Virus record (IMG/VR): IMGVR_UViG_3300033155_001152
Location: 1-64,000 of that record
DNA length: 64,000 nucleotides
Source of the DNA: a virus
Direction: 5' to 3' (one strand)
Part shown: in pieces, positions 1 through 64,000 of the stretch
Numbering within the stretch: the stretch's first letter is position 1
Layout of the letters: each line of letters opens with the position of its first letter
Translations under genes and position numbers: made by a program
The notes under the pieces: model-generated
What the model was told of the DNA's origin: nothing
Seen by the model: only the letters and a program-made list of their open reading frames with translations
Database searches by the model: none

Positions 1-142
1 ATGGTAGCAGTCTAGCCATTCCTGTGGCTTGTGGGCGATCTGAGAGCTTCTGAGATATCTTACAGGTGGATAGATTGGTTTTAGATAGGCTATTGTAGTT
101 TTCTCATGCGGGTGGGCCTAGGCCATTGATTTGTAAGAAATT

Positions 143-176
143 ACAGGCTCATGAAATAGTATCCAATTGAGCCTGT
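143..176 (-). terminator. Inverted repeat, possible terminator
   Basis: A 9-bp perfect stem (ACAGGCTCA / TGAGCCTGT) encloses a 16-base loop and is followed on the minus strand by TAATTTCTT. It lies downstream of the first minus-strand genes, so it could end their transcript. The long loop and broken T-run make it a weak candidate. I see nothing else supportable in positions 1-237. Confidence 0.4.
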
Positions 177-237
177 TAAATCTTTAGGTTAGTAAATTGA
201 ATTTACCGTAGATTGGTAAGTATTCTGATAGCCCTTT

Positions 238-357
238 CTAATGTAGGCTTGGTGGGGCGAATCTAATGTTGCGAATAGCAGCGCAACCTTCTCTGCGACA
301 ATCTATCCTACCGTCGCCAGCGGTGGTTGACTGATAGCAGTTGCATTTGAGGTTCAT
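238..357 (-). CDS. Small Cys-containing hypothetical protein (39 aa)
   Basis: A short frame begins with ATG five bases after the stop of the preceding gene and codes for 39 residues. It starts MNLKCNCYQSTTAG and carries four cysteines (CNC near the N-terminus, then two more spaced), which suggests a small metal-binding peptide. The ribosome-binding site is weak. No family is recognised; the call rests on tight spacing and plausible composition. Confidence 0.35.
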   Translation of the reverse strand: MNLKCNCYQSTTAGDGRIDCRREGCAAIRNIRFAPPSLH

Positions 358-362
358 GTCGC

Positions 363-569
363 TCATTCGATATGACCCTCGCGAATGACTTGGCCTTCCC
401 AGATGCCATCCGAATCGAGAGCGTCACCTATCTCGTCGGCTGCCTGGTCCTCATTATCGACATAGGCCATGCGAAAATTACCGGCATCCACAATCTCCAG
501 TTTCTTACCATCTAGATTTGGGCCTGTTGCTGGTTGAACCGTAAAGACGGCGACGTATGACATTTTCAT
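363..569 (-). CDS. Hypothetical acidic protein (68 aa)
   Basis: A 68-residue acidic protein starting MKMSYVAVFTVQ, preceded by a clear AGAGGT ribosome-binding site seven bases before the ATG. It has no signal peptide or membrane segment. The pattern of a beta-like start followed by an acidic helical stretch (DNEDQAADEIGDALDSD) is common in small phage proteins, but I do not recognise a family. Confidence 0.7.
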   Translation of the reverse strand: MKMSYVAVFTVQPATGPNLDGKKLEIVDAGNFRMAYVDNEDQAADEIGDALDSDGIWEGQVIREGHIE

Positions 570-588
570 GGTTGATACCTCTTTGTGG

Positions 589-1020
589 TTAGTAGGTTTC
601 TTTAATCTCTCTACCTAGCTGAGCGTCAGCGTCGTACAGGTCATGCTTGATGTGGTGCTGGTTGACGGCCTGCTCCTTGGACTCTGCGAATTGCCAGACC
701 CAGGCCGCTACTCCATCGCTATTTACAGCCTTCTTTGCTTCATGGTCAGACTCGGAAAACGCTTCAATAGTGCCTTCGTATGTCTCTACGGTTAGAAACC
801 GTTTCATGTGTGTAGTCGAGTCCTTGGTGACATCAGCAACGATATCGCTAAGTAGGTCATGCAGATTGCTGTGGTCTGCCCTATTGAATTGTCTGGCGAC
901 CTCTGCGATTTGCTCCGACGTTATAACGTCGCCGCCAGCCTGGAGATGGGCTATATCTCTTATTTCTTCTGCCGTATAGCCAATGTGGGCAGGATAGTCC
1001 TTGCGAAAGTCCTCACTCAT
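589..1020 (-). CDS. Hypothetical protein (143 aa)
   Basis: A 143-residue soluble protein with an AGAGG site before its ATG. The middle (about residues 65-120) reads as a beta-rich domain (MKRFLTVETYEGTIEAF...) and the C-terminus is helical. No catalytic motif is visible. It sits in the accessory block with 19 bases to the next gene downstream. Function unknown. Confidence 0.75.
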   Translation of the reverse strand: MSEDFRKDYPAHIGYTAEEIRDIAHLQAGGDVITSEQIAEVARQFNRADHSNLHDLLSDIVADVTKDSTTHMKRFLTVETYEGTIEAFSESDHEAKKAVNSDGVAAWVWQFAESKEQAVNQHHIKHDLYDADAQLGREIKETY

Positions 1021-1095
1021 GATTGGTGCCTCTTTGTGATTGTTTGACGATCCATTCTCTCAATTGGCGACCGCACCTACAATAGCTAGACTAGG

Positions 1096-1245
1096 CTATT
1101 TGATCGTGCCACCGAATAATGTCCAGAAGCAAATGAAGAAGGTCACGATACAGACGGCGGCCACGTTAGGTTCCGTTGGAAATATAACCGCCACAACGAT
1201 GCTAGATATGCCTGCTATTATAAACAGTATTACCTTGAAGATCAT
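1096..1245 (-). CDS. Small membrane protein (49 aa)
   Basis: Two hydrophobic segments (MIFKVILFIIAGISSIVVAV, then AAVCIVTFFICFWTLFG) fill most of this small protein, so it is probably a two-pass inner-membrane peptide. The chosen ATG overlaps the stop of the upstream gene (ATGA) and follows a GAGGAG sequence about 11 bases away. A longer upstream start would lie inside the neighbour. No homologue recognised. Confidence 0.6.
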   Translation of the reverse strand: MIFKVILFIIAGISSIVVAVIFPTEPNVAAVCIVTFFICFWTLFGGTIK

Positions 1246-1640
1246 GACGTTAATATCTCCTCTATGTATACGATCCACGATAGGTGGCCGTTGACTGGAG
1301 CAAGCTGTTTGAGGCGTCTTTTCACGACTCTCCTTTTAAGAGATGCCAGTCTGCGTTTGCCTGCTGTATTGAGCGATTGCTTCCTTGGCATCTTCTGGCC
1401 GCAGCATTTGCAGGTGGTCTTTGGGCTGGTATGTGTCCTGTAATAGTGTGTGTGCATCCAGCAGAGTTTGTCGCAGGTGCCCTTGACGAGCAAGGATCGG
1501 GCACTGTTCGACAGTCCACCTCGACACCCAATCGACCTCTTGGCTCGTTCAAAAGTGTATGTTCTTCCTCGAGCCTCTTTGGTGGGCCTGGACATGATCT
1601 GTCGACGTTCGCTATTGCTTAGTCGATCAAGACCTCTCAC
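1242..1640 (-). CDS. Basic zinc-ribbon-like hypothetical protein (132 aa)
   Basis: A very basic protein with a cysteine/histidine cluster in its middle (CDKLCWMHTHYY, then CKCCG), suggesting a zinc ribbon or small nucleic-acid binder, followed by an Arg/Lys-rich C-terminus. The start is a GTG overlapping the upstream stop (GTGA). An internal ATG 15 codons later is possible but has no better ribosome-binding site. No family assigned. Confidence 0.6.
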   Translation of the reverse strand: MRGLDRLSNSERRQIMSRPTKEARGRTYTFERAKRSIGCRGGLSNSARSLLVKGTCDKLCWMHTHYYRTHTSPKTTCKCCGQKMPRKQSLNTAGKRRLASLKRRVVKRRLKQLAPVNGHLSWIVYIEEILTS

Positions 1641-2266
1641 GATCTGATGCGCCTGGGGTGTTCGCTGAACCGTCTATTTCGCAAATGGATTCGTTTGCCT
1701 TCCTTGTAGTATTCACAGGAAGGAGCGTGTTGTCGCCAGTCGGTCTGGGCAATCTCACAATTGCACCTACTCCATGCCGCACTCATGTCAGCCCTGTCTT
1801 GCTCTCCCTGTGTGACTTTGGGAGGCTTGGGTGCGCTGGCGTTGGCGGTCGAAACGAGATCAGCGCCCTCTTTAACCCATCGCATCAGCGTGGTCAGACT
1901 GCCTTCGCAGATGTGAGGGTAGGTGGTAGAATCGCACCAGCCACACTTCTCTTCCTCTTGGCTTGACGGCGTTCTATCCTTGAAGTATTTGATACTCCAG
2001 CCTAAAAACAACATTGCCTCGTGCCATGTGGAAACAAACATGCCGTCTATTACATCGTCGACGGTTAGGAAGCCGGTTTGGTTCATATCTAGCTTTCGAC
2101 CGTTCTGCGACAATTCCAGGTAGTAGCCGTGACCGTGTAGATTGGTCATGCAATCCTCGACCGTGATGATCCACCAGCCATTGACTAGGATTTCAGCGAC
2201 GACATCACCGACCTGGATTACGCCAATGGCATCATCTCGTAGACCGTGACCTCTTAGCTTTTCCAT
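1637..2266 (-). CDS. Hypothetical Cys/His-rich protein (209 aa)
   Basis: A 209-residue protein with a GAGGT site before ATG. The N-terminal half is beta-rich. The C-terminal half carries two Cys/His groups (CGWCDSTTYPHIC near residue 109 and CNCEIAQTDWRQHAPSC near residue 168), typical of zinc sites. A Pro/Ala linker separates them. No catalytic signature seen; possible nucleic-acid or protein binder. Confidence 0.7.
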   Translation of the reverse strand: MEKLRGHGLRDDAIGVIQVGDVVAEILVNGWWIITVEDCMTNLHGHGYYLELSQNGRKLDMNQTGFLTVDDVIDGMFVSTWHEAMLFLGWSIKYFKDRTPSSQEEEKCGWCDSTTYPHICEGSLTTLMRWVKEGADLVSTANASAPKPPKVTQGEQDRADMSAAWSRCNCEIAQTDWRQHAPSCEYYKEGKRIHLRNRRFSEHPRRIRS

Positions 2267-2269
2267 AAT

Positions 2270-2671
2270 TTACCTCGATGCTTTAACAGCTTGAAGGGTG
2301 ATTGGTTGCCAATACAGGTCTAACTCGAAATCGTATCTGAGCAATTCCTGTATGGGGACGTAGCCTAGCTCTGGGAAGCCCATTCCAAGGTCGCACATGC
2401 CAAACGCCTGTATCTGCTCTGGCGTGAGATCCTTTTCGATAACGTGGTAGTCGGCAGCGCCTCTGAAATAGTGAAGATGCACAATGGCATTGTCACCTTG
2501 GCCGTCTGTCTCGCCAATCTTAGGCATCTTGTCGATGGTGGCGGCAAGCTCTACCAGCATTTTCCTGAAGAAGTCACCTTCTTCGCCATTGCAGGAAGTC
2601 GCCATAACTACAAGCTGCTTTCTGCCTATAAAATGTTGCAGCGATGATATCGCAGCCTTTACGTTTTCCAT
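2270..2671 (-). CDS. DUF2958 domain protein
   Basis: The C-terminal two thirds match the DUF2958 pattern I know from plasmids, transposons and phages: an acidic region followed by FGMCDLGMGFPELGYV, a statement of the conserved GLCDLGxGxPELGYVSxxEL core, and a closing ELDL motif. The N-terminal 60 residues (coiled, MENVKAAISSLQHFIG) are extra relative to the usual short family member. The biochemical function of the family is not established. The gene sits four bases from its downstream neighbour. Confidence 0.75.
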   Translation of the reverse strand: MENVKAAISSLQHFIGRKQLVVMATSCNGEEGDFFRKMLVELAATIDKMPKIGETDGQGDNAIVHLHYFRGAADYHVIEKDLTPEQIQAFGMCDLGMGFPELGYVPIQELLRYDFELDLYWQPITLQAVKASR

Positions 2672-2754
2672 AATTTTAGCCTCGCTGTGGTTTATTTCAG
2701 TCTCAATGGTAATTCATTCAGCCGAGTCCTACAATTATTCTTGGAGGTGTAAAT

Positions 2755-2874
2755 TCAATTAGCCTCTTTGTGGAATTTTTTATTATGCCTGTAAATTCTC
2801 CATTGGTTCCTTGGTAAATGCCAGAGGACTAAAATTATCACATATCCAATCACAAGAACCAGGCGCAGAGCCAA
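2755..2874 (-). CDS. Putative single-pass membrane peptide (39 aa), TTG start
   Basis: Between two clear genes lies a 39-codon frame from a TTG codon. It encodes one strongly hydrophobic helix (LRLVLVIGYVIILVLWHL) and a basic tail (RNQWRIYRHNKKFHKE), a classic N-in or N-out small membrane protein with a positive cytoplasmic end. The upstream AGGG is a weak ribosome-binding site. If false, positions 2672-2883 are non-coding. Confidence 0.4.
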   Translation of the reverse strand: MALRLVLVIGYVIILVLWHLPRNQWRIYRHNKKFHKEAN

Positions 2875-2883
2875 TTTGCCCTA

Positions 2884-3231
2884 TCACGAATCAACAAAGG
2901 CCAATCTCACGGCAATATGCTGAATACTGGACTCGTTAGGTAATTTCTCTATCGTTCGCTCACCAGCCTGGTATCTGCGGTCATACTCGTCATGGTCGAA
3001 ATCAATGCGGCTGGAAACGATAGTCCCTTGTTTGCTGGCCAGGACCGAATCTTTGAAGTCGCCGTTTATATGCTTGTGTCGAGCGGCGGTGTTGACGTAG
3101 ATGTGCGCCCAATATTCACCGTCTGTGGTTCGGTCGACATGAATCTCACCGCCTGGAAAACAGATGCGATGCTGTTCAGGCTCTTTCTTCTTGCGCTTGT
3201 CGCCGAACACATTGATGATTACAGGCTTCAT
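2884..3231 (-). CDS. Hypothetical protein (115 aa)
   Basis: A mixed-charge soluble protein of 115 residues, beginning MKPVIINVFGDKRKKK. Its ATG overlaps the stop of the gene upstream (ATGA), so it is probably translationally coupled. No recognisable domain; beta-rich segments (EIHVDRTTDGEYWAHIYV) suggest a small compact fold. Confidence 0.7.
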   Translation of the reverse strand: MKPVIINVFGDKRKKKEPEQHRICFPGGEIHVDRTTDGEYWAHIYVNTAARHKHINGDFKDSVLASKQGTIVSSRIDFDHDEYDRRYQAGERTIEKLPNESSIQHIAVRLAFVDS

Positions 3232-3569
3232 GATTTATTCCTTAATTCAAGTGTGTCCAGTTGTTTCTTTTTGACTGCCTCTATCTCATGAGCCTTGCAA
3301 TTCATTTGCATCCAGCCTTTGTCAGTGTAGGTTGACACGTAATGCGTGTGGCCCTTTTTCAATGCGAGTGAGTGAGGCGGTTGTTTGCAAACAGTCTGTT
3401 TGCCAGGCCATAGCCAGAATAGGCGCTTGATATTCTCGTGAGTCTGGTACAGTTTCGATCTGGCCTCATCTTCGCTGTTGGCCTCGATATCCACGTTAAG
3501 CCAGGACTGTTCGCTAAATGGTGTGCGTGAGCCTACGACGCAGCCCATGAAACATGCCGTGTATTTCAC
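3228..3569 (-). CDS. Hypothetical protein (113 aa)
   Basis: A 113-residue soluble protein starting MKYTACFMGCVVGSRTPF, with the pattern of a single alpha/beta domain. It is coupled to its neighbours by overlaps at both ends. The C-terminal third is basic and helical (KAHEIEAVKKKQLDTLELRNKS). No family recognised. Confidence 0.7.
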   Translation of the reverse strand: MKYTACFMGCVVGSRTPFSEQSWLNVDIEANSEDEARSKLYQTHENIKRLFWLWPGKQTVCKQPPHSLALKKGHTHYVSTYTDKGWMQMNCKAHEIEAVKKKQLDTLELRNKS

Positions 3570-3883
3570 TTTGAATTCTCCTTTATGAACTTTTTGGCTG
3601 CCGCTTTGAGAGTGCAGACCTTATCTGACAGCGATGTGAATAGGCCGTCTGTTTTGACATGCGTCGACCTGTTTGCTTCTGCCACCTGACGCTGCATACC
3701 AAACCAAGGCGCATTGTCCCAGATATTTAATGGAATGTCATTCAGGTGTTCATCTGCGCTTCTCAACAGTCTATCTTTGCCTATATAGTTCGCTACGGCA
3801 GCGACAACGTTAGGCGATGAGAATTGACCGTAGTATTCGTCATGAGTGAATTCCCTGTCCATGTATTGCTTGCGAGTTATCAC
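3566..3883 (-). CDS. Hypothetical protein (105 aa), GTG start
   Basis: I place the start at a GTG that overlaps the upstream stop (GTGA) and follows a GAGAT sequence by about seven bases. The longer frame upstream would overlap the neighbouring gene by more than 80 bases. The product begins with the residues ITRKQYMDREFTHDEYYG after the initiator and ends in a basic helix. No conserved domain seen. Confidence 0.6.
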   Translation of the reverse strand: MITRKQYMDREFTHDEYYGQFSSPNVVAAVANYIGKDRLLRSADEHLNDIPLNIWDNAPWFGMQRQVAEANRSTHVKTDGLFTSLSDKVCTLKAAAKKFIKENSK

Positions 3884-4230
3884 CTGATAATCTCGATCTG
3901 GACGTACTTGTAGCCTTTGTCGATCCAGTGATTCGCCGTTCTGACGGTTCGCATATACAGGTTCCATCTTTCGCCGTCGATTCTCAGATAACCAGCCTGG
4001 TTGGTTCTTTCGATCTTCACTCTGTTCTTGCCTGGTCGTCGTTTGGGAATCACCTCGATAACTTTAGCTTTCGTGACGTTGAAGAATAAATCAAGTTCTT
4101 CCGCACAAAGAGCTTGACCTTGACTCCAACCATACTTACAGGATTGATAGTCGCCCTGTAGAAGATTAAACGTCATGGTAATTGGCCCTATGCCGTCAAT
4201 CGCCATTCGCCTTGCGTCTGTCATTTTCAT
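3880..4230 (-). CDS. Hypothetical protein (116 aa)
   Basis: A 116-residue basic soluble protein, ATGA-coupled to the gene upstream. It contains a central KVIEVIPKRRPGKNRVKIERT segment that looks like beta strands with a basic face and may bind nucleic acid. No family identified. Confidence 0.65.
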   Translation of the reverse strand: MKMTDARRMAIDGIGPITMTFNLLQGDYQSCKYGWSQGQALCAEELDLFFNVTKAKVIEVIPKRRPGKNRVKIERTNQAGYLRIDGERWNLYMRTVRTANHWIDKGYKYVQIEIIR

Positions 4231-4460
4231 GGGAATATAGCTCCTATGATTTGTTGAATTACAAATAGGCTTACAGCGCCAGACGCTATCAACAATAAGC
4301 AGCCTACCGCTGGCATGTCACGTTTAGATGGTTGATGCATTACAGGCACCAAATCGCAATATCCGCAATCCTCATCTTCGCAAAGTGGCCTAAGAATTAT
4401 AGTCTTGCGTCTTTCGCCGCATCTTGGACACTCGTATTCTTGTCTAGGCATTTGAGACAT
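4227..4460 (-). CDS. Zinc-ribbon membrane protein (77 aa)
   Basis: The N-terminus carries a zinc-ribbon pair (CPRCGERRKT, then CEDEDCGYC) and the C-terminus is a hydrophobic helix (VGCLLLIASGAVSLFVIQQIIGAIF). The layout resembles a membrane-anchored rubredoxin-like or zinc-ribbon module. The start chosen follows GAGGT by five bases and lies inside the end of the preceding gene; an upstream start would overlap further. Function unknown. Confidence 0.65.
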   Translation of the reverse strand: MSQMPRQEYECPRCGERRKTIILRPLCEDEDCGYCDLVPVMHQPSKRDMPAVGCLLLIASGAVSLFVIQQIIGAIFP

Positions 4461-4701
4461 GAGTAACCTCCTGCATTTCACCCACCGTCATGTAGGTGAT
4501 AAAATCCAAGTCCATCGGCTCGACCGATAGACACATGCTGTTATGAACCCTGACCATTTGGCCTCTGTGATTGTTCCAGTACATCAGATCGCCTACTTCC
4601 AAATCAGCGCAGACAATATGACCTGGCACACGATTCACCTTGAATACGGCGTATCGACGCGGTATACCCGCTATCGCAATATTGAATTGATTTATTTTCA
4701 T
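4444..4701 (-). CDS. Hypothetical protein (85 aa)
   Basis: A small beta-rich protein (MKINQFNIAIAGIPRRYAVFKVN...). The ATG overlaps the stop of the lipoprotein gene upstream (ATGA) with AAGG just ahead. The segment VPGHIVCADLEVGDLMYW resembles SH3-like or translation-domain folds, but this is only a visual impression. Confidence 0.6.
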   Translation of the reverse strand: MKINQFNIAIAGIPRRYAVFKVNRVPGHIVCADLEVGDLMYWNNHRGQMVRVHNSMCLSVEPMDLDFITYMTVGEMQEVTHVSNA

Positions 4702-4928
4702 TGCCTTACTTTCACCCAGCCTCGACGTTCCAGGCATTGGACGGTGAAGTCTCGAAAAAGAATGGGATTTAGACCGCCTCTACCACTCCAGGCCATTGCT
4801 CGTTGTTCTGCGATTATGGCGCACTCGTATTTGTCCTGGTCGATGGATGCTTTGGTAGGGTGTCGCAGCAATGTCGGTGCGCAGCCTACCAAAAAGAGAG
4901 TCACTATTAGAATCACTATTGCCTTCAT
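4698..4928 (-). CDS. Small lipoprotein (76 aa)
   Basis: The N-terminus MKAIVILIVTLFLVGCAPT is a textbook lipoprotein signal peptide with lipobox LVGC, so the mature protein would start at Cys15 and be lipidated in the inner or outer membrane. The start is fixed by a strong AGGAGG site. It lies far from the lysis genes, so it is not the Rz1 partner. Phage lipoproteins of this type often act in superinfection exclusion, but nothing here proves that role. Confidence 0.75.
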   Translation of the reverse strand: MKAIVILIVTLFLVGCAPTLLRHPTKASIDQDKYECAIIAEQRAMAWSGRGGLNPILFRDFTVQCLERRGWVKVRQ

Positions 4929-4929
4929 A

Positions 4930-5250
4930 TTATTCCTCCTCGCCAACCATAAGCAGCAAGCAAGTCTCAGCCTGCTCGACAATGTGAGGGTCCATAGGCC
5001 CTAACTCCATCGCGCCCTCATTGTAGTGCGTGATCTTGCTTGCAAGCAGGACACCGGCCGTGACCTTGCCTTCAAGAATATCGAACATGGAAAGAATGCC
5101 TTCGAAAAGAATGGCTCGCTCCAGGACTTCTGGCGTGGCGTTCTCAGCCGATTCGTCGCTCAGTAGCACTGACAGGTCGCGATTCAAGATACGTCGCATT
5201 TCATCGAGTGCCTTTTCCTGGTCTTTTGGTGTTGGGTATTTCCTGCTCAT
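4930..5250 (-). CDS. Hypothetical helical protein (106 aa)
   Basis: A 106-residue acidic, mostly helical protein starting MSRKYPTPKDQEKALDEMRR. GAGG precedes the ATG, which overlaps the upstream stop (ATGA). It ends one base before the lipoprotein start, so the two are probably co-translated. No family recognised. Confidence 0.7.
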   Translation of the reverse strand: MSRKYPTPKDQEKALDEMRRILNRDLSVLLSDESAENATPEVLERAILFEGILSMFDILEGKVTAGVLLASKITHYNEGAMELGPMDPHIVEQAETCLLLMVGEEE

Positions 5251-5474
5251 ATTGTGCCGTCCTCTTCAAGTTCTCTGATATGCCGAGCGCCAGTTACGAC
5301 GCCTACAATAATACTTTCGACCCATTCCATTGCGGTGATTTCGTCAGCCAGCCAGATAGAGGCCACGTTCAGCGGCATTAAATCTTGCGCTGATTCCTCT
5401 GCCGCTTCGATGTCACCACAGTCGCACAGGTCGTACATGATTCCATCGCTGCCTAATGCAAAGTAGCGACTCAT
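5247..5474 (-). CDS. Hypothetical acidic protein (75 aa)
   Basis: A 75-residue acidic protein (MSRYFALGSDGIMYDLCDCG...). The ATG overlaps the stop of the upstream gene (ATGA), which decides the start against a much longer frame that would lie across the neighbour. Contains a CDC motif near the N-terminus. Function unknown. Confidence 0.65.
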   Translation of the reverse strand: MSRYFALGSDGIMYDLCDCGDIEAAEESAQDLMPLNVASIWLADEITAMEWVESIIVGVVTGARHIRELEEDGTI

Positions 5475-5734
5475 TTGAGGACACGAAGTAAATTTACGCA
5501 CTCGTTGTAGGCACCATTTAACATGCCGCTTTTCTTGCGTAATTCTTCGCCTCCAATCTCGCCGTCGCAGCACAGATTCTCTGGCGACAGGTCGCACTCG
5601 ATGTTGTCGAGCATCGAAAGAGCCTCTTTCTTTGTGGTAGGCATTTCCAACGAATTCACTTTGCTGCTGGGAAACAGGTTGCGCCATTTGTTTTGGCTTT
5701 CGATGTACGCCTTCAAGTTGATGTTGTCTGTCAT
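5471..5734 (-). CDS. Hypothetical protein (87 aa)
   Basis: An 87-residue helical protein starting MTDNINLKAYIESQNKW, with an AAAGGA site seven bases before the ATG. It has a CC pair in its middle but no clear metal site. First of a coupled run of three genes ending at the lipoprotein. Confidence 0.7.
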   Translation of the reverse strand: MTDNINLKAYIESQNKWRNLFPSSKVNSLEMPTTKKEALSMLDNIECDLSPENLCCDGEIGGEELRKKSGMLNGAYNECVNLLRVLK

Positions 5735-5753
5735 AATTTATCCTTTTATTAGC

Positions 5754-5918
5754 TCAGTCTATTAAAAAATCAAGACCTGAATCAATCGGTACACAAGTGA
5801 GATTAGGCAATTCCAAATAATACCCATCTACACCACCTATTGGATCGGCAAAAGCATAGCCACCTGGAATGCGATAGAAGCAATATCCTAAGCGTATTAG
5901 TTTTTTAATGAGATGCAT
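5754..5918 (-). CDS. Small hypothetical protein (54 aa)
   Basis: A 54-residue frame preceded by GAGGT six bases before ATG. The product begins MHLIKKLIRLGYCFYRIPGG and looks like a compact beta-type peptide (YAFADPIGGVDGYYLELPNL). The good ribosome-binding site and the position between two genes support it. No homologue recognised. Confidence 0.6.
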   Translation of the reverse strand: MHLIKKLIRLGYCFYRIPGGYAFADPIGGVDGYYLELPNLTCVPIDSGLDFLID

Positions 5919-5928
5919 AATTCAACCT

Positions 5929-6126
5929 CTAGCTGTGAGTGTAGCCGTCTGGTTCGATTCCCAACCACATGCCTGCCCAACGTACCATGATGCAATTACA
6001 TCCTTGTTGGACTGTGCGCCTAAATTGACGATACGATAATTCAGTGCCGTTGCAGCCTCTAATGACTGGCGACTCTCTATCAAATACCTTCTTGAGCGCC
6101 ACCCTTTGTTCTCGTGTTAGGTTCAT
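5929..6126 (-). CDS. Small basic hypothetical protein (65 aa)
   Basis: A 65-residue protein (MNLTREQRVALKKVFDRE...). I chose the second ATG of the frame because GAGG lies eight bases ahead of it. It contains two cysteines (RGCNG, GCNC) and a Trp-rich C-terminus. Function unknown. Confidence 0.6.
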   Translation of the reverse strand: MNLTREQRVALKKVFDRESPVIRGCNGTELSYRQFRRTVQQGCNCIMVRWAGMWLGIEPDGYTHS

Positions 6127-6304
6127 GGTTTGTGCCTCGACTGTGGTCAATTCAGATTCGATAATGAACCATAAATCCCATACCTACAAGCATTTTCGGT
6201 GATATCCTACTCTCTCAGATCGTCGCTGTCAGCGGGTATTTTGGGCTTGATGCTGGTATCAAGCATTAGTTTCCTGGGCTTAGACGCGATCTGGTGAAGC
6301 CAAT

Positions 6305-6628
6305 TTACGAGCCTGATGGCTCATACAGTGGCATATCAGCCAGTTTCAGGATTGTCTCTGCTGTCAGTCGCAGGTCGTCGTCACTCCACACCAGCCAGTT
6401 AGTGGCCTTTACCCAGCGGCTAGTTGCACTGTGCCAGTGGTGACCTGCCGGTGCTATCAGCACACCACCTTCGTCGTTGAAGCAGGCCAAGTGTTCGTCA
6501 ATTCTGCACAACCACCACCTGGAACCGTACTCTTTGACAATCTGCTTACCTCTTTTTGAGACACCCTCGACCTCGATTGTCGTGACGCTCTCGTCACCAA
6601 GCCAGCCTATGTTTTTTGCATCTTGCAT
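6305..6628 (-). CDS. Hypothetical protein (107 aa)
   Basis: A 107-residue, Trp-rich soluble protein (WWLCRIDEHLACF, GHHWHSATSRWVKATNWLVW) with an AGAGG site ahead of its ATG. No known domain. Downstream, positions 6151-6304 hold only a 7-bp hairpin (6245-6264) and no convincing gene. Confidence 0.7.
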   Translation of the reverse strand: MQDAKNIGWLGDESVTTIEVEGVSKRGKQIVKEYGSRWWLCRIDEHLACFNDEGGVLIAPAGHHWHSATSRWVKATNWLVWSDDDLRLTAETILKLADMPLYEPSGS

Positions 6629-6754
6629 GATTCGATCCTCTTGTGGTTAATAAAATGGCCGCCCGAACTGCACCGTCCAGTCGCGTCTCTTTCAGCCTTA
6701 ATTGCTAGGTGCTGGCATATGAGACTAGCGGCCAAGTGTTAAAGATACACGTAT

Positions 6755-6877
6755 TCAACTCAACCTACAACGCTCTTTTTCTTGATACCTCATGATGTAA
6801 TTCCAGACCGCCAGGTCACCCATCGCGTCAACATAAACGCAACCGATTGATCTGGCGTAGGTTCGAAAGTAGACCAC
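6755..6877 (-). CDS. Small hypothetical protein (40 aa), GTG start
   Basis: A 40-codon frame whose GTG overlaps the stop of the preceding gene (TAGTG) with AAAGGT ten bases ahead. The product (VYFRTYARSIGCVYVDAMGD...) has the look of a small folded peptide with a basic tail. Coupling and composition support it. Between 6629 and 6754 I see no gene. Confidence 0.5.
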   Translation of the reverse strand: MVYFRTYARSIGCVYVDAMGDLAVWNYIMRYQEKERCRLS

Positions 6878-7188
6878 TAGAGTGTCGACCTTTCATCATG
6901 CAAATCTTTCACAAGAACGCTCTCGTAACCTTTGATGTATGCCGCTCTTTCCAGATCATCCGTGTAGTTGCCTTGCCTGGACCGTTCGCTTGCAAAAGCA
7001 GCATCTCGACCTTCTTCATAGGCTCTCGTCGCATGTGAGTTTGCCCACTCAGAAGGATCGGTGCTGTAATTTTCCTCAAGCCAGTCGCGAATTTCTTTCG
7101 CGCCTTCTGCGTCAGACCCGTCCTGATAAATGTTGACCGTTTCCAACAGTAGGCCGTTCTCGTCTGTGATATTGATGTATATGTCCAC
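6877..7188 (-). CDS. Hypothetical protein (103 aa), GTG start
   Basis: The start is best placed at a GTG with a perfect GGAGG eight bases ahead; an ATG seven codons further upstream has no comparable site. The protein (DIYINITDENGLLLETVNIY...) is acidic, with a beta hairpin followed by helices. A 'YEEGRDAAFASER' helical segment is common in small phage proteins. Family not recognised. Confidence 0.65.
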   Translation of the reverse strand: MDIYINITDENGLLLETVNIYQDGSDAEGAKEIRDWLEENYSTDPSEWANSHATRAYEEGRDAAFASERSRQGNYTDDLERAAYIKGYESVLVKDLHDERSTL

Positions 7189-7318
7189 CGTTTTCACCTC
7201 CATTTCCATCCATTTCGATTGTAGGTGCGACCCTGAAATTTATGATGCTGTCGCAGGGGCTTCTGCTTGATTGCGCCCAAGAAGTGAACTCAGGCGAGAA
7301 GTCAATTCGGTCTACCAT
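7112..7318 (-). CDS. Doubtful small protein (68 aa)
   Basis: This frame starts with an ATG sharing bases with the stop of the gene upstream (ATGGTAG) and fills the otherwise empty stretch 7189-7311. Its last third overlaps the next gene in another frame, and it has no ribosome-binding site of its own. It could be a coupled small gene or chance. The C-terminal part (HQYHRRERPTVGNGQH) looks like a shadow of the overlapping gene. Confidence 0.35.
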   Translation of the reverse strand: MVDRIDFSPEFTSWAQSSRSPCDSIINFRVAPTIEMDGNGGENGGHIHQYHRRERPTVGNGQHLSGRV

Positions 7319-7461
7319 TGCTTGTGAGCAGGCTTTTTGCGTCGGGTGCTTTTGTTGGCGCGACGTTTGCCTTCTGGTTTGGCAGCGCGACCAAATGTTC
7401 CTGCCGCTCGTCTACCACGTTTCTTGATTGAGCCTGCGTTCGACTCACTTTCGTTTTTCAT
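7312..7461 (-). CDS. Very basic small protein (49 aa)
   Basis: A 49-residue protein made largely of Lys, Arg, Ala and Gly (KKRGRRAAGTFGR, KRRANKSTRRKKPAHK). The ATG follows AAGGAG by seven bases. The composition suggests DNA or RNA binding, as in histone-like or condensing phage peptides. No homologue recognised. Confidence 0.65.
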   Translation of the reverse strand: MKNESESNAGSIKKRGRRAAGTFGRAAKPEGKRRANKSTRRKKPAHKQW

Positions 7462-7524
7462 TTGGCTTCTCCTTAGCAGGTGGGTAGTATCCAAATCCTC
7501 TCCAGTTATGTCCGCATCTAAGCA

Positions 7525-7749
7525 TCATATCTCTGGAATCTCAATTTCGTTGCCCTCTTCGTCATGCAGGTTATCGTACTGGTACAGCCTGTAAACGTCA
7601 GTCCAATACGCGCCGCAACTACAGCAGGCTATATTCTGAGTGGCCTGGCCGTTGCTGATATCTACTGGCCCACCTTCAACGACATTATCCTCGCAGACTG
7701 GACATCGTTCGTCCACTTTGTACTCAACCTGTGAGATTGGGTCGCTCAT
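7525..7749 (-). CDS. Zinc-ribbon hypothetical protein (74 aa)
   Basis: A 74-residue acidic protein with two Cys pairs (CPVCEDN at about residue 16, CCSCGAYW at about residue 42), the pattern of a four-cysteine zinc ribbon. The ATG overlaps the upstream stop (ATGA). Such ribbons in phage genomes are often of unknown role. Confidence 0.7.
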   Translation of the reverse strand: MSDPISQVEYKVDERCPVCEDNVVEGGPVDISNGQATQNIACCSCGAYWTDVYRLYQYDNLHDEEGNEIEIPEI

Positions 7750-7922
7750 GCCGCTACTCGAAGGAGACCGCGACCAAGATTTGCGTTTTGGAGGTTGCGA
7801 CTCTCACGCTTTGCGGCGTTGATGGAAGGAATGTTTTTCTTGCTGCCCCACATTCCAGTGAAGATTACCTTACCGGCCATATCTCTTATGATGTGGCCTT
7901 TTCTGATGTACTTCTGTTCCAT
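7746..7922 (-). CDS. Small basic hypothetical protein (58 aa)
   Basis: A 58-residue frame with AGAGGT ahead of its ATG, ending in a TGA that overlaps the next ATG. The product (MEQKYIRKGHIIRDMAGKVIF...) starts like a small beta barrel and ends in a basic helix (SINAAKRESRNLQNANLGRG). Function unknown. Confidence 0.65.
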   Translation of the reverse strand: MEQKYIRKGHIIRDMAGKVIFTGMWGSKKNIPSINAAKRESRNLQNANLGRGLLRVAA

Positions 7923-7993
7923 AGCTTCTTACCTCTTGTCATGTGATCCAGATTCTATAGTGACGTATTCCGACCACGCCTACAACTCATCTG

Positions 7994-8302
7994 TTAGGAA
8001 GTATTGTCTCTGTCGAATATCTTCCTATAGTCGGTGACCAGATCACAGGCATCGATGATTCGACCATCCTCGTAAACCAGAACTGCGCGTAATTCCTCGT
8101 CCGTGCCGCACTCGTTAGGCTCGCGCAGTCCCTTTCTGACCTCCACTCCGTGATCAATAATTATCTGGCCCATTTCCGCGTACCACTCTGCCTTCGAATC
8201 GTACAGATCAGGCTCGCGTTTGCAATCAACCTTGGTAACGCCACCGACCGACAGGCCACACATCGTTTGTGTTACTGACAAAAATTGGAAGCTAGGCTCC
8301 AC
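7994..8302 (-). CDS. Hypothetical protein (102 aa), GTG start
   Basis: The start is a GTG preceded by GGAG seven bases away, lying inside the end of the upstream gene; ATG alternatives upstream or downstream lack such a site. The protein is acidic with a helical centre (DSKAEWYAEMGQIIIDHG). No domain recognised. Confidence 0.65.
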   Translation of the reverse strand: MEPSFQFLSVTQTMCGLSVGGVTKVDCKREPDLYDSKAEWYAEMGQIIIDHGVEVRKGLREPNECGTDEELRAVLVYEDGRIIDACDLVTDYRKIFDRDNTS

Positions 8303-9032
8303 TGGTTTTCTCCGCTGGTGGATAGAGTCCGTCAAGTGCTTCATTGAGCCCGTCGATGTCGACCTTCATCAGTGCGCCGCTCGATGCCTCCGGCAGATCA
8401 AGAAACTTATCACACTCAGGCCATGCCTCAAACAACCCCTTTGTGGATTTGACGACCTGTAGAATCTCAATCACGCCTTGCACTATTTCGATGATTGGCG
8501 CGGAAACCTTTTCCGCATCTTTACATGCAAGAACGTACCTAATCTCGATTTCGATTGCGGCGGCCTTTGATATGAGACCTCTTTTTACCAGACCTTCGAT
8601 GTGGTTATAGGAACTCCTCGAACAGTTCTCGGAGCTAAACTGCGCCATTTTTTCTGGCAGGCTTAAGTCGTACACACTTCGCATAATACAAAGCCTGTCC
8701 ATCGACATACCCCTGGAGAAATTACGGAATTGAAACGACTCGTTGATTGTCGGCTCAATAACACCTTTCCTGCGCGCTTTCTTCTTGGCCTTGACCGTAA
8801 CAATCGACAGCGGAATATCGTCGTGCATGGAAAGCATGGAATCTGCCAAGGTAGTGATTTCCTTCTTCATGCTGCCGTAAATGATATCGTAGATATCCAG
8901 GGCCGCAGCCTGCTCGATTTTGTTTATGGCTTCGTGAGCCTTCTTCGATACGTCCCTGAAAAAGCTATGGAGAATATCCCCTTTAACCGCTTTGCTCAGA
9001 GAGACTGACCTTCTCACTTTTGTCTCTTTCAT
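8292..9032 (-). CDS. Possible Nmad5-like protein (246 aa)
   Basis: A 246-residue helical protein with GGAGGAG before its ATG. The first 60 residues (MKETKVRRSVSLSKAVKGDILHSFF... DIYDIIYG) recall the start of the nucleotide-modification-associated domain 5 family, in which a basic helix is followed by a 'vYddvYg' motif. The match is from memory of the family pattern and weak, so the function is open. A promoter-like site lies upstream at about 9331. No catalytic residues are evident. Confidence 0.45.
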   Translation of the reverse strand: MKETKVRRSVSLSKAVKGDILHSFFRDVSKKAHEAINKIEQAAALDIYDIIYGSMKKEITTLADSMLSMHDDIPLSIVTVKAKKKARRKGVIEPTINESFQFRNFSRGMSMDRLCIMRSVYDLSLPEKMAQFSSENCSRSSYNHIEGLVKRGLISKAAAIEIEIRYVLACKDAEKVSAPIIEIVQGVIEILQVVKSTKGLFEAWPECDKFLDLPEASSGALMKVDIDGLNEALDGLYPPAEKTSGA

Positions 9033-9110
9033 TTGGTTTCTCCTCCGGCACACAGCCGTCCATTATTAAAAATACGATCAACAAGATCAAACACAAATCC
9101 CCTATTGCGT

Positions 9111-9296
9111 TCAATTGAAGTTCAACGCTTCCCCTGGTCTGGGTTCCCTATACGTTGACTCTCTCGCATCGTCCTGTCTTGATGCCTTGTTAGTGTCTGA
9201 CCTTGCCACTAATGCTTTTAGATTTGGCCCGTATGAATTTGGTGTATCCGAACCCTTCTCGCTTGATTCGTCCGTATCGTGTCTCGCTCCGGTCAT
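9111..9296 (-). CDS. Doubtful hydrophilic peptide (61 aa)
   Basis: A hydrophilic 61-codon frame (MTGARHDTDESSEKG...) lies directly downstream of a good promoter motif. AAGG touches the ATG rather than sitting five or more bases ahead, so translation would be poor. Composition suggests a disordered peptide. It may instead be untranslated leader of the gene ending at 8292. Confidence 0.3.
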   Translation of the reverse strand: MTGARHDTDESSEKGSDTPNSYGPNLKALVARSDTNKASRQDDARESTYREPRPGEALNFN

Positions 9297-9330
9297 CCTT
9301 GATCCCCTATTTGTTTATCGCTTCATGTCT

Positions 9331-9356
9331 ATTATAGCCCAATCAAACCACTCCTA
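9331..9356 (-). promoter_or_regulatory. Promoter, TAGGAGTG / TATAAT class
   Basis: On the minus strand TAGGAGTG (9349-9356) is followed 12 bases later by TATAATAG (the -10 at 9331-9336). The same two boxes with identical spacing occur before the gene starting at 10904. The first box overlaps the stop codon of the phosphoesterase gene. It would drive the genes starting at 9296 and 9032. Confidence 0.6.
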
Positions 9357-9941
9357 ATTCACTTGCCTGTAGGGGGGTTTGTGGTGGTCGAGGCACTCTG
9401 CCTGTTCGTTGCGAAGAATCAAAGCGACCTCGCTCAACGAGAAAGGCTTCCATAGTCCAAGTAGATACTTTGCTGAATCCACACCTACATCAAGCTGACA
9501 AGGCGCTCTTGACAAATTGTTATGACAGTGGCCGTGTAAATTCCAGGAGCCATAATGCATCTTGTTCCATGACCTGAATGGGTAGTGACTCATTATGAGC
9601 CTATATACGCTGTCGTCCACGCACATCTTCTGCTCATGATAGGGTTTGACCCACTCGAAATAATCCTTGTTCCTAAGATTCAGGCCCTTATCGTGGTTAC
9701 CTATTACAAGATACTTTCTGCCGTTCAACAGGCTTAAAATCTCGCTGGTCTTTTCTCCTTTCGACATGGAGAAGTCACCCAGGATAAACGTGTGTCCATC
9801 TTCTGGAACCCACCTGTTCCACTCGTTAATAAAGCACCTGTCCATATCATCGACGCTATCGAAACCATCCCTGTACTTAGAGGCATGGTGATGAGCGCCG
9901 AAGTGTTGATCAGCCGTGAAGAATGTCTTGAGTGGATTCAT
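9354..9941 (-). CDS. Calcineurin-like metallophosphoesterase
   Basis: A 195-residue metallophosphoesterase. The metal-binding motifs are in order: FTADQHFGAHHH (D-x-H type, residue 9 on), ILGDFS (GD near residue 53), VIGNHDKGL (GNHD near residue 78) and HGHCH (near residue 138). This is a complete set for a two-metal phosphodiesterase. Substrates in this family range from nucleotides to nucleic acid ends, so the specific reaction cannot be read from sequence. AGGAG precedes the ATG. It is unrelated in context to the SbcD-like gene at 24-25 kb. Confidence 0.85.
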   Translation of the reverse strand: MNPLKTFFTADQHFGAHHHASKYRDGFDSVDDMDRCFINEWNRWVPEDGHTFILGDFSMSKGEKTSEILSLLNGRKYLVIGNHDKGLNLRNKDYFEWVKPYHEQKMCVDDSVYRLIMSHYPFRSWNKMHYGSWNLHGHCHNNLSRAPCQLDVGVDSAKYLLGLWKPFSLSEVALILRNEQAECLDHHKPPYRQVN

Positions 9942-10092
9942 GATCTCTCCTATGCTCTCAGATCATTTCTAAGAGCAGGTAATGGGTTGCTGATATGCTG
10001 GCATCAGTCTGTTGTTTCCTGTGGCTGTGAGTGCGTTCATGTGCTGCGTCACATAGATACATTAGGTTTTCAATCTTGGCTGGATAAAAGAA

Positions 10093-10118
10093 GAGGCTGG
10101 ACACGAATGTCCAGCCTC
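10093..10118 (-). terminator. Rho-independent terminator with UUCG loop
   Basis: An 11-bp perfect stem (GAGGCTGGACA / TGTCCAGCCTC) with a TTCG tetraloop on the minus strand, followed by TTCTTTTATCC. It lies 19 bases after the stop of the Ala-rich protein gene and would end that transcript. Between it and 9942 I see no gene. Confidence 0.85.
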
Positions 10119-10136
10119 GCTATTGGCACTGATGGC

Positions 10137-10904
10137 CTACGACTTGCCAGATGCGGCGGGAGTCTTTGTGATTGCTTGGTACAACGTCGAAGCGTCCTGA
10201 CGAATGCACGGTGAACCACGTTCGGCGTCCTTGGTTACGATCCCCACGACAGGGAACAGTGCAACCATTTCGCCAGCCTGACGGCGAGCGGTGCCGATCT
10301 TGTAGCCAGCGGCCAAGTAGAAGTCTGTGAGCGACTTCTGGGTAAACTCGCCTGCTTTCTCCAGCATGGAGACGGCCATACGAGTGTAGACACTTGGTGC
10401 CTTCTCGTTGTTCGCGCTAACGAACAGATTGATCGCCTTCTCGCGAGACTTCTTATCGAGCTTGTCGATAGCCGCGAGAGTGTCCGCCATGCTCTTTCGA
10501 AGGTTGGCAGCCGTGGGGTTCTTCCAACGGCCCACAATCAGATCGAACAGGCTGTGGTGATCGCTACCCAGGCGGGTAGTGATGATGTCGCTGGCAGTAT
10601 GAGTTTCGAGGCTCATACGTGGGGCGGCAGGCTCTTTGGGCTTAGCGTCTGCTTTCTCAGCAGCCTTCACCGCTATTTTTTCAGCCGCCAGTCTTTTCTT
10701 TTTCTGAGCCTTTGTTTCTGGTTTGATGTCTGCGTTCACCTCTGCTACTGCATCAGCAGTTTCAGCCGTGGCGACCGCGCTTTCAACATCTGCCTCGTCA
10801 GCGTTATCGCTGGCCTCCGCAATTGTTGCCGCTTCTTCGATGGCCTCATCAGTGAGAACATCGTCAGCAGGTTTCGCTGCTGGTTTTGCCGTTGCTTTAC
10901 CCAT
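10137..10904 (-). CDS. Ala-rich two-part hypothetical protein (255 aa)
   Basis: The first 90 residues are low-complexity Ala/Glu/Asp/Lys sequence (a flexible acidic-basic tail). The rest (about residues 95-255) is a folded helical domain beginning with MSLETHTASDIITTRLGSDHHSLFDL and containing an ARRQAGEMVALFPVVGIV segment. This is a monocistronic unit with its own promoter (10961-10986) and strong terminator, suggesting an abundant product such as a DNA-binding or early host-takeover protein. No family recognised. Confidence 0.75.
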   Translation of the reverse strand: MGKATAKPAAKPADDVLTDEAIEEAATIAEASDNADEADVESAVATAETADAVAEVNADIKPETKAQKKKRLAAEKIAVKAAEKADAKPKEPAAPRMSLETHTASDIITTRLGSDHHSLFDLIVGRWKNPTAANLRKSMADTLAAIDKLDKKSREKAINLFVSANNEKAPSVYTRMAVSMLEKAGEFTQKSLTDFYLAAGYKIGTARRQAGEMVALFPVVGIVTKDAERGSPCIRQDASTLYQAITKTPAASGKS

Positions 10905-10960
10905 AATTAAATCCTCTTTCTGGTTTGTATTCCTGACTGTTCCAGCCAGACCGTGAGCAT

Positions 10961-10986
10961 ACTATAGCCCCGATAATACACTCCTA
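10961..10986 (-). promoter_or_regulatory. Promoter, TAGGAGTG / TATAGT class
   Basis: TAGGAGTG (10979-10986) and TATAGTAT (-10 at 10961-10966) on the minus strand with the same 12-base gap as the site at 9331-9356. It lies about 57 bases upstream of the ATG at 10904, with AGAGG before that start. Confidence 0.6.
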
Positions 10987-11083
10987 CAACCATCCCCGTA
11001 GGAAGTATCCGAGCCACCTAATTGGCTTTTTCGCATATATAAGATGATGGTCAAGTATCATGGCAGCACCAATCCTACAAGAA

Positions 11084-11125
11084 GCACAGCACAATAACCT
11101 AGTGAGCGCACAACACAATAACCTA
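11084..11125 (-). repeat. Two direct repeats, 18 bp, period 24
   Basis: On the minus strand TAGGTTATTGTGTTGTGC (11108-11125) and TAGGTTATTGTGCTGTGC (11084-11101) differ at one base and lie 24 bp apart, about two helical turns. This is the geometry of paired protein-binding sites upstream of the promoter at 10961. They may be operator or replication-initiator sites. Confidence 0.65.
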
Positions 11126-11254
11126 AAAATGGTACGAGCAGGCTTTGGCCTGCTTTTCGTCGGCCCAAACGCAGGCTGTGGCCTGACGCCTAGGTGATTG
11201 CAAATGCAAGCATAGACGGTCGTAAGAGGGCTTAATGACTGCCTTTCTGGTCAT
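11123..11254 (-). CDS. Doubtful small protein (43 aa)
   Basis: A 43-codon frame beginning MTRKAVIKPSYDRLCLHLQS with AAGGGG nine bases ahead. It spans the near-repeat GCAGGCTtTGGCCTGC / GCAGGCTgTGGCCTGA, which gives an internal repeat RQATAC / KQAKAC in the product. It may be a real peptide or chance in a regulatory region. Confidence 0.3.
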   Translation of the reverse strand: MTRKAVIKPSYDRLCLHLQSPRRQATACVWADEKQAKACSYHF

Positions 11255-11545
11255 TAGCGATATCCCCTTGACCTATTCATTTGTCGGGCAGAACCTTTCC
11301 GATGCCTTTCTCCTATAGAAAAATGCCGAGCCGAATCTAGCACTCGAGCCGTTTCTATATACACGTATGTGAATTTGTGAGGATATTTCTGGAATTCACG
11401 AATGTCGTGAATTATGGCACTAAATGTACACCCCAGGATTGAGTCTTGGCTGTCTCAGATCGCCCAGAGCGAATAGTCGGGGTCTTTGGCTTGTGCTGGT
11501 ATCGATTGAATATGCGGATCGCTTAGATCGACGCTGGTTAAAATT

Positions 11546-11636
11546 GGCGGGGATCGAGACAGTCGGAGGTGGTGACTGCCCAGACTTTTCCGACGAGAGC
11601 GGTCACTCTCGTTAGTCTGGCGAACTCGATCCCGCC
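11546..11636 (-). ncRNA. Structured RNA element, three-way junction
   Basis: About 90 bases fold into one nested structure. A 12-bp closing helix (GGCGGG-ATCGAG with CTCGAT-CCCGCC, one bulged base) spans 11546-11558 and 11625-11636. Inside are two arms. One is CAGTC / GACTG (11560-11564 with 11574-11578), whose loop reads ACCACCTCC on the minus strand. The other is CAGACT / AGTCTG (11581-11586 with 11613-11618) topped by ACGAGAG / CTCTCGT (11592-11598 with 11605-11611). An extended -10 promoter (11704-11709) on the minus strand lies about 70 bases upstream, and AATTTTAACC follows the structure. The strand is inferred from that promoter. The ACCUCC loop resembles the anti-Shine-Dalgarno sequence of 16S rRNA. 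It could be a regulatory RNA, or a DNA-level cruciform of an origin. Confidence 0.5.
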
Positions 11637-11671
11637 GTTGGTGCAATCGTTTCTGTCATTGTTGTCCTGAA

Positions 11672-11766
11672 AGTATCGTTGCATCAAGATCGTTATCAAA
11701 AATATTATAGCAGCTAATTCATAGCCTTATGAGGAAGTATCGTCAGGAATATCGTTACATTTTTGT
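11672..11766. repeat. Iteron-like repeats (AAGTATCGT family)
   Basis: Four related words occur within about 95 bases on the plus strand: AAGTATCGTTGCATC, AAGATCGTTATC, GAAGTATCGTCAGG and GAATATCGTTACAT. They flank the AT-rich promoter region. Repeats of this kind bind initiator proteins in phage and plasmid origins. The similarity is imperfect, so this is a candidate only. Confidence 0.4.
11704..11712 (-). promoter_or_regulatory. Extended -10 promoter upstream of structured RNA
   Basis: TGCTATAAT on the minus strand, a perfect extended -10 hexamer. No clear -35 box is visible, as expected for extended -10 sites. The first element downstream on this strand is the folded region 11636-11546. 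About 11260-11540 holds no convincing gene. Confidence 0.5.
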
Positions 11767-11862
11767 TAGAAAAACCGTCTAGTTTTTCGTGCGACTTTCT
11801 GGACAGAATCCTGGCGACATTCTCTTTTAGCTAAGTATAAGGTAATATGTGGGTGGTGTGGC

Positions 11863-11891
11863 CCCCAGGCCGAGCGAAGAAAGACTGGTCC
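11863..11891 (-). promoter_or_regulatory. Two-box element, copy B
   Basis: GGACCAGTC (11883-11891), 11 bases, then GGCCTGGGG (11863-11871) on the minus strand. The same boxes with the same spacing occur at 45307-45335. Both copies begin within one base of a gene's stop codon. The role is unknown; it could be a phage-specific promoter or operator. Confidence 0.5.
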
Positions 11892-12080
11892 TCATTTTAG
11901 AAGCAATCTCGCGTCATTAGCTCCGCAAGTGCAGGGGTGTGTGGCTCCCATAGTGCGATTACACGCGGTCATATGGTCACCATCAACCTCAAGCATCTTA
12001 CTCAATACCTCTCTAAGCGAATCGACAAGCTGACAACACCCGCAAGACGACGCTCCACAACTTCCTGGTACACCTGTCAT
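11892..12080 (-). CDS. Cys-rich mini-protein (62 aa)
   Basis: A 62-residue protein with eight cysteines (CGASSCGCC, then AC, CTC), suggesting one or two zinc sites. The ATG shares a base with the upstream stop (TAATG), so it is translationally coupled. It is followed directly by the two-box element. Function unknown. Confidence 0.65.
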   Translation of the reverse strand: MTGVPGSCGASSCGCCQLVDSLREVLSKMLEVDGDHMTACNRTMGATHPCTCGANDARLLLK

Positions 12081-12280
12081 TATTTGATCCCCGTTTTTAA
12101 TTTCTCTCTGAACATTGCCGAATCTACAGCAAGGTCTGCATTGGCAAGATGAGATGTCATCGTGAACCTGTGGGTGTACTTTCTATCATCATCTTCAAAA
12201 TAGTTGTTTGACCTTTTCATGTTTCTCAACAACCAGCGATATCGTTTGGCCTGAATTTTGTCTCGCGCTTCGTGACTCAT
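12080..12280 (-). CDS. Small basic protein (66 aa)
   Basis: A 66-residue basic, helical protein (MSHEARDKIQAKRYRWLLRN...). The chosen ATG has GGAGG five bases ahead. It begins about 20 bases after the last pseudoknot of the tmRNA gene, so both may be on one transcript. No family recognised. Confidence 0.65.
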   Translation of the reverse strand: MSHEARDKIQAKRYRWLLRNMKRSNNYFEDDDRKYTHRFTMTSHLANADLAVDSAMFREKLKTGIK

Positions 12281-12297
12281 TTCACCCTCCAATTAAA

Positions 12298-12735
12298 GTT
12301 GTCCCCGGCTTTTGGTGACAAGGCAGCTTCCAATTGGAAAGCTGGCCGGGGCCTCGAAGGATTAAGCTGCCATCGCTAGAGGCTGGAACGAATCCATACC
12401 TACAAACTCTGACATATCTGCTTCTTCCTCGACAAACTGTTCGTTTGCTTTTACTTTAGAGGCGGTTACGCCGCTTACGCGAGTCGTCTTCCGTGATTCC
12501 GTATACCATGTCGAAACCGATCACCCCCATCAAAAACTGTCTGTCCGGATTTCGGGTCAATTGGCAGCGACCCTATCCTGTTGCTGCTTCTATTGCTTCA
12601 ACCTTGCCAAAGATGAAACTCAAAGTGACTAACTCGACAAACAGCTTATGGTGGAGGTGGCGGGAATCGAACCCGCGTCCACAATACCTACTAACACAGC
12701 CTCAAACGACCATAAGTTTCCAACGAATTCATTCT
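12298..12735 (-). ncRNA. ssrA: Transfer-messenger RNA, circularly permuted (two-piece)
   Basis: Transcribed right to left. The acceptor piece comes first and ends in a T-arm GCGGG-TTCGATT-CCCGC (12660-12676), acceptor strand CACCTCC, A and CCA (12649-12659). After a 120-base spacer (12529-12648) the coding piece begins GGGGGTGATCGGTTTCGACA at 12528. GGGGGTG pairs with CACCTCC over seven base pairs including the G3-U70 wobble, the alanyl-tRNA synthetase identity element. CATGGTAT (12503-12510) pairs with GTATTGTG (12680-12687) as helix P2. The tag frame runs from a GCA resume codon at 12448 to TAA at 12362, encoding 28 residues that begin ANEQFVEE and end QPLAMAA. An H-type pseudoknot (CCCCGGC/GCCGGGG crossed by TTGTC/GACAA) follows. 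The outer ends are approximate. Permuted ssrA is typical of Alphaproteobacteria, cyanobacteria and a few Betaproteobacteria. Confidence 0.9.
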
Positions 12736-12753
12736 TACATATTGCGAGTGAGT

Positions 12754-12933
12754 TTACAACCCACAAGTGTGTTTGTCCTTTCGACGCGCCCCACAGAGAA
12801 TACAACCGTTGCTTCCAAGGCAACCGCGATTTTCTCTGTTGACGGAGGCTCTCAGCTTTCGAAGTCTGGTAATTTCACCCGCGTAATATTCCGGATCAAT
12901 CTTTACCATTTTAATTAGGTCTTTATTTGCCAT
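12754..12933 (-). CDS. Small basic Cys-containing protein (59 aa)
   Basis: A 59-residue basic protein (MANKDLIKMVKIDPEYYAGEITRLRK...) ending with a Cys cluster (GCLGSNGCILCGARRKDKHTC), a likely zinc knuckle. The ATG lies within the end of the preceding gene with GGAG about ten bases ahead. It ends just before the tmRNA acceptor piece. Function unknown. Confidence 0.6.
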   Translation of the reverse strand: MANKDLIKMVKIDPEYYAGEITRLRKLRASVNRENRGCLGSNGCILCGARRKDKHTCGL

Positions 12934-13315
12934 TTGCACCAAACTCCTGCCAATCCTCAACCGTCTGCTTGATGTAGGCCGTGTCGTGGTTAGGCATTTG
13001 CTTTTGGAATATCAAAAGATGTTTCGCGCACAGAGACATCGCACCTGTCTGACCATGCTCGTCTGGCTCGACCTCAGTCACTACGAAAACCGGCACGGCC
13101 GCGCATCGCACTGACGTATGACATGAGCCGCCAATTGTAAATGGATTGTATTTTTCTATATCCGTTTGGCACTGCTCAATATCAACAGGTTCCAGTGGCG
13201 ATATCGCATCTTTCGACGGATAGATGTGACCATTCGCACACCTGTCATTTCCATTAGGTCGTCTTTCTCTGCTGACGCCTTCGGTCTTACAAGTTGGGCA
13301 TAATCCGTAACTCAT
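12923..13315 (-). CDS. Zinc-ribbon hypothetical protein (130 aa)
   Basis: Starts at an ATG with AAGGAG six bases ahead. The N-terminal 30 residues form a zinc ribbon (CPTCKTEG ... RCANGHIYPS), and further cysteines follow (SCHTSVRCAAVPV ... LCAKH). The layout resembles small proteins that read or bind nucleic acids, but no family is recognised. Confidence 0.65.
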   Translation of the reverse strand: MSYGLCPTCKTEGVSRERRPNGNDRCANGHIYPSKDAISPLEPVDIEQCQTDIEKYNPFTIGGSCHTSVRCAAVPVFVVTEVEPDEHGQTGAMSLCAKHLLIFQKQMPNHDTAYIKQTVEDWQEFGANGK

Positions 13316-13316
13316 T

Positions 13317-13538
13317 TTACTCTCCTTGATTTGCCGTGCTTTCAACCGTTGTTTCACCGAATTTTATGATGCCGTGAAACTGTGGTCCGAATCGTCGCCA
13401 AAAGCCGAAACGATTGCGACGGACAGTTCTGAAGAATCCAGTGACCCCACCGTCCATACGGTTAGCTATCTGGTTTTTATTTAACCATGACGCTTTGCAT
13501 GGGCCTTCGTGACCTTTCACTTCACTATAGAAAATCAT
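13317..13538 (-). CDS. Hypothetical protein (73 aa)
   Basis: Starts at an ATG overlapping the stop of the gene upstream (ATGA), with GAAGG about ten bases ahead. Basic and aromatic-rich in its centre (FFRTVRRNRFGFWRRFG). No domain seen. Confidence 0.6.
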   Translation of the reverse strand: MIFYSEVKGHEGPCKASWLNKNQIANRMDGGVTGFFRTVRRNRFGFWRRFGPQFHGIIKFGETTVESTANQGE

Positions 13539-13675
13539 CGCTTGACAACCTTCTTTTCGCCACACTTTTTACAGACGTAGGTGCTTGACCCCTTTGTGTA
13601 TCCAAGATAGAAGGCCAGTGCAAGTAGAAAACATATTTGCAGAAGAATTCCAACCATGCCTGCCGCGTTACTCAT
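13535..13675 (-). CDS. Membrane-anchored zinc-ribbon peptide (46 aa)
   Basis: A 46-residue protein: an N-terminal hydrophobic helix (GMVGILLQICFLLALAFYLGY) and a C-terminal CKKCG pair followed by basic residues. It is coupled at both ends by ATGA overlaps, which makes it a credible gene despite its length. Confidence 0.6.
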   Translation of the reverse strand: MSNAAGMVGILLQICFLLALAFYLGYTKGSSTYVCKKCGEKKVVKR

Positions 13676-13764
13676 GCCGGTAACCATACGAGCATCGATT
13701 CGCCCTCGACAAGATCATCTTCATGCGGCGAGTAGTTGCAAGGCTTGCATACGTAGGTAGTCAT
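13672..13764 (-). CDS. Zinc-binding micro-protein (30 aa)
   Basis: A 30-residue frame with a perfect GGAGG six bases before ATG, overlapping neighbours at both ends. The product begins MTTYVCKPCNYSPHEDD and carries CxxC plus His. It may form half of a zinc site or dimerise. Confidence 0.5.
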   Translation of the reverse strand: MTTYVCKPCNYSPHEDDLVEGESMLVWLPA

Positions 13765-14144
13765 GCATCGCCTCCGGTCGCTCTGCCATTCAAATACATA
13801 ACCATAGCGTTGGCGAACTTGCCCTTCTTGTAGTCCCAAACATTGTGTGTGCCGTGACCTTTTGTCTCGTGATATACACAATCTTTGTAGTCCATCCATA
13901 CGGAATGATCCTTCATATCCTTCATAAACTGAAGAATAAGAAGGTCGTCATTGGCGTCTACCCAGGGGTCGAAATTCAATTCGCGTGACCATGATTTCTT
14001 CACGGAATTATTTGCGGGAGATATCCAAACAGACTCACCATGAACCGCATCTGGTACGCCTAGTTCTTGAAGGCCCTCCAGCGTATCTATTTCAACCCAG
14101 CCCAAATATTTTGCAAGCCTTCTGCACTCAATTTCCTTAATCAT
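13761..14144 (-). CDS. Phage ABA-sandwich-like protein (127 aa)
   Basis: A 127-residue protein. The order of features recalls the small phage 'ABA sandwich' domain family: an N-terminal helix plus 'YLGW', a variable loop, a segment ending ELNFDPWVDANDDLLILQFM, and a C-terminal FANAMVMYLNG helix. In that family a 'YStdiaaAWeVv' motif is followed by 'AiclAaLkal'. Members have no known activity. The assignment is by pattern and moderate at best. Confidence 0.5.
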   Translation of the reverse strand: MIKEIECRRLAKYLGWVEIDTLEGLQELGVPDAVHGESVWISPANNSVKKSWSRELNFDPWVDANDDLLILQFMKDMKDHSVWMDYKDCVYHETKGHGTHNVWDYKKGKFANAMVMYLNGRATGGDA

Positions 14145-14463
14145 TATCTACGACCTCCAGATATGCACTCATGTAGTCGCCGGTTTCATACATTCCGAAT
14201 ATGAATGTGTTTCTTTTTGAAAACGAACTTTCTTCAAGCCTGACAGTCCATATTTTATGAAGAGTCTTGCAGAATTTTCGAAACTGATCTCGCCTCCACT
14301 CTTTCGCTCTTCTCAGACAGTAGTAGTCGTCCATTTCGTTATTTGCAGGGTCAAAGATTGGTATGTCGAAGTTTGGAGCAAAGAAGCCTTCTTCTTTACC
14401 TATATGGTGCGCTATATTTCTTCTAGCAGCCTCCATACCCGCTCTTTCAATTAGATTCGGCAT
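14137..14463 (-). CDS. Hypothetical protein (108 aa)
   Basis: A 108-residue basic protein (MPNLIERAGMEAARRNIAHHIG...) with a strong AAAGGAGGG site before the ATG. Centre is helical and Arg/Lys-rich (RRAKEWRRDQFRKFCKTLHK). Function unknown. Confidence 0.7.
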   Translation of the reverse strand: MPNLIERAGMEAARRNIAHHIGKEEGFFAPNFDIPIFDPANNEMDDYYCLRRAKEWRRDQFRKFCKTLHKIWTVRLEESSFSKRNTFIFGMYETGDYMSAYLEVVDND

Positions 14464-14542
14464 TTTCCCTCCTTTGCTTGAATTTTTTCAACAAAGCAAG
14501 TGCGCCTATTACCAGTGCATAGGTCAACTCCGTTGCGCACAT
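14447..14542 (-). CDS. Doubtful membrane peptide (31 aa)
   Basis: A 31-codon frame between the exonuclease gene and the next gene, encoding one hydrophobic helix (LTYALVIGALALL) and a basic tail. It lacks a clear ribosome-binding site and starts two bases after the exonuclease stop. Positional coupling is the only support. Confidence 0.3.
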   Translation of the reverse strand: MCATELTYALVIGALALLKKFKQRRENAESN

Positions 14543-14544
14543 AT

Positions 14545-15093
14545 TCACAATGTGTACCAACCGTTTGCCAGACCAACCTGGAGACAGCGCATCATTCGAT
14601 CCGTATCGTATGATGCGGCGTGAGCGGCTTCTGGATCATATGACACACCACAGGCAAAGCATAGCTCGCCCAGGTTTGGCAACTTGCCAATGGCGGTCGC
14701 CCACCTTCCATTCTCCATCGTACAGAACAGTTGCGGTGAGCCTGCAACATCTTTGCTTATTCGCTCCAACTCACTTGCGAGAAACGGCCCATCGAATCCC
14801 ATGTTGTGAGCAACCAAAATATCAGTGCCCTCAATGAACTTCAATATCTCGTCGGCTATGTCCTCGAAGTAAGCCTCGTCTTCCAGCATATCGTTTGTGA
14901 TATGGTGTACAGCCGTTGCGCCAGGTTGTATGGTTCTGCGCGGGTTGACTCTTCTGTCATAAATATCCCACGTTGGGCTGACAGGCGTACCCCACTTATC
15001 GGTGTCGGCTCTTACCATACTGATCTCGATGATTCGCTCACCCTTTGAATGATCAATGCCTGTGGTTTCCAGATCGATGCCTGTCAATATCAT
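14545..15093 (-). CDS. DEDDh 3'-5' exonuclease (DnaQ/RNase T-like)
   Basis: A 182-residue exonuclease of the DEDDh superfamily. Catalytic residues are visible in order: GIDLETTG (Asp7, Glu9), HNMGFDGPFL (Asp101) and H-x4-D (His158, Asp163). It is a stand-alone epsilon-like module without polymerase domain. It may proofread for the Pol III alpha-type polymerase at 32.8-36.1 kb, which lacks an obvious exonuclease of its own, or trim RNA. It overlaps the next upstream gene by an ATGA. Confidence 0.9.
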   Translation of the reverse strand: MILTGIDLETTGIDHSKGERIIEISMVRADTDKWGTPVSPTWDIYDRRVNPRRTIQPGATAVHHITNDMLEDEAYFEDIADEILKFIEGTDILVAHNMGFDGPFLASELERISKDVAGSPQLFCTMENGRWATAIGKLPNLGELCFACGVSYDPEAAHAASYDTDRMMRCLQVGLANGWYTL

Positions 15094-15413
15094 TTCTTGT
15101 CTCCCAGAAACCCGGCTAACAAATCTTTTAGATGCTCTGGTACATGACCACCTCTTGCGTCACGGACCTCCTTTAACATTTCGACCAATATGTGGTTCAT
15201 CGCTATTGAACGAAAACGCATGACGCCTGTCATCATCGTACTCTGTATTGCGAAGACCATCAAAACGATAGGTCCGAAAGCGGTGACTGTCATTATCAGC
15301 TTTCCGGATGACACCGCAATATACGACAGCAAACAACCTATACATACGGAAATTACCACCCCCAATTTCTCAGTAATTTGTAGATACTGCCACCCTAATC
15401 TTAGTGTTTTCAT
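15090..15413 (-). CDS. Two-pass membrane protein (107 aa)
   Basis: Two hydrophobic segments (LGVVISVCIGCLLSYIAVSS and LIMTVTAFGPIVLMVFAI) followed by a cytoplasmic-looking helical tail ending HLKDLLAGFLGDKK. ATGA-coupled to the gene upstream. Could be a membrane-perturbing or anchoring protein; no family recognised. Confidence 0.65.
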   Translation of the reverse strand: MKTLRLGWQYLQITEKLGVVISVCIGCLLSYIAVSSGKLIMTVTAFGPIVLMVFAIQSTMMTGVMRFRSIAMNHILVEMLKEVRDARGGHVPEHLKDLLAGFLGDKK

Positions 15414-15940
15414 AGTACGTCCGCCTCCTCAAGTCCATCAAGATCATCAACACCTTCTTCTTCGAGAAAACCGATGTCGTCGCCTGCTCGAATTGTTTTG
15501 GGTCTACCTCTGCGTTTACGAGCATCGCTTGTGTCGGCTGATGACGATGCTGTCGAAGATTTTTCCTCCGATACAGTCACGCTTGTCTTTTCCAATACAG
15601 CCGTTTCGACTGGCCGCAATGGATCGCCAACAAGCCTTCTTGTCCATATTTCGAGAACAGTGTCTTTGTCGGCTTGACTCAATTCATCGAGGTCAAGTGT
15701 GATCTTCGACATAAAGCCGCCGCGCCTCATTATCTCGGTCAAATCAATGGAATAAATTTCCTTGATCTTGCCAATGAATTCGTAACCAACCTGGGCCAGT
15801 CCAACCTCGATGTTGAACATCTGGCTGGCAGATACGCCTAGCTTCTTGGCCATATCTGCGCCTGTCTGGTCAAAGTCGATGCGAACTTTCGCAAGCGCCC
15901 TTCCCAACTCAGTCTTTTTCCTTTTTGGCTTTTTGGACAC
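15410..15940 (-). CDS. XRE-family HTH regulator with AT-hook-like tail (176 aa)
   Basis: Residues about 10-65 form a helix-turn-helix of the XRE/Cro type (LGRALAKVRIDFDQTGADMAKKLGVSASQMFNIEVG). A helical middle is followed by a Ser/Thr-rich linker and RKRRGRPKTIRA (an AT-hook core RGRP), then an acidic end. It therefore probably binds DNA in two ways. The start is a GTG overlapping the upstream stop (TAGTG) with GGAGGG ahead. It may regulate phage promoters. Confidence 0.75.
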   Translation of the reverse strand: MSKKPKRKKTELGRALAKVRIDFDQTGADMAKKLGVSASQMFNIEVGLAQVGYEFIGKIKEIYSIDLTEIMRRGGFMSKITLDLDELSQADKDTVLEIWTRRLVGDPLRPVETAVLEKTSVTVSEEKSSTASSSADTSDARKRRGRPKTIRAGDDIGFLEEEGVDDLDGLEEADVL

Positions 15941-16176
15941 TACTGCCCTCCCTCTATTTTTAATCCGCTTTCCATCTCTGGCATCTCAGCAGATATTAGC
16001 TCAAATACTTCTCGTCCTACAAGTCCACTGACTGTCATAAACAACGCCTGTTGGCCTATGAATAGCTGTGCGTCAGTTATCTCTCCAGCCTCGTGCTTTT
16101 CCAACAACCATACAGCCGTGTCGAGTGCTTTCCGCTCGATCTCTTCTCGTATGCTTGGGAACTCAGACTTAGGCAT
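15940..16176 (-). CDS. Hypothetical helical protein (78 aa)
   Basis: A 78-residue helical protein (MPKSEFPSIREEIERKALDTAVWLLEK...). The chosen ATG has AAGGA nine bases ahead and overlaps the end of the RNA ligase gene; a longer frame would run far into the ligase. Coupled by TAGTG to the next gene. Function unknown. Confidence 0.65.
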   Translation of the reverse strand: MPKSEFPSIREEIERKALDTAVWLLEKHEAGEITDAQLFIGQQALFMTVSGLVGREVFELISAEMPEMESGLKIEGGQ

Positions 16177-16834
16177 TGATAAAGTCCTTGCCTTTAATCT
16201 TTGTGATGACGCGAGAGCCGAATCGATTACGTAACTCCACTTGCGGTCGTGCCACAAAACCCTCGAGCGGTAGGCGTGTCGATGACAGCAGAGACTCACA
16301 GGCTGGATATTCTTTCAGCTTTTTGTAGCCGTTCATCAACGTGTTCGTGAAGATGACAGGCACACAAGGAATGCCAAGTTGATGAGCGATATCCTCTACA
16401 CTAGATCGCTCAAGCCATATTCCTAATGGATGATTCTCGCAAGGCTCCACGAACACATCGAACAGAATGAACCTTTGCTCGTCGCCATATAGCTTTGACA
16501 TCTTCTGAATCTTGCCGCCGAACCCTTCGCCAATGAGAGTAATGCTACCAGCACCTTGAAAGACTGAGCTTAGCCTGGCGTCGGTGAAATGATCCTGCAA
16601 GTGTATAAGCAACTGCCCTGGAAGCTGCGCTCTATCACTACGACCGCCAAAGCGAACGCCATTACCATCCCAGCCGATACGAATGTTTGTACCGTCGACC
16701 TTCTCTGTGAAGTCCCACGGAACATTCTGGAGAATTTCGAACGCTGGATCGCTGAACTTACCTTCTATAAAGGACTTGTAGTTATTCTCCGGGTCGCGAT
16801 AAAATATCGACTGGATTTTATGATACGTCTGCAT
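16169..16834 (-). CDS. RNA ligase, Rnl2-like
   Basis: A 221-residue nucleotidyltransferase. Motif I KVDGTNIRI gives the adenylated lysine (Lys45), LEGFVARP (190-197) is motif IV, and KIKGKDF (212-218) is motif V. This is the compact catalytic core of Rnl2-type RNA ligases, which seal 3'-OH/5'-phosphate ends in RNA; no extra C-terminal domain is present. In T4-like systems such ligases repair cleaved tRNA. This genome also carries tRNA and tmRNA genes. It has its own extended -10 promoter (16873) and GGAG before ATG. Confidence 0.85.
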   Translation of the reverse strand: MQTYHKIQSIFYRDPENNYKSFIEGKFSDPAFEILQNVPWDFTEKVDGTNIRIGWDGNGVRFGGRSDRAQLPGQLLIHLQDHFTDARLSSVFQGAGSITLIGEGFGGKIQKMSKLYGDEQRFILFDVFVEPCENHPLGIWLERSSVEDIAHQLGIPCVPVIFTNTLMNGYKKLKEYPACESLLSSTRLPLEGFVARPQVELRNRFGSRVITKIKGKDFINA

Positions 16835-16872
16835 GGAATTTTCTCCGATAAAATTATCACATTCTTGTGTGA

Positions 16873-16881
16873 ATTATAGCA
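16873..16881 (-). promoter_or_regulatory. Extended -10 promoter of RNA ligase gene
   Basis: TGCTATAAT on the minus strand, about 39 bases upstream of the ATG at 16834. A T-rich tract (eight T) lies just upstream. No -35 consensus is clear. Confidence 0.65.
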
Positions 16882-16893
16882 GAAAAAAAACGC

Positions 16894-17484
16894 TTAATGC
16901 TTTAGGGAAGAGGTGTTTTCGTAGGGAGACTCTTCTTCGTATATGTCGAACACAAACCCTTTTAAGGCGATCATACGCTTGTCCAACTCAACCATGTCTC
17001 GACGAACCGTAAACATCTTTGTGTCCGTAGTTTCGTTCACAAGCCTGGTGTGTATCAGACCGTTTCCAAGGGCGCTTAGGTGTTCGTTTCTTGCCCCCGC
17101 TCTCAAAGGTTGAATGTGCATGATTACGGATAAATATCTCGAACAGATTCTACAGGCTTCCTCCCATAACTTCTCTGTTCTTTTTTCGTTTTCTTCCGAT
17201 GGCTCATTGAACCAGGCGTAGTTGGAATAAAGCTCCGACATGATGTCGAGTGGTGTCATATCGGCAACAAACTTACTTTCGGCATTGGCGTATGTAGATT
17301 CCAACTGTGCCATAGCAATGTCATACTCCTTCATAACCCCATCGCCGGTTAGCCTTAAGCGAGTCATTTTGAGAAAATCTCCGATGGAGAATGTCAACAA
17401 AGAGCAATCCGTTTCTTTGGAGTAGGCAACAGCAAGATCACTCTTGCCAGTGCAGTCTACTCCGCTTATTCCTACCCCCCTCAT
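16894..17484 (-). CDS. P-loop kinase-like NTPase (196 aa)
   Basis: A Walker A loop GVDCTGKS lies at residues 8-15 and a DMTPLDIM segment near residue 76 suggests the second nucleotide-binding half. Length and layout fit nucleoside or deoxynucleotide kinase-like AAA_28-type proteins. The start is fixed by an ATGA overlap with the ribonucleotide reductase stop and GGAG ten bases ahead. The neighbour suggests dNTP synthesis, but a polynucleotide-kinase role beside the RNA ligase is also possible. Substrate unknown. Confidence 0.65.
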   Translation of the reverse strand: MRGVGISGVDCTGKSDLAVAYSKETDCSLLTFSIGDFLKMTRLRLTGDGVMKEYDIAMAQLESTYANAESKFVADMTPLDIMSELYSNYAWFNEPSEENEKRTEKLWEEACRICSRYLSVIMHIQPLRAGARNEHLSALGNGLIHTRLVNETTDTKMFTVRRDMVELDKRMIALKGFVFDIYEEESPYENTSSLKH

Positions 17485-19823
17485 ATTGGACATGCTCCGG
17501 TCGAACACTGTAAGGTTTCCATATCCACATCTTCCGCCAACTCTTCGCTTAAATTAACGGCTTCCAAGATGCGCTCGTACTCTTCCTTGGTGATGGGCGA
17601 CTCAGGTAGATACTCGTAGATGTTGGCCGAATCCGGATTCTCAGGCATGATTGTGCAGCACTTGATATGCGGCTGATAATGCTTGAGCGTTTCCACATAC
17701 TCTTCGAACGAAACCTTGCGAGTGTCCAGCTTCAAAGTGTATGAAATTTGATTACCCGTACCAGTTTCGCCTAACCAGTATTTCTCCAGCAACCTTATCC
17801 ATTCGTATTGATCGGCTGGCGTTGCCTCTGGTGCTGTTACAATTTCGTTAGGATCATCAACGAGGCGACATATCTCAGGCTTTGTTGGGAAGCCAACGAT
17901 TGTTGTACCACCATACGTCCTGAGTTCGCGAATTGGATAGCCCATGTCCTTGTACTTTAAGACAAGAGGGTCTTCGTTTATGAACTGCACCCACCGCATG
18001 TACTCTCGCATCGCCGGAAGATGTGCGCCTTCTGTCAGTCCAAATAATTTCGACGTTGTTCCTGCTGGCTTTATCGTGGTGTTGGTATGTGGAACCTCAA
18101 CTCCCAACTCAAGCGCATACAGTATAGCCTCGTCATCAACGGCGGCTTTGAATCTGGCAATCATGTTCCAGAACTCTGCCGATTTCTCCTCGTCCACCAG
18201 ATCGTGCCAACCCAGGTTGAACCGCTTGAGTGCGTACTCATGGATACCCGTCATCGAAACGCCAATGCGATTCGTTCGATCAACCTCACGCTTGTACAGG
18301 CTCTCCATCAGATTGACGCGCATTAAGAATCTCGTTGCCGTTCTGAATGCGTCTTCAGCCTCATCGTCTGAGTCTGCATGATAGGGCACCACATCTGCAA
18401 GCACACAGTATCCGCCCCACATCACCAACGGAATTTCACCGCACGGATTGACTATCATCTGGTAGTCTTTCTTCATTGCCTTTTGGACAATGCAAGACAT
18501 CAAGTCCCTCGTTTCAATGTCGACCTGATATTTGGAGCCGTTCAGAACATCACCGTCAAGATAGACGCTGGAGTCACCCTTTTCTTCCAACTTATCCTGA
18601 TTGATTAGACCAGGCTCGCCAGTCTTGTCGTTGTATGCGCTCTCTGTCGCAGCATCGAATACCATGCGTGGATAGCCACCACGAAAGCCATTCTGAGAGA
18701 GCCTCTCCCAGAATTCGCTATCGACTGTTACTGAATTATTTGAAGACCACAGATGACCACCTCGTTTGAGTTCTATGAACTCTAGGACACCCTTGTCTTT
18801 CCACGACTTAGTTGACATACGTGCCGCTCGACGAGCGCCTCCAACCAGTACACATTCTGATAGGTAGTGATCGATAAACATTGTCGAGCGCCAAGGTCGC
18901 ATGCCGCTGGCTCTGATCGCGGCCATCTTCTTAATAGCACCCATTAGAGGTCCAGGCCCAGACGCTGGTCGATGTTGCATTCCAGCGATTGCAGACCCTC
19001 GTGGCCTGACATCACTGAAATCAATAATCAAAACCTCATCTTGCTTCTTATTCCAGGCCATGATTTCGATCTTCTCGATTGCTTTGGCCCAGCCTTCTCG
19101 AGTGTCAGGAACTTTGAAGTAAGTCTTTTCTGCGAACTTGTATAGATGCTCAGCCTCAGACTTGGTGAGTTCGCTAATCTCTCCGCTCTCTGCGTCCTTA
19201 TGATCGTGTTCAATAACGGGCACAACGATTGGCATTTTCGACCAGTCAACGACCATTATGTCATCGTCGTATGACCTGCCAACTCCACTGCCGTTAAGTA
19301 GAAGATAGAAGGTTACGAAACTGGCGGCCGACGTAGAGCAATTTGTGAAGACCTCCATGTTTCTGTCTTTCTGAGTTTTGTCGCCGTGTTGCAAGTGTCG
19401 ACCGCTGGTTAGAATCGTCGCCTTGCTGATGTGGTTTCTGACTCGCGCAAGCTCCTTCTTCTTGATCGCAGCGCCTGTCTTTTTTGAGAAAGCGGGCCGT
19501 CTGTCGAGGATTCCGACATTTCCAATAGCGACTCGCTCAGCGACTTCCGCCCAGGTTTCTTTCCTAATTCTTGCAGTAGCCTTGATGATGACATCGACCT
19601 TACCCCTTTCAACAGAACCTTCAACAGTGAATGACTCGTAAATATAGCCCTTTGATTTTGCCCACTCAGCAACAGCCTTATCCATGTCGTGATCGGAGTC
19701 CCAATCAATCGTGGCCTTTATGTTTTGCTTTCGTATGTACGGAGTGGTGATGTCCCTGTTTATCGTTCTGTTGGCTACCGCTTCGCCAATTCCTGGTGCG
19801 TATGATCTAGCTTCCTGAATCAC
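17481..19823 (-). CDS. Class II (B12-dependent) ribonucleotide reductase
   Basis: A 780-residue reductase that makes deoxyribonucleotides using adenosylcobalamin to generate the thiyl radical. Key residues are visible: NPCGE (459-463) with the radical cysteine Cys461, the reducing pair Cys162 (TNCST) and Cys473, and the C-terminal redox pair Cys773/Cys778 (CSTGACPI), all laid out as in the monomeric Lactobacillus-type enzyme. No oxygen-dependent small subunit is present. The start is a GTG with AAGGA ahead. The gene overlaps a kinase-like gene. The cofactor need links it to the CobS/CobT-like genes at 38-41.5 kb. Confidence 0.92.
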   Translation of the reverse strand: MIQEARSYAPGIGEAVANRTINRDITTPYIRKQNIKATIDWDSDHDMDKAVAEWAKSKGYIYESFTVEGSVERGKVDVIIKATARIRKETWAEVAERVAIGNVGILDRRPAFSKKTGAAIKKKELARVRNHISKATILTSGRHLQHGDKTQKDRNMEVFTNCSTSAASFVTFYLLLNGSGVGRSYDDDIMVVDWSKMPIVVPVIEHDHKDAESGEISELTKSEAEHLYKFAEKTYFKVPDTREGWAKAIEKIEIMAWNKKQDEVLIIDFSDVRPRGSAIAGMQHRPASGPGPLMGAIKKMAAIRASGMRPWRSTMFIDHYLSECVLVGGARRAARMSTKSWKDKGVLEFIELKRGGHLWSSNNSVTVDSEFWERLSQNGFRGGYPRMVFDAATESAYNDKTGEPGLINQDKLEEKGDSSVYLDGDVLNGSKYQVDIETRDLMSCIVQKAMKKDYQMIVNPCGEIPLVMWGGYCVLADVVPYHADSDDEAEDAFRTATRFLMRVNLMESLYKREVDRTNRIGVSMTGIHEYALKRFNLGWHDLVDEEKSAEFWNMIARFKAAVDDEAILYALELGVEVPHTNTTIKPAGTTSKLFGLTEGAHLPAMREYMRWVQFINEDPLVLKYKDMGYPIRELRTYGGTTIVGFPTKPEICRLVDDPNEIVTAPEATPADQYEWIRLLEKYWLGETGTGNQISYTLKLDTRKVSFEEYVETLKHYQPHIKCCTIMPENPDSANIYEYLPESPITKEEYERILEAVNLSEELAEDVDMETLQCSTGACPI

Positions 19824-19877
19824 GTTTCTTGTCCTTATAGTTGTAATCGAAAAGACCTACCAGTCTATCAGAGTGAG

Positions 19878-20696
19878 TCATGCGAATGATCCCCAATCCT
19901 CATAAATCTCTTCCTGAGTTGGTGGCGGAATGTAAGTGTTTGGTTCTGGTGGTTTATCACCTCCAATAGAAATTATGTTTCCGTGTTGACCTCTTACCGC
20001 CTCTCTCGTTGGTGTCTTTGTTGCGCTGATTGGTCGCTCAGTCATTACGCCGAACGGTTGCACATATTTTTTCGGAAAATACTTTTTCATGTAAGGCGTT
20101 GGATTGCAGATAATACTGGAGTGATCCATATTTTCTTGGTACGGCTGAATGTGTTGCGTAATGTAATCGGCCCTTGCTTGGTTGAAGGTTTCAAATTCTG
20201 GTTCACTCTTTAACCATGCGATAGGTTCGTCAAGCGAATCGGCATTACTTACGAAGTTTATTGTCTCCGTCATTTCGTGCAGAATGGAGGCGTTCTCGTC
20301 AGCCTGTTCTTTGAACTTCTGATTAATATATTCGACGTAACTAGGTTTCTTGAGCATTGTCTCTATGCTATCGGAACCTATTCTATCCTCTTCTAATTCA
20401 AAACGACCTATTGAAAATGAACTTGAGATTAACTGCTCACCTAACTTTCGTGGAATCCCAAGGTCTTTTAGATACGTCTTGCCTGGCTCACCGCCATCTG
20501 GACAAACTGAACCGAGCATGGTCATTCTTTCACATCGAGCGGTTATCTTGACTACTGTTTCGTCTTTTTCAGGATTTTGATCTACACTTACGAATTTTTT
20601 TGCATGAGGACAATCAACACAAGACGGAGCTATTATATTGTTTATTCCTCTGATCGTTGAGTCGGTCTTGTACTCTATTTTTCCAGTTAATTTCAT
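19878..20696 (-). CDS. Hypothetical protein in replication block (272 aa)
   Basis: A 272-residue protein with an N-terminal Cys cluster (CVDCPHAKK ... RCERMTMLGSVC), a helical middle and a Pro-rich C-terminus (KPPEPNTYIPPPTQEE). The four cysteines could bind zinc or an iron-sulfur cluster. The ATG lies six bases after a perfect TATAAT, so the transcript may be leaderless. No family recognised; context suggests DNA metabolism. Confidence 0.75.
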   Translation of the reverse strand: MKLTGKIEYKTDSTIRGINNIIAPSCVDCPHAKKFVSVDQNPEKDETVVKITARCERMTMLGSVCPDGGEPGKTYLKDLGIPRKLGEQLISSSFSIGRFELEEDRIGSDSIETMLKKPSYVEYINQKFKEQADENASILHEMTETINFVSNADSLDEPIAWLKSEPEFETFNQARADYITQHIQPYQENMDHSSIICNPTPYMKKYFPKKYVQPFGVMTERPISATKTPTREAVRGQHGNIISIGGDKPPEPNTYIPPPTQEEIYEDWGSFA

Positions 20697-20702
20697 GCTG
20701 GA

Positions 20703-20711
20703 ATTATAGCA
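20703..20711 (-). promoter_or_regulatory. Extended -10 promoter, possibly leaderless
   Basis: TGCTATAAT on the minus strand with only six bases between the hexamer and the ATG at 20696. A start of transcription about seven bases downstream would fall on the ATG. The same TATAAT-N6-ATG arrangement occurs at 49735-49747. Confidence 0.6.
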
Positions 20712-21252
20712 AGTTTCTAATGACCTCCCATTCAGGGGTTACAAGTCCGGCATGGATAACACCACATGCGTCGGCCAGATGCTCGTTAGCGTTCATGATG
20801 CGACCGACAGTGCTTCTCTGCCAGGGTGCATCGGGGTATAAACCTACAGCCCACTCGATCATCTCGCCTTTGGTGGCTGTACGAACGCCTACGCTTTGCA
20901 ACTTGGTTTGCTGCGGTGTAACCTCGATTGGCTTCGGCTGCATCGTGGCCATAATACCTAACGTGATGCCTAACGCAAACGAGGCTCTGGAAGACTGAGT
21001 TCCGGACGGTATTTCCGCAAAAACAACCTTTGGATCGTATTCATGAACGACCCTTCTGATTGTCGCTGATATTACACTCGCAGCCTCAAAGTCAGCACTG
21101 GACTTTCGCTGGCTCTTTGGGCCTGGTTGGGTTCGAGCAAGAACGAGATTTATAATTCGCTCGATCTTGTTTTCTTCCGTATCGACAAATGCGACCGCGA
21201 TACCCGTGTTTCTTAAAGACGGGTCAATACCCATCACTGTTACTATGCCCAT
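20704..21252 (-). CDS. RuvC-like Holliday-junction nuclease
   Basis: A 182-residue RNase H-fold nuclease. GIDPSLRNTGIAVA (Asp10) is the first catalytic strand, VVFAEIP supplies the second acidic residue, and NEHLADACGV near the end gives the third carboxylates. This matches phage RuvC-like resolvases, which cut branched DNA during recombination and packaging. It lies in a row with the SbcC/SbcD-like and RecA-like genes. Confidence 0.85.
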   Translation of the reverse strand: MGIVTVMGIDPSLRNTGIAVAFVDTEENKIERIINLVLARTQPGPKSQRKSSADFEAASVISATIRRVVHEYDPKVVFAEIPSGTQSSRASFALGITLGIMATMQPKPIEVTPQQTKLQSVGVRTATKGEMIEWAVGLYPDAPWQRSTVGRIMNANEHLADACGVIHAGLVTPEWEVIRNLL

Positions 21253-22298
21253 GATCCAAAACTCTCCCCGTAAGCCTCTGACTTACGTTCAATGTCTTTC
21301 TTTAATTGTGCGGCGATTGCCAGTCTCGTTCTTTCCTTTGCTTCATTCGCTGCCGTCACTATGTTCGACTTGCCTGCGAATTCCAAAAGTTCGTCAATTA
21401 TCACCTTTCTGTTTGCTGGATTTGATTCGTTTCCTTCCAATATAGCGGACACCATCTTTTTACCAAAGGCTTTGATCGTTGTGTCGACCATCATCTCCTC
21501 ATCAAGACCAACGATATTGCCCGTAGTCCATTTGATGCAGATACCGTCTCTCTTGCCTATGACGACGCTATGGTAGTGAAGAATCTCACCGCCCAATGCG
21601 GATACGCTCTTCCACTTGCCCGATTCAACACTTTGTGCTGCCAGGGTCATTGGCTCTATGACTTGCCAGTCTTTACCACGAGCCTGAAAGAATTCATCGA
21701 ACAGCGGAATGATCAACGCCTCTACCGCCATTGCCATATCTTTATTGTCAGGATAGAGAGCATCGTTTAGCGTGGTGTTACCTTCAATTTGTTCCGTGGT
21801 TGAAAATAGAATATTACCAAACATTTCGCCACTGTAATTGGCCTTACGCGAGTCGGTTCGCGCTTTCTTTTTCTTCGGTATTTTTTTCTTTCGTGCCATA
21901 TCGCCCTCGTCTAATAACTCCATCGCCTTTCTTAATTTATCTGCCGTCAGCGTTGTCGTCTCTTCCGTTTTTTCAGATAATGCAGCGAAGCTTCCTTCCA
22001 AAGTCTCTACTGAATGCTTCTCCTTTGTCTTCGCGTATTCGCTAACTAGATCGGCCTTCCAAGTATCTTTATCAACCTCCGATATCTCATCAAAAACTAC
22101 AAAATCAATCTCGCGACCGTTAAATTTTGGTTCAACTGGCACTATTATATCTGAACCACTTCTTGCCTTGTAGTCCCAATGTCTATCAACCTCTTTTGGC
22201 CCCCTACTTAAACTTGCGATCATAGGCATTGGCTTCATCATTCTATCGACAAAATCTTTTGAAGATTTTAACCGATCAAAAGCGGGCGAATTAGACAC
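21243..22298 (-). CDS. Hypothetical recombination-block protein (351 aa)
   Basis: A 351-residue protein wedged between the RuvC-like and SbcC-like genes. It has a basic Lys-rich linker (MARKKKIPKKKKARTDSRK, about residues 134-152) separating an N-terminal region from a C-terminal alpha/beta domain (EMFGNILFSTTEQIEGN...). The start is a GTG overlapping the upstream gene. It is not a known nuclease or helicase by motif. Position suggests a role in recombination-dependent replication. Confidence 0.75.
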   Translation of the reverse strand: MSNSPAFDRLKSSKDFVDRMMKPMPMIASLSRGPKEVDRHWDYKARSGSDIIVPVEPKFNGREIDFVVFDEISEVDKDTWKADLVSEYAKTKEKHSVETLEGSFAALSEKTEETTTLTADKLRKAMELLDEGDMARKKKIPKKKKARTDSRKANYSGEMFGNILFSTTEQIEGNTTLNDALYPDNKDMAMAVEALIIPLFDEFFQARGKDWQVIEPMTLAAQSVESGKWKSVSALGGEILHYHSVVIGKRDGICIKWTTGNIVGLDEEMMVDTTIKAFGKKMVSAILEGNESNPANRKVIIDELLEFAGKSNIVTAANEAKERTRLAIAAQLKKDIERKSEAYGESFGSWA

Positions 22299-24231
22299 TA
22301 AGTGCGCCAGATATTGTAGCTACCCCACCCTCCTTTCTGACTAGAGCAACTTCACGAATCCAATCACTGAGGCTTCTGTGGCTGATCACCAAGACCGTTC
22401 CACGTTCGCGAGCCTTCTCTTCCAGCAGACCCATTAAGCGTTCCAGTCCTGCATCGTCCAGGGCGTCGTCGATCTCGTCTGCCATGAACAACTCGATAGG
22501 CTTGGTTGCTCGACCAGACACAACGTCCTGCAATGCCATCGCACATGACAGTCTGACCTTTCTCTTCTCGCCGCCAGACAGCAGTCCAAATTTCTTGCCG
22601 CCAGTCATGTTGGTTACCTGGATGCTGAACTTCTCTCGCATCTCGCCCTTCTTGGTGAACGATAGCGTTGACCACTCAGCAGATAGATTACCGTCTGACA
22701 TTGCAGATAGATAGTGAGCCGTTCTTGAATTCAGAAACGGCGTAACATGATCCAGAATGTGAGCGCGAACACCCGCTGGCGAGTAGACCTCCATCGTTGC
22801 AATTGCGGTTCTGACTATATCGACTTGTTCACCTAATTCTTTCTGGGCCACCTTTTGATTCGCCTTTGCCTTCTTCAAATTCGCATTGACAACCTCCAGA
22901 TGGGCGTCGTATGGATTGTCTATGGAAGTGGCCTCCGCTACATGATTAGCCGCAACCTCCCACGCATTCTCGAAGCCCTTCGCTTCGGCTCGAACCGTTT
23001 CTATCTTCGCAAGAACAAGGTTGCACTTGTTCAGACGGTCACTCGTCTCAGTGTAGTCTGGCATGGCCTTTTCATATTCGTCCGCTCGACCCGCGCACAG
23101 TTCAAGAACGTCTTGCTCCTTTTCCCATAATTTACTGGCGGTTGCAAGATTCTTGTTCATTTGCACCACTACCATTTCAGCGCCTTTCTTAACCGTTTCC
23201 AGATCGATCTCTTCGATTGGCTTGCCACATTCCGAACAGTCAGTTCCTATCCGACCAGATATTCCGGCCAGCTTCTTTTCACTCTCTGTGACCGCTCTCT
23301 GTGACTGCTCGAACTTACTTTGAGCGAGCCTGGTTGTCGTTGACTGTTCATGCTCCGTGTCGCGAAGATCGCTTAATACGGAGTCACAACCTGTTTTTTC
23401 CTCAAGTACGGTTTTGTGATTGGCGATGGAGGCGTTAATCTTTGGAATGTTTGTCTCCGCCTTGGCCAACTTCTCGTCGGCGGTCTTCTTGCTAATCAAA
23501 GAGGATTCCTCGAGTGCTTTGGCCGCTGCTACTTTTTCTGCATTCTCGCGATCCCACTCTACGATCCTAAGCTTCACCTCTTCAACGTCTGACTTAGCCT
23601 GCTCAGTTGCGTTAATCGTTTGCGTGAATTCGGCGTCAAGCCTATCGAGAAGCTTCTCCTTTTCGTTTTTCTCGAATAGCGCGATCTTGTAGCAATCCTC
23701 GAGGACGCTGATGCCAGCGGCTTGCTCGATCAGATTCTTGATCTGCTTGTCGGTCATGTTTGGCATGTCTGGGATGCATTCCTGGCCCTGGTAGATGGCG
23801 GCGTTGAACACATCGACATCACAGCCTACGATCTGATTGATTCTGAGTTGCGTTTCCTTGTCGCTACCCAAGGTTAAATCCACCGTTGCTGTTTCACTAA
23901 CCTTCTCAAGAATCACATGGTTTTTGTATTTCTTGTCCTTGCGATATCTGGAAACGCGGTAAATAGAGTCGTCGTCTATTAATTCAGTAACGACGCTTGC
24001 CGTTTTACGAGTGGTGTTAATGATGTCATCGCCAGACTCTCCTCTTGCTGTGACACCGTACAGACACCACGACAGCGCGTCAGGTATCGTTGACTTACCA
24101 GAGCCATTCGACTTCGCGGAAGCGTCGTCGAGATTTTCTCCCTGTATAAGAACGAGTCCGCGATCTGTTAGCCCCAATACCGCAGAACCAATTGCCATAA
24201 AGCCCTCTATATTTACGTTTCCGATTTTCAT
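22291..24231 (-). CDS. SbcC/Rad50-like ATPase (T4 gp46-like)
   Basis: A 646-residue SMC-type ATPase. Walker A NGSGKST is at residues 42-48, a long coiled coil fills the middle, and a CSEC zinc-hook lies near residue 335. The signature LLSGGEKRKVRLS and Walker B LFMADEIDDALDD close the ATP site. With the SbcD-like gene next door it forms the end-processing complex that resects DNA. It is small for the family, as is usual for phage gp46. AAGGA precedes the ATG, which overlaps the SbcD stop. Confidence 0.9.
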   Translation of the reverse strand: MKIGNVNIEGFMAIGSAVLGLTDRGLVLIQGENLDDASAKSNGSGKSTIPDALSWCLYGVTARGESGDDIINTTRKTASVVTELIDDDSIYRVSRYRKDKKYKNHVILEKVSETATVDLTLGSDKETQLRINQIVGCDVDVFNAAIYQGQECIPDMPNMTDKQIKNLIEQAAGISVLEDCYKIALFEKNEKEKLLDRLDAEFTQTINATEQAKSDVEEVKLRIVEWDRENAEKVAAAKALEESSLISKKTADEKLAKAETNIPKINASIANHKTVLEEKTGCDSVLSDLRDTEHEQSTTTRLAQSKFEQSQRAVTESEKKLAGISGRIGTDCSECGKPIEEIDLETVKKGAEMVVVQMNKNLATASKLWEKEQDVLELCAGRADEYEKAMPDYTETSDRLNKCNLVLAKIETVRAEAKGFENAWEVAANHVAEATSIDNPYDAHLEVVNANLKKAKANQKVAQKELGEQVDIVRTAIATMEVYSPAGVRAHILDHVTPFLNSRTAHYLSAMSDGNLSAEWSTLSFTKKGEMREKFSIQVTNMTGGKKFGLLSGGEKRKVRLSCAMALQDVVSGRATKPIELFMADEIDDALDDAGLERLMGLLEEKARERGTVLVISHRSLSDWIREVALVRKEGGVATISGALSV

Positions 24232-25286
24232 TCCTTTCGTGCCTCCTCAAGAATTCTTACGCACTCGGCGGCTACATGCTTGCTGTGTTTCTCCACCGCA
24301 AACTTCGCTATCGAATCATCCAAACTATCCACGGCAGAGACGGTCTCGCCACCGTCTCTTGTTGATTCTTTCTTGTTGACCAGGGTTCTAACCGTCACAC
24401 CAGCAGCACCGAAACTCATGACGTACTCGCGCAAGGCGATGATCTTCTCTGGCGTAGGGTCTTCGATGTCTGCTCGAATGAAGTGACCGTCACACTCAAT
24501 CATATCCTCTGGGTCGTAAACGACTGGCAAAGCAACGAACTGAGGTTGCTTGCTTGCGTGGAACTCAACTCTATCATCATACACAAGGCACCAGCCAGCC
24601 TGGGTGCCTGGGTCGTTCCATGTTTGATGTCCTGTAGCACCGATAGACTGAACGCGGTCGGATAGTTGCTTATGACTGTGGTAGTGGCCTGCGAACACTC
24701 GATTGAAATTCATACCTTCAAATTCAGAGGCATTCAGTCCAACGTTAGGAATGTTAATCAGGACATCATTCATTGGCGCGTGGATAATCAAATCCGTAGG
24801 AACATCTGGTGATTGACCATCGCTCAAAGCCTTAATTTCCTTGCGTAACTCGCCCAGATCGGATCGCCACGGAATCATATAGATTTTTGGATTATCCGAC
24901 ACCTGACAGGCTTTGTTGATTGCCAGTGTCGTATCTGACTGAATCACAGATACGGCGCTCGTTAGTGGGTCTGCATCGCTACCTTCAAGATCGTGGTTGC
25001 CAGACAGTATTACCGTCTCGATGTCGAGACCGTCTTGCTTGCGAAAAAAGTCGCGAACAGGATTTGTGACGCTGGGTGCCAATTTACCGCGAACATGAAA
25101 CAGGTCGCCAGCACAAACTGCCAGGTTGCCACCCGCTTTTCTCAGCGCATCATAGGCTCGATCAAGCTCATCAATTTGATATTGCAGTCGAGAGTTTATA
25201 CCCTCCTCGTTTATGTACGAGAAGGCATTCCAATTGTGAAAGTGTACGTCACTGAATAGAAGGTATGGTGGTTTGGATTCTGGCAT
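24228..25286 (-). CDS. SbcD/Mre11-like nuclease (T4 gp47-like)
   Basis: A 352-residue calcineurin-like nuclease with the Mre11 motif order: FSDVHFHNW (D-x-H), CAGDLFH (GD), LSGNHDLEG (GNHD), IHAPMN and AGHYHSHK (GH-x-H). Partner of the SbcC-like protein; its stop overlaps the partner's start. Together they process double-strand ends to load the RecA-like protein. It has an extended -10 promoter at 25317. Confidence 0.9.
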   Translation of the reverse strand: MPESKPPYLLFSDVHFHNWNAFSYINEEGINSRLQYQIDELDRAYDALRKAGGNLAVCAGDLFHVRGKLAPSVTNPVRDFFRKQDGLDIETVILSGNHDLEGSDADPLTSAVSVIQSDTTLAINKACQVSDNPKIYMIPWRSDLGELRKEIKALSDGQSPDVPTDLIIHAPMNDVLINIPNVGLNASEFEGMNFNRVFAGHYHSHKQLSDRVQSIGATGHQTWNDPGTQAGWCLVYDDRVEFHASKQPQFVALPVVYDPEDMIECDGHFIRADIEDPTPEKIIALREYVMSFGAAGVTVRTLVNKKESTRDGGETVSAVDSLDDSIAKFAVEKHSKHVAAECVRILEEARKE

Positions 25287-25316
25287 TTTAGCCTCCGCTG
25301 TCTTGTCTCTTGTGTG

Positions 25317-25325
25317 ATTATATCA
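25317..25325 (-). promoter_or_regulatory. Extended -10 promoter of sbcD-like operon
   Basis: TGATATAAT on the minus strand, about 31 bases upstream of the ATG at 25286, which has GGAGG ahead. It probably drives the sbcD-sbcC-(351 aa)-ruvC run. Confidence 0.65.
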
Positions 25326-25343
25326 GAGTGCGATCACTATGGT

Positions 25344-25952
25344 TTAGGAGATACGCTCCAAATTAATGACGGTGCAAATGGAATTCTTTCTGTGTTCCAA
25401 GATGTGACCGTAAGCCTGTCTCATAGCCTCTTCCATCTTACCCGATGCTGTTTCTTGATCAACACCAAGAAACAGGTGGTTTTTGTAGGCGTGGTCATAA
25501 CACATCTCGCTCATGTCGCCGTTGTAAGTCGCTGTGACTACCGCTTTGCCAAATATCTTCTTTTTACCGGCATCATACAGGGCGCAGATGATTCCAGGAG
25601 ATACTCTGTTGTACCATGTCGAGCCGAGTCTGAACGTGTTGAACTCGTCTTTGAACCCGTCTTCCATTTTCTTGGTAAGGCGAAACGTAAGTATCGGCTG
25701 GTACGTGTCGCAGGTTCTTACGAGTATGCCAACACCTTTCTTTTCGTAGCGAAGAAAGGCACTGTGCTTGATGCACTTTGGAAGTGAGTCGTGAGGGTCA
25801 CGCCACCCGCAGAAATTGCAGAGCAAGTTATCCTTTTCCTGCTCTGCTGCGGTTTCCAAGGTGAACCTCAGTCCCTTCTCACCCGGCACCCTCTTAAGTC
25901 GGCGCATGTTGATGTTGATGTCTTTAGGTGCTTTACTCACCTGGCGATTCAC
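25344..25952 (-). CDS. Hypothetical Cys-containing protein (202 aa)
   Basis: A 202-residue protein overlapping the end of the recA-like gene. A CNFCGWRDPHD zinc-like site (about residue 45) is followed by CIKH. The rest is alpha/beta (VRTCDTYQPILTF ... SPGIICALYDAGKKKIFG). The start is uncertain: GTG at 25952 or 25940, or ATG at 25907, all with weak ribosome-binding sites. Function unknown; context suggests DNA metabolism. Confidence 0.7.
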   Translation of the reverse strand: MNRQVSKAPKDININMRRLKRVPGEKGLRFTLETAAEQEKDNLLCNFCGWRDPHDSLPKCIKHSAFLRYEKKGVGILVRTCDTYQPILTFRLTKKMEDGFKDEFNTFRLGSTWYNRVSPGIICALYDAGKKKIFGKAVVTATYNGDMSEMCYDHAYKNHLFLGVDQETASGKMEEAMRQAYGHILEHRKNSICTVINLERIS

Positions 25953-26958
25953 TCGCGATCAGGGCGGCAGTCAGGTATTCTGGAGTAAGTTCTTCACGCC
26001 AGTCCTTCTTGTACTTACTCTTTCCGTCGAACTTGATCCAAGCACCAGCCTTTTCCATGATGCCAACAGAACAGGCTTCTTCGATCAGCCCACCCATGAT
26101 GTCGAAATGACCCGACCCATCTGGATTGAATTTGAACTGCCAACCAGCCTGTTGAAATGGCGCGGTAAGTTTCGTCTTGATGACCTGTGCGAAGACGTTT
26201 GACCCAAGATCAGGTCTGGCCTTGCCATCTGGCTTATCTCCCTCTCGCATTGTGTTCGCTCGTAACTTGATACGAACATCGGCGTAGAATGCCGGAGCTT
26301 TGCCGCCAGGTGTTCGAGTGTTGTCGCCCATCGTCTGGCCTGGGTTCTCCCGAATCTGGTTCAGAACCATCGCACAAATATTGTCCTTTTCACAGCGAAT
26401 CTTGAGTACGGGGAACGTAGTGCTTGTCGCCTTTGCAAGTGCAAGTGAATCGGCCATCGTCATCATGTCCAACTCTTTGGACATCTTCGATTGCGGCACC
26501 ATTGCTGCCAGACTATCGAATACACAGATGATGGGCTTATCTTCTGGTATGAGACCCTTGTCACGAACCTGTCTTGCCGTATTCAAGGCTATCATAAATG
26601 ATTCTTCGAGCGTGTCCGGTTTGAGATGCACGAAGCGACCTGAATCTACGTCAAGACCGATGCCGTCTCGAGCCAGGCCAATGTCAAAGCTCCGCTCGTG
26701 ATCGTGGAACATGGCAAAGCCGCCTTCATCGACGGCAGCTTTCATAGCCAACGTTGCGAGTGCCGTCTTACCACACATAGACGGGCCAAATATCTCGATG
26801 ATGCGACCCTGCGGATAGCCATTAGGATATGACCCTGATATTCGTTTGTTTAGAGGAGCATAGCCACTGTCGATGAATCGAGTGACTTCAAATTCAGCAG
26901 ATGCTGTTGCTCCGAGTACGCCTGAGAGTTCTTCCAAAATTGATTTCGCTTTAGACAT
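25933..26958 (-). CDS. RecA/UvsX-like recombinase
   Basis: A 341-residue strand-exchange ATPase. Walker A GPSMCGKT (58-65), Walker B ICVFDSLAAM, and the L2-adjacent segment AMVLNQIRENPGQTMG followed by TPGGKAPAFYADVRI match the RecA/UvsX core. It lacks the long RecA C-terminal domain, as phage versions do. It would catalyse homologous pairing for recombination-dependent replication, fed by the SbcCD-like complex. TATAAT lies 26 bases upstream of the ATG. Confidence 0.93.
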   Translation of the reverse strand: MSKAKSILEELSGVLGATASAEFEVTRFIDSGYAPLNKRISGSYPNGYPQGRIIEIFGPSMCGKTALATLAMKAAVDEGGFAMFHDHERSFDIGLARDGIGLDVDSGRFVHLKPDTLEESFMIALNTARQVRDKGLIPEDKPIICVFDSLAAMVPQSKMSKELDMMTMADSLALAKATSTTFPVLKIRCEKDNICAMVLNQIRENPGQTMGDNTRTPGGKAPAFYADVRIKLRANTMREGDKPDGKARPDLGSNVFAQVIKTKLTAPFQQAGWQFKFNPDGSGHFDIMGGLIEEACSVGIMEKAGAWIKFDGKSKYKKDWREELTPEYLTAALIASESPGE

Positions 26959-26984
26959 GGCCGTTCCTAATATGTGATGTGGAT

Positions 26985-26990
26985 ATTATA
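26985..26990 (-). promoter_or_regulatory. -10 promoter box of recA-like gene
   Basis: TATAAT on the minus strand, without the TG extension, 26 bases before the ATG at 26958. An AGGA site precedes the start. Confidence 0.55.
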
Positions 26991-27006
26991 GATCGAAAAT
27001 TGACGC

Positions 27007-27897
27007 CTAGAATCTGTCGAAAGGCACAAGCCAATCATCAATCTTAGCGGTGATTGAAAAGAAGGCCAGTTCATGACACAGCTTCTCAAAGGAGTCCGGA
27101 CTCCAATTGCCTTTGGTAATGATGCGATCTTTGATTGTTGGATGCTTACCGTTCAAGTTCATAAGGAGCATGTTCGTTTCGTACTTTGTCGGATCATCAT
27201 ACAGTCGTCGCCACGCTGCTTTCATTTTTGATTCTGGGTCTGCTTCAAGCAGGAAATTTGGCACACTGCCCCACTCGGTCAACAACTCTTTCGCACCCTT
27301 TGCTCCGATACCACCAACACCTTTGATGTTGTCGGAAGTATCGCCAACCAGACACTTCTCGTCCAGAAATTGCTCGACGTTCGGATAGTCTGTGAAGCTC
27401 TCGAAGGTCATGATGTCAACTTGACGGTCACGAACTGGATCATTCCAGGTCACGCTTGGTGTGACTAATTGCAGCCAATCCTTATCGCCCGTTACCAACT
27501 CAACCAAATGACCGCCAGATTCCAGAAGTCTCGCGTAAGCGCCTGCGAGATCGTCTGCCTCACACGTTGGCGAAACCATCTGATCGATGCCGAGATTTGT
27601 GATGGCCTGTCTTATGAATGGCACCTGGGTGCTGTACTCATCTTTGACGGCAATCTTCTTTGGGTCGCTGCGTCTATTTGCTTTGTACTCTGGACACAAT
27701 TCTTTGCGCCATGCTGCATTACCATCCCACAGAACGATAGGAATGCGTTCGTTGCTGTTGGGCATAGCTACTTTGCGAAGAGCCAGTAGAAAGCCATAGA
27801 TTGCGTGTGTGGCTTGGTCACCTGTACTGAGTCTGGTCATACCCAATTGCTGAGCATAACCTATGGCGTTGCCATCTATAAGGATGAATTGCTTCAC
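27007..27897 (-). CDS. 5'-3' exonuclease / flap endonuclease (FEN type)
   Basis: A 296-residue PIN/FEN nuclease. The metal ligands are visible: LIDGNAIGY (Asp8), LWDGNAAWRKELCPEYKANR, CEADDLAGAYAR, LVTGDKDWLQLV and VGDTSDNIKGVGGIGAKGAKELL (the helix-hairpin-helix). It removes RNA primers and flaps, like T4 RNase H or T5 exonuclease. The start is a GTG overlapping the upstream stop (GTGA). Confidence 0.92.
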   Translation of the reverse strand: MKQFILIDGNAIGYAQQLGMTRLSTGDQATHAIYGFLLALRKVAMPNSNERIPIVLWDGNAAWRKELCPEYKANRRSDPKKIAVKDEYSTQVPFIRQAITNLGIDQMVSPTCEADDLAGAYARLLESGGHLVELVTGDKDWLQLVTPSVTWNDPVRDRQVDIMTFESFTDYPNVEQFLDEKCLVGDTSDNIKGVGGIGAKGAKELLTEWGSVPNFLLEADPESKMKAAWRRLYDDPTKYETNMLLMNLNGKHPTIKDRIITKGNWSPDSFEKLCHELAFFSITAKIDDWLVPFDRF

Positions 27898-28058
27898 GAC
27901 TTAAATGCTATGTTGTTTACGGTAAGAAGCGTGTTGTTCTCAGCTACTTCAACGGAGTGCTTTATATCAGGCTTCTCTCCACGCATCTGCCGAAAATCCA
28001 ACTCACGTTGCAGGTGCATTACGAACAAACTTTCTCTCAAACTTTTTGTCACTTTCAT
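27894..28058 (-). CDS. Small hypothetical protein (54 aa)
   Basis: A 54-residue basic protein (MKVTKSLRESLFVMHLQREL...). The ATG shares bases with the stop of the membrane-protein gene (TAATG) and GGTGAT precedes it; a longer frame would lie inside that neighbour. Function unknown. Confidence 0.65.
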   Translation of the reverse strand: MKVTKSLRESLFVMHLQRELDFRQMRGEKPDIKHSVEVAENNTLLTVNNIAFKS

Positions 28059-28348
28059 TAGATCATCACCTTTATGTTTTGTGGAATCAGTTTTGGTCGA
28101 GTGTATTTCCAGGCCAATATAGCCCACACTAGATTGCATACCGACATTGCTAGGCCACCCCAAAAACTCCATACGTGATCGTAGTAGCCGTAAAAATATA
28201 TATTCCACAGACCCCACGACAGGAAGAAAAACTTGGCTGGCCAATAGACGCCCTTCACTTCTTTGTCTTTGATCAGCATTTTGATGTCCATGCCGAGAGC
28301 TATTGACCCTGCGAACTCAAACAAGCCGTTTACTAAATCAGGATTCAT
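28058..28348 (-). CDS. Multi-pass membrane protein (96 aa)
   Basis: A 96-residue protein with about three hydrophobic helices rich in Trp, Phe and Tyr (WPAKFFFLSWGLWNIYFYGYY, WSFWGGLAMSVCNLVWAILAWKY). The N-terminal pattern of a short helix, a basic loop and paired aromatic helices is like small PQ-loop-type proteins. The start is fixed by an ATGA overlap. No function can be named. Confidence 0.65.
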   Translation of the reverse strand: MNPDLVNGLFEFAGSIALGMDIKMLIKDKEVKGVYWPAKFFFLSWGLWNIYFYGYYDHVWSFWGGLAMSVCNLVWAILAWKYTRPKLIPQNIKVMI

Positions 28349-28911
28349 CTGGCAGACCCTGTACGAGTACAGTCGCAGCGGTGAATGATGTACGTATCGA
28401 AGTCGCCATACGGAACATGCCACTCGCCAAATCCCCCGCATCTAACGCAGCCTCTTTTTGCAAGACTTTGGTAACTAAAAGAGATTCCACTCTCGTTACC
28501 AGAAGGAGCGTATTTACCGTCGTAGTCGTCTGCGTTTCGTTCGGCAATTATCTCTTTTTCTATTCTCAAAAACGAACGATCATCTTGCCTGATTTTGGAC
28601 TCAAGAATTTTTCTCTTTCGATCCATCTTTATATACAGCCGTCTCCAAAATTTCGTCGCGCTTTGAAGATCATTAATTATCTCGAGCCTGTCACCCATAA
28701 TCTTGATCAGGACACTCATTGCATCCTCGTGAGCGATGGAGTCTTTCAATCTAGCGGCATTCAGATTTTCAATCTCGATTGCCTTCTTGACGTTATCGGC
28801 AACGGTCCAGTCAATGCGCTTTGACTGCATCTCGTTATCCTTCTTCAATTGACTAATCTCAATCGACAAATACAATTTTTCGGCAATAAATTCAATTAGT
28901 TGTTTAGACAT
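28345..28911 (-). CDS. Coiled-coil zinc protein (188 aa)
   Basis: The first 125 residues are a long basic coiled coil (IEFIAEKLYLSIEISQLKK... KMDRKRKILESKI). The C-terminus has a zinc ribbon (CVRCGGFGEWHVP ... HRCDC). The ATG overlaps the upstream stop (TAATG) with GAGG ahead. Layout suggests a nucleic-acid-binding scaffold; no family recognised. Confidence 0.7.
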   Translation of the reverse strand: MSKQLIEFIAEKLYLSIEISQLKKDNEMQSKRIDWTVADNVKKAIEIENLNAARLKDSIAHEDAMSVLIKIMGDRLEIINDLQSATKFWRRLYIKMDRKRKILESKIRQDDRSFLRIEKEIIAERNADDYDGKYAPSGNESGISFSYQSLAKRGCVRCGGFGEWHVPYGDFDTYIIHRCDCTRTGSAR

Positions 28912-29276
28912 TACCATAAGTCCTCAGAATGCAGAGCCGTCAACGACAGCATCTGGTGGTCAGACACAATGATCTGTTTATTCTGTCGAGCCAGAATCAT
29001 AGCCTCTTCGCGATTGTAGAATCTACCGAATTGATCTACAAAGCCTTGCTCTATTTCAGTCCCAAACATTGGCTGCGGTCGACCCTGGAAAAATCTTACT
29101 GCCTTATCCCAGAGCTTTTTGCTGTGTGCTTTCTCGCCGTATATTGCCTGGAACTGCTTTCGCATTTGAGTGTCCCAATGCCGAATGCCTAATAAAAGAC
29201 GGCCATTCGGCAATTGGTTTGCGGAACACACAATCACTGGCTTAGTTGTAGGCTCCCAAGAGTCGTCGGCTTCCAT
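28911..29276 (-). CDS. Hypothetical protein (121 aa)
   Basis: A 121-residue alpha/beta protein beginning MEADDSWEPTTKPVIVCSANQLP. The segment FVDQFGRFYNREEAMILARQNKQI is typical of a small conserved phage domain that I have seen as unannotated in many phages. Function unknown. The start overlaps the upstream stop (TGATG). Confidence 0.7.
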   Translation of the reverse strand: MEADDSWEPTTKPVIVCSANQLPNGRLLLGIRHWDTQMRKQFQAIYGEKAHSKKLWDKAVRFFQGRPQPMFGTEIEQGFVDQFGRFYNREEAMILARQNKQIIVSDHQMLSLTALHSEDLW

Positions 29277-29524
29277 CAGTATCTTACCGCAAAGTATTGA
29301 TCGAGAACTTTCTGTCGTTTCGCACCTTTCAGCGCCTTCTTCCCTTTGACAGCAAGCATCGCTCTCAAATCTCCTCGAGCCTTCATAAAGGCCCTACTCT
29401 TGACGACGTAGTTCATCCACATCATGAAAACCTGTGTGACACCCTTCTTTTTCGTTTCGACCATGACTCTGTTTTGCTTCCAGCCGTGGTGTCTGCCCTT
29501 ATAATTATTGATTCTTTTGCTCAT
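29276..29524 (-). CDS. Basic hypothetical protein (82 aa)
   Basis: An 82-residue Lys/Arg-rich helical protein (MSKRINNYKGRHHGWKQNR...). AGGAG precedes the ATG, which lies in the end of the neighbouring gene. Composition suggests nucleic-acid binding. Confidence 0.65.
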   Translation of the reverse strand: MSKRINNYKGRHHGWKQNRVMVETKKKGVTQVFMMWMNYVVKSRAFMKARGDLRAMLAVKGKKALKGAKRQKVLDQYFAVRY

Positions 29525-29657
29525 TTCTCAGGCTCCTTTTGCTAACTTGCTTTCTCGCTATGGCGTCACGAGTGCGCCTCTCTTTTCTGTTGATAGCTAC
29601 GGGTATTCCATTTGGCTCAGAAAACAGCCTTAAGAATTTAGTCCATAGCTTTTTCAT
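29505..29657 (-). CDS. Small basic protein (50 aa)
   Basis: A 50-codon frame (MKKLWTKFLRLFSEPNG...) with AAAGGA before its ATG, which overlaps the upstream stop (ATGA). It ends about 20 bases inside the next gene. The charge (many Lys and Arg) suggests a helix that binds nucleic acid or membrane. Function unknown. Confidence 0.6.
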   Translation of the reverse strand: MKKLWTKFLRLFSEPNGIPVAINRKERRTRDAIARKQVSKRSLRNEQKNQ

Positions 29658-29959
29658 TCTTCCTTTCTCTCGACCAGATTGGTCTTGCCAGTGCCGTTCA
29701 TCTCCACATCGAAGGTGATCTCTTCGTCGTCATCAAGAATGTGGCCGGGAATGTCGATATCCAAACCCTCTATACTTTCCAGAGAGATTACCGCTTCGTA
29801 ATCCTCTTTTGTCAGCAGATTGCTGCCGCACTCTGGGCAAGGCTTATCGACGTACTCAGGATAGTTATCACGGTTCACACTGTCATCGCGATAATCACAC
29901 TTTGGATTGTCGCACTTGATGCCTGAAATATGGATCGCCATTAGATTTACCTTGGTCAT
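29654..29959 (-). CDS. Zinc-ribbon acidic protein (101 aa)
   Basis: N-terminal zinc ribbon (CDNPKCDYRDD ... CPECGSNLL) followed by an acidic tail rich in Asp and Glu. A rubredoxin-like or transcription-factor-like zinc fold is likely. It is ATGA-coupled to the dNTP hydrolase-like gene; a start six codons later (ATGGCG) is also possible. Confidence 0.7.
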   Translation of the reverse strand: MTKVNLMAIHISGIKCDNPKCDYRDDSVNRDNYPEYVDKPCPECGSNLLTKEDYEAVISLESIEGLDIDIPGHILDDDEEITFDVEMNGTGKTNLVERKEE

Positions 29960-30396
29960 ACTTTTTGCCCATCCTCGATTGTGTATTGATGCGGAGTTTC
30001 ATCCCCATACAAATCCTGGAGATGCTTAACATGCACCGCAAGACTGTCCAACAGTGCGGACACTGGTGCGCGGGGCGGTCGATCATCGTTTAACTTGCCG
30101 ACCAGATTAGCGTCAAGGATTATGGCGCAGCAAGCCATTACGGATGCAAGATGGGGAACTTTCGTAACTAAATCTACGTCCTCCCCGTTCTTGTACTTCT
30201 CCATGTGCCGTTCCATCGCATCCAGATAAATGCTTGCCCGTACCCCGGCGATGCGCCAATTGTACTTGCCGTATTTCAGTGCGCCCTCAAGAAAGCCCAT
30301 CGCAAGATACGCCTTCGCTGAACCAGGCGTCAGATGCAATGGAACTTTCGTGACACCAATGGCATCCTTTGGATTGGTCATCTTCTTTCCGCTCAC
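29956..30396 (-). CDS. dATP/dGTP diphosphohydrolase-like (DUF5664, MazZ family)
   Basis: A 146-residue all-helical protein with the motifs NPKDAIGVTKVPL, LEGALKYGKYNWR, RHMEKYKNGEDVD and LDDRPPRAP-like (NDDRPPRAP). These match the DUF5664 / MazZ-type family, in which EGa-KYG and GED motifs bind metal and pyrophosphate is cut from dATP or dGTP. It would adjust purine dNTP pools. It overlaps the HD-hydrolase gene (GTGA; GTG start, with an ATG five codons later). MazZ is known from phages that use 2-aminoadenine DNA, but related genes occur elsewhere. Confidence 0.75.
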   Translation of the reverse strand: MSGKKMTNPKDAIGVTKVPLHLTPGSAKAYLAMGFLEGALKYGKYNWRIAGVRASIYLDAMERHMEKYKNGEDVDLVTKVPHLASVMACCAIILDANLVGKLNDDRPPRAPVSALLDSLAVHVKHLQDLYGDETPHQYTIEDGQKV

Positions 30397-31034
30397 TGTG
30401 TCAACTCATTGAAGCGGGTGATGAACGCGTTTCTAGCGTCAAGATGGGGAAGACCCTTGATTTCATGAGCCGGGCAAACACTCAGGTCGTAATGCTTAAC
30501 CCAATCTGGGACGACCTTGGCCAGCACAGACGCTTCGACCGCGCAGATGTGCGTGTCGATATAGGCCACATCTTCTGGTACGTCGAGTGGCAGACCGTAC
30601 AGACCGCAGACATTCGACATAACCTTGAATTCGAATTCATCATGACCAGTGATGGAGGCTTTGAATGGTCTTGGCACATCACTGATGAACGCCTCTGCGT
30701 AGTCATGAAGAAGACCGTAGAGTGCATTCTCCGGCGACACAAGTCTCGACACCAGAACGCAATGCTCCGCTACCGAATAGTGTCTGGAGATGTGGCCGTT
30801 GAATCGACAGTTTAACGCCAGTGCATTGGCGACATCTACTATAGGAATGTCCTGAACATTGCACTCGTCGACAAAAAACTTTGCGCCAGAGTAGGTCGAA
30901 ATCCACGATCCACGATCATCGCCCTGCTCGAACACGCCTTTATCATTCAGGTTGGCGTGTTCGCCCATTGCTATTTCATCTTCACTCATTTCTGTGGCCT
31001 TATTGCCATCTCTTATCTTGTCCAAAATACTCAT
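30393..31034 (-). CDS. HD-domain dNTP triphosphohydrolase (DatZ-like)
   Basis: A 213-residue HD hydrolase. The HD ligands are visible: His91 in SVAEH, His110-Asp111 in LLHDYAEAF and a later DTHICAVE Asp. The N-terminal TYSGAKFF and CRFNGHISRHYSVAEH strings are the hallmark of phage DatZ-type enzymes, which hydrolyse dATP to deoxyadenosine. The start has AGAGG ahead; a longer frame is non-coding. Paired with the DUF5664 gene it would strongly reshape the dATP pool. Confidence 0.8.
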   Translation of the reverse strand: MSILDKIRDGNKATEMSEDEIAMGEHANLNDKGVFEQGDDRGSWISTYSGAKFFVDECNVQDIPIVDVANALALNCRFNGHISRHYSVAEHCVLVSRLVSPENALYGLLHDYAEAFISDVPRPFKASITGHDEFEFKVMSNVCGLYGLPLDVPEDVAYIDTHICAVEASVLAKVVPDWVKHYDLSVCPAHEIKGLPHLDARNAFITRFNELTQ

Positions 31035-31134
31035 GTTGGTTCCTCTTGTGCGAGATTCTTTCAACGTGGCCCTTGATATAAACCCATCATAGGAACAAGG
31101 ATGATGCCTCGCGCCAAAGACCACTGTGAAAGAA

Positions 31135-31152
31135 TTGGCCCCGAAGGGCCAA
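31135..31152 (-). terminator. Rho-independent terminator with UUCG loop
   Basis: TTGGCCC-TTCG-GGGCCAA on the minus strand, a 7-bp stem with the very stable cUUCGg loop, followed by TTCTTTC. It lies 14 bases after the stop of the SSB-like gene and separates it from the dNTP-hydrolase operon. Confidence 0.8.
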
Positions 31153-31165
31153 CTCAATTTGACGC

Positions 31166-32086
31166 TTAGGTTACGTCTTCCAGATCGGCCAGGTCGAGAT
31201 TCTCAAGATCGACATCTTCGAGAGAATCTGCTGCTGGTGTTGCAGCGCCTACATCTGCCACTGGTGCGGCTGCCACTGGTGCGGCTGCCACTGGTGCGGC
31301 TGCCACTGGTGCGGCTGCCACTGGTGCGGCTGCCGCCGTTGGCGATGGAGCGGCAACTGCTGCTGGCAATGTTGGTTCTGGAGCGACGAGCGTCGGTCTC
31401 TTCGGTCCACCAAGTGCCGCCATTGCTTTAGCTCTCTTCTCTTCCGTGATTTGATTCACGAAGGCGTCGAGATCGACTGCTTGAGTCAGCAAATCAGGGT
31501 TCGCAACACTCGAAGTCGGTGCCGCTTGCACCGTGTACTTGGTGTTTCGACCAGTACCCGAACGAGTGATGATGATATCAAACCCTGTTGCCAGATCGAA
31601 TACGTTGATTCCTTCGCCTAGAAAGGACTCAACAATCAGTACGAACTGCTCGAATGCAGTCATAGGCAGAGCCAACTGCTTGACTTCTCCGAGAGTGCCA
31701 CCCGGCGTTCCATCGATATTCTTCGTCCAAGGCGCTGCATTCACGATATGCTTCTGTGCCGATTTCGCTTCGCCAATTACTTCGGCTTCTGCGTCTCGAC
31801 CAGCGGCAATCATTTGCGCCTTGACTGTCAGAATCTGATCGCAGACGTCACACTGCTTTCCATAGGTCTTAGCGGAACACGCAACGACAGCGAGCGTTTC
31901 TTTGGTTGTCGGGTCTTTGATAAAGTGCTGGCCAAAATCTGCAACCGGCAGCTTATCGAGATCACCATCAAATGATGGCATGATGCGCCAGCGAGAATTC
32001 CCTGGCGGTGGTACGATAGCAAAATCGCGTTGCCGCTTGGACTCCATGTCCTTTTGCTTGACTTTTAGTGCGTCGAGTAAACTCAT
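31166..32086 (-). CDS. Single-stranded DNA-binding protein-like (306 aa)
   Basis: The N-terminal two thirds (about residues 1-215) form a beta-rich domain with a CSAKTYGKQCDVC cluster, as in phage gp32-like binding proteins with a bound zinc. A linker of repeated PVAAA units follows, and the tail is acidic (DVDLENLDLADLEDV), the classic protein-interaction end of SSBs. It would coat DNA during replication and recombination. The start has GAAGGA ahead; a promoter is at 32143 and a terminator follows the gene. Confidence 0.75.
   Translation of the reverse strand: MSLLDALKVKQKDMESKRQRDFAIVPPPGNSRWRIMPSFDGDLDKLPVADFGQHFIKDPTTKETLAVVACSAKTYGKQCDVCDQILTVKAQMIAAGRDAEAEVIGEAKSAQKHIVNAAPWTKNIDGTPGGTLGEVKQLALPMTAFEQFVLIVESFLGEGINVFDLATGFDIIITRSGTGRNTKYTVQAAPTSSVANPDLLTQAVDLDAFVNQITEEKRAKAMAALGGPKRPTLVAPEPTLPAAVAAPSPTAAAAPVAAAPVAAAPVAAAPVAAAPVADVGAATPAADSLEDVDLENLDLADLEDVT
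31260..31334 (-). repeat. Five tandem 15-bp repeats in SSB-like gene
   Basis: Five exact copies of a 15-base unit (ACTGGTGCGGCTGCC on the plus strand) encode PVAAA repeats in the linker of the SSB-like protein. Identical at nucleotide level, so recent slippage is likely and the number may vary between relatives. Confidence 0.9.
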
Positions 32087-32142
32087 GTTATATGTTCCTT
32101 CAAGTAAATGGCCTTTCGGCAAATGGTCATAGTGACTTACAT

Positions 32143-32148
32143 ATTATA
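32143..32148 (-). promoter_or_regulatory. -10 promoter box of SSB-like gene
   Basis: CGCTATAATATG on the minus strand, 56 bases upstream of the ATG at 32086. Together with the terminator at 31135 it makes the SSB-like gene a separate transcription unit. Confidence 0.6.
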
Positions 32149-32183
32149 GCGTGAAAATCACATGGTTTAAGGTTTCCCGATAT

Positions 32184-32834
32184 TTACACGCAATCAGAAA
32201 TATCAGGTGGAGGCTCTACCACTTCTGTCACCGCAGCGATGGGCGTACCAAACAAACTATCTGCCGGTAAAATCTCTACAGATGATATCGCATCGACAGG
32301 TTGCTCTGTTGATTGCGAGTCGGCTGCTGGTGGTGCCTGTATATTTGGTATGACTGGTGATGACAGTCTTTGCCCTGCCTGTAGATTCTTGTTAATCTGC
32401 ACCAGCATATCGCGCTTGACCTTCACGGCATCACGAGCTTCCGTACATGCCGCAAGCACAGCGGCCGCCTCGTTAAGTGACAACTCCGCTTCGACCATAC
32501 CTCTGTTGCCAGTGACCTTTGCTGCGACCTGTGGATTGGTTGGCTTTTCTTCTGCCTCAATCGCTTCGTCGCGAATCTTCTTCTCCAATAAAGCCGCCAG
32601 AAGATTTCGTCTGCTCTTGAACCCATCTCGTTGAATTCTTGCCTTCGCTACCAACAAACCGTAACGAGCGAAGATTGACGACAGGCCCAACAGTTCGTTC
32701 ATCACGTTGTTAGGATTGATGATCGTGTCTTTTGTCACCTGCTCGATGCTGATGAATTGTCTGACTAAAGGCGCAGTCTCGATATCCATCGGAACTCTCG
32801 CGTCATCAAGTAAATCGGTATTTTCTTCACTCAT
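32184..32834 (-). CDS. Hypothetical protein next to polymerase (216 aa)
   Basis: A 216-residue helical protein. The first 150 residues are helical (NELLGLSSIFARYGLLVAKARIQ... LNEAAAVLAACTEARDAVKVKRDM), and the tail is Pro/Asp-rich and disordered. ATGA-coupled to the DNA polymerase gene. Phage genes in this position can be loaders or SSB partners, but no motif supports that here. Confidence 0.7.
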   Translation of the reverse strand: MSEENTDLLDDARVPMDIETAPLVRQFISIEQVTKDTIINPNNVMNELLGLSSIFARYGLLVAKARIQRDGFKSRRNLLAALLEKKIRDEAIEAEEKPTNPQVAAKVTGNRGMVEAELSLNEAAAVLAACTEARDAVKVKRDMLVQINKNLQAGQRLSSPVIPNIQAPPAADSQSTEQPVDAISSVEILPADSLFGTPIAAVTEVVEPPPDISDCV

Positions 32835-35800
32835 GCTATTGCCTCCGCAACTTGTGCAAATAGATCGTTGAGAATGTCTTGCTTGTTATCATCGAACGTT
32901 ATAGCTGCGGGATTGAAGCCGACAAACATACTGCACTCCCGCTCTGGGTCGTATATGATCTTACCAACTGAGTCTGCACCTGGTTTGATGCTTGGTGTTA
33001 ATTCTCTTATGACTGAGTTGCCGAGCATAATGATAATTGGAGGCTTCAGTATTTCCATCTCCAAATCCAAAAACTGTTTGCAGCCGTTAATCTGTTCATT
33101 GGACAGTAGGGTGTCGAGTTTCTTGGCCTTCACTAGACTGGTAAAATAACCCTGTCCAACTTCCAGCCCCGCTTTTGATATTGCTTCGCGCACATAGTTT
33201 GAAGCCTTACCGCTGAGCATCTTATTGTCATTCTCCTCAGAGAAGTTCGGACAGTCAGTGATAACCATAAAGCTGGCCTTGCCACCCAATCGTGGTATCG
33301 GATGAACCAGTCCAGAGAGGTCGCACTTGTCACATGTCTCGCATGGCTTGATGACCTCAGTTATTAAGCGACCCTTCGCTTTAACCCCCTGATTAATGGT
33401 TCGGTCGGACTTCACCACTGATATCATCAGACCAGGCATGAGTTCCAGTTGCTTCGGCAGTCTGCTTGTGTCGAGCGGGCTAATCTCATCGTCTTCGATC
33501 AGGGTTAGTGCGCCAACGTCACGCAAGTTTGCCTTGTGTCGCTTGTTAAAGGTTCGACCGGTAGTTCGTTCTTCAAGATCATCAAAATTCTTAAATGGCC
33601 CTCCAGCTTCTCTGACCTCGATCAGATGATTGGCGGTCTTGTCTGATATCTGTTTGACGCGATTGAACGGTGAGATTAGAACCGGCCCACCTTCAGTATC
33701 GAATATCTCAAAGCGATTGGTCGATGTGTTGATCTCAGGTGGCAATACTTTGATGCCGTTCTTTATCGCCGCTCTGACTAGATTTTCCAGCTTCTCCTCT
33801 TTCAGAATCGACAGTGTTGCGGCATAGAATGCCTCTGGATAATGAACCTTCAGATACATCGTCCAGAATGAAATGATTGTGTACTCGACCGCGTGGCTCT
33901 TGTTGAAGGCGTAACCCGCGAACATCTCAATTTGATTGAACAGTTTCTCGGCCGCCTTTCTGGGAAATCCAGACGTTGTTTCTGCGCCGTCCACAAATCT
34001 ATCCCGCCATTTTGCCATAGCGACAGGATCTTTCTTGCCCATCGCCTTTCTGATGTGATCGGCATCAGCACCACTAAATCCGCAGAGTGACTTACAGACT
34101 TTCGACACTTGCTCCTGATAGATGATAACACCGTCGGTTGCCTTAAGTGCAGACTCCAAACAGGGGTGCGCATACGTGGGCATCTTGAGACCCTGTTGAA
34201 TAGCGACGTAATCATCCAAAAGACCGGACTCTTTCGGGCCAGGTCGATACAGTGATGTCGTCGCAGTAAGGTGGTCGAACGTCAGTGTGCCAACGCCCAA
34301 AGAGAGGTCGCTAAGCAACTTACGCATACCCGGAGACTCGAACTGGAACACCCCTGCTGTGTCAGCTTTTGAGAACGCTTCTAACGTAGCCTTGTCGTCC
34401 AATCTGATGTCGTACAAGTCTATCTCTTTTCCTTTGCGCTCGTGGATATACTGGAGTGCTAACTGTAGAACATCGAGATTGGATAGCCCAAGAATGTCCA
34501 TCTTAACCAGGCCCATGTCTTCGACTGTTCGCTTGTCGAAGCCTACCGCTGGTTCGTCTTTTGAATAATCTACAACCGCTCTGTTGACTAGCGGTTCACC
34601 AGCCACAACAATTCCTGCTGCATGGCGTCCGAGTGTTCTGTTAGTACCCTGTAGTGCGACTGCATTTTCCCATACTTCCGGGAACTTATCGGCAAAGCTC
34701 TCCAAGCCTGGAACAGCTTCTTTAGCGTCTTGCAGCGATACAGACTTACCTCCAGCTTCGTCCGGCACAAGTTTCGATACGAACATGATCTTTTGCGGAA
34801 CCTCGAACACTCGTCCAACGTCACGCAACGCACCTTTAGATGCTATGGTGTTGAAGTTGACGATACCCGCCACACATTCTTGGCCGTACTTCTCTTTCAA
34901 ATACTCGCCAATCTCGTGTCGCCGTGACGATTGAAAATCGAGGTCGGCATCTGGTAAGTCGATTCTATCTGGATTGATGAACCGCTCAAAGAGCAGGCCA
35001 TGTCTGATTGGGTCAACGTCTGTAATTCCCAAGAGATAGGCAACGAGTGAACCACCAACTGAACCACGCCCTGGCCCGACTAAAATGCCAGCATTGCGCG
35101 ACCATGTAACCAAGTCCTCAACCAGCAGAAAGTACCGCTCGAAATTCATAGACTCAATGGTGCCGAGTTCCATTCGTAATCGCTGCAAGTATTCCGTCTT
35201 CTGGGAGTTACTAGGTTTGTAGCCCATCATATCTCGATGCAGCCTGCTAGACCATCCAGCGAGACATTTCTCCTTGAGCATTTGCATCTCAGTCTTACCA
35301 CCTTCTGACATGTCGGGCAGTGAAGCCTCTAGCGGTTCGAATTTGTAATTTGCTTCTGCAAGAAAAGTCTCTAGAGCTTTGTCTTCTGGCGACCCGCCAT
35401 CTGGAAATCCCTCTTGAACCTCTGTTGGTGTCAGCACATGCAGATCGTCATACCAAAGTTCCGTTCGCCAGGGCTTGGTGATTGTCGTGTGGTTGATGAT
35501 CGCCGCCATCGTGTCAAACGCTTTCACTTTGCCTTCTGGATACAGCACTGGTCGCGTACACAGATACTTGTGCCATGTTCCGTCTGATAACGCAACGTTG
35601 ATTCCTCTGAAGTACGGCCCTGAATGCGCTTGATTCTGGTACAGAAAATTCTCTCCAAGCTCCTTTCTACCAGCCTTCAACCACGCCGGATTTTCAGCCA
35701 CCGATTTTACGTCACCGGTCGTTACTATCACGTTGCCTGTGCAAGCGTGATCTAACAGTTCCGCCCATGATACTCGCGGCTTATAGTAGAAGTGATCTGC

Positions 35801-36121
35801 GTCAGTCGCCAAAGTCAGCATGTAAAGAAGCTCCTCCCAACCCTTTTGATTCTTCGGCCAAACCATAGGGTAGTATTCTGGGATTTTCTTTTCACGTAGG
35901 CTCGAGTCTTCGACGCATCGAATTCGACAGCCGATTACCGGTCTGATCTCATGAGTCTTACACGCCTTCACGAACGATGGCATTGAGGATACTGTCATCG
36001 TATCTGCCAGACCAAGAACCTTGTGTCCATATCCGGCAGCAGTCGCTACGTAATCCGACACGCTAATAATCCCCTCGCCAAACGAGAAGTCGGATCGTGC
36101 TATCAGCAAGGCGCTATTCAT
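32831..36121 (-). CDS. DNA polymerase III alpha with C-terminal UDG-like domain
   Basis: A 1096-residue family C replicative polymerase. The N-terminus has a degenerate PHP region (ARSDFSFGEG ... GCRIRC). The palm carries GPGRGSVGGSLVAYLLG and PDADLDFQ (Asp391 and Asp393 region), then GVIIYQEQVSKV and the fingers. From about residue 920 a second domain follows: a Cys cluster (CETCDKC, 927-933), VITDCPNFSEENDNKMLSGKASNYV and IIIMLGNSVIREL. This is the pattern of family 4 (iron-sulfur) uracil-DNA glycosylases, the region once called SPO1 DNA polymerase-related. It is much shorter than bacterial DnaE at its C-terminus. The start has AGAGG ahead. Confidence 0.9.
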   Translation of the reverse strand: MNSALLIARSDFSFGEGIISVSDYVATAAGYGHKVLGLADTMTVSSMPSFVKACKTHEIRPVIGCRIRCVEDSSLREKKIPEYYPMVWPKNQKGWEELLYMLTLATDADHFYYKPRVSWAELLDHACTGNVIVTTGDVKSVAENPAWLKAGRKELGENFLYQNQAHSGPYFRGINVALSDGTWHKYLCTRPVLYPEGKVKAFDTMAAIINHTTITKPWRTELWYDDLHVLTPTEVQEGFPDGGSPEDKALETFLAEANYKFEPLEASLPDMSEGGKTEMQMLKEKCLAGWSSRLHRDMMGYKPSNSQKTEYLQRLRMELGTIESMNFERYFLLVEDLVTWSRNAGILVGPGRGSVGGSLVAYLLGITDVDPIRHGLLFERFINPDRIDLPDADLDFQSSRRHEIGEYLKEKYGQECVAGIVNFNTIASKGALRDVGRVFEVPQKIMFVSKLVPDEAGGKSVSLQDAKEAVPGLESFADKFPEVWENAVALQGTNRTLGRHAAGIVVAGEPLVNRAVVDYSKDEPAVGFDKRTVEDMGLVKMDILGLSNLDVLQLALQYIHERKGKEIDLYDIRLDDKATLEAFSKADTAGVFQFESPGMRKLLSDLSLGVGTLTFDHLTATTSLYRPGPKESGLLDDYVAIQQGLKMPTYAHPCLESALKATDGVIIYQEQVSKVCKSLCGFSGADADHIRKAMGKKDPVAMAKWRDRFVDGAETTSGFPRKAAEKLFNQIEMFAGYAFNKSHAVEYTIISFWTMYLKVHYPEAFYAATLSILKEEKLENLVRAAIKNGIKVLPPEINTSTNRFEIFDTEGGPVLISPFNRVKQISDKTANHLIEVREAGGPFKNFDDLEERTTGRTFNKRHKANLRDVGALTLIEDDEISPLDTSRLPKQLELMPGLMISVVKSDRTINQGVKAKGRLITEVIKPCETCDKCDLSGLVHPIPRLGGKASFMVITDCPNFSEENDNKMLSGKASNYVREAISKAGLEVGQGYFTSLVKAKKLDTLLSNEQINGCKQFLDLEMEILKPPIIIMLGNSVIRELTPSIKPGADSVGKIIYDPERECSMFVGFNPAAITFDDNKQDILNDLFAQVAEAIA

Positions 36122-36285
36122 TGCCACCTCTCGTTGTCGTCCAGAAATTTGCCGACTATCCACTGAGCATACCATATGCCAAAATCAATCTCGATTTCCT
36201 CACGAGCGGTCAGTTCACTCTTCGACTGCCAAGTGCTGCGACTGTCCGCTACATCATATAATTCTTCTTGAATTTGAGGAGTCAT
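36118..36285 (-). CDS. Small acidic protein (55 aa)
   Basis: A 55-codon frame (MTPQIQEELYDVADSRSTWQ...) overlapping its neighbours at both ends by ATGA. It is helical, acidic and Trp-containing. Coupling to the polymerase gene suggests co-expression. Function unknown. Confidence 0.6.
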   Translation of the reverse strand: MTPQIQEELYDVADSRSTWQSKSELTAREEIEIDFGIWYAQWIVGKFLDDNERWQ

Positions 36286-36836
36286 TTTGGCATCTCCGGT
36301 TCGTAGATTTTGTTTTGCCAGATATACTCTACGTTATCCCAATCACAGCCGCCGAAGCAGTCGCTACCGTATGGTTCGCCAGTCTCCTCATCGATTCCTT
36401 TTATGCTGAACAAGCCTCGATATGATGGAAAATCATACAGCATGGAACCGGCTTCGCCTGGTTCGGAGTCACCCTCGTAAACCACCCAATACAAACCAGG
36501 CTCGAGTGCGTCGAACTGATGTTTGTCATCATGATCGACCTCAATCCAATTGTCCGACGCTTCAATTTCATCTGGCATAAATCTCTCCTTCAACGTGTCG
36601 ACCTCGACAAACTCTACCGTGTCGAGTCGTTGTGCGATTTGTCCCGCTTGGAACTCGTCTTTATGAGCCTCCCAAAAACCACGGCAACAAACATCGTCGC
36701 TATGGTGGCAGATGCGATGACCCTTAAAGCCTATGTGCGGGTCTCGCACATCTTCCTCTAAAAGCTCCAAATCAAGATTTGAATCTGGCCTGTAAATACA
36801 GGTCGAACACATTCTTTTTTGTACTTTGAATCCCAT
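36282..36836 (-). CDS. Conserved phage Cys-cluster protein (184 aa)
   Basis: The N-terminal half has the pattern CSTCIYRPDSNLDL ... RICHHSDDVCCRGFWEAHKDEF ... IAQRLDTVEFVEVD. This recurs in a family of small unannotated proteins in many phages, with CxxCxxRPG, a HxC and a CCRGF motif. The Cys residues could bind zinc or iron-sulfur. The C-terminal half (EPGLYWVVYEGD...) is beta-rich and specific to this protein. Function unknown. Confidence 0.65.
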   Translation of the reverse strand: MGFKVQKRMCSTCIYRPDSNLDLELLEEDVRDPHIGFKGHRICHHSDDVCCRGFWEAHKDEFQAGQIAQRLDTVEFVEVDTLKERFMPDEIEASDNWIEVDHDDKHQFDALEPGLYWVVYEGDSEPGEAGSMLYDFPSYRGLFSIKGIDEETGEPYGSDCFGGCDWDNVEYIWQNKIYEPEMPK

Positions 36837-37384
36837 TATAGCTCAATCGTTTTGACCGTTTGCCCATCGACCTTCACCAGATTGAGAGCGGCGAAGATTG
36901 ATGTGCATATTCCTACGTGTGAGTTGGCCGTACCACGGGTCCATTTGAATTCCAAACAGAACTTTTCAGCCAGGTCACGTTTCTTGTACCCGCCCTTCAA
37001 AACTTGATCGAATGCGAAGGCTAAGAACTTTGGCTTATCCTGAAGCGGATTGAACAGTCCCATTAAACCCGCTTTCAAATCAATGCCGCGTTTCTCCACA
37101 CTTCCGTATGTTTCTCTTGCTTTGACGGTCATTATTCCTCTTTTTGTCTCTGATACACCAGACATGTGCGACACAACAGCACTCTGCCTGGTCGTTGGCT
37201 TCGTCAGTCGCTCTGTAACAGCAGGTTTCTGCTTGGATAGCTCAACGCTAACCCCAAGTTTACGAAGTCGCTGAGCGCGATCTGACACGCTCTCGCTACA
37301 AGCCGCACTGTCATTGCACGACTGGCATATCTGACTGTCAGGATTGTGCGTGACTATGTGTCCAAAGCAGCCTTTAATTCCCAT
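36836..37384 (-). CDS. Hypothetical protein (182 aa)
   Basis: N-terminal Cys cluster (CFGHIVTHNPDSQICQSCNDSAACSES), a Ser/Thr-rich basic middle, and a C-terminal helical domain (FNPLQDKPKFLAFAFDQVLKGG... FAALNLVKVDG) that looks like a winged-helix or HTH fold. GGAG precedes the ATG. A DNA-binding role is plausible but unproven. Confidence 0.65.
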   Translation of the reverse strand: MGIKGCFGHIVTHNPDSQICQSCNDSAACSESVSDRAQRLRKLGVSVELSKQKPAVTERLTKPTTRQSAVVSHMSGVSETKRGIMTVKARETYGSVEKRGIDLKAGLMGLFNPLQDKPKFLAFAFDQVLKGGYKKRDLAEKFCLEFKWTRGTANSHVGICTSIFAALNLVKVDGQTVKTIEL

Positions 37385-38039
37385 ATTGGATTCTCCAGAG
37401 TTCCGTCTTGATACTCTTGAACTCGTACTCTCCTATACCCCAGATGACTCTCGCGATCTCGGCTATGACAATAATGTCAGGTGGTGCATTTCCAGCGGGT
37501 CTGATATTCATTTCTCGTCTCAGTTTGGCCTGTTCTTTTGCGGCGTCAAACTCTTCTCGTAACCAATCTGGCGGCGCAAGCATGAGTCGATAGATTATTC
37601 TTGCCTTTGGGCTGAGTGATTCCATTCTGGCGTCAACGTCCTCTTGCATCTCAAGCAACACATCAGGCTCATACATCGCCCCTATATCCAGAACCTCTTC
37701 CAACGTCTTTGTTATACCCTCTTCATTGCTCACCGGCTGATTGATGCTGTCCATTCTAGCCGACACACCATGTTTAATATTGCCGTTGTTGTGGACGTAT
37801 CTATTCAAATTGGTAAGAACCGCTCGATGCAAGTAGGTTGTAAACTTGACGCCATATTGAGGATCAAACTTCTCGCAAGATTGCATCCAAGTCATGGCTC
37901 CCTCTTGTATCAAGTCCTCGATTGATATGCGATGTTCGAGCCTGGCGGCCATGACTCGACCAAAAACCTTATGAGCTATTCCGCACACCATCTTCTCGAT
38001 TGAGGGCCACTTTCGAAACTTGTCATCGTCGACTAGCAT
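37374..38039 (-). CDS. Sigma-70-like RNA polymerase factor
   Basis: A 221-residue protein with sigma region 2 features: RISIEDLIQEGAMTWMQSCEKFDPQYGVKFTTYLHRAVLTNLNRYV (about residues 37-82), the signature of core-binding and -10 recognition helices. The C-terminal half, where region 4 would sit, is not typical; a helical segment with VIAEIARVIWGIGEYEFKSIK takes its place. It probably directs host RNA polymerase to phage promoters. It lies between the CobS-like gene and a zinc protein. Confidence 0.8.
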   Translation of the reverse strand: MLVDDDKFRKWPSIEKMVCGIAHKVFGRVMAARLEHRISIEDLIQEGAMTWMQSCEKFDPQYGVKFTTYLHRAVLTNLNRYVHNNGNIKHGVSARMDSINQPVSNEEGITKTLEEVLDIGAMYEPDVLLEMQEDVDARMESLSPKARIIYRLMLAPPDWLREEFDAAKEQAKLRREMNIRPAGNAPPDIIVIAEIARVIWGIGEYEFKSIKTELWRIQYGN

Positions 38040-38040
38040 C

Positions 38041-39180
38041 CTATGCGAATATCCGTTGCGCTAGCTGCCTCGCTACTTCGCGGTCAATGGTTGATAATCT
38101 ATTGACGTACGCCAGTTCCAGGCCCTTGATGAAATCCCCTCGCATCGTACCAATCTTACCGGCATGAATGAGAGCGCGTGGTGATACGGGCATTGACATC
38201 TCGCTTGCGTCCACCAACTTTCGAATTTTGTTGCCGAACTTCACCAGTAAATCCGCATCCTTCTTGTGAAGATTCGCCTGAGACTGCAAAATCAGGGTCT
38301 CGATCTTTGCGTCCATGTAGTTGACCTTCTCTACGATTGCGAATCTCTCGTAGTTGGCGGCGTTCTGTAATTGGGTGCCCTGATATAGACCGGACTCATC
38401 GCCAACTCCGTTGGTATTGCCAGTCGCTACAAACCTGAAGTTCGGATGCGGCTTGACTACGCGCCATTCACCCTCTGCTTCTTTGATGACTAGCGGCTTG
38501 CCTTCCAACACTGGTTGGTAAACGGAAAGAACATGTGGAACGCCGAAGTCGTATTCGTCAGCTAGATATATCCAGCCGTGCTTCATCGCCAATGGTAAAG
38601 GCCCTGGCTTAAACATCGTCTCGTTTCCTCGCAAGACCATGTGGCCGAGAATATTTGATTCCTCTGTGTTGAGGGTGTGTTGTACTCGAAGAACGGGTCG
38701 ATTGATTCGAGCAGCCACTTGCTCGTGTGCGGAAGTTTTACCGGTTCCAGCATGACCCCAAAGATAGACGGGCATCGATTCTGACAGGCCCATAAGAATG
38801 ATCTTGGTGAGGGCAATATTGTAGACGTAATTGCGATCAATCTCAGGCACCATATCTTGATGATCGTGCTTACCTAATATGGCGATATTTATCGGCGCAC
38901 CAGATGGTGTCATTGCCTCTGGTGCTGTGCCTAGTTCGAATACTTCGTGGAATGGCGCACGAGAGTCTTTGTCGCCTAGCTCACGAGCTTTGTATATCTT
39001 TTCCGCCGCCTTATCATCGAGAATTCTCTTAACCCTGTCAGATATGACGGGTGCATCTGGATACTTCTTTTTGTACTTCTCAAGGCTCCAGCCCTCATCT
39101 TTGTGCGCCGTCACGAGATGCTTTTTGATCGCGTGAACCTCTGCGCTACAAATTTGACATACTATCTTTTCCTCACCCAT
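38041..39180 (-). CDS. MoxR/CobS-like AAA+ ATPase with zinc finger
   Basis: A 379-residue AAA+ ATPase. The N-terminus carries a zinc finger (CQICSAEVHAIKKHLVTAH) and a YKKKYPDAPV segment, as in CobS and Ros/MucR proteins. The ATPase core has Walker A GHAGTGKT, WIYLADEYDFG as Walker B, and FVATGNTNG (sensor 1). In the aerobic B12 pathway CobS and CobT form the chaperone ring that helps insert cobalt. The partner CobT-like gene lies directly upstream. No CobN is visible here. Confidence 0.8.
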   Translation of the reverse strand: MGEEKIVCQICSAEVHAIKKHLVTAHKDEGWSLEKYKKKYPDAPVISDRVKRILDDKAAEKIYKARELGDKDSRAPFHEVFELGTAPEAMTPSGAPINIAILGKHDHQDMVPEIDRNYVYNIALTKIILMGLSESMPVYLWGHAGTGKTSAHEQVAARINRPVLRVQHTLNTEESNILGHMVLRGNETMFKPGPLPLAMKHGWIYLADEYDFGVPHVLSVYQPVLEGKPLVIKEAEGEWRVVKPHPNFRFVATGNTNGVGDESGLYQGTQLQNAANYERFAIVEKVNYMDAKIETLILQSQANLHKKDADLLVKFGNKIRKLVDASEMSMPVSPRALIHAGKIGTMRGDFIKGLELAYVNRLSTIDREVARQLAQRIFA

Positions 39181-39262
39181 GTTGCTACCTCACTTGTTAG
39201 ATGTTTGCAGTTGATTTGCCAATCTTACAGCAATGGTATAAGAACGCAAATTCTCCCGTAGG

Positions 39263-41515
39263 CTATAATGATCCCCTCATTAGCATAGCCTCAAGAACTC
39301 CCATGACCGTCGTTAGTACCTCATCCATATGCTTGATCACCACGGCGTTCTTGTAGAATCGCTTTACGCTTTCATCCATAATTCCTAGTCCGAACACTTC
39401 AACGCCAGACGCTTCTAGTCGTTTCACTACCCGTCTAAGATGAACGGCTTGCTCACGATAATCTCCACGCGCAGATGGACACCCGTCACTCAAAACAATC
39501 ATTAGTTTTCTAGCGCCTGGCTGCGCCCACAACATTCTTCCGGCATACTCTATGCTCTCGCCGTCAACATTGTTTCTCAGACGAACATCTTTAGCCGCCA
39601 TAATGACTGCCGACTGTCTGTCTGCTGTGAAATTCTGATTCCAATCCTTTAGAATTGGCATATAGATCGGCTCATATCTGGATGGCGCTCTACCGTCTTG
39701 TCGCTCGATGATCTCAGTGTGATGAGTTACTAGATTCATATCCTTAGTTGTGAATCCGACAATTTGATTGTTGATGCCGAGTCTATCGAGTGGTAGTCCA
39801 ACCGCGTAAGCGACTTCAGTTGCCAACTCAACCTTATATCCTGACATCGATCCAGAAAGGTCGACGACCAATTGAACGTCAACGTCCTTGGTTGTCATTT
39901 TATGAACGCGCCGAAACACTCTGTCGTCACCCGTTGGCACACGATGCAATGCTGAGCCGTCCAGCTTTCCAGATCGAAAACCAGGTATCTTCCTGTCATA
40001 CGATCTGGCTTGAATCATTCTTTGAAGGCGCTTGGTCAGTTGACCTATGTGCTTTGCAATGTCTTCTTGTCGAACTCGAACGTAAGAGGTGTTGACGTTT
40101 TTCGGAGTGTAGCGTTCGATAACGTCTGCGTCCTTAGTGAGCGGCCAGTAGTCTACAGAACTCAGAGCCTTGTCCATCTCTTCACCGATCAATTCATTTG
40201 CAAGACTCTCCATGTCTTTCATGTCCTCCATCGCTTCAAGCATTTTCTCCGCTTCAGATTCAAAATCGGAAATGTCCTCTTCTTCCTCTTCTTTCTCTGG
40301 TTCCGGTTCGGGTTCGCCTTCTGGTGAAGTTGATCCGCTCTCTTCTTTTTCTTCTCCAGTTTCTTTTCCGTCTTCACTGGTAGCGTCATCACCCTCCGCG
40401 TCTTCACCTTCTCCGCCCTCAGTTGATTCTTTTTCGTCCGAGTCAACTTCGTGATCTTCGTCTTTTCCCTTTTCTTCTTCGTCACCTTCGTCACCTTCGT
40501 CACCTTCGTCACCATCGTCTTTTGGCTCCGACTTTTCGACTTCTTCATCATCAGGCTCATCGTCTTTTCTCGAATCGGGTGGGCGAAAGTCTTCGTCGTC
40601 CTCATCAAAATCATCGTCTTCAGAATCGTCACCCTTTTCGCATTCGTCATCGCCTAAGACAGACTCTTCGTCATCATCGTCTTCTATTGGAGACTCAGGG
40701 TCTGGTTCTCCATCTCCGTCCGGATCTTTTGGAGGATCGAGTACGTCGTCCATGCTTGGCTCGGGTGGTTCACCTGGCTCGCCATCCGAACCCGGCTCGC
40801 CTTCTCTTTCGGACCTCTCTTTTTCACGCTCCTTCTTACGTTTTTCCCGCTCTTCTTCTTCCTCTTTTTCTTTCCATTCCATGAGTCTGTTCTTCATGGC
40901 TACCGCCAATAACAAGCCGTCATTAGAATTCTTGATATCAGGTATCTTCTCGATGATATCAAGTCCGATAATTTTCTTGATGTCCTCGAAAGCCTCCCAT
41001 CTGGTTGACATGAATTCTTCCGCAGCTTCGTTACCTGCCCACGCATGAATAGCGATTGGCAAACCTGTCGCTACGATATTTGGACGACTGCCGCTGGCAA
41101 TAGCCGCGTCGAGCGGCTCCTTCAACATCTCTTCGGCTATGAACCCCCAAACCTCCAGGAGATTGTGTTTGGAACCGGCGTAGAGCTTTTTCATCTCACG
41201 CTCTATATATGTGTCTTCGAGAATGTTCCCAACCATTCCTGCTCCAGACTTAATTGCTGCCTTTACGCATTTGAAATCCGTAAAAAGAACGTGGGCGCAC
41301 TCGTGATCTACAAAGCCTTGCACCGCTTTGATAAGGCGATCAGATGCGTTGTCCGGAACGTATGGGATATTGATTCGTTTTGGATTGCCCGTGACTGGAT
41401 GCCACTCGACAAAGGCTCGTGAGCCAGCTTGCGTTACCGGCACTGACTTCTCTGACAGAGCCGAGATTATAACCTTTATAGTCTCTCTTAGAATTTCTAC
41501 TTTCGTCAATCTCAT
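39263..41515 (-). CDS. CobT-like von Willebrand A-domain protein
   Basis: A 750-residue protein: N-terminal 210 residues with CobT-type features (VDHECAHVLFTDF), a very acidic low-complexity middle (about 220-420; tandem GDE units, seen in DNA as repeats of about 9 bases near 40480-40515), and a C-terminal VWA domain with an intact MIDAS motif (LVVDLSGSMSG). CobT binds the CobS ring in the aerobic cobaltochelatase. A general MoxR/VWA chaperone role is the alternative. GGAGG precedes the ATG. Confidence 0.8.
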   Translation of the reverse strand: MRLTKVEILRETIKVIISALSEKSVPVTQAGSRAFVEWHPVTGNPKRINIPYVPDNASDRLIKAVQGFVDHECAHVLFTDFKCVKAAIKSGAGMVGNILEDTYIEREMKKLYAGSKHNLLEVWGFIAEEMLKEPLDAAIASGSRPNIVATGLPIAIHAWAGNEAAEEFMSTRWEAFEDIKKIIGLDIIEKIPDIKNSNDGLLLAVAMKNRLMEWKEKEEEEEREKRKKEREKERSEREGEPGSDGEPGEPPEPSMDDVLDPPKDPDGDGEPDPESPIEDDDDEESVLGDDECEKGDDSEDDDFDEDDEDFRPPDSRKDDEPDDEEVEKSEPKDDGDEGDEGDEGDEEEKGKDEDHEVDSDEKESTEGGEGEDAEGDDATSEDGKETGEEKEESGSTSPEGEPEPEPEKEEEEEDISDFESEAEKMLEAMEDMKDMESLANELIGEEMDKALSSVDYWPLTKDADVIERYTPKNVNTSYVRVRQEDIAKHIGQLTKRLQRMIQARSYDRKIPGFRSGKLDGSALHRVPTGDDRVFRRVHKMTTKDVDVQLVVDLSGSMSGYKVELATEVAYAVGLPLDRLGINNQIVGFTTKDMNLVTHHTEIIERQDGRAPSRYEPIYMPILKDWNQNFTADRQSAVIMAAKDVRLRNNVDGESIEYAGRMLWAQPGARKLMIVLSDGCPSARGDYREQAVHLRRVVKRLEASGVEVFGLGIMDESVKRFYKNAVVIKHMDEVLTTVMGVLEAMLMRGSL

Positions 41516-41573
41516 TGACCACCTCCGATTTGATTAGCCGATCTTGCTGGCGACTCATTGCTTATGGTACAGC

Positions 41574-41602
41574 AAAAAGTCGCCAGCGGGGTAGGTGACT
41601 TT
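41574..41602 (-). terminator. Rho-independent terminator after tRNA-Ile(UAU)
   Basis: Stem AAAGTCACC / GGCGACTTT (one mismatch, nine base pairs) with a short loop, followed by TTTTTG on the minus strand. It lies just after the tRNA and before the CobT-like gene, so it may separate the two units. Confidence 0.6.
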
Positions 41603-41615
41603 GATACTACCTGGA

Positions 41616-41693
41616 TGGTAGTGAGGGGTGGACTCGAACCACCGACCAACGGGTTATAAGCCACGCTGCTCTAACCTGCTGAGCTACCCCACC
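41616..41693 (-). tRNA. tRNA-Ile (anticodon UAU)
   Basis: Acceptor GGTGGGG pairs with CCTCACT (two G-U pairs), the D-arm is GCTC/GAGC, the T-arm GGTGG-TTCGAGT-CCACC, and A-CCA is encoded. The anticodon loop CTTATAA gives UAU, reading AUA. The anticodon stem contains one extra base: it pairs only if a U is bulged (GCG-U-GG with CCCGT). It starts eight bases after the ligase stop. Confidence 0.85.
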
Positions 41694-41700
41694 TTAATTT

Positions 41701-43065
41701 TTATCCCCACTCTCCAACGGACGGATCAGCCTTATTCTTTCTGTCGTTTTCGATATCGTAGGCGTCTTTGTCATCGCGAAACCACTTGAATCGAGGGTGT
41801 CTCATACTCTTGTCGGGCGTGACTTCGTGGAACCAGACTTCGACAACCTTTCCGACCAAATTACCGGCATTATGATCAATCCACAGTTGCGCTCGTTCAA
41901 CGTCCGAGAAACCACCGCCGACGTTCACTTTGACGCCGTTGAAATCAACGATGATAGCGCCAAGCATTCCTTCGTACTTACCAGTGCCTTCTTCTGCTCC
42001 AATGATAACAACGTCCTCTTCTTCCTGGCCCTTCATTTTCATCCAGTCGACATTCCTGCGTGGATGATACAGCCCGTCGATACGCTTGAGAATAAGACCT
42101 TCAAGTCCACGCGCTCGAACACCATCGTAAATGGCGGTTATTTCTTCAAACGTTCGAACGATATAGCTGGGCGGCAGAATTACCCCATCGTCCTCACCGA
42201 GATTCGCAGCGTCATATACCTGCCGCAATTCTTTGTGCCTTTCTTCGTAAGGGACAGATGGATTTGGTTTGCTGCGAAGCTGCTGAAAGACCTCGAGTGG
42301 GAAGGCGTCGAAACAATAAAACTTACCATTCTCGAATTTGTGACCCGCCTTGCGGCCCTGTCTCATTGTGTCAGCGAAGTTTTCACCCATCAGTTCGCCG
42401 TCGAACACCATAAGCGTCTCAGGTTTCCACATATCGATACCCTCTTCGTACATGGTCTTCAAGGTGTTGATGACGTTATCGCTGATCGAATCAACCAGCT
42501 TGCCTGATCGTGTTCTGAACTCGAACCCGTCCTGGTTGCCAATGGCGAGCAGGCGCATACCATCGTATTTCGGCTCGACTCTGATTGGATATTGAATCTT
42601 TGCCTCGTCGAACTTGTGGGCCAGCATCACATCAAAAGAGAATAAAGTTCCTGGCCGCACACGATTCACTGTATTAGCGCCAGCACCAACGCGTAAATCC
42701 TTCGACAGAATCTTAATCAAAAGATCGTGTGACGGGCCGTCGTACTCACCTACTACACGACGAATCACATCTTTTGCCGCGTTGCCAGTCAATGATCTGT
42801 TTGCTAGATCGATTAACAACCTGAAGAAAGACGATCCTTTGTAATCGTCCGCAGTTAGCATTTGACCGGTTGATGAACCTTCGATGCCTTCCAAGAACGA
42901 GAGGTCTTTGATGCCAAACGTAATCATTGGATCGAGAGCCTGTACGATGATGACCCTGAACAGTTCGTCGTTCAAACTCTCCTTCATCACCCTCTCTTTG
43001 TCTTTACGACCGGGCCAATCCCCAATCTCCTGAATCATTTTCAGAACTACGGTGCTATTTGTCAT
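41701..43065 (-). CDS. ATP-dependent DNA ligase
   Basis: A 454-residue ligase. Motif I PKYDGMRLLA gives the adenylated lysine (Lys166), motif III FDGELMGE, motif IV LEGLILKR and motif V DWMKMK are present. A C-terminal OB domain (VKVNVGGGFSDVERAQLW... RHPRFKWFRDD, motif VI region) ends the protein. T4-gp30-like. It seals nicks during replication and repair. The start chosen has GAGG nine bases ahead. Confidence 0.93.
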   Translation of the reverse strand: MTNSTVVLKMIQEIGDWPGRKDKERVMKESLNDELFRVIIVQALDPMITFGIKDLSFLEGIEGSSTGQMLTADDYKGSSFFRLLIDLANRSLTGNAAKDVIRRVVGEYDGPSHDLLIKILSKDLRVGAGANTVNRVRPGTLFSFDVMLAHKFDEAKIQYPIRVEPKYDGMRLLAIGNQDGFEFRTRSGKLVDSISDNVINTLKTMYEEGIDMWKPETLMVFDGELMGENFADTMRQGRKAGHKFENGKFYCFDAFPLEVFQQLRSKPNPSVPYEERHKELRQVYDAANLGEDDGVILPPSYIVRTFEEITAIYDGVRARGLEGLILKRIDGLYHPRRNVDWMKMKGQEEEDVVIIGAEEGTGKYEGMLGAIIVDFNGVKVNVGGGFSDVERAQLWIDHNAGNLVGKVVEVWFHEVTPDKSMRHPRFKWFRDDKDAYDIENDRKNKADPSVGEWG

Positions 43066-43342
43066 CGGCTTCATCCTCTATAATTTTATTCACCAGATCA
43101 GCGTGACTCGCTGAGTTTTCCGATAGAGCTTCCTCCATCGACAAATCTCTCTTGACAGGTGGGTCTATTCGAACCTCCATGCCAAGACTTTTCTTTTCTC
43201 GCGGCGGATCAGGCTCGCAGAAGTTTTCCGTGGTTCCGATCACAGGTGGGTCATCTTTCTTTGCCGTTTTGAGATACTTCTTTATCTTCTCGAACAAAGC
43301 AATTGAAAGGAATCCGTTTTCGTCTTTCGTTTCTATACTCAT
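43055..43342 (-). CDS. Hypothetical protein (95 aa)
   Basis: A 95-residue charged protein (MSIETKDENGFLSIALFEKIKK...) with a Pro-rich middle and acidic end. The ATG overlaps the upstream stop (ATGA) with GGAGG ahead. Function unknown. Confidence 0.65.
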   Translation of the reverse strand: MSIETKDENGFLSIALFEKIKKYLKTAKKDDPPVIGTTENFCEPDPPREKKSLGMEVRIDPPVKRDLSMEEALSENSASHADLVNKIIEDEADDK

Positions 43343-44094
43343 GCCCAACCTCCCCATTCTGAACCGCGTATGACGCTCGGCTCTGGTATGTGAATTTCAG
43401 CTTTACTTTCTATTGTTGTGACTGACGATGCCACCATCTTGTCTCTCAAGCCGTCAGCCAATTGTATTATTTCCTTGATTCTATCCCCATCCATAGGGGA
43501 GTGTGACACTGGCTCACCGCCCAACACATCTGCTAAATCGTCCTTAGCTGATGTCATAAATTCGTCTATAGCAAGTATATTATCAGCATATTTACCGCCG
43601 CTCTTGAATGTAGCTTTAACCCTTGAGGCCATCCCTTGATTTAATTGATTGCAAGTAACGGTCTCATCGTCTAAATCAATTATGCCGAACATCGTCTTAT
43701 TGAAACAGGCTTCACTGTCCCATGCGTCATCAGCCCCTACTATTTGTAGTCTTAGTTTTGCCTTTTCATGGTTGCTTGCTTCCAACGCTTTGCCGAGATT
43801 TTTCAGAGGACCAATAACTGAATACTCGGCATCACCAACCATTTCCAGATCAATGTTTTCGTCCAAAGCGTTCATAGATGATTTTGCAATTCTTCCTGAC
43901 AAATATTTGCCAAGTAATAAGTCCGTTCTGAATGTCTTTATATATCCATCTGGTTTGCCACCCCAGGACTCTATCAGCATTCTTGTCGTCGCGTCAGTCC
44001 TGCTAATTACGTCCCAGACGTATCGCAGGGTCATTTTACCATGACCGTTTCTACGTCTGAATTGTAAGGACTGTACGCTAAAATCTATTGCCAT
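43339..44094 (-). CDS. Hypothetical protein in replication block (251 aa)
   Basis: A 251-residue mixed alpha/beta protein starting MAIDFSVQSLQFRRRNGHGKM, with GGAGGT before the ATG. No catalytic motif. It lies between primase and ligase. An upstream TGGCATACT (44118-44126, minus) may be a weak -10. Function unknown. Confidence 0.7.
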   Translation of the reverse strand: MAIDFSVQSLQFRRRNGHGKMTLRYVWDVISRTDATTRMLIESWGGKPDGYIKTFRTDLLLGKYLSGRIAKSSMNALDENIDLEMVGDAEYSVIGPLKNLGKALEASNHEKAKLRLQIVGADDAWDSEACFNKTMFGIIDLDDETVTCNQLNQGMASRVKATFKSGGKYADNILAIDEFMTSAKDDLADVLGGEPVSHSPMDGDRIKEIIQLADGLRDKMVASSVTTIESKAEIHIPEPSVIRGSEWGGWA

Positions 44095-44167
44095 TGGTCA
44101 CCTCCAACCGTATGTTTGTGTTTCGATTTCTGAAGTATGCCATATATAAGAATAGAAAACATCACGG

Positions 44168-45271
44168 CTATAGCAGTTGCCTAAGCAACTCCATTTTTTG
44201 ACCTGGAATGGCTAAGTCTTTCGCGCTATAATAGCACTTGATTACTTCTTCCGGGCGCATCTCGTTCGGGTCTTTACCGTCAGGTAATATCGCGACTCGA
44301 ACTCTTAGACCCAATCTCTGTAGTCGCACTGCCGCTTCGAGTGCTTTCTTGAGGGCGCGTCTTTCGCCATCCCACATGAAGGTCACTCGTTGTAATCCCA
44401 GGCGCTGTAGCTTCACGAAGCAGCCAACCTGATCATCACCATCGGAAGAAATATTATCAGACAAGTGCATTCCAAAGGTAGCTGTCACTCCAACATTGGC
44501 AAGATCAATGTCGGCTCGCATAGCTTTGAGAACAGACCAACAATCGAATACGCCCTCGGTCACCACAATCTCTTTCTTCCCCTTCGCGAGATTTCCACCG
44601 TAAAGAAAGCGTCCACTCGCTGGCAAGCCTGGTGGGAACAGGTACTTTCTATCACTCAGACCTGGTACATCTCGACCTTGGAAAGTGACTTGCTCTCCGT
44701 CTAGGTTGAAGATGGGAATCACAACTCTTTCCCCGTAGTATTGAATTCCTTCCCTTTCCCCTATAGAATTCGACCACCGAAACTCACCGCCGTCGCAATA
44801 GCACAAGCCGAACTCTTTGGACATTTCGGCTGATATTCCACGATTGCTTAGATATTCCATATGATTGCCGTGTTCATCTGGAATCGACACGCATCTTGAT
44901 GGAAATAATGGGCCGGTTGATATTATCGGTGGGGCGGCTGGTAGAGGCGCTCTCTTTGGTTTCCAGCCGTGTCTCGCTGCTAATCTCTTTAGATAGGTAA
45001 TTACATCTTTCGCTGGCGGATTGCTAAGTTGTTCGCGTATGAACGAATACTTGTTGAAGGTCTTTTGATGACAGTCACCGTGAAAGCAATTGCCAAGGCC
45101 AGACTCTTGATTTATCCAAACTCTCCACTTTCGATCACCACAGGCTGGACACTCTTGAATGTTGAATTGTGGGCCTGATGATCCCGTTCGTTCCTTGTAT
45201 TCGATACCCTCGTATTCCAAAAAGTCGATTATGTCTAGATGTTTTAACGCCTCTGTTAATTCCGATCCCAT
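44168..45271 (-). CDS. DNA primase (zinc ribbon plus TOPRIM)
   Basis: A 367-residue primase: N-terminal CHC2-like zinc-binding domain (CPACGDRKW ... CFHGDCH), a middle domain, and a TOPRIM core (VVTEGVFDCWSVL; TFMWDGERRALK; ILPDGKDPNEM). It makes RNA primers for the phage replisome; the DnaB-like helicase at 47.3 kb is separate. AGAGG before ATG. A two-box element lies about 36 bases upstream. Confidence 0.88.
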   Translation of the reverse strand: MGSELTEALKHLDIIDFLEYEGIEYKERTGSSGPQFNIQECPACGDRKWRVWINQESGLGNCFHGDCHQKTFNKYSFIREQLSNPPAKDVITYLKRLAARHGWKPKRAPLPAAPPIISTGPLFPSRCVSIPDEHGNHMEYLSNRGISAEMSKEFGLCYCDGGEFRWSNSIGEREGIQYYGERVVIPIFNLDGEQVTFQGRDVPGLSDRKYLFPPGLPASGRFLYGGNLAKGKKEIVVTEGVFDCWSVLKAMRADIDLANVGVTATFGMHLSDNISSDGDDQVGCFVKLQRLGLQRVTFMWDGERRALKKALEAAVRLQRLGLRVRVAILPDGKDPNEMRPEEVIKCYYSAKDLAIPGQKMELLRQLL

Positions 45272-45306
45272 TGTTACCTCTGTATATGGTGTTGTAGCTT
45301 ACGTCG

Positions 45307-45335
45307 CCCCAGGCCGCACTACAAAGGACTGGTCC
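45307..45335 (-). promoter_or_regulatory. Two-box element, copy A
   Basis: GGACCAGTC (45327-45335), 11 bases, then GGCCTGGGG (45307-45315) on the minus strand, upstream of the primase gene. The first box extends to the palindrome AGGAC-CA-GTCCT. It matches copy B at 11863-11891. Confidence 0.5.
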
Positions 45336-45336
45336 T

Positions 45337-45540
45337 TCATTTCAGACCTACTCCCATGCAGTTTATCCAATTGTCAGTTCCGTCTAAATAAAACTCTTCA
45401 CATTTTTCCGGCAGACTTATTCGATGTCTTGCCACTTTCTTTTCAACTTTCTCTACCGGCAAAACATTGAATACAGTCCCAACAATAAAACACAAGATGA
45501 TAATTATTGTCGTAATGACGGTCGATTCAAAAGGCTTCAT
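45337..45540 (-). CDS. Single-pass membrane protein (67 aa)
   Basis: An N-terminal helix (STVITTIIIILCFIVGTVFNVL) anchors a small outer part with two cysteines (EKCEEFY, INCMG), which could form a disulfide in the periplasm. The ribosome-binding site is weak. Its stop codon adjoins the two-box element. Function unknown. Confidence 0.6.
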   Translation of the reverse strand: MKPFESTVITTIIIILCFIVGTVFNVLPVEKVEKKVARHRISLPEKCEEFYLDGTDNWINCMGVGLK

Positions 45541-45561
45541 TTTGAGTTTACACACCCGACT

Positions 45562-45780
45562 TCATGCACGATCCGAGTCCTCGTTATGAGGGTTTACACT
45601 TGGCGGATTATTCTCACCAAAATGACCGTTATTCCGAATGTCTGCCCATGACCAACTTTCGGCCCCACTTACGTGCAATATAAAGCTGATCTCACCTTCT
45701 GGTAATTCCGGGTGATTAGTTTCGCGGAGAATCTTTTGTACTGCACTCGCTATTTGTTGTTTTTGACTCATTGAAAACAT
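45562..45780 (-). CDS. Hypothetical protein (72 aa)
   Basis: A 72-residue soluble protein (MFSMSQKQQIASAVQKILRE...), with GGGAG seven bases ahead of the ATG. Helical start, Asn/Pro/His-rich end. Function unknown. Confidence 0.65.
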   Translation of the reverse strand: MFSMSQKQQIASAVQKILRETNHPELPEGEISFILHVSGAESWSWADIRNNGHFGENNPPSVNPHNEDSDRA

Positions 45781-45783
45781 AAT

Positions 45784-46092
45784 TTACTCCCGTCCTTTCT
45801 CAGTAGTCTTCTTGTATCGACACGGATTACGTTCTTGTCTTGCTCGACGCTCTTGATGCGCTAATGACCAGGCATCATCGGTCAGTTCAACCCAATTAGT
45901 TCCTTGTCCGTTATGATCTTTAATAACTATACGACCGAACCCGACAAACCCATTTTCCGCCCAACATTTAGCAATCTGAATATCGTCTTCATTCAGACGA
46001 CGCATATCCACTCGGCCACCAAGATCAACAGCGCATGTTTCGAAGTACAATAGTAACGACCGCTCATTACGACTCATTTTATTAAGATTCAT
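45784..46092 (-). CDS. Hypothetical protein (102 aa)
   Basis: A 102-residue protein with HTH-like helices (NKMSRNERSLLLYFETCAVDLGGRVDMRRL ... DIQIAKCWAENGFV) in a winged-helix-like order and a basic C-terminus. GGAG precedes the chosen ATG, which lies inside the preceding gene. A DNA-binding role is possible. Confidence 0.65.
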   Translation of the reverse strand: MNLNKMSRNERSLLLYFETCAVDLGGRVDMRRLNEDDIQIAKCWAENGFVGFGRIVIKDHNGQGTNWVELTDDAWSLAHQERRARQERNPCRYKKTTEKGRE

Positions 46093-46438
46093 CGTCGTTC
46101 TCCTGGTTTGAATCATCTGGAACACCTTCCAGAGCCTCGCACAGACTCTTTGGGTCATTGAATATCGGCCCTCTGTATTCCATATTGTGAACGTGCAAGA
46201 AAACCCAGATGCTTTTATACCTATCGCTTTGGATAACGTATTCGTACTGCTTGATGAAATCTCTGGCGCAATCTCTCACAAGCCTGAGCTTTGTTCTTTC
46301 CTTCTTGAGCGTGTCGACCTCATCAGACATGGTGTTGATTAATTTGGCGGCATCATTGAGTTTTTGTCTATCTACTGACGACATAAACTCTGGCGTATTC
46401 GATCTGGCCGAAAGCCATTTTGATAATTCGTTTTTCAT
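46082..46438 (-). CDS. Hypothetical coiled-coil protein (118 aa)
   Basis: A 118-residue protein with an N-terminal coiled coil (QKLNDAAKLINTMSDEVDTLKKERTKLR) and an acidic end. ATGA-coupled to the gene upstream. Function unknown. Confidence 0.65.
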   Translation of the reverse strand: MKNELSKWLSARSNTPEFMSSVDRQKLNDAAKLINTMSDEVDTLKKERTKLRLVRDCARDFIKQYEYVIQSDRYKSIWVFLHVHNMEYRGPIFNDPKSLCEALEGVPDDSNQENDDES

Positions 46439-46674
46439 TTTTGATTACCTGAGATAGTAATTGCAACGTGCGCGAGCCGTCTAAATTCATCCATGAGTTC
46501 GTCAGATGGCGGGTTATGCTCAATCAATTCCTCAACAAACACCTGCCAGTCAGTGTTTTCGGCGATTAGATTTTCAACCGCTTCGATAAGCTCCCGAATG
46601 TTATCCATATCCTTCTTGCCAAGAGCATTTATTTGCTCATCAGGATATTGAGATTTGATTTTTTCTATATTCAC
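46435..46674 (-). CDS. Hypothetical acidic helical protein (79 aa)
   Basis: A 79-residue acidic, helical protein (IKSQYPDEQINALGKKDMDN...). The start is a GTG with a weak GA-rich site ahead. Function unknown. Confidence 0.6.
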   Translation of the reverse strand: MNIEKIKSQYPDEQINALGKKDMDNIRELIEAVENLIAENTDWQVFVEELIEHNPPSDELMDEFRRLAHVAITISGNQK

Positions 46675-46691
46675 TTTGATGTCTCATCTAC

Positions 46692-46985
46692 TTACGTTTT
46701 TGCACCGAGAAATTTCTCGATCTTCATTGATATCTTAGCACCAAACATGCTGCCGCAAGCGGTGCCAATGATGTATGGCGCAAACAAAGCGTAGCTTAGT
46801 TCCGCCGTAAACAACTCTCTCATCATAAGCAACCAAATACCGTTGCTGAAAACGGCGCAGAAACCGTTGTACAACATATGATCTCGATTCTTTGACCTCG
46901 ATGTCATCGTGAAGGCTATGCTTTGCACAAAAGCTAACACTAGAATGAATAGTAACGGCGCGACTGTTAGTATCGTCTGTTCCAT
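46692..46985 (-). CDS. Multi-pass membrane protein (97 aa)
   Basis: Three hydrophobic helices (LTVAPLLFILVLAFVQSIAFT, GFCAVFSNGIWLLMMREL, ALFAPYIIGTACGSMFGAKIS). AAGGGG precedes the ATG. It lies just after the tRNA cluster, away from the lysis genes, so it is not the main holin candidate. The pattern recalls small DUF-type transporter fragments; no function named. Confidence 0.6.
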   Translation of the reverse strand: MEQTILTVAPLLFILVLAFVQSIAFTMTSRSKNRDHMLYNGFCAVFSNGIWLLMMRELFTAELSYALFAPYIIGTACGSMFGAKISMKIEKFLGAKT

Positions 46986-47001
46986 ATTTATCCCCTTGTT
47001 T

Positions 47002-47078
47002 TGGTTGGCTCGGTAGGAATCGAACCTACAACCTCTCGCGTATCAGGCGAACGCTCTAACCAAATGAGCTACGAGCCA
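47002..47078 (-). tRNA. tRNA-Ile (anticodon GAU)
   Basis: Acceptor TGGCTCG / CGAGCCA, D-arm GCTC/GAGC, anticodon stem TTCGC/GCGAG with loop CTGATAC (GAU), T-arm GTAGG-TTCGATT-CCTAC, discriminator A and encoded CCA. All stems pair well. It is the last of three tRNA genes in the cluster after the helicase gene. Confidence 0.9.
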
Positions 47079-47175
47079 TAAATTTAGCATGTTGGCCTAC
47101 CAACTCCGGGGTGCGACTCCCGCACAGATCACGCTGTACACGGTTAGCTTTGCCCAATCGGGCGGCGGCTCTACC
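47079..47175 (-). other. Inter-tRNA spacer with hairpins
   Basis: Ninety-seven bases between two tRNAs. They contain GCCC-GATT-GGGC and GTGCG-GGAGT-CGCAC hairpins and a T-arm-like stretch (CGGG-AGTCGCAC-CCCG), but no matching acceptor or anticodon arm. It could be a decayed tRNA or a processing spacer. Confidence 0.4.
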
Positions 47176-47251
47176 TGGTGCCGAATCGAGGAGTCGAACC
47201 CCGGACAAACTGCTTACAAGGCAGTTGCTCTACCAACTGAGCTAATTCGGC
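47176..47251 (-). tRNA. tRNA-Thr (anticodon UGU)
   Basis: Acceptor GCCGAAT / ATTCGGC, D-arm GCTC/GAGC, anticodon stem ACTGC/GCAGT with loop CTTGTAA (UGU), T-arm CGGGG-TTCGACT-CCTCG, A and encoded CCA. A canonical 76-base tRNA reading ACA and related codons. Confidence 0.92.
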
Positions 47252-47257
47252 GAAATT

Positions 47258-47332
47258 TGGTTGGTCGGGTAGGGCTCGAACCTACAACCTCCGTAGTACA
47301 ACACGGGCTCTGCCAATTGGAGCTACCGACCA
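47258..47332 (-). tRNA. tRNA-like gene with short anticodon arm
   Basis: Acceptor TGGTCGG / CCGACCA, D-arm GCTC/GAGC, T-arm GTAGG-TTCGAGC-CCTAC, A and encoded CCA are intact. The anticodon arm is two bases short: CCGT / ACGG with loop GTTGTACT, and no base 26. The anticodon is ambiguous (UGU if the purine after it is A37, or GUA). It begins immediately after the helicase stop codon. Confidence 0.65.
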
Positions 47333-48649
47333 TTATTCGACCGCTAATATCCTAGCTATGAATTTGCCACGATCCAGAGCGGTCTGTACTTTGATTGTAA
47401 CATCAGCGGCCTGATTTCTGGAAGCGGCAAAATATAACCTTCTGATTCCTCTTGTTACTTCGTCTGCCGTAGCGTTGATTGATATCAACAGATCGCAGGT
47501 TCTGGCCTTATTTATGTCGTCTGATATGTCAGTCATCTTTGCTACGGCCGCCTTCATGCCTTCTCGATTTGTCTGCGTTGCTGAAAGCATTGCCAGGTCA
47601 TGTTGCTGTGCGATACCTCGTAGGTCGATGTAGATGCGCTTTGAGTTCTCGATCACATCATCCATCGTCCTTGTTGGAATCATCAGATCGGCGTAGTCGA
47701 CCACAACGAGATCGAACTTGATTCCCATCGCGTCATATCGACTGATCAATCTGTTCAAGTCCTGCGGCGTCATCGCACCAGAAGGAAATTCGTGTAGTTT
47801 GAACACCCCGCCCTTTGCCATTGCGGCGTTGACAGAATCGAAAACCTCCTCTGATCGAGAGGCAATCTCTGAAAATGGTATCTCGGATATGCTGGCGTCC
47901 AATCTTTCGGCTACGATCTTGGAGGCGACCTCAAGCGTCACATATAAGACGTTGAAGCTGAGTAGACAGGCTGCTCTTGCAGCATCAATCAGCATGGTTG
48001 TTTTGCCGGATTTCGCACCGCCCATGATCAGGCTGAGTTCTTTTCTGCCCCAGCCCTTGTGGTACAGCATCGCGTCCATTGGTCCGATGCCCGTAGGGAT
48101 GCCATCGTGAACCACCCTACCCGCTGTGATATCGTCTCTAAGCGTCTTTCTGCCCAAAGACTCACCAACGTAGTCATATGCCCCTAAAGTATCGTCACAG
48201 CCCACCTCGTTGGCTTTGCGCACTATTTCCTCGACTGTATCAAAGTCTCCCTTTTCAATTAGATCGACTGAGTTAAGAATTGCGTCTGATAGAGCCTGGT
48301 GTTTGGCGAATTCAGCCACCTTATCGACGATGAAATCTCTGTCGACAATCTTGAGGGCTATTAGCTCAGCCAGCTTGCCTTTGACATCTGGAATCATGTC
48401 CTTTCTGATTCGAGACTCTTTGATCCCCTTGGTCAAAACTTCTTTGATGACGCCGGGGTCTGCTGGGAGCCTGCGATACTTCTGGAAATGATCCTGCCAT
48501 ATGGCAAACAAAGAACCTTCAATCTCGCTTGTGAAATACTCTGGCCTTATGAGTCCGTCTGTTCTTATACAGAAGTCAACGTCACGTAAGGCCAGTGCAG
48601 CCACGCAAGACTGAAACTCCTCATCGAAGGAATATGTTGCAGTCGTCAT
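47333..48649 (-). CDS. DnaB-like replicative helicase
   Basis: A 438-residue hexameric helicase. The N-terminal helical domain (1-150) is followed by the RecA-type core: Walker A GGAKSGKTT (210-218), YVTLEVASKIVAERL, Walker B LVVVDYADL, and a late SATQTNREG with arginine-finger region. It unwinds DNA for the phage replisome and pairs with the primase at 44.2 kb. Its stop codon abuts a tRNA gene. Confidence 0.92.
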   Translation of the reverse strand: MTTATYSFDEEFQSCVAALALRDVDFCIRTDGLIRPEYFTSEIEGSLFAIWQDHFQKYRRLPADPGVIKEVLTKGIKESRIRKDMIPDVKGKLAELIALKIVDRDFIVDKVAEFAKHQALSDAILNSVDLIEKGDFDTVEEIVRKANEVGCDDTLGAYDYVGESLGRKTLRDDITAGRVVHDGIPTGIGPMDAMLYHKGWGRKELSLIMGGAKSGKTTMLIDAARAACLLSFNVLYVTLEVASKIVAERLDASISEIPFSEIASRSEEVFDSVNAAMAKGGVFKLHEFPSGAMTPQDLNRLISRYDAMGIKFDLVVVDYADLMIPTRTMDDVIENSKRIYIDLRGIAQQHDLAMLSATQTNREGMKAAVAKMTDISDDINKARTCDLLISINATADEVTRGIRRLYFAASRNQAADVTIKVQTALDRGKFIARILAVE

Positions 48650-48652
48650 GGA

Positions 48653-49033
48653 CTACTCTTCGTCTGGGCCGTGTGTCTTGTTCTTGTCGCCGTGAACGTG
48701 GAGGTTGAAGCTCTCGATGCTGTGCTTATACACGATCTGAGTGTGATGTTCGGCGTTGGTCAGTTTTTGCCCTACAACTTCATCATCGTCGGTTCTCTCG
48801 AGCATAACCGCTTCTCGCAGAGAGATCGTGAATCGATCACTACCCGCCAACTCGCCAACCATTATCAGGCCAGACATCATCATAAGTCTGATCGTCGTTC
48901 CTGGCGGCGTCAGTTTTGCGATCAACTGATCGTGCCCTTCCTTTTTGGATTTTACTCTTTGCTGGGTGTGCGCCATTACCCTTCCTTTGTCGTCTGCATC
49001 CAATGCTTCCGCAAGTACATTTTCTCTTGACAT
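48653..49033 (-). CDS. Hfq-like RNA chaperone
   Basis: A 126-residue protein with an Sm-like fold. Residues 44-74 (GTTIRLMMMSGLIMVGELAGSDRFTISLRE) match the Sm1 motif of Hfq, where 'NGi-l-G-i--fD-f-i-L' is typical, and QIVYKHSIES (99-108) is the Sm2/VYKHAIS signature of bacterial Hfq. A 22-residue acidic insertion (about 75-96) lies between them, and both tails are charged. Hfq hexamers bind sRNA and A-rich mRNA. Strong GGAG site before ATG. It sits next to the helicase and tRNA genes. Confidence 0.82.
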   Translation of the reverse strand: MSRENVLAEALDADDKGRVMAHTQQRVKSKKEGHDQLIAKLTPPGTTIRLMMMSGLIMVGELAGSDRFTISLREAVMLERTDDDEVVGQKLTNAEHHTQIVYKHSIESFNLHVHGDKNKTHGPDEE

Positions 49034-49045
49034 TTTCCCTGCTCC

Positions 49046-49735
49046 TTATTCATAAAAGTTAGCGTACATTTCCAAACCAAAATACCGTTCGTTGTTAAGA
49101 TAGTGCCAATTGCGAACCGGGTCCGACTTTGTGTCTAGCCAATCCGAATAAGCCTCTTCCCATTCTTCTTGATGCTGCTTGCGCTCGTTATTATAGCGTA
49201 AAAAATAGTCCTCATGATCTGGCATCTGTGGCATTCCCGATGCCGACAACAATTCCCAATCCTCAAGTACAGGTATGATCACATCTCGTCTATACATTTC
49301 CTGTGGTCGAGGTAAATCTTCGAAGTAATCTTCTGCCTTACTGAAAAACTGCTGGCAGTAAAATCCATATGGCATTCCAGCCTCATCACAGTATCGTCTT
49401 GCTTTCCAGAAAGCTCTCGCTCTGGCCTGTGCTTCGATGAATGGATTCCAGTTTCTATCTATGAACGGATACGAAACCAAATCCCATCTCTCTGAATTGT
49501 CACCCTCTCTTCTGTCGTGAGCCTGTCGCCATGCAAGACCGTATGCTATTGCAAATAGAGTCGTAGCGTGTGCCGGGTGAATAGGTCGATAGTCCCACCA
49601 TTTTGTTTTATACAGAACTGCCTCATCCTGTCTTTGCTTCAACGGAATGTGTCGCAGGACTTCAATGTCCCATTGAGCATCACTCAATCTTTCGATGAAC
49701 GCTTCCGCTTCTACTGGTAAATGGTCTTTATTCAT
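49046..49735 (-). CDS. Hypothetical protein (229 aa)
   Basis: A 229-residue aromatic-rich, acidic protein (MNKDHLPVEAEAFIERLSDAQ...). It lies at the left end of the structural block, just before the hfq-like gene. The ATG is six bases after TATAAT, so it may be leaderless. No family recognised. Confidence 0.7.
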   Translation of the reverse strand: MNKDHLPVEAEAFIERLSDAQWDIEVLRHIPLKQRQDEAVLYKTKWWDYRPIHPAHATTLFAIAYGLAWRQAHDRREGDNSERWDLVSYPFIDRNWNPFIEAQARARAFWKARRYCDEAGMPYGFYCQQFFSKAEDYFEDLPRPQEMYRRDVIIPVLEDWELLSASGMPQMPDHEDYFLRYNNERKQHQEEWEEAYSDWLDTKSDPVRNWHYLNNERYFGLEMYANFYE

Positions 49736-49741
49736 CTTGAT

Positions 49742-49747
49742 ATTATA
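49742..49747 (-). promoter_or_regulatory. -10 promoter box, possibly leaderless
   Basis: GTTATAATATC on the minus strand, six bases before the ATG at 49735, the same geometry as at 20696-20708. No ribosome-binding site lies between. Confidence 0.55.
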
Positions 49748-49767
49748 ACGAGATGAATAAAGCCTTT

Positions 49768-50073
49768 CTACAGAACGTTATAAGTTCCAACCACACCAGC
49801 ATTAAGGCTTGCTGCTGTACCGCCCGTGACGTTTGCTCTAGCTATGTATTCACCCGCCCCAAGTTCAATCGTTCCAAAACCTATAGCCGACAGACTTACA
49901 GCGGTTGGAAACCATGTCACACCTTCGTCGGGAGAAATATCAATGACGACGGTTGCGCCACCAAATGTTCCCCAAACAAAAAACGTAATTCTTCCTGTTT
50001 GAGAATTCTTAAGATAAAACTTCTCCGTGTCAGTGGCTACATTTCCAGCCTGCGCGGTCATAAACTGTTTCAT
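49768..50073 (-). CDS. Beta-rich structural (decoration-like) protein (101 aa)
   Basis: A 101-residue Gly/Thr/Ala-rich beta protein (MKQFMTAQAGNVATDTEKFYLKNS...). The composition and the alternation of strand and loop resemble phage head-decoration or tail proteins. A strong AGGAG site and TATAAT (50100) precede it. Exact role unknown. Confidence 0.6.
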   Translation of the reverse strand: MKQFMTAQAGNVATDTEKFYLKNSQTGRITFFVWGTFGGATVVIDISPDEGVTWFPTAVSLSAIGFGTIELGAGEYIARANVTGGTAASLNAGVVGTYNVL

Positions 50074-50099
50074 TGGTCTTGCTCCTATTAGATAGTAAA

Positions 50100-50105
50100 A
50101 TTATA
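50100..50105 (-). promoter_or_regulatory. -10 promoter box of structural-like gene
   Basis: GGTTATAATTTTAC on the minus strand, about 27 bases upstream of the ATG at 50073 with AGGAG ahead. Confidence 0.55.
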
Positions 50106-50113
50106 ACCTATTA

Positions 50114-51442
50114 TTACTTTCCTGGCCACACGCCAGGGTTGCCAGCGCCTTCTTCTTCCGTTCTGTAATACCAGTCACCCGCTACCACAGAAAAGTCCGT
50201 CATCTGCACGTAATCCATATTTGTAGATTTCGATTCGATGTTGCAATTTGCCATTAAGAATCCGTTGGCCCACTTCTCGCCTTCACAATACGTCGCTTCT
50301 CGTTTATGTCCTGCACCAAGCTGATGCCACTCGTAGGCACCGAACATTGGGCTGAACTTGGAATACATTTCGTGCCTGTGATGGTGGCCGTTCCAACCTG
50401 GCATACCAAGGTCTTTGCCGTGTGCGAAGTGATGCGCGATGAAAATGTCATAGTAGTTTCTGTACGACTTGGCTAACTCCTTCCGCATGTCGTGCTTGTT
50501 TGTTGCCGCCAGGTCTGCCTTTGCGACGTAGTTGATCTCGTATCGGTCGAGTCCGAGTAGCTTGGGTATCGTCAGGCCATGTAGGTCTGACAGAACTGCT
50601 TTGAGTGCTGGTGTGGCGTCTGCAAGGTGAATTAGCATTCGCGCTTCGTGGTTGCCCTCGATAAGATCGATCTGCGTATCCGGACAAGCTTCACGTAGCG
50701 GCTCAAGAACATTCTCGTGAACGAATTTGATGCGACCTGTTACGTCCCACTCACGAGGGTCGACGTTGTATCTGCCGAACTCTGGAAGATCAAAGATGTC
50801 ACCGTTTAGGCAAATGATATCTGGGTTGATTCGTTTGGCCGTGTCTATGAACACTCTCAGCCAGAAAGGGTCGCACTCGATATCGTGAAGATCGCTACCC
50901 ACCAGGATTGTCTTGTACTTGCTACCGTTGTCTCGAACGTACTTGTCCTCGAGTCCGATACGCTCTTCACCAAGTCTGCGATAAACATCACGGCTGACAT
51001 GGGTGGCGATCTTCCTTTCCATTCCATGAGCCGCTCTAGACAGTTTTATCTTGGCTTGGCGCTTGAACTCTTCGAAGGTGCCAAAGTGCCTGTTCCAGAC
51101 TGACTCGGCTATTGCCCCGTTACATCGAAAGAAATTCCTGGAAATGACTTGATCTGGATGGGCCTCTGCAACTTGTCGCAACTCTTGTATACAGTCTTCC
51201 GAAGTCATGAAGCCGCTGAATTTAGAGGGCGACTCCGACATAAGAGTGCGATCTTCGTATATCTTTTTACTTCTTGCAACTAGTGGTGGCAGATTTGTTT
51301 CACCTTCTTTGCGACGAATTCGATACTGCGCCGCCTTGTTCTTTATTGTTTGTGGTGCGAGTTTTAGCTTTGTCGCTACGTCCTTGATTGAGGGGTAGGC
51401 TTCGAGATTGTTGTATATCTTCGCAAATCGTTTAGGACTCAA
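50114..51442 (-). CDS. HTH-metallophosphoesterase (442 aa)
   Basis: The N-terminus is an HTH (SIKDVATKLKLAPQTIKNKAAQYRI) and a second domain (about 60-150) follows. The rest is a calcineurin-like phosphoesterase: VGSDLHDIECDP (D-x-H), LNGDIFDLP (GD), EGNHEARM (GNHE), AHHFAHG and GHHHRHE. The start is TTG with AAGGA ahead. Such proteins occur next to phage lysis and tail genes; the substrate is unknown. Confidence 0.78.
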   Translation of the reverse strand: MSPKRFAKIYNNLEAYPSIKDVATKLKLAPQTIKNKAAQYRIRRKEGETNLPPLVARSKKIYEDRTLMSESPSKFSGFMTSEDCIQELRQVAEAHPDQVISRNFFRCNGAIAESVWNRHFGTFEEFKRQAKIKLSRAAHGMERKIATHVSRDVYRRLGEERIGLEDKYVRDNGSKYKTILVGSDLHDIECDPFWLRVFIDTAKRINPDIICLNGDIFDLPEFGRYNVDPREWDVTGRIKFVHENVLEPLREACPDTQIDLIEGNHEARMLIHLADATPALKAVLSDLHGLTIPKLLGLDRYEINYVAKADLAATNKHDMRKELAKSYRNYYDIFIAHHFAHGKDLGMPGWNGHHHRHEMYSKFSPMFGAYEWHQLGAGHKREATYCEGEKWANGFLMANCNIESKSTNMDYVQMTDFSVVAGDWYYRTEEEGAGNPGVWPGK

Positions 51443-51452
51443 GGTAAATTCC

Positions 51453-51950
51453 TTATTGGTCTAGGGATGACTGTTGAATGTCTATCCACTCAATCAGCGC
51501 GTTTAGCTGGGTATAAACCTTGTTGTACTCGATTGCTAAGGCTGTGTCGGACTCAAGTAAATCTGCTCTGGTAACAGTGGAGGCTTTTCGGCCTTCTTCA
51601 TCAGACTCGTCGGTGGTGCCTTGCAGACTATCTGTGCGAAGCTCTCCACTTCTTGCATTGTTGAGCATCCGGACACTGCCAATAGGAATGTTGCAAGCAA
51701 TGGGATCAATTTCACGGTCGACATATTTGATTACCTCTTTCTCAACGACCTTTTCGACAATTCGAATCTCGGCCTGGCGAACTGCTTCTTCTACCACGAT
51801 CTCTTGCATTGGCTCCTGAGCTTCGGTTACTTCTTCTATATACTCGATCTGCTCAGATGGCGACGGGTTTATGGTTTTGACTGCAATCCAAAAACCCAAC
51901 GTCACACCTATAACAACCAGTGCTAGATATTTGTAAAACCCAGATAGCAT
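51453..51950 (-). CDS. Inner-membrane spanin subunit (Rz-like)
   Basis: An N-terminal signal-anchor (KYLALVVIGVTLGFWIAV) is followed by a periplasmic coiled coil rich in Glu, Val and Lys (EEAVRQAEIRIVEKVVEKEVIKYVD). A second gene with a lipobox lies inside it in another frame, as in lambda Rz/Rz1. TAATG-coupled to the holin candidate. It would fuse inner and outer membranes in the last step of lysis. Confidence 0.8.
   Translation of the reverse strand: MLSGFYKYLALVVIGVTLGFWIAVKTINPSPSEQIEYIEEVTEAQEPMQEIVVEEAVRQAEIRIVEKVVEKEVIKYVDREIDPIACNIPIGSVRMLNNARSGELRTDSLQGTTDESDEEGRKASTVTRADLLESDTALAIEYNKVYTQLNALIEWIDIQQSSLDQ
51536..51724 (-). CDS. Outer-membrane spanin lipoprotein (Rz1-like)
   Basis: A 62-residue lipoprotein (MSTVKLIPLLATFLLAVSGC, lipobox AVSGC; mature Cys20) with a Pro-rich short tail (APPTSLMKKAEKPPLLPEQ), wholly embedded in the Rz-like gene in another frame. 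This nested arrangement is diagnostic of spanin pairs. Confidence 0.82.
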   Translation of the reverse strand: MSTVKLIPLLATFLLAVSGCSTMQEVESFAQIVCKAPPTSLMKKAEKPPLLPEQIYLSPTQP

Positions 51951-52156
51951 TATTTTCCTTTGGCGGCAGCGAAATAACCCGCTACGTTACTCACGCCATA
52001 AATAGTTAATATTGCTGAGATTATATCAACAAACTCTTCGCCGCTAACATTCCCCGCAAAAAGAGCGACGTTTGCCATGAATAGAGATGATGCCGTCAGT
52101 ATAAATTTTCTCGAACTATAGCGACTCTCGGCTGCTGTTTCTAAATTAGATGGCAC
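51950..52156 (-). CDS. Holin candidate (68 aa)
   Basis: A 68-residue protein with two hydrophobic helices (FILTASSLFMANVALFAGNV, FVDIISAILTIYGVSNVAGYFAAA) and a basic end. It lies directly before the spanin pair and is translationally coupled (GTG start with GGAGG six bases ahead; TAATG overlap with Rz). By position and topology the best holin candidate. No endolysin is evident in this window. Confidence 0.65.
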   Translation of the reverse strand: MPSNLETAAESRYSSRKFILTASSLFMANVALFAGNVSGEEFVDIISAILTIYGVSNVAGYFAAAKGK

Positions 52157-52763
52157 CTATCACCTCCACTACACCCATGTAACCGGTTGTCTCGCCTTTG
52201 GCAGATGTCATTTTGTAACTTCGAACATCACCCTTGAACGCTACATCGGCGGTGTCCATAAATTCAATAATCATTTCAAATTCTCTATTGTGTTTGATCG
52301 CGTCATACCAGGCTTTTGCTACCCTGTCTCTTTGTGACGGGTGAACGACGTTTATCCAGCCAGAGCCTCTTACTTCCTCTATGGTTCTGCCGGTGTGTCT
52401 TGCGTACGCTCTGTTTGCCCAGGTGCAATCGCCCTTTTCGTCTGTGATGAATATCATCTCTCTGTCATTGTCCATGCGCGCTCTTTGGACTTCAACATTG
52501 CTCCAAGTCATAGACTCGATTCTGTTTAAGGTCTCTTCATTTCGAATCACAGAGTCTCGTAGAGACGCCCCGCCATTCGTCTTTAACTCAGATACGATGA
52601 ATTCAATGTCTGCCGACATCTTGGTTATTTGCTCTTGCATTGCGTACATCATCCAACCAGATACCTTGGCCCAAATTTTAGGAACTAATCTCCATGCGGT
52701 AGCGATGGCTACTATCGCGCCTCCCATAATCTTACCAATCTCTATAAGAGGGTTCCAGTCCAT
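52146..52763 (-). CDS. Membrane-anchored PAS-domain protein (205 aa)
   Basis: An N-terminal hydrophobic helix (GGAIVAIATAWRLVPKIW, about residues 14-31) and a coiled linker are followed by a PAS domain (EMIFITDEKGDCTWANRAYARHTGRTIEEVRGSGWINVVHPSQRDRVAKAW). The motifs 'G-i-wAN-A' and 'W---vHPdDr' are typical of signalling PAS folds. There is no kinase or output domain. It sits at the head of the lysis cassette and overlaps the holin candidate, so a sensor of membrane or redox state tied to lysis is possible. Confidence 0.8.
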   Translation of the reverse strand: MDWNPLIEIGKIMGGAIVAIATAWRLVPKIWAKVSGWMMYAMQEQITKMSADIEFIVSELKTNGGASLRDSVIRNEETLNRIESMTWSNVEVQRARMDNDREMIFITDEKGDCTWANRAYARHTGRTIEEVRGSGWINVVHPSQRDRVAKAWYDAIKHNREFEMIIEFMDTADVAFKGDVRSYKMTSAKGETTGYMGVVEVIGAI

Positions 52764-52810
52764 CTTATTTCATTCCCTTGTTGTAAATAATGGGCCGCGT
52801 CAGATACATA

Positions 52811-52816
52811 AGTATA
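52811..52816 (-). promoter_or_regulatory. Possible promoter of lysis cassette
   Basis: TGATATACT on the minus strand, an extended -10-like sequence, about 48 bases upstream of the PAS gene start. No clear -35 box. Confidence 0.35.
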
Positions 52817-52895
52817 TCAGTTTCTTGGGCACAGTTGGTATTCTCCGTCATTAATCCATCCGGGAATAATCGACCTAATTATCGCCCTTAATAGA

Positions 52896-53162
52896 TTACA
52901 GATAGCTGGCGTCCCGCAATCGCGAGTTTATTCCGACGGGCAACGATGAGAAGAACGCACCCACTTCAGCGACGGTCGTAAACCCATCAATGGACAACTC
53001 CTCTATCAGATCATCTTCGCTGTCGCTTACGACTGAAATTTCCAACGTGGCAGGAAACGGAACAACATTCACGGCTGCTCCGACGGGAATTGCAATATTA
53101 CTCAGGCCAGATCGAATCTGCGCCCGTGTATATGGGTTAGAAAAATGCATTAATACTATCAT
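52896..53162 (-). CDS. Hypothetical protein after tail-tip gene (88 aa)
   Basis: An 88-residue beta-like protein (MIVLMHFSNPYTRAQIRSG...). The ATG overlaps the stop of the tail-tip gene (TAATG) with AAGGA ahead. It may be a small tail or assembly protein. Function unknown. Confidence 0.65.
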   Translation of the reverse strand: MIVLMHFSNPYTRAQIRSGLSNIAIPVGAAVNVVPFPATLEISVVSDSEDDLIEELSIDGFTTVAEVGAFFSSLPVGINSRLRDASYL

Positions 53163-56100
53163 TACGTGTTCCTTATCTTCTTGATCGTAAGACTGGTACT
53201 TGTTCCAACCTGATTACCAGTCGTTCCAGATTCGTCGTTCTGTTGCAGCCGAATTGTATCATTTGCGACGAATAGGGCGATGAACGTACTCGTTACGCTT
53301 GCCGGACGAGTGTTGGCCTTATAAATCAATTGGCGAGACTGCGATCCTGACAGCACCGTGGTCGTTCCGTTTTTCGTTACTCGACAACCAATAGAGTCGT
53401 TCGTCGCTCCGCCAGTTGGATGATAATTGAAGTTATATGTTATTTCATAATATCCTGGCGAACTGATCGTAACAACGTCAGCCGAAATCGTGTAGTTAGC
53501 GTCAGGATCGTAGACTTCTGTTGTTAGGTCCATCGTTTTCCATGTTGTACTTCCTGATAGTGCCAGAGAACCGGCCCCAACAAAAAAGCCTGGCTTTGAC
53601 GCTGGTGAAATATCTGCCGCACTAGCTTCATCTGCGTTTGCTACTGTGAATTTAGGGTCGAATAAACTACCGGCAGTTTTTTCATAGCTTATTCTGAATT
53701 CATATACAGAATCCGCTACTGTCGATGAATAATTGAATGATCGTGTGGCGTTTAGAGTATGACTCCAGTATTCTATTTCCTCTTCTTGCGGATCTACGTA
53801 CTCCTCATATACGCCAGTAAAATTGTACGAAGCGCCCGCAACGTCGTTCCAACCTCCACTGTCTATATTGACCTGCCACTTAATTGTCCAAAGCGCACGA
53901 ACCTTGCCGCCAATGCCAAATCCAGAATCGTCATCTACGAATTGAAAATTTAGAAGTATATCTTGACCCGCACTTGTAATTGAAGTGCCGATAGTAAGTG
54001 CTTTTGTTGCTGGCCCGGCCGTTACGTCAACAGGCGTTGCAAAGCTAACATGTCCACCCTGTCCTCCACCGGACAATCCCAATCTCAATGCCAAAGCTGA
54101 AATTCCAGTCTGAGAATATGCATTGGCGGTATTCAAACTGTCAGGCGAAAAATCTCCCAGCAAGGTCATTACTAGATCGCCATTCCCATCTTCTGTTAAA
54201 CCAAACAACACTGTTGTGTCGTCGTCAGGTCTGAAGACTTGAATAGGGGAATTAGTATCTGACAGTCTCAATCTTGGACTGGCGTTTGCATCTGCGCCAG
54301 GAGTTCTCGTATCCAACTGGCCGATTATTGCAGCCAAAGAACTCAAGTCCGCTATTTCGATTCTGCCCGCAGTAATGTGCTGCGAAGATAACGTCATGGG
54401 TGAGGTTATAGTTGCGTTCGCAATCAAATTTGCGGCTGAAGCATTGTACGTTCCGATGACAATATGCTCTGTTGTAGGGGTAAAATTTACCCACTCCGTA
54501 TTGTTATCGTATTGCCACTGAACTGTGCCGATTGTGGCCGAGGATTGCATTCGACAAGCTGCCATATCTGTGCTGGCACCTAGCGGCGCTGTGGTTGTGA
54601 AAGCTCCTAATTCAGCCGTGTCAAAAACCAAGAAGCCTTGGTTTTCTAATTGAGAGGTCGTGATATAGGCGTTCGGTATAGCTACCGCAACCCCATCGAA
54701 AAGAAGAGAACCTGGAACATCTGCTGGTGTGCCGCTATTAAATCCGTGAATATACATGTCACCAGGGCTACTTGCCACTGTGAACGTCTTTGTGTTGAAT
54801 CTTACTGCCGCCACAACAAGACCATCTACACCCGCTACTCCGTCTGCTCCGCCAATTCCGACAACCTGGGCGGCATTAAAATCGGCAGTTGGTACGGAGT
54901 CTGTTGCCGTATTCGAACTAGCGACTGCTTGCCTTTGCCACAGATAATCTCCAGCCGCAAGAGTTGGTGCATTCTGCGTCCAACCATTTAGAGTGCCGCC
55001 CGACAATACTCCAGTAGAAAACGTGTAAGTAAATGTTCCGCTAAAGGCAGATGGAGGGGTTCCGCCATCTGTGTTGCTGGCAAAAAGTGTTACCGTTGCG
55101 TTGTTAAGACCTGCATCGCCATCAGCACCATCAGCACCATCGCCACCATCAGCGCCGCCAATTCCGACAACCTGGGCGGCATTAAAATCGGCAGTTGGTA
55201 CGGAGTCTGTTGCTGTATTTGAACTTGCTGGCGCTTGCCTTTGCCACAGATAATCTCCAGCCGCAAGAGTTGGGGCGGTTTGTGACCAACCGTTTGGTGT
55301 TCCACCCGATAAGACTCCGGTTGCAAATGTATAGGTAAATGTTCCGCTAAAGGCAGATGGTGGAGTTACGCCACTGGTGTTGCTAGCGAAAAGCGTCACC
55401 GTCGCATTGTTAAGACCATCTGTGCCGTCACCACCTGTATCTCCAGTATCTCCCGTTTCTGCTAATTTTTGAGCCGCTTGCCATTCAGCGGCGAGAATTT
55501 CGTCTGTGGCGGCAGTGTTACTTGCCGTTGCAAACGACGCCCACAGAAAGTCATCGGTTCCGGCTGCTGGTATGGTGCTTGTCCATCCATTATCGAGCGC
55601 ATCCAGTGCGCCAGTCGCAAACGTGTAAGTGGCTGAAGCTGTTGTAGGCAACGTTGGTGCGCTGTCTGTTGCTGTGCGCTGGTAAATATAAACAGTAGCG
55701 ACATTCAGTCCATCTGTTCCATCTGTTCCATCTGTTCCGTCCGTTCCGTCTGTTCCTGTTCCGCTTGAAACAACCGCCGCCGCAAAATCTGCGGTTGGAA
55801 CCGAATCTGTTGCCGTATCTGCCGACGCTACCGCCTGTCTTACCCATAAAAACTCACCTGCCGCTACGGTCGGTGGGTCTTGTGTCCAGCCATTAGGCGT
55901 ACCACCAGAAAGAATCGCGGTTGCAAACGTATAGGTAAATGTTCCACTAAATGCAGATGGCGGCGTTACATCGCTGGTATTTTTATTGTAAAGATAAACC
56001 GTGGCATTATTAAGGCCATCGGAACCATCACCTCCAGTTGCGCCATCTGCACCGTCTTCTGCCAAATGCTGTGGTGTTTGCCACTCACCCGTAAGAATGT

Positions 56101-59100
56101 CATCTGTCGCCGCTGCTGCACTAGCCGTAGCTAAAGTTACCCAAAGAAAAGGATTCGAACCCGCTGCCGGTACAGTGTCGGTCCAGCCATTATCTAGACC
56201 TGTGATGTTTCCCGTTGAAAATGTAAATGTCGCTGTGACACTTGGCACAGACGGTGCTGAGTCCGTAGCTGTGCGCTGATAGATGTATGCTGTTGCTACA
56301 TTCAGTCCGGCATCGCCGTCAGCGCCGTCAGCGCCGTCAGCGCCGTCTTGCAAAATTAATACAGGCGCGGACCAATCGGCAGACAGAACGTCATCTGTTG
56401 TTGCCTGAGAACGAGCCGTAGCTGATAGCGCATACAAAGGGTCTGATCCAGCGGGTATGGTTTTTGACCAGCTATTGCCCGGCGTCCAGTCTGCTGTCGA
56501 GAAGGTGTATGTTATTGATACGCCTGGATCATCCGTTGGAGCTACCGCCGCTCTCTTGAAAGCAGTTAGTGTTGCTGTGTTGAAACCGTCCGACCCTGGC
56601 GACCCTGGCGTTCCATCTGCACCGTCTTCTGCTAAATGCTGTGGCGTTTGCCATTCGCCCGTAAGAATGTCGTCTGTTGCTGTCGCTGCGCTGGCCGTAG
56701 CTAAAGTTACCCAAAGAAAAGGATTCGAACCCGCTGCCGGTACAGTGTCGGTCCAGCCATTGTCTAAGCCAGTGATAGCTCCTGTAGCGAATGTCAAAGT
56801 TGCCGTTACGCTTGGTACAGATGGTGCGGAGTCAGTTGCTGTACGCTGGTAAATATATGCTGTTGCTACATTCAGACCGTCACCACCGTCAGCGCCGTCC
56901 TGTAAAATTAATGCAGGGGCGGACCAATCGGCACTAAGCACATCGTCCGTTTCTTCTGTTGAAAACGCAGTTGCCGATAGCGCATACAAAGGGTCTGATC
57001 CGGCTGGCATTGTTTTAGACCAGCCGTTTCCTGGTGTCCAATCTGCGGTTGCGAATGTGTACGTTATCGACACACCCGGATCGTCGGTTGGTGCTGACGC
57101 TGATCGTTTATAGGCGATTAGTGTGGCTGTATTGTAGCCATCTACAAATTCTATTGGTTGAAGATCGGTCGGCGTTGTCGCAACCCAAGCACTCGAATTA
57201 CCATTGCTGTCAACCGCACGTATCCAATAAAAATAACTATTGGCGGCAATCGTTGCCTGAACATCTTCGTATGAAACCTGTAACTTGTCTGTGGTAAATA
57301 TAATTGTTGCGCCAGGTTCGTCGTCTGTTGTGTTTCTCTTGATATCGCAACCGGCAAAATCTGAATCAACAGGATTGACCCAGCTAACTTGAAGACCCAC
57401 TGTTCCAATCGAGATGGCTGCACTTGTTGGTACACCAGGAGCGATAACGTCTCCGGTCATTGTTAGTCCCGTAATCTCCGGCGCTGTTGAGTTTAGAGCG
57501 AATCTGCCGTCAGAACTCATTGCCACAACGCGAACATCTGCGGCATCGTTAAGACTAACCTCGACTGTGGTGCTTAGCCCGCCTCTTTGAATCTTCGCAA
57601 ATTCGTAGCCTCCTCCACCTATGTTAAGCTCCACCAGAACTCCGGCATAGTTTTCAAAGTTCTCTGGTAAATCCCAGGAAATATCTATTACTGGTCTTAA
57701 TATCCCGCCTATACTCACGCTTCCTTCTACCGCATCAAGATTGATAACGTGAGGTACGATTCTGCTTTGACCGGTGTCCGGCTCTGGTTGGACCGTTAGC
57801 GGCGTCCAATCGTATATTTGCTCGTCGTAGGTTGCCCCCGTAATCGTAACCTCGAGATTTTTGTTAATGTCGAGTTTTGTAACTCGCCACTCACTTTCCA
57901 TAATGGTGTCTTCACCTACCATGTAGATGAAATGCTCTGACGGAGCAGAATCTAACGCCGAATTAAGAGGTATAGTTGTCAGATCGCCGCTGGTCGCTGC
58001 CACAACATCTCTGATTTCGATTGCATCCGTTTCTATCAAATCAAGAGAGTCTGTAACCGAAAGACCGCTTACGTCATCAACCCAAATTGTGTCCGTGTCT
58101 ACTCTAGTTATTCTTACGTCAACGGTGTGATCGGCCGTCAACCAACATCTATTGATATTTGTTGCACCAGCGTATCCGCTAAGCGTTATTTTTCTACCTG
58201 TGATGTCCGTTATCGTCGCAACATCTCTAACCAGATAATCAAATCTGGCCATGAACTTGTATGATTTAGCACCGTCAAATGTTATTTCTCTATCGACCTC
58301 CATACTTGTAGTTGTGCTTCCAGAGACAAACCTACCTCCCACAGACCATTCTGGTTGATCATGTTGAAGGGCAAATACGTCTCCAACTACAACCGCTATC
58401 GCCTCCATTGGCGACTTAAATGTTACGACGCTTTTGAGATACCTGTTGTTCAGTAGCATATAGGTTGCTTCTTCTGCGGCCCTTGTTTTATCAACGATTC
58501 CATACATCGTTGCACTAGCCGTATTTTGTGCAGCACCCGTTACGCTCAAGGCGTCGTAGACCTTAATCGTTCGTCTTTTGAATCGATCCGACTCATCAAA
58601 GTAATGAAGCTCTACTTCATTAGCTCTGTCACTCAAGGATAACCACTTCTGATTAAAACTTCCCTTTATGATATTTCCAACCGTAAACATCTGCGAAGGC
58701 GCTATCGCTCTGTCGATTGCAACCGAGTATTTCGTTCCCATTTTGATCGGACGAGCGTGGCCAGCACGAAAGATATGCATGGATGCGTCCCAAAGATTTG
58801 ATGCCGTATCAAATACACCTTGAAAAGTCAGACCTTCGGCATCACAATACTCTCCCCACTCAATCCAGGCGTCTATATCTATTCTTGATTCATCTACGCT
58901 ACCTCCAAATCTTTGATTGGTAAGCGCATCATAAACTACCCATGCGGGATTTTTACTTGGACCGCTCGACCACACTTTATTGATAGAGTCCCAAAATTTA
59001 ATAACTCGACCTGAGTTCAAATACGTAACCGTAGGAAAGCTAGATAACTGATCTGTCAGTCGAATCTTTAACCCAAGAAGAGCGGTGTGCTTATATGTCA

Positions 59101-60508
59101 CCGTATCGTTGACTATTTCATTGAGATCAGTCCACGTAATGGCGTCTCGAATCTTTGGATCGGTCGATTCAACAGTGGTTCGTCTTACGCGAATGTCATA
59201 GGTGTCCTGGTCAAGATCGGGACTGTAAAAACTGAATCTTACCGCACTTGTTTGCGCTTTCGTTATGATGGTTGATTTTCCATAGACCGCCTTGTGCTTA
59301 ACAAAGCCAACTACATTTTCATCCACATCAAAGATAAACTCTCTATTGTGACTGCCTGCTACATGTATATGATCTCCGGCATCACGAAAAGTCGTTCTGT
59401 CTTCATACGGAACGCTCGATGTGACATTTCCATCGGCGTCATAAACATTGTACGGATAATATCTGTACCACTCATCTACATCTGATACAAAACCCTGGTC
59501 CTTTAATGTGGTCCAGATAGTCGGCTCACTAACTTTTTTATATTCTATTTCGAATATGACCTGGACCACTGATCTGGTTCCGTCATCATTATATTGAACC
59601 AAACCTTGTGGCGCAACAAAGTCCAGCCTGAACGCATCTATTGTGCCTGTTGTTCTTGTTTGAAATGTGTCCGTTACAGATGTGGCTACAGATATTGGAC
59701 TGACGGTATTTCCGAACCATTCAATTATGTTATCGTTGTCGGTGTCTCCAAGACGTATTTTCACCTCTGCATCTAAAAATCCAGCTATGTCCTGTTCATT
59801 AAGCTCTATGTCACTTATGCCTGCGCTAACACCTTCGCCCGCATTCAACAGTAGATAAAGATATTGAGCGCCAGCCTGGTTTCTGGTGTGGAAATTTATG
59901 ATATTTCCGGCCATTCTAAAGGGGCCGTAACAAACTGGAAGTGGGGTGCCTTCATCAGAAGTATTTTTTGCTCCGTCGATACCATAGGTTTTGGAATCTT
60001 CAAAGCTACTTGATCCTCCCAAAGCATCTGGAGCTATTGGCGGTAATATTGCATTTACAAGTAGAGAGCCTGCTATTACGAACGCAATCTCAATTGCGCT
60101 CGTGGCAAATGTCCCAAACTCAAACGCCCCTGCAAACTCTGGAGCGTAAATGGTAATAACAACCATAAGAACTAGACGCAATATCGCTTTACTATCGTTC
60201 TCGTCTCCACCGCCCGGAACTTCAAAAATAACAACCACATCGCCTTTGGCTATGAGACTGTCCTTCCAATCTTCCTTTGGAATTATGTCGCCGTTTATAC
60301 TAGCTACTATAACCTCGTCGGGTAACTCTCGAGCCTTCTTGGATATCACATCAAAAATAGAAAGTCGCTCTCCTACTTTCTTAAATTCGTGGGTATGTTT
60401 GGTGTTGTCAAACGGATTTGTGGAATATATGACGCGAGCCATACCTTCAGGAATTGGGGCAACCCTGAGTTTGGCGTTCGACTTTAATTCTGCTTTACAG
60501 AGGCTCAT
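53162..60508 (-). CDS. Tail tip / host-specificity protein (gpJ-like), with repeat modules
   Basis: A 2448-residue protein. The N-terminal ~1000 residues follow the lambda gpJ layout: an N-terminal domain, then PPIAPDALGGSSSF, the beta hubs, and VYDALTNQRFGG. An FN3 domain (about 1050-1140) follows, then eight ~95-residue modules with collagen-like G-x-y linkers (DGADG, TGDTGDTGG) and a C-terminal jelly-roll domain (VGAGSLALSGSTTWKTM... SIGCRVTKNG) resembling C1q/TNF-like receptor-binding heads. Receptor recognition at the tail tip is inferred. The ATG was chosen over a TTG 14 codons upstream. It overlaps the gpK-like gene. Confidence 0.8.
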   Translation of the reverse strand: MSLCKAELKSNAKLRVAPIPEGMARVIYSTNPFDNTKHTHEFKKVGERLSIFDVISKKARELPDEVIVASINGDIIPKEDWKDSLIAKGDVVVIFEVPGGGDENDSKAILRLVLMVVITIYAPEFAGAFEFGTFATSAIEIAFVIAGSLLVNAILPPIAPDALGGSSSFEDSKTYGIDGAKNTSDEGTPLPVCYGPFRMAGNIINFHTRNQAGAQYLYLLLNAGEGVSAGISDIELNEQDIAGFLDAEVKIRLGDTDNDNIIEWFGNTVSPISVATSVTDTFQTRTTGTIDAFRLDFVAPQGLVQYNDDGTRSVVQVIFEIEYKKVSEPTIWTTLKDQGFVSDVDEWYRYYPYNVYDADGNVTSSVPYEDRTTFRDAGDHIHVAGSHNREFIFDVDENVVGFVKHKAVYGKSTIITKAQTSAVRFSFYSPDLDQDTYDIRVRRTTVESTDPKIRDAITWTDLNEIVNDTVTYKHTALLGLKIRLTDQLSSFPTVTYLNSGRVIKFWDSINKVWSSGPSKNPAWVVYDALTNQRFGGSVDESRIDIDAWIEWGEYCDAEGLTFQGVFDTASNLWDASMHIFRAGHARPIKMGTKYSVAIDRAIAPSQMFTVGNIIKGSFNQKWLSLSDRANEVELHYFDESDRFKRRTIKVYDALSVTGAAQNTASATMYGIVDKTRAAEEATYMLLNNRYLKSVVTFKSPMEAIAVVVGDVFALQHDQPEWSVGGRFVSGSTTTSMEVDREITFDGAKSYKFMARFDYLVRDVATITDITGRKITLSGYAGATNINRCWLTADHTVDVRITRVDTDTIWVDDVSGLSVTDSLDLIETDAIEIRDVVAATSGDLTTIPLNSALDSAPSEHFIYMVGEDTIMESEWRVTKLDINKNLEVTITGATYDEQIYDWTPLTVQPEPDTGQSRIVPHVINLDAVEGSVSIGGILRPVIDISWDLPENFENYAGVLVELNIGGGGYEFAKIQRGGLSTTVEVSLNDAADVRVVAMSSDGRFALNSTAPEITGLTMTGDVIAPGVPTSAAISIGTVGLQVSWVNPVDSDFAGCDIKRNTTDDEPGATIIFTTDKLQVSYEDVQATIAANSYFYWIRAVDSNGNSSAWVATTPTDLQPIEFVDGYNTATLIAYKRSASAPTDDPGVSITYTFATADWTPGNGWSKTMPAGSDPLYALSATAFSTEETDDVLSADWSAPALILQDGADGGDGLNVATAYIYQRTATDSAPSVPSVTATLTFATGAITGLDNGWTDTVPAAGSNPFLWVTLATASAATATDDILTGEWQTPQHLAEDGADGTPGSPGSDGFNTATLTAFKRAAVAPTDDPGVSITYTFSTADWTPGNSWSKTIPAGSDPLYALSATARSQATTDDVLSADWSAPVLILQDGADGADGADGDAGLNVATAYIYQRTATDSAPSVPSVTATFTFSTGNITGLDNGWTDTVPAAGSNPFLWVTLATASAAAATDDILTGEWQTPQHLAEDGADGATGGDGSDGLNNATVYLYNKNTSDVTPPSAFSGTFTYTFATAILSGGTPNGWTQDPPTVAAGEFLWVRQAVASADTATDSVPTADFAAAVVSSGTGTDGTDGTDGTDGTDGLNVATVYIYQRTATDSAPTLPTTASATYTFATGALDALDNGWTSTIPAAGTDDFLWASFATASNTAATDEILAAEWQAAQKLAETGDTGDTGGDGTDGLNNATVTLFASNTSGVTPPSAFSGTFTYTFATGVLSGGTPNGWSQTAPTLAAGDYLWQRQAPASSNTATDSVPTADFNAAQVVGIGGADGGDGADGADGDAGLNNATVTLFASNTDGGTPPSAFSGTFTYTFSTGVLSGGTLNGWTQNAPTLAAGDYLWQRQAVASSNTATDSVPTADFNAAQVVGIGGADGVAGVDGLVVAAVRFNTKTFTVASSPGDMYIHGFNSGTPADVPGSLLFDGVAVAIPNAYITTSQLENQGFLVFDTAELGAFTTTAPLGASTDMAACRMQSSATIGTVQWQYDNNTEWVNFTPTTEHIVIGTYNASAANLIANATITSPMTLSSQHITAGRIEIADLSSLAAIIGQLDTRTPGADANASPRLRLSDTNSPIQVFRPDDDTTVLFGLTEDGNGDLVMTLLGDFSPDSLNTANAYSQTGISALALRLGLSGGGQGGHVSFATPVDVTAGPATKALTIGTSITSAGQDILLNFQFVDDDSGFGIGGKVRALWTIKWQVNIDSGGWNDVAGASYNFTGVYEEYVDPQEEEIEYWSHTLNATRSFNYSSTVADSVYEFRISYEKTAGSLFDPKFTVANADEASAADISPASKPGFFVGAGSLALSGSTTWKTMDLTTEVYDPDANYTISADVVTISSPGYYEITYNFNYHPTGGATNDSIGCRVTKNGTTTVLSGSQSRQLIYKANTRPASVTSTFIALFVANDTIRLQQNDESGTTGNQVGTSTSLTIKKIRNT
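54780..57160 (-). repeat. Eight tandem modules in tail-tip gene
   Basis: About eight ~95-residue units of three types alternate (starting YNTATLIAYKRS, LNVATAYIYQRT and LNNATVTLFASN), joined by Gly-rich linkers. Stretches of dozens of bases are identical between copies (for example near 56133 and 56703), so unequal recombination could change module number. Confidence 0.85.
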
Positions 60509-60875
60509 AATATCCCAATACTCTACGTTCCCAAATTCGCAGGTACTCAATTGTCACACCGCCTGTTGATTTAGTGGTGTGAATAAATTTTTTGTAAGGC
60601 AATAAAAAACCAACATGCATCGACATTGGCAGTTTAATTAAAATGGTGCAGCCAGGCTTAGGCTCTACCTCAACCCACTCATTTACCTTACCCATCATCA
60701 TAGCAATAATCTCCGCACCTTGCGAAGACGATCCGTAATCTGCTATATCAATGCCGATCCTTTTGTGCATTTCCATCAGTAAACCGTAGCAATCAAATGT
60801 CTCAGGGCCACGACCGCCATACTCAAATGGAGCGCCGATCAGATCACAAAACTCAACATCTTGCGCGCTAACCAT
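60495..60875 (-). CDS. NlpC/P60-type tail assembly protein (gpK-like)
   Basis: A 126-residue peptidase-fold protein. FDCYGLLM gives the catalytic cysteine (Cys29), and MHVGFLL the histidine, in the NlpC/P60 order. As in lambda gpK it lies between the gpL- and gpJ-like genes and probably helps tail-tip assembly or cuts peptidoglycan during entry. Overlaps both neighbours. Confidence 0.8.
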   Translation of the reverse strand: MVSAQDVEFCDLIGAPFEYGGRGPETFDCYGLLMEMHKRIGIDIADYGSSSQGAEIIAMMMGKVNEWVEVEPKPGCTILIKLPMSMHVGFLLPYKKFIHTTKSTGGVTIEYLRIWERRVLGYYEPL

Positions 60876-61500
60876 ATCTTATTCCAGTTCCTTTGAGACC
60901 TGGATAGCCTCCAAAATTCGGAGCGTTTGAGTGAAACCCACATCCATTTGCACCCTGCAATGTAAGATCGCAAGATGATTCAACACCAACATAGCCGCAC
61001 TCATCAGATTTATATCTCCATCGACACCTGTCACGCATCTGTGAGCTATTTGGAAATCGTCTGGCTAGAATATTTTCCGCACCCAACTGGAAATTAACAA
61101 CATAATCATTTGCAGACGAACCGATGATCTCAAAAATTTCCTCTAGCTCTGGCTCCTCAGATAAATTATCGGAATTCACAACTCTCATAATGACAGTCGA
61201 TCCGGTTGCTCCGGAGTATTCATTCATCTTGTTCAACAGAATCTTTTGGAAGTCTTGCGCGGTTAATGAAATCTGCGGAACCCCGCCAGCCTCGTGCTTC
61301 ATTTTGATATCGAACGGATACGCTTGGTAAATATTGGAATCGTAGGTTATATCTTCATTGTTGTTGACTACGTATTCCGTCTCGACAACAAGACCTGTAT
61401 TTGTGTCAACAAATTGAACCTCCAGCAACACCAGCCATGCATTGGCCGAAGCTATCTTGTTTTTTTCAACCGCGTTTACTACTGAAAATGACTTTGACAC
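60868..61500 (-). CDS. Minor tail protein (gpL-like), GTG start
   Basis: A 210-residue protein ending in the gpL cysteine pattern: RCRWRYKSDECGYVG, SSCDLTLQGANGCGFHSN and FGGYPGL, which in lambda gpL hold an iron-sulfur cluster. The start is a GTG with GGAG eight bases ahead, overlapping the upstream stop (TAGTG); a longer frame is not needed. Part of the tail tip. Confidence 0.85.
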   Translation of the reverse strand: MSKSFSVVNAVEKNKIASANAWLVLLEVQFVDTNTGLVVETEYVVNNNEDITYDSNIYQAYPFDIKMKHEAGGVPQISLTAQDFQKILLNKMNEYSGATGSTVIMRVVNSDNLSEEPELEEIFEIIGSSANDYVVNFQLGAENILARRFPNSSQMRDRCRWRYKSDECGYVGVESSCDLTLQGANGCGFHSNAPNFGGYPGLKGTGIRYG

Positions 61501-61865
61501 TATACTTGCTCCAGTGTAATGTCCGTTATCTCCCAACGTCTCAATGCGGCCATACCAACGTACTTAATTTTTGGCTGACTCATAAACCTTACGGTGTACG
61601 TTGTTGCGTCTGCTGGATTGAGATATGTGAATGACGCCGAACCTCCCATTTTCGCGTCCCAGAAGTCGGCAAAACTGTCCTTTTGAGCGTCTGTTAAATC
61701 CGAGAAGCCCGTTGTCCATGTTTTCCTGGGCAAGCGAGTATAGCGAGATCGACTGACGGTATAGCCACCTTCAACCTCTGCCATTTTTGCCGGGTTTGCT
61801 TGAGCCACGCCAAAATACTTAGAGTTTTCAAGTCCCGCTAGTGCTACTGTTGGAAAATCTGCCAT
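61500..61865 (-). CDS. Tail tip protein (gpM-like)
   Basis: A 121-residue protein. The central LTDAQKDSFADFWDAKMGGSASFTYLNPAD and 'VRFMSQPKIKY' match the small gpM-like tail family. It lies between the tape-measure and gpL-like genes, the lambda order. AGGAA before the ATG. Confidence 0.75.
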   Translation of the reverse strand: MADFPTVALAGLENSKYFGVAQANPAKMAEVEGGYTVSRSRYTRLPRKTWTTGFSDLTDAQKDSFADFWDAKMGGSASFTYLNPADATTYTVRFMSQPKIKYVGMAALRRWEITDITLEQV

Positions 61866-61878
61866 TATCGTTTCCTAA

Positions 61879-64000
61879 TTATCTCGTTGCTGACTTTAGT
61901 CCGTCACGAAAACCGCCTGGTCGACCAGCCGCCTTAAGTACAACATCAAGAACATAACTCTCTCCGTCAAATTCAATTCCGCCGCTCTCTTCAGCGTCGA
62001 CAGGAACCCCAGACTCATTTATAACATTCACGGTTACGTCCGGCATTTGACCGCCCCCGCGTCCGCCGCTTATCGAAACGGGTATACTTCTACCATCAGG
62101 CAACGGAACATACGCCTCATTCATATCGCCCTCACCGAATACAGATATCTGAGGTTTGGTTGCTATACCCCCTCTAGCATATTGTTTGATGGGGCCGTTT
62201 GAAGACATAACCCCTCCAAGAGCAAACATACCAGCAAACGGATTAAAGCCATCACCGCTTCCGTCAAGACTGCTTGTGTTTATACCTGAATTGGTTGTTC
62301 CAGTTGTTCCACCTATCGAAGCCATGACAGCGCGAACAACCAAGGCCCTCAGAAGAATCTTCAAAAGATCGGAAAGAAGCGACTTTGCAAAATCCTTGAA
62401 TGCGAATTTTCCTTCCGCTATTCCATCAACAAATGTATCGACGAAGTTACTCATCCAGTCCGCATAAGACGCCTCCAGTTTACCTCTGGTGTCCTCCCAA
62501 TCTTTCAACATACGTCGCAAAGGGGTCGTGTCTTCGAACGCCTCCGCTCTCTTCACACGAAGCTCCTCGTAAAGACGAGTCATCTCCTGTATATTTTCCG
62601 CCTGTGCGTTTTCCAAAAGAAACGACTCTACTTGCTGGTCGAACAATATCTGCTCTGCCTTAAATCTGTCTCTGGCATTTTGAATTCCAGCTACATCTAG
62701 CTCCTCTATTTCCCTTCTGATTTTCAGTATTTCTTTATCTATACTTGTAGACGCCTGCACCGAAAGCAACTCGTCTCTCAGGGCAATCATCTTCTCCATT
62801 TCATCACTGCCCTCTTCGATACCAATCGCAATACTTGCAAATAGCATACGTATCTTTCGAAGACTACGACCTGGAACCTCACTGAGATTCTTACCAACTG
62901 CGTCTGCAAATATAAGGGCCTCTTCTTTTGCCTTTGCCAGAGTTGCTGTTGCCGATTTCATTGCCGACTCGAACGACTTTTTGGCCTTTACTTCGTCACT
63001 CAGTTTGTCAATCTCGAAAAGAAGAGGGATTATTTCTCTCATCGCCTGCTTCATTTCCTCACTCCATTCGGAAACATTCCCGAAAATCTTACCGGAGTTT
63101 ACTTTAGCTATGAAGCTTGCCAGCCTTGTGCCTTGCTCTAGCAATTCGGCATTAAGACTTGCCACTTTCCCTTTTGAGTTGCCGATGATTGTGTTAAGAG
63201 ATGACGTATAGCCTTCCATCGCCTTTTTCGCTGCGGACATAAGAACTGTCCCCGACGCTATATGCGCAAGATCATTCGCAACCCTTAGATTTTCAGACCT
63301 TGCCACATTTGCAATTTCAATAAGAGCGGCTATCGCCGTTTCCTTTTTAACTTCCCAGTCCGACCTGTCTTTCTCATTTAGCTCACCTCGCATAGCGAAG
63401 TCTGCATTATTGATAATGTCTCTGGCTTCGGACGCCTTTTTTACTGCAAGCGCGGTCTGAGCAGTCTGAAACTCCTCCCAATTAGCAAGACGCTCCTTGA
63501 GTCTTTGTTTTGCGTCTATCTCGCCCTTTTCAAATCTAGTATCGATTTCAGAATCGTTAGATCGAGCCAGATTTCTAGCCTCTTCGAGACTATCTCTAAA
63601 CGCCCCCATCATCTCTCTTCTGGCCGCACCCGCTCTTCTTCTTGCAGCACCTTCGGTTGCGTCAGATATTACCTTTTCTGTTTCGGCTAAATTCTTTTCT
63701 AAATTAGCCACCATACCTCTTTGGGCTGCTATCGAGTCCTCGAGTATCTTCGCTGTTGATTTCTGACCTGTATCGTTTGCAGCCTTAAGACTGCCGATCA
63801 TACTATTCAGAATCCTTTTCTGTTCTGCTACTCGTTTTCTACCTACCATCACTTCTGTTTTGGCAAGATTAATGCTGGCCTCAGACGCTGCCTCGCCATA
63901 CTTTCTTACCTGTTCGATACCTGTTTCTGTCGCCTCATTAACCGACTTCGAAGCTCTCCACCATCCCCAAAGTGCGGCAGCAACAGACAGTATGATGCCG
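61879..64000 (-). CDS. Tail tape-measure protein (3' part, incomplete)
   Basis: The frame is open from position 64000 leftward to its stop at 61879, so only the C-terminal ~707 residues are in the window and the start lies outside. It is a long coiled coil (Ala/Glu/Lys-rich) with hydrophobic segments (GIILSVAAALWGWWR at the visible start, LLKILLRALVVRAVMASIG near the end) and a Gly-rich end with a VTVNVINESG strand typical of phage tape-measure C-termini. It sets tail length and is ejected into the host envelope. Confidence 0.85.
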   Translation of the reverse strand, partial: GIILSVAAALWGWWRASKSVNEATETGIEQVRKYGEAASEASINLAKTEVMVGRKRVAEQKRILNSMIGSLKAANDTGQKSTAKILEDSIAAQRGMVANLEKNLAETEKVISDATEGAARRRAGAARREMMGAFRDSLEEARNLARSNDSEIDTRFEKGEIDAKQRLKERLANWEEFQTAQTALAVKKASEARDIINNADFAMRGELNEKDRSDWEVKKETAIAALIEIANVARSENLRVANDLAHIASGTVLMSAAKKAMEGYTSSLNTIIGNSKGKVASLNAELLEQGTRLASFIAKVNSGKIFGNVSEWSEEMKQAMREIIPLLFEIDKLSDEVKAKKSFESAMKSATATLAKAKEEALIFADAVGKNLSEVPGRSLRKIRMLFASIAIGIEEGSDEMEKMIALRDELLSVQASTSIDKEILKIRREIEELDVAGIQNARDRFKAEQILFDQQVESFLLENAQAENIQEMTRLYEELRVKRAEAFEDTTPLRRMLKDWEDTRGKLEASYADWMSNFVDTFVDGIAEGKFAFKDFAKSLLSDLLKILLRALVVRAVMASIGGTTGTTNSGINTSSLDGSGDGFNPFAGMFALGGVMSSNGPIKQYARGGIATKPQISVFGEGDMNEAYVPLPDGRSIPVSISGGRGGGQMPDVTVNVINESGVPVDAEESGGIEFDGESYVLDVVLKAAGRPGGFRDGLKSATR

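Follow-up and report, generated by a model that had tools for sequence, protein, structure and literature searches.

tmRNA is the RNA that releases stalled ribosomes and adds a tag to the incomplete proteins they carry. The tmRNA genes of mycobacteriophage Bxz1 and Bacillus phage G are one-piece and not permuted. Like the gene described here, both are phage-borne ssrA genes (PMC4131195). A two-piece tmRNA of the phage Melnitz was published in 2022, and in the accompanying survey of 402 phages 53 of the 133 unique tmRNA structures were two-piece, with 50 of the 53 derived from marine or aquatic samples (PMC9004378). The tmRNA database of 2025 holds 79 phage sequences and introduced the model RF04321 (PMC11915505). 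In Methylophilales phage Melnitz and Pelagibacter phage Mosig (MT647606.1), as in the present case, a complete permuted ssrA is carried by a tailed phage. The Melnitz tmRNA is alpha-type according to the published tree (PMC9004378), and alpha_tmRNA is the best clade model for Mosig, whereas the beta model is nearest here. Melnitz has a glutamine riboswitch, whereas a search for riboswitches in the spacer or leader of the present gene gave zero Rfam matches. The Mosig tag comprises 9 amino acids compared with 28 here. The earlier note had considered that a permuted tmRNA in a phage might be novel. This did not hold, because a phage example was already published in 2022 (PMC9004378) and the form is frequent in viral contigs, where a single narrow pattern recovered at least dozens of permuted tmRNAs. 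The kind is already known, and the gene reported here is a new, somewhat unusual example.

A permuted ssrA gene on the minus strand

Positions 12711-12303 on the minus strand of the window (the whole stretch of 64,000 nucleotides that was analyzed) were confirmed as the circularly permuted ssrA (two-piece tmRNA) gene of a phage; the ends assigned before, 12298-12735, were roughly right. RF04321 (tmRNA_permuted) matched 12711-12362 over all 213 model positions with 110.4 bits (E 1.1e-20 for the 64-kb window), far above the gathering cut-off of 47 bits, so that a two-piece model match, proposed as a check in the earlier note, was obtained. An independent ARAGORN prediction places a permuted tmRNA at 12741-12271 and gives ANEQFVEEEADMSEFVGMDSFQPLAMAA as its tag. 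In the full virus record of 104,236 bases, RF04321 matched the tmRNA gene at 12711-12362 and no other site. The following parts were assigned, all on the minus strand.

12649-12711, minus: acceptor piece (T arm plus acceptor 3' half, CCA encoded), from the RF04321 alignment and motif positions; 12711 is the start of the model match, and the mature 5' end is uncertain
12660-12676, minus: T arm GCGGG TTCGATT CCCGC, 5 bp, from motif positions and comparison of permuted tmRNAs
12649-12659, minus: acceptor 3' half CACCTCC, discriminator A and CCA tail, from motif positions
12529-12648, minus: intervening sequence of 120 nt with a 12-bp end helix, from folding and shuffles; removal from the mature RNA is proposed by analogy
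12644-12636 with 12545-12537, minus: spacer helix strands CUGUUUGUC and GACAGACAG, part of the 12-bp helix
12303-12528, minus: coding piece, from ARAGORN, RF04321, beta_tmRNA and motif positions; the mature 3' end is uncertain
12522-12528, minus: acceptor 5' half GGGGGTG, 7 bp with CACCTCC including G3-U70, from motif positions and comparison of permuted tmRNAs
12510-12518, minus: D-arm motif GGTTTCGAC, from the RF04321 alignment
12482-12487, minus: outer P2 helix, coding-piece strand ACGACT with its partner near 12711-12706, from the RF04321 alignment and motif positions
12362-12448, minus: tag reading frame of 28 amino acids plus TAA with resume codon GCA, from ARAGORN and translation
12303-12371, minus: predicted H-type pseudoknot around the stop codon, from dinucleotide shuffles
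12371-12364 with 12329-12322, minus: pseudoknot stem of 8 pairs, GGCAGCUU with AAGCUGCC
12351-12345 with 12309-12303, minus: pseudoknot stem of 7 pairs, CCCCGGC with GCCGGGG

On the minus strand, the CCA-ended acceptor piece (CCA at 12651-12649) lies upstream of the 120-nt spacer and of the coding piece, which begins at 12528 with GGGGGTG (12528-12522). The permuted order claimed in the earlier note was thus recovered from the motif positions, RF04321 and ARAGORN alike. The tRNA-like domain is complete, with a T arm, a D-arm motif and the alanine identity pair G3-U70; the latter lies in the seven-base-pair acceptor stem CACCTCC/GGGGGTG, where a G-U at position 3 had been noted. The P2 helix, which the earlier note could draw, was reproduced in the RF04321 alignment with zero P2 pairs flagged as non-standard. 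The alanine resume codon was located as GCA at 12448-12446, and the reading frame ends in the hydrophobic LAMAA, as had been read, with the stop codon at 12364-12362. The stem of PK1, before the resume codon, contains non-standard pairing in the RF04321 alignment. Promoter and terminator sites at the tmRNA gene were no commoner than in shuffled sequences.

In the comparison with the clade models, also suggested earlier, the alpha, beta and cyano models matched only below their respective cut-offs. The best was beta_tmRNA (RF01850) with 66.4 bits (cut-off 84), followed by alpha with 42.2 bits (cut-off 50) and cyano with 32.7 bits (cut-off 70). The betaproteobacterial two-piece tmRNA is therefore the nearest of the three, at a score below its curated cut-off, and relative to the RF01850 model the present gene has a longer spacer and a predicted pseudoknot at the stop codon. 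Four other viral examples (L005, L032, L084 and L097, including Xanthomonas phage Rb1) are likewise nearest to beta and below the beta cut-off. BLAST against all loci fetched to that point gave similarity confined to brief, conserved parts of the tRNA-like domain, and no close DNA relative of this tmRNA gene was found among the loci compared. A scan of viral contigs with the exact pattern of the coding-piece start yielded zero matches. When genome contigs were scanned for a T arm, acceptor and spacer length identical to those here, the sole match was a standard one-piece tmRNA of Nitrospinota; its downstream match was taken as chance, and this candidate was rejected.

Covariation and the folded spacer

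The earlier note had named covariation of the acceptor halves in related phages as a check. The comparison covered 38 distinct permuted tmRNAs, taken from phages and viral contigs. Acceptor pair 5-68 was G-C in 35, A-U in 2 and C-G in 1; most of the 38 sequences were found by a pattern that fixes the acceptor, so that for the acceptor the information comes from the isolates L003, L005 (PQ569993.1) and L006 (MZ593728.1). Stenotrophomonas phage BUCTxx99 provided an additional A-U case at this pair. For the T stem, both sides were changed in 4 of 5 pairs in the same set. Phage permuted tmRNAs thereby show covariation at acceptor pair 5-68 and in the T stem, so that the check came out in favor of the pairing, with the comparison made across distant phages and no near relative found.

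The spacer folds with -36.8 kcal/mol (z -3.0), and its 12-bp closing helix was better than those of 200 of 200 shuffles. A closing helix is also present in most other phage permuted tmRNAs. The length of 120 nt was considered as an unusual feature and rejected, because the spacers of the other phage permuted tmRNAs compared range from 26 to 134 nt, though for most of these the search pattern itself required 105-135 nt. The predicted pseudoknot around the stop codon (8 + 7 pairs) was equalled by 1 of 500 dinucleotide shuffles of a region that was picked after inspection. No near homologue in which its covariation could be followed was present among the relatives found. The strongly acidic 28-amino-acid tag and the predicted pseudoknot at the tag end are left as the individual features of this gene.

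Proposed function and the tag peptide

The gene is most probably a functional-looking permuted ssrA of a tailed phage, whose RNA would be split into two pieces, receive alanine and serve in tagging at stalled ribosomes via host factors. This is the best explanation because of the full-length RF04321 match together with ARAGORN, the complete set of elements, the covariation, the spacer helix and the surrounding phage genes. It is weakened by the lack of a close homologue, which makes selection on the gene unmeasurable, by the sub-cut-off clade scores and the non-standard PK1 pairing, and further by the long tag ending in MAA and by the other phages of the group, which are mostly without the gene.

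The proposed steps of two-piece cutting, alanine charging and ribosome rescue follow established two-piece tmRNA biology. A single precursor transcript would be expressed, in which the spacer folds on the 12-bp helix continuing the acceptor stem. The spacer would then be excised by host tRNA-processing enzymes, leaving an acceptor and a coding piece joined through base pairing in the acceptor and P2 helices. G3-U70 would direct charging by the host alanyl-tRNA synthetase, and host SmpB and EF-Tu would deliver the RNA where ribosomes have stalled on a broken mRNA. Translation would resume at GCA and add the 28-amino-acid tag ending in LAMAA, most likely for ClpXP-type proteolysis by the host. 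The phage would benefit from ribosomes kept free during infection.

No match to SmpB or SspB was obtained in the phage record, which may be incomplete; on this record, host factors would be needed. The gene adds a clear example of a phage equipped with a ribosome-rescue RNA of its own and apparently dependent on host SmpB. An RtcB and an RNA-ligase-domain protein are also encoded (L163:12473-13747, plus strand, and window 16169-16834, minus strand). Both would suit a phage that tends RNA and translation, with a putative tie to the tmRNA, and together with the tmRNA and the tRNAs they suggest RNA repair or protection during infection.

The fate of the tagged proteins was considered separately. 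The tag has 7 acidic and 0 basic residues, and the tags of other phage permuted tmRNAs with a start at the usual distance comprise 8-16 amino acids. Tags of 29-30 amino acids in L043 and L049 were rejected as long-tag parallels, their predicted resume codons lying 141-152 nt into the coding piece versus 66-97 nt. The MAA ending in place of LAA and the length far above 8-16 amino acids make proteolysis a less secure prediction than with a standard tag. A long tag of special function, retargeting or protecting the tagged proteins instead of sending them to standard proteolysis, would fit this length, acidity and ending, but we regard it as unlikely, as the hydrophobic-Ala-Ala end resembles degradation tags and no phage adaptor was seen (no SspB match in the record; the look for proteases was less than exhaustive). 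Similarly doubtful is a phage-adapted permuted tmRNA subtype outside the three bacterial clades, in which the unusually long acidic tag and the stop-codon pseudoknot would help the phage by altering how the tag is made or what becomes of tagged proteins. With its long tag, the gene lends itself to a simple test for phage retuning of trans-translation.

A decaying or inactive permuted ssrA captured from a host would account for the sporadic presence in the phage group, the sub-threshold clade scores, the non-standard PK1 pairing and the long, odd tag. However, all essentials are intact, namely 7 acceptor pairs with G3-U70, 5 T-stem pairs, CCA, P2, resume codon, open frame and closed spacer, and so divergent a dead gene should have lost some of them; decay is accordingly judged very unlikely. 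An RNA that reduces trans-translation in the host by competing for its SmpB, comparable to the form of mycobacteriophage DS6A with only the tRNA-like domain, is highly improbable: in E. coli, expression of a tag-less phage form does inhibit tmRNA (PMC11915505, PMC4131195) and the record has no SmpB match, but DS6A is without a tag frame, whereas the resume codon, 28-amino-acid frame and stop kept here would be needless for a decoy.

The phage and its relatives

The record carries phage polymerase, tail, portal, head and lysozyme genes, which identify it as a viral genome. It encodes a DnaE-type polymerase, ribonucleotide reductase, SbcC/SbcD, CobS/CobT-like proteins, DNA ligase, helicase and tape measure, as well as major head, scaffold and portal proteins and two ParB-like proteins. 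The polymerase is ~41% identical to those of Nickievirus and Rhizobium phages, 34% to that of SSU5 and ~42% to a protein encoded on 110-117 kb plasmids of Acinetobacter baumannii. The two ParB-like genes and the plasmid relatives hint at a phage-plasmid lifestyle, and a plasmid-like lysogenic state is possible. The ParB-like genes are adjacent (L163:4369-5049 and 5412-6056, minus strand).

RF04321 gave 0 matches in 18 polymerase relatives from viral contigs, many of them fragments, and a match in 1 of 12 annotated phage and plasmid relatives tested, BUCTxx99. Because of these counts, the tmRNA gene seems to come and go within the phage group. BUCTxx99 (OR529408.1) is a distant relative by its DNA polymerase (41%) and CobT, and its permuted tmRNA near 98584-98909 is unannotated in the record. 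It shares with the present gene the permuted order, the G3-U70 acceptor and the broad phage group, but has a spacer of 4 nt versus 120 nt and the tag ANDDVYVVALAA of 12 versus 28 amino acids. The spacer between CCA and GGGGATG (L156, about 2165-2190) consists only of CTAC, very short compared with 26-134 nt elsewhere. The present gene shows that the permuted form also occurs outside the Melnitz-type marine myophages, its phage being a distant relation of SSU5, nickie and the Acinetobacter plasmids of 110-117 kb.

Unannotated permuted tmRNAs were also seen in Alcaligenes, Xanthomonas and Acinetobacter phages (OK149171.2, L004; PQ569993.1; MZ593728.1). Public phage records still miss such genes, as BUCTxx99, QDWS595, Rb1 and BUCT628 carry unannotated ones. 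Xanthomonas, Acinetobacter and Stenotrophomonas hosts probably have one-piece tmRNA, so that phage and host forms would differ.

No relatives of the gene upstream of the tmRNA were found by the search. Downstream of the tmRNA and its small neighbor genes, ~1 kb of the window (10905-11890) holds no convincing minus-strand genes and only short, poorly supported open reading frames. ARAGORN also predicted tRNA genes on the minus strand of the window, at 41616-41693, 47002-47078, 47176-47251 and 47258-47332. These comprise Ile (GAT), Thr (TGT) and two with odd anticodons, one of four bases (TATA) and one of two (GT).
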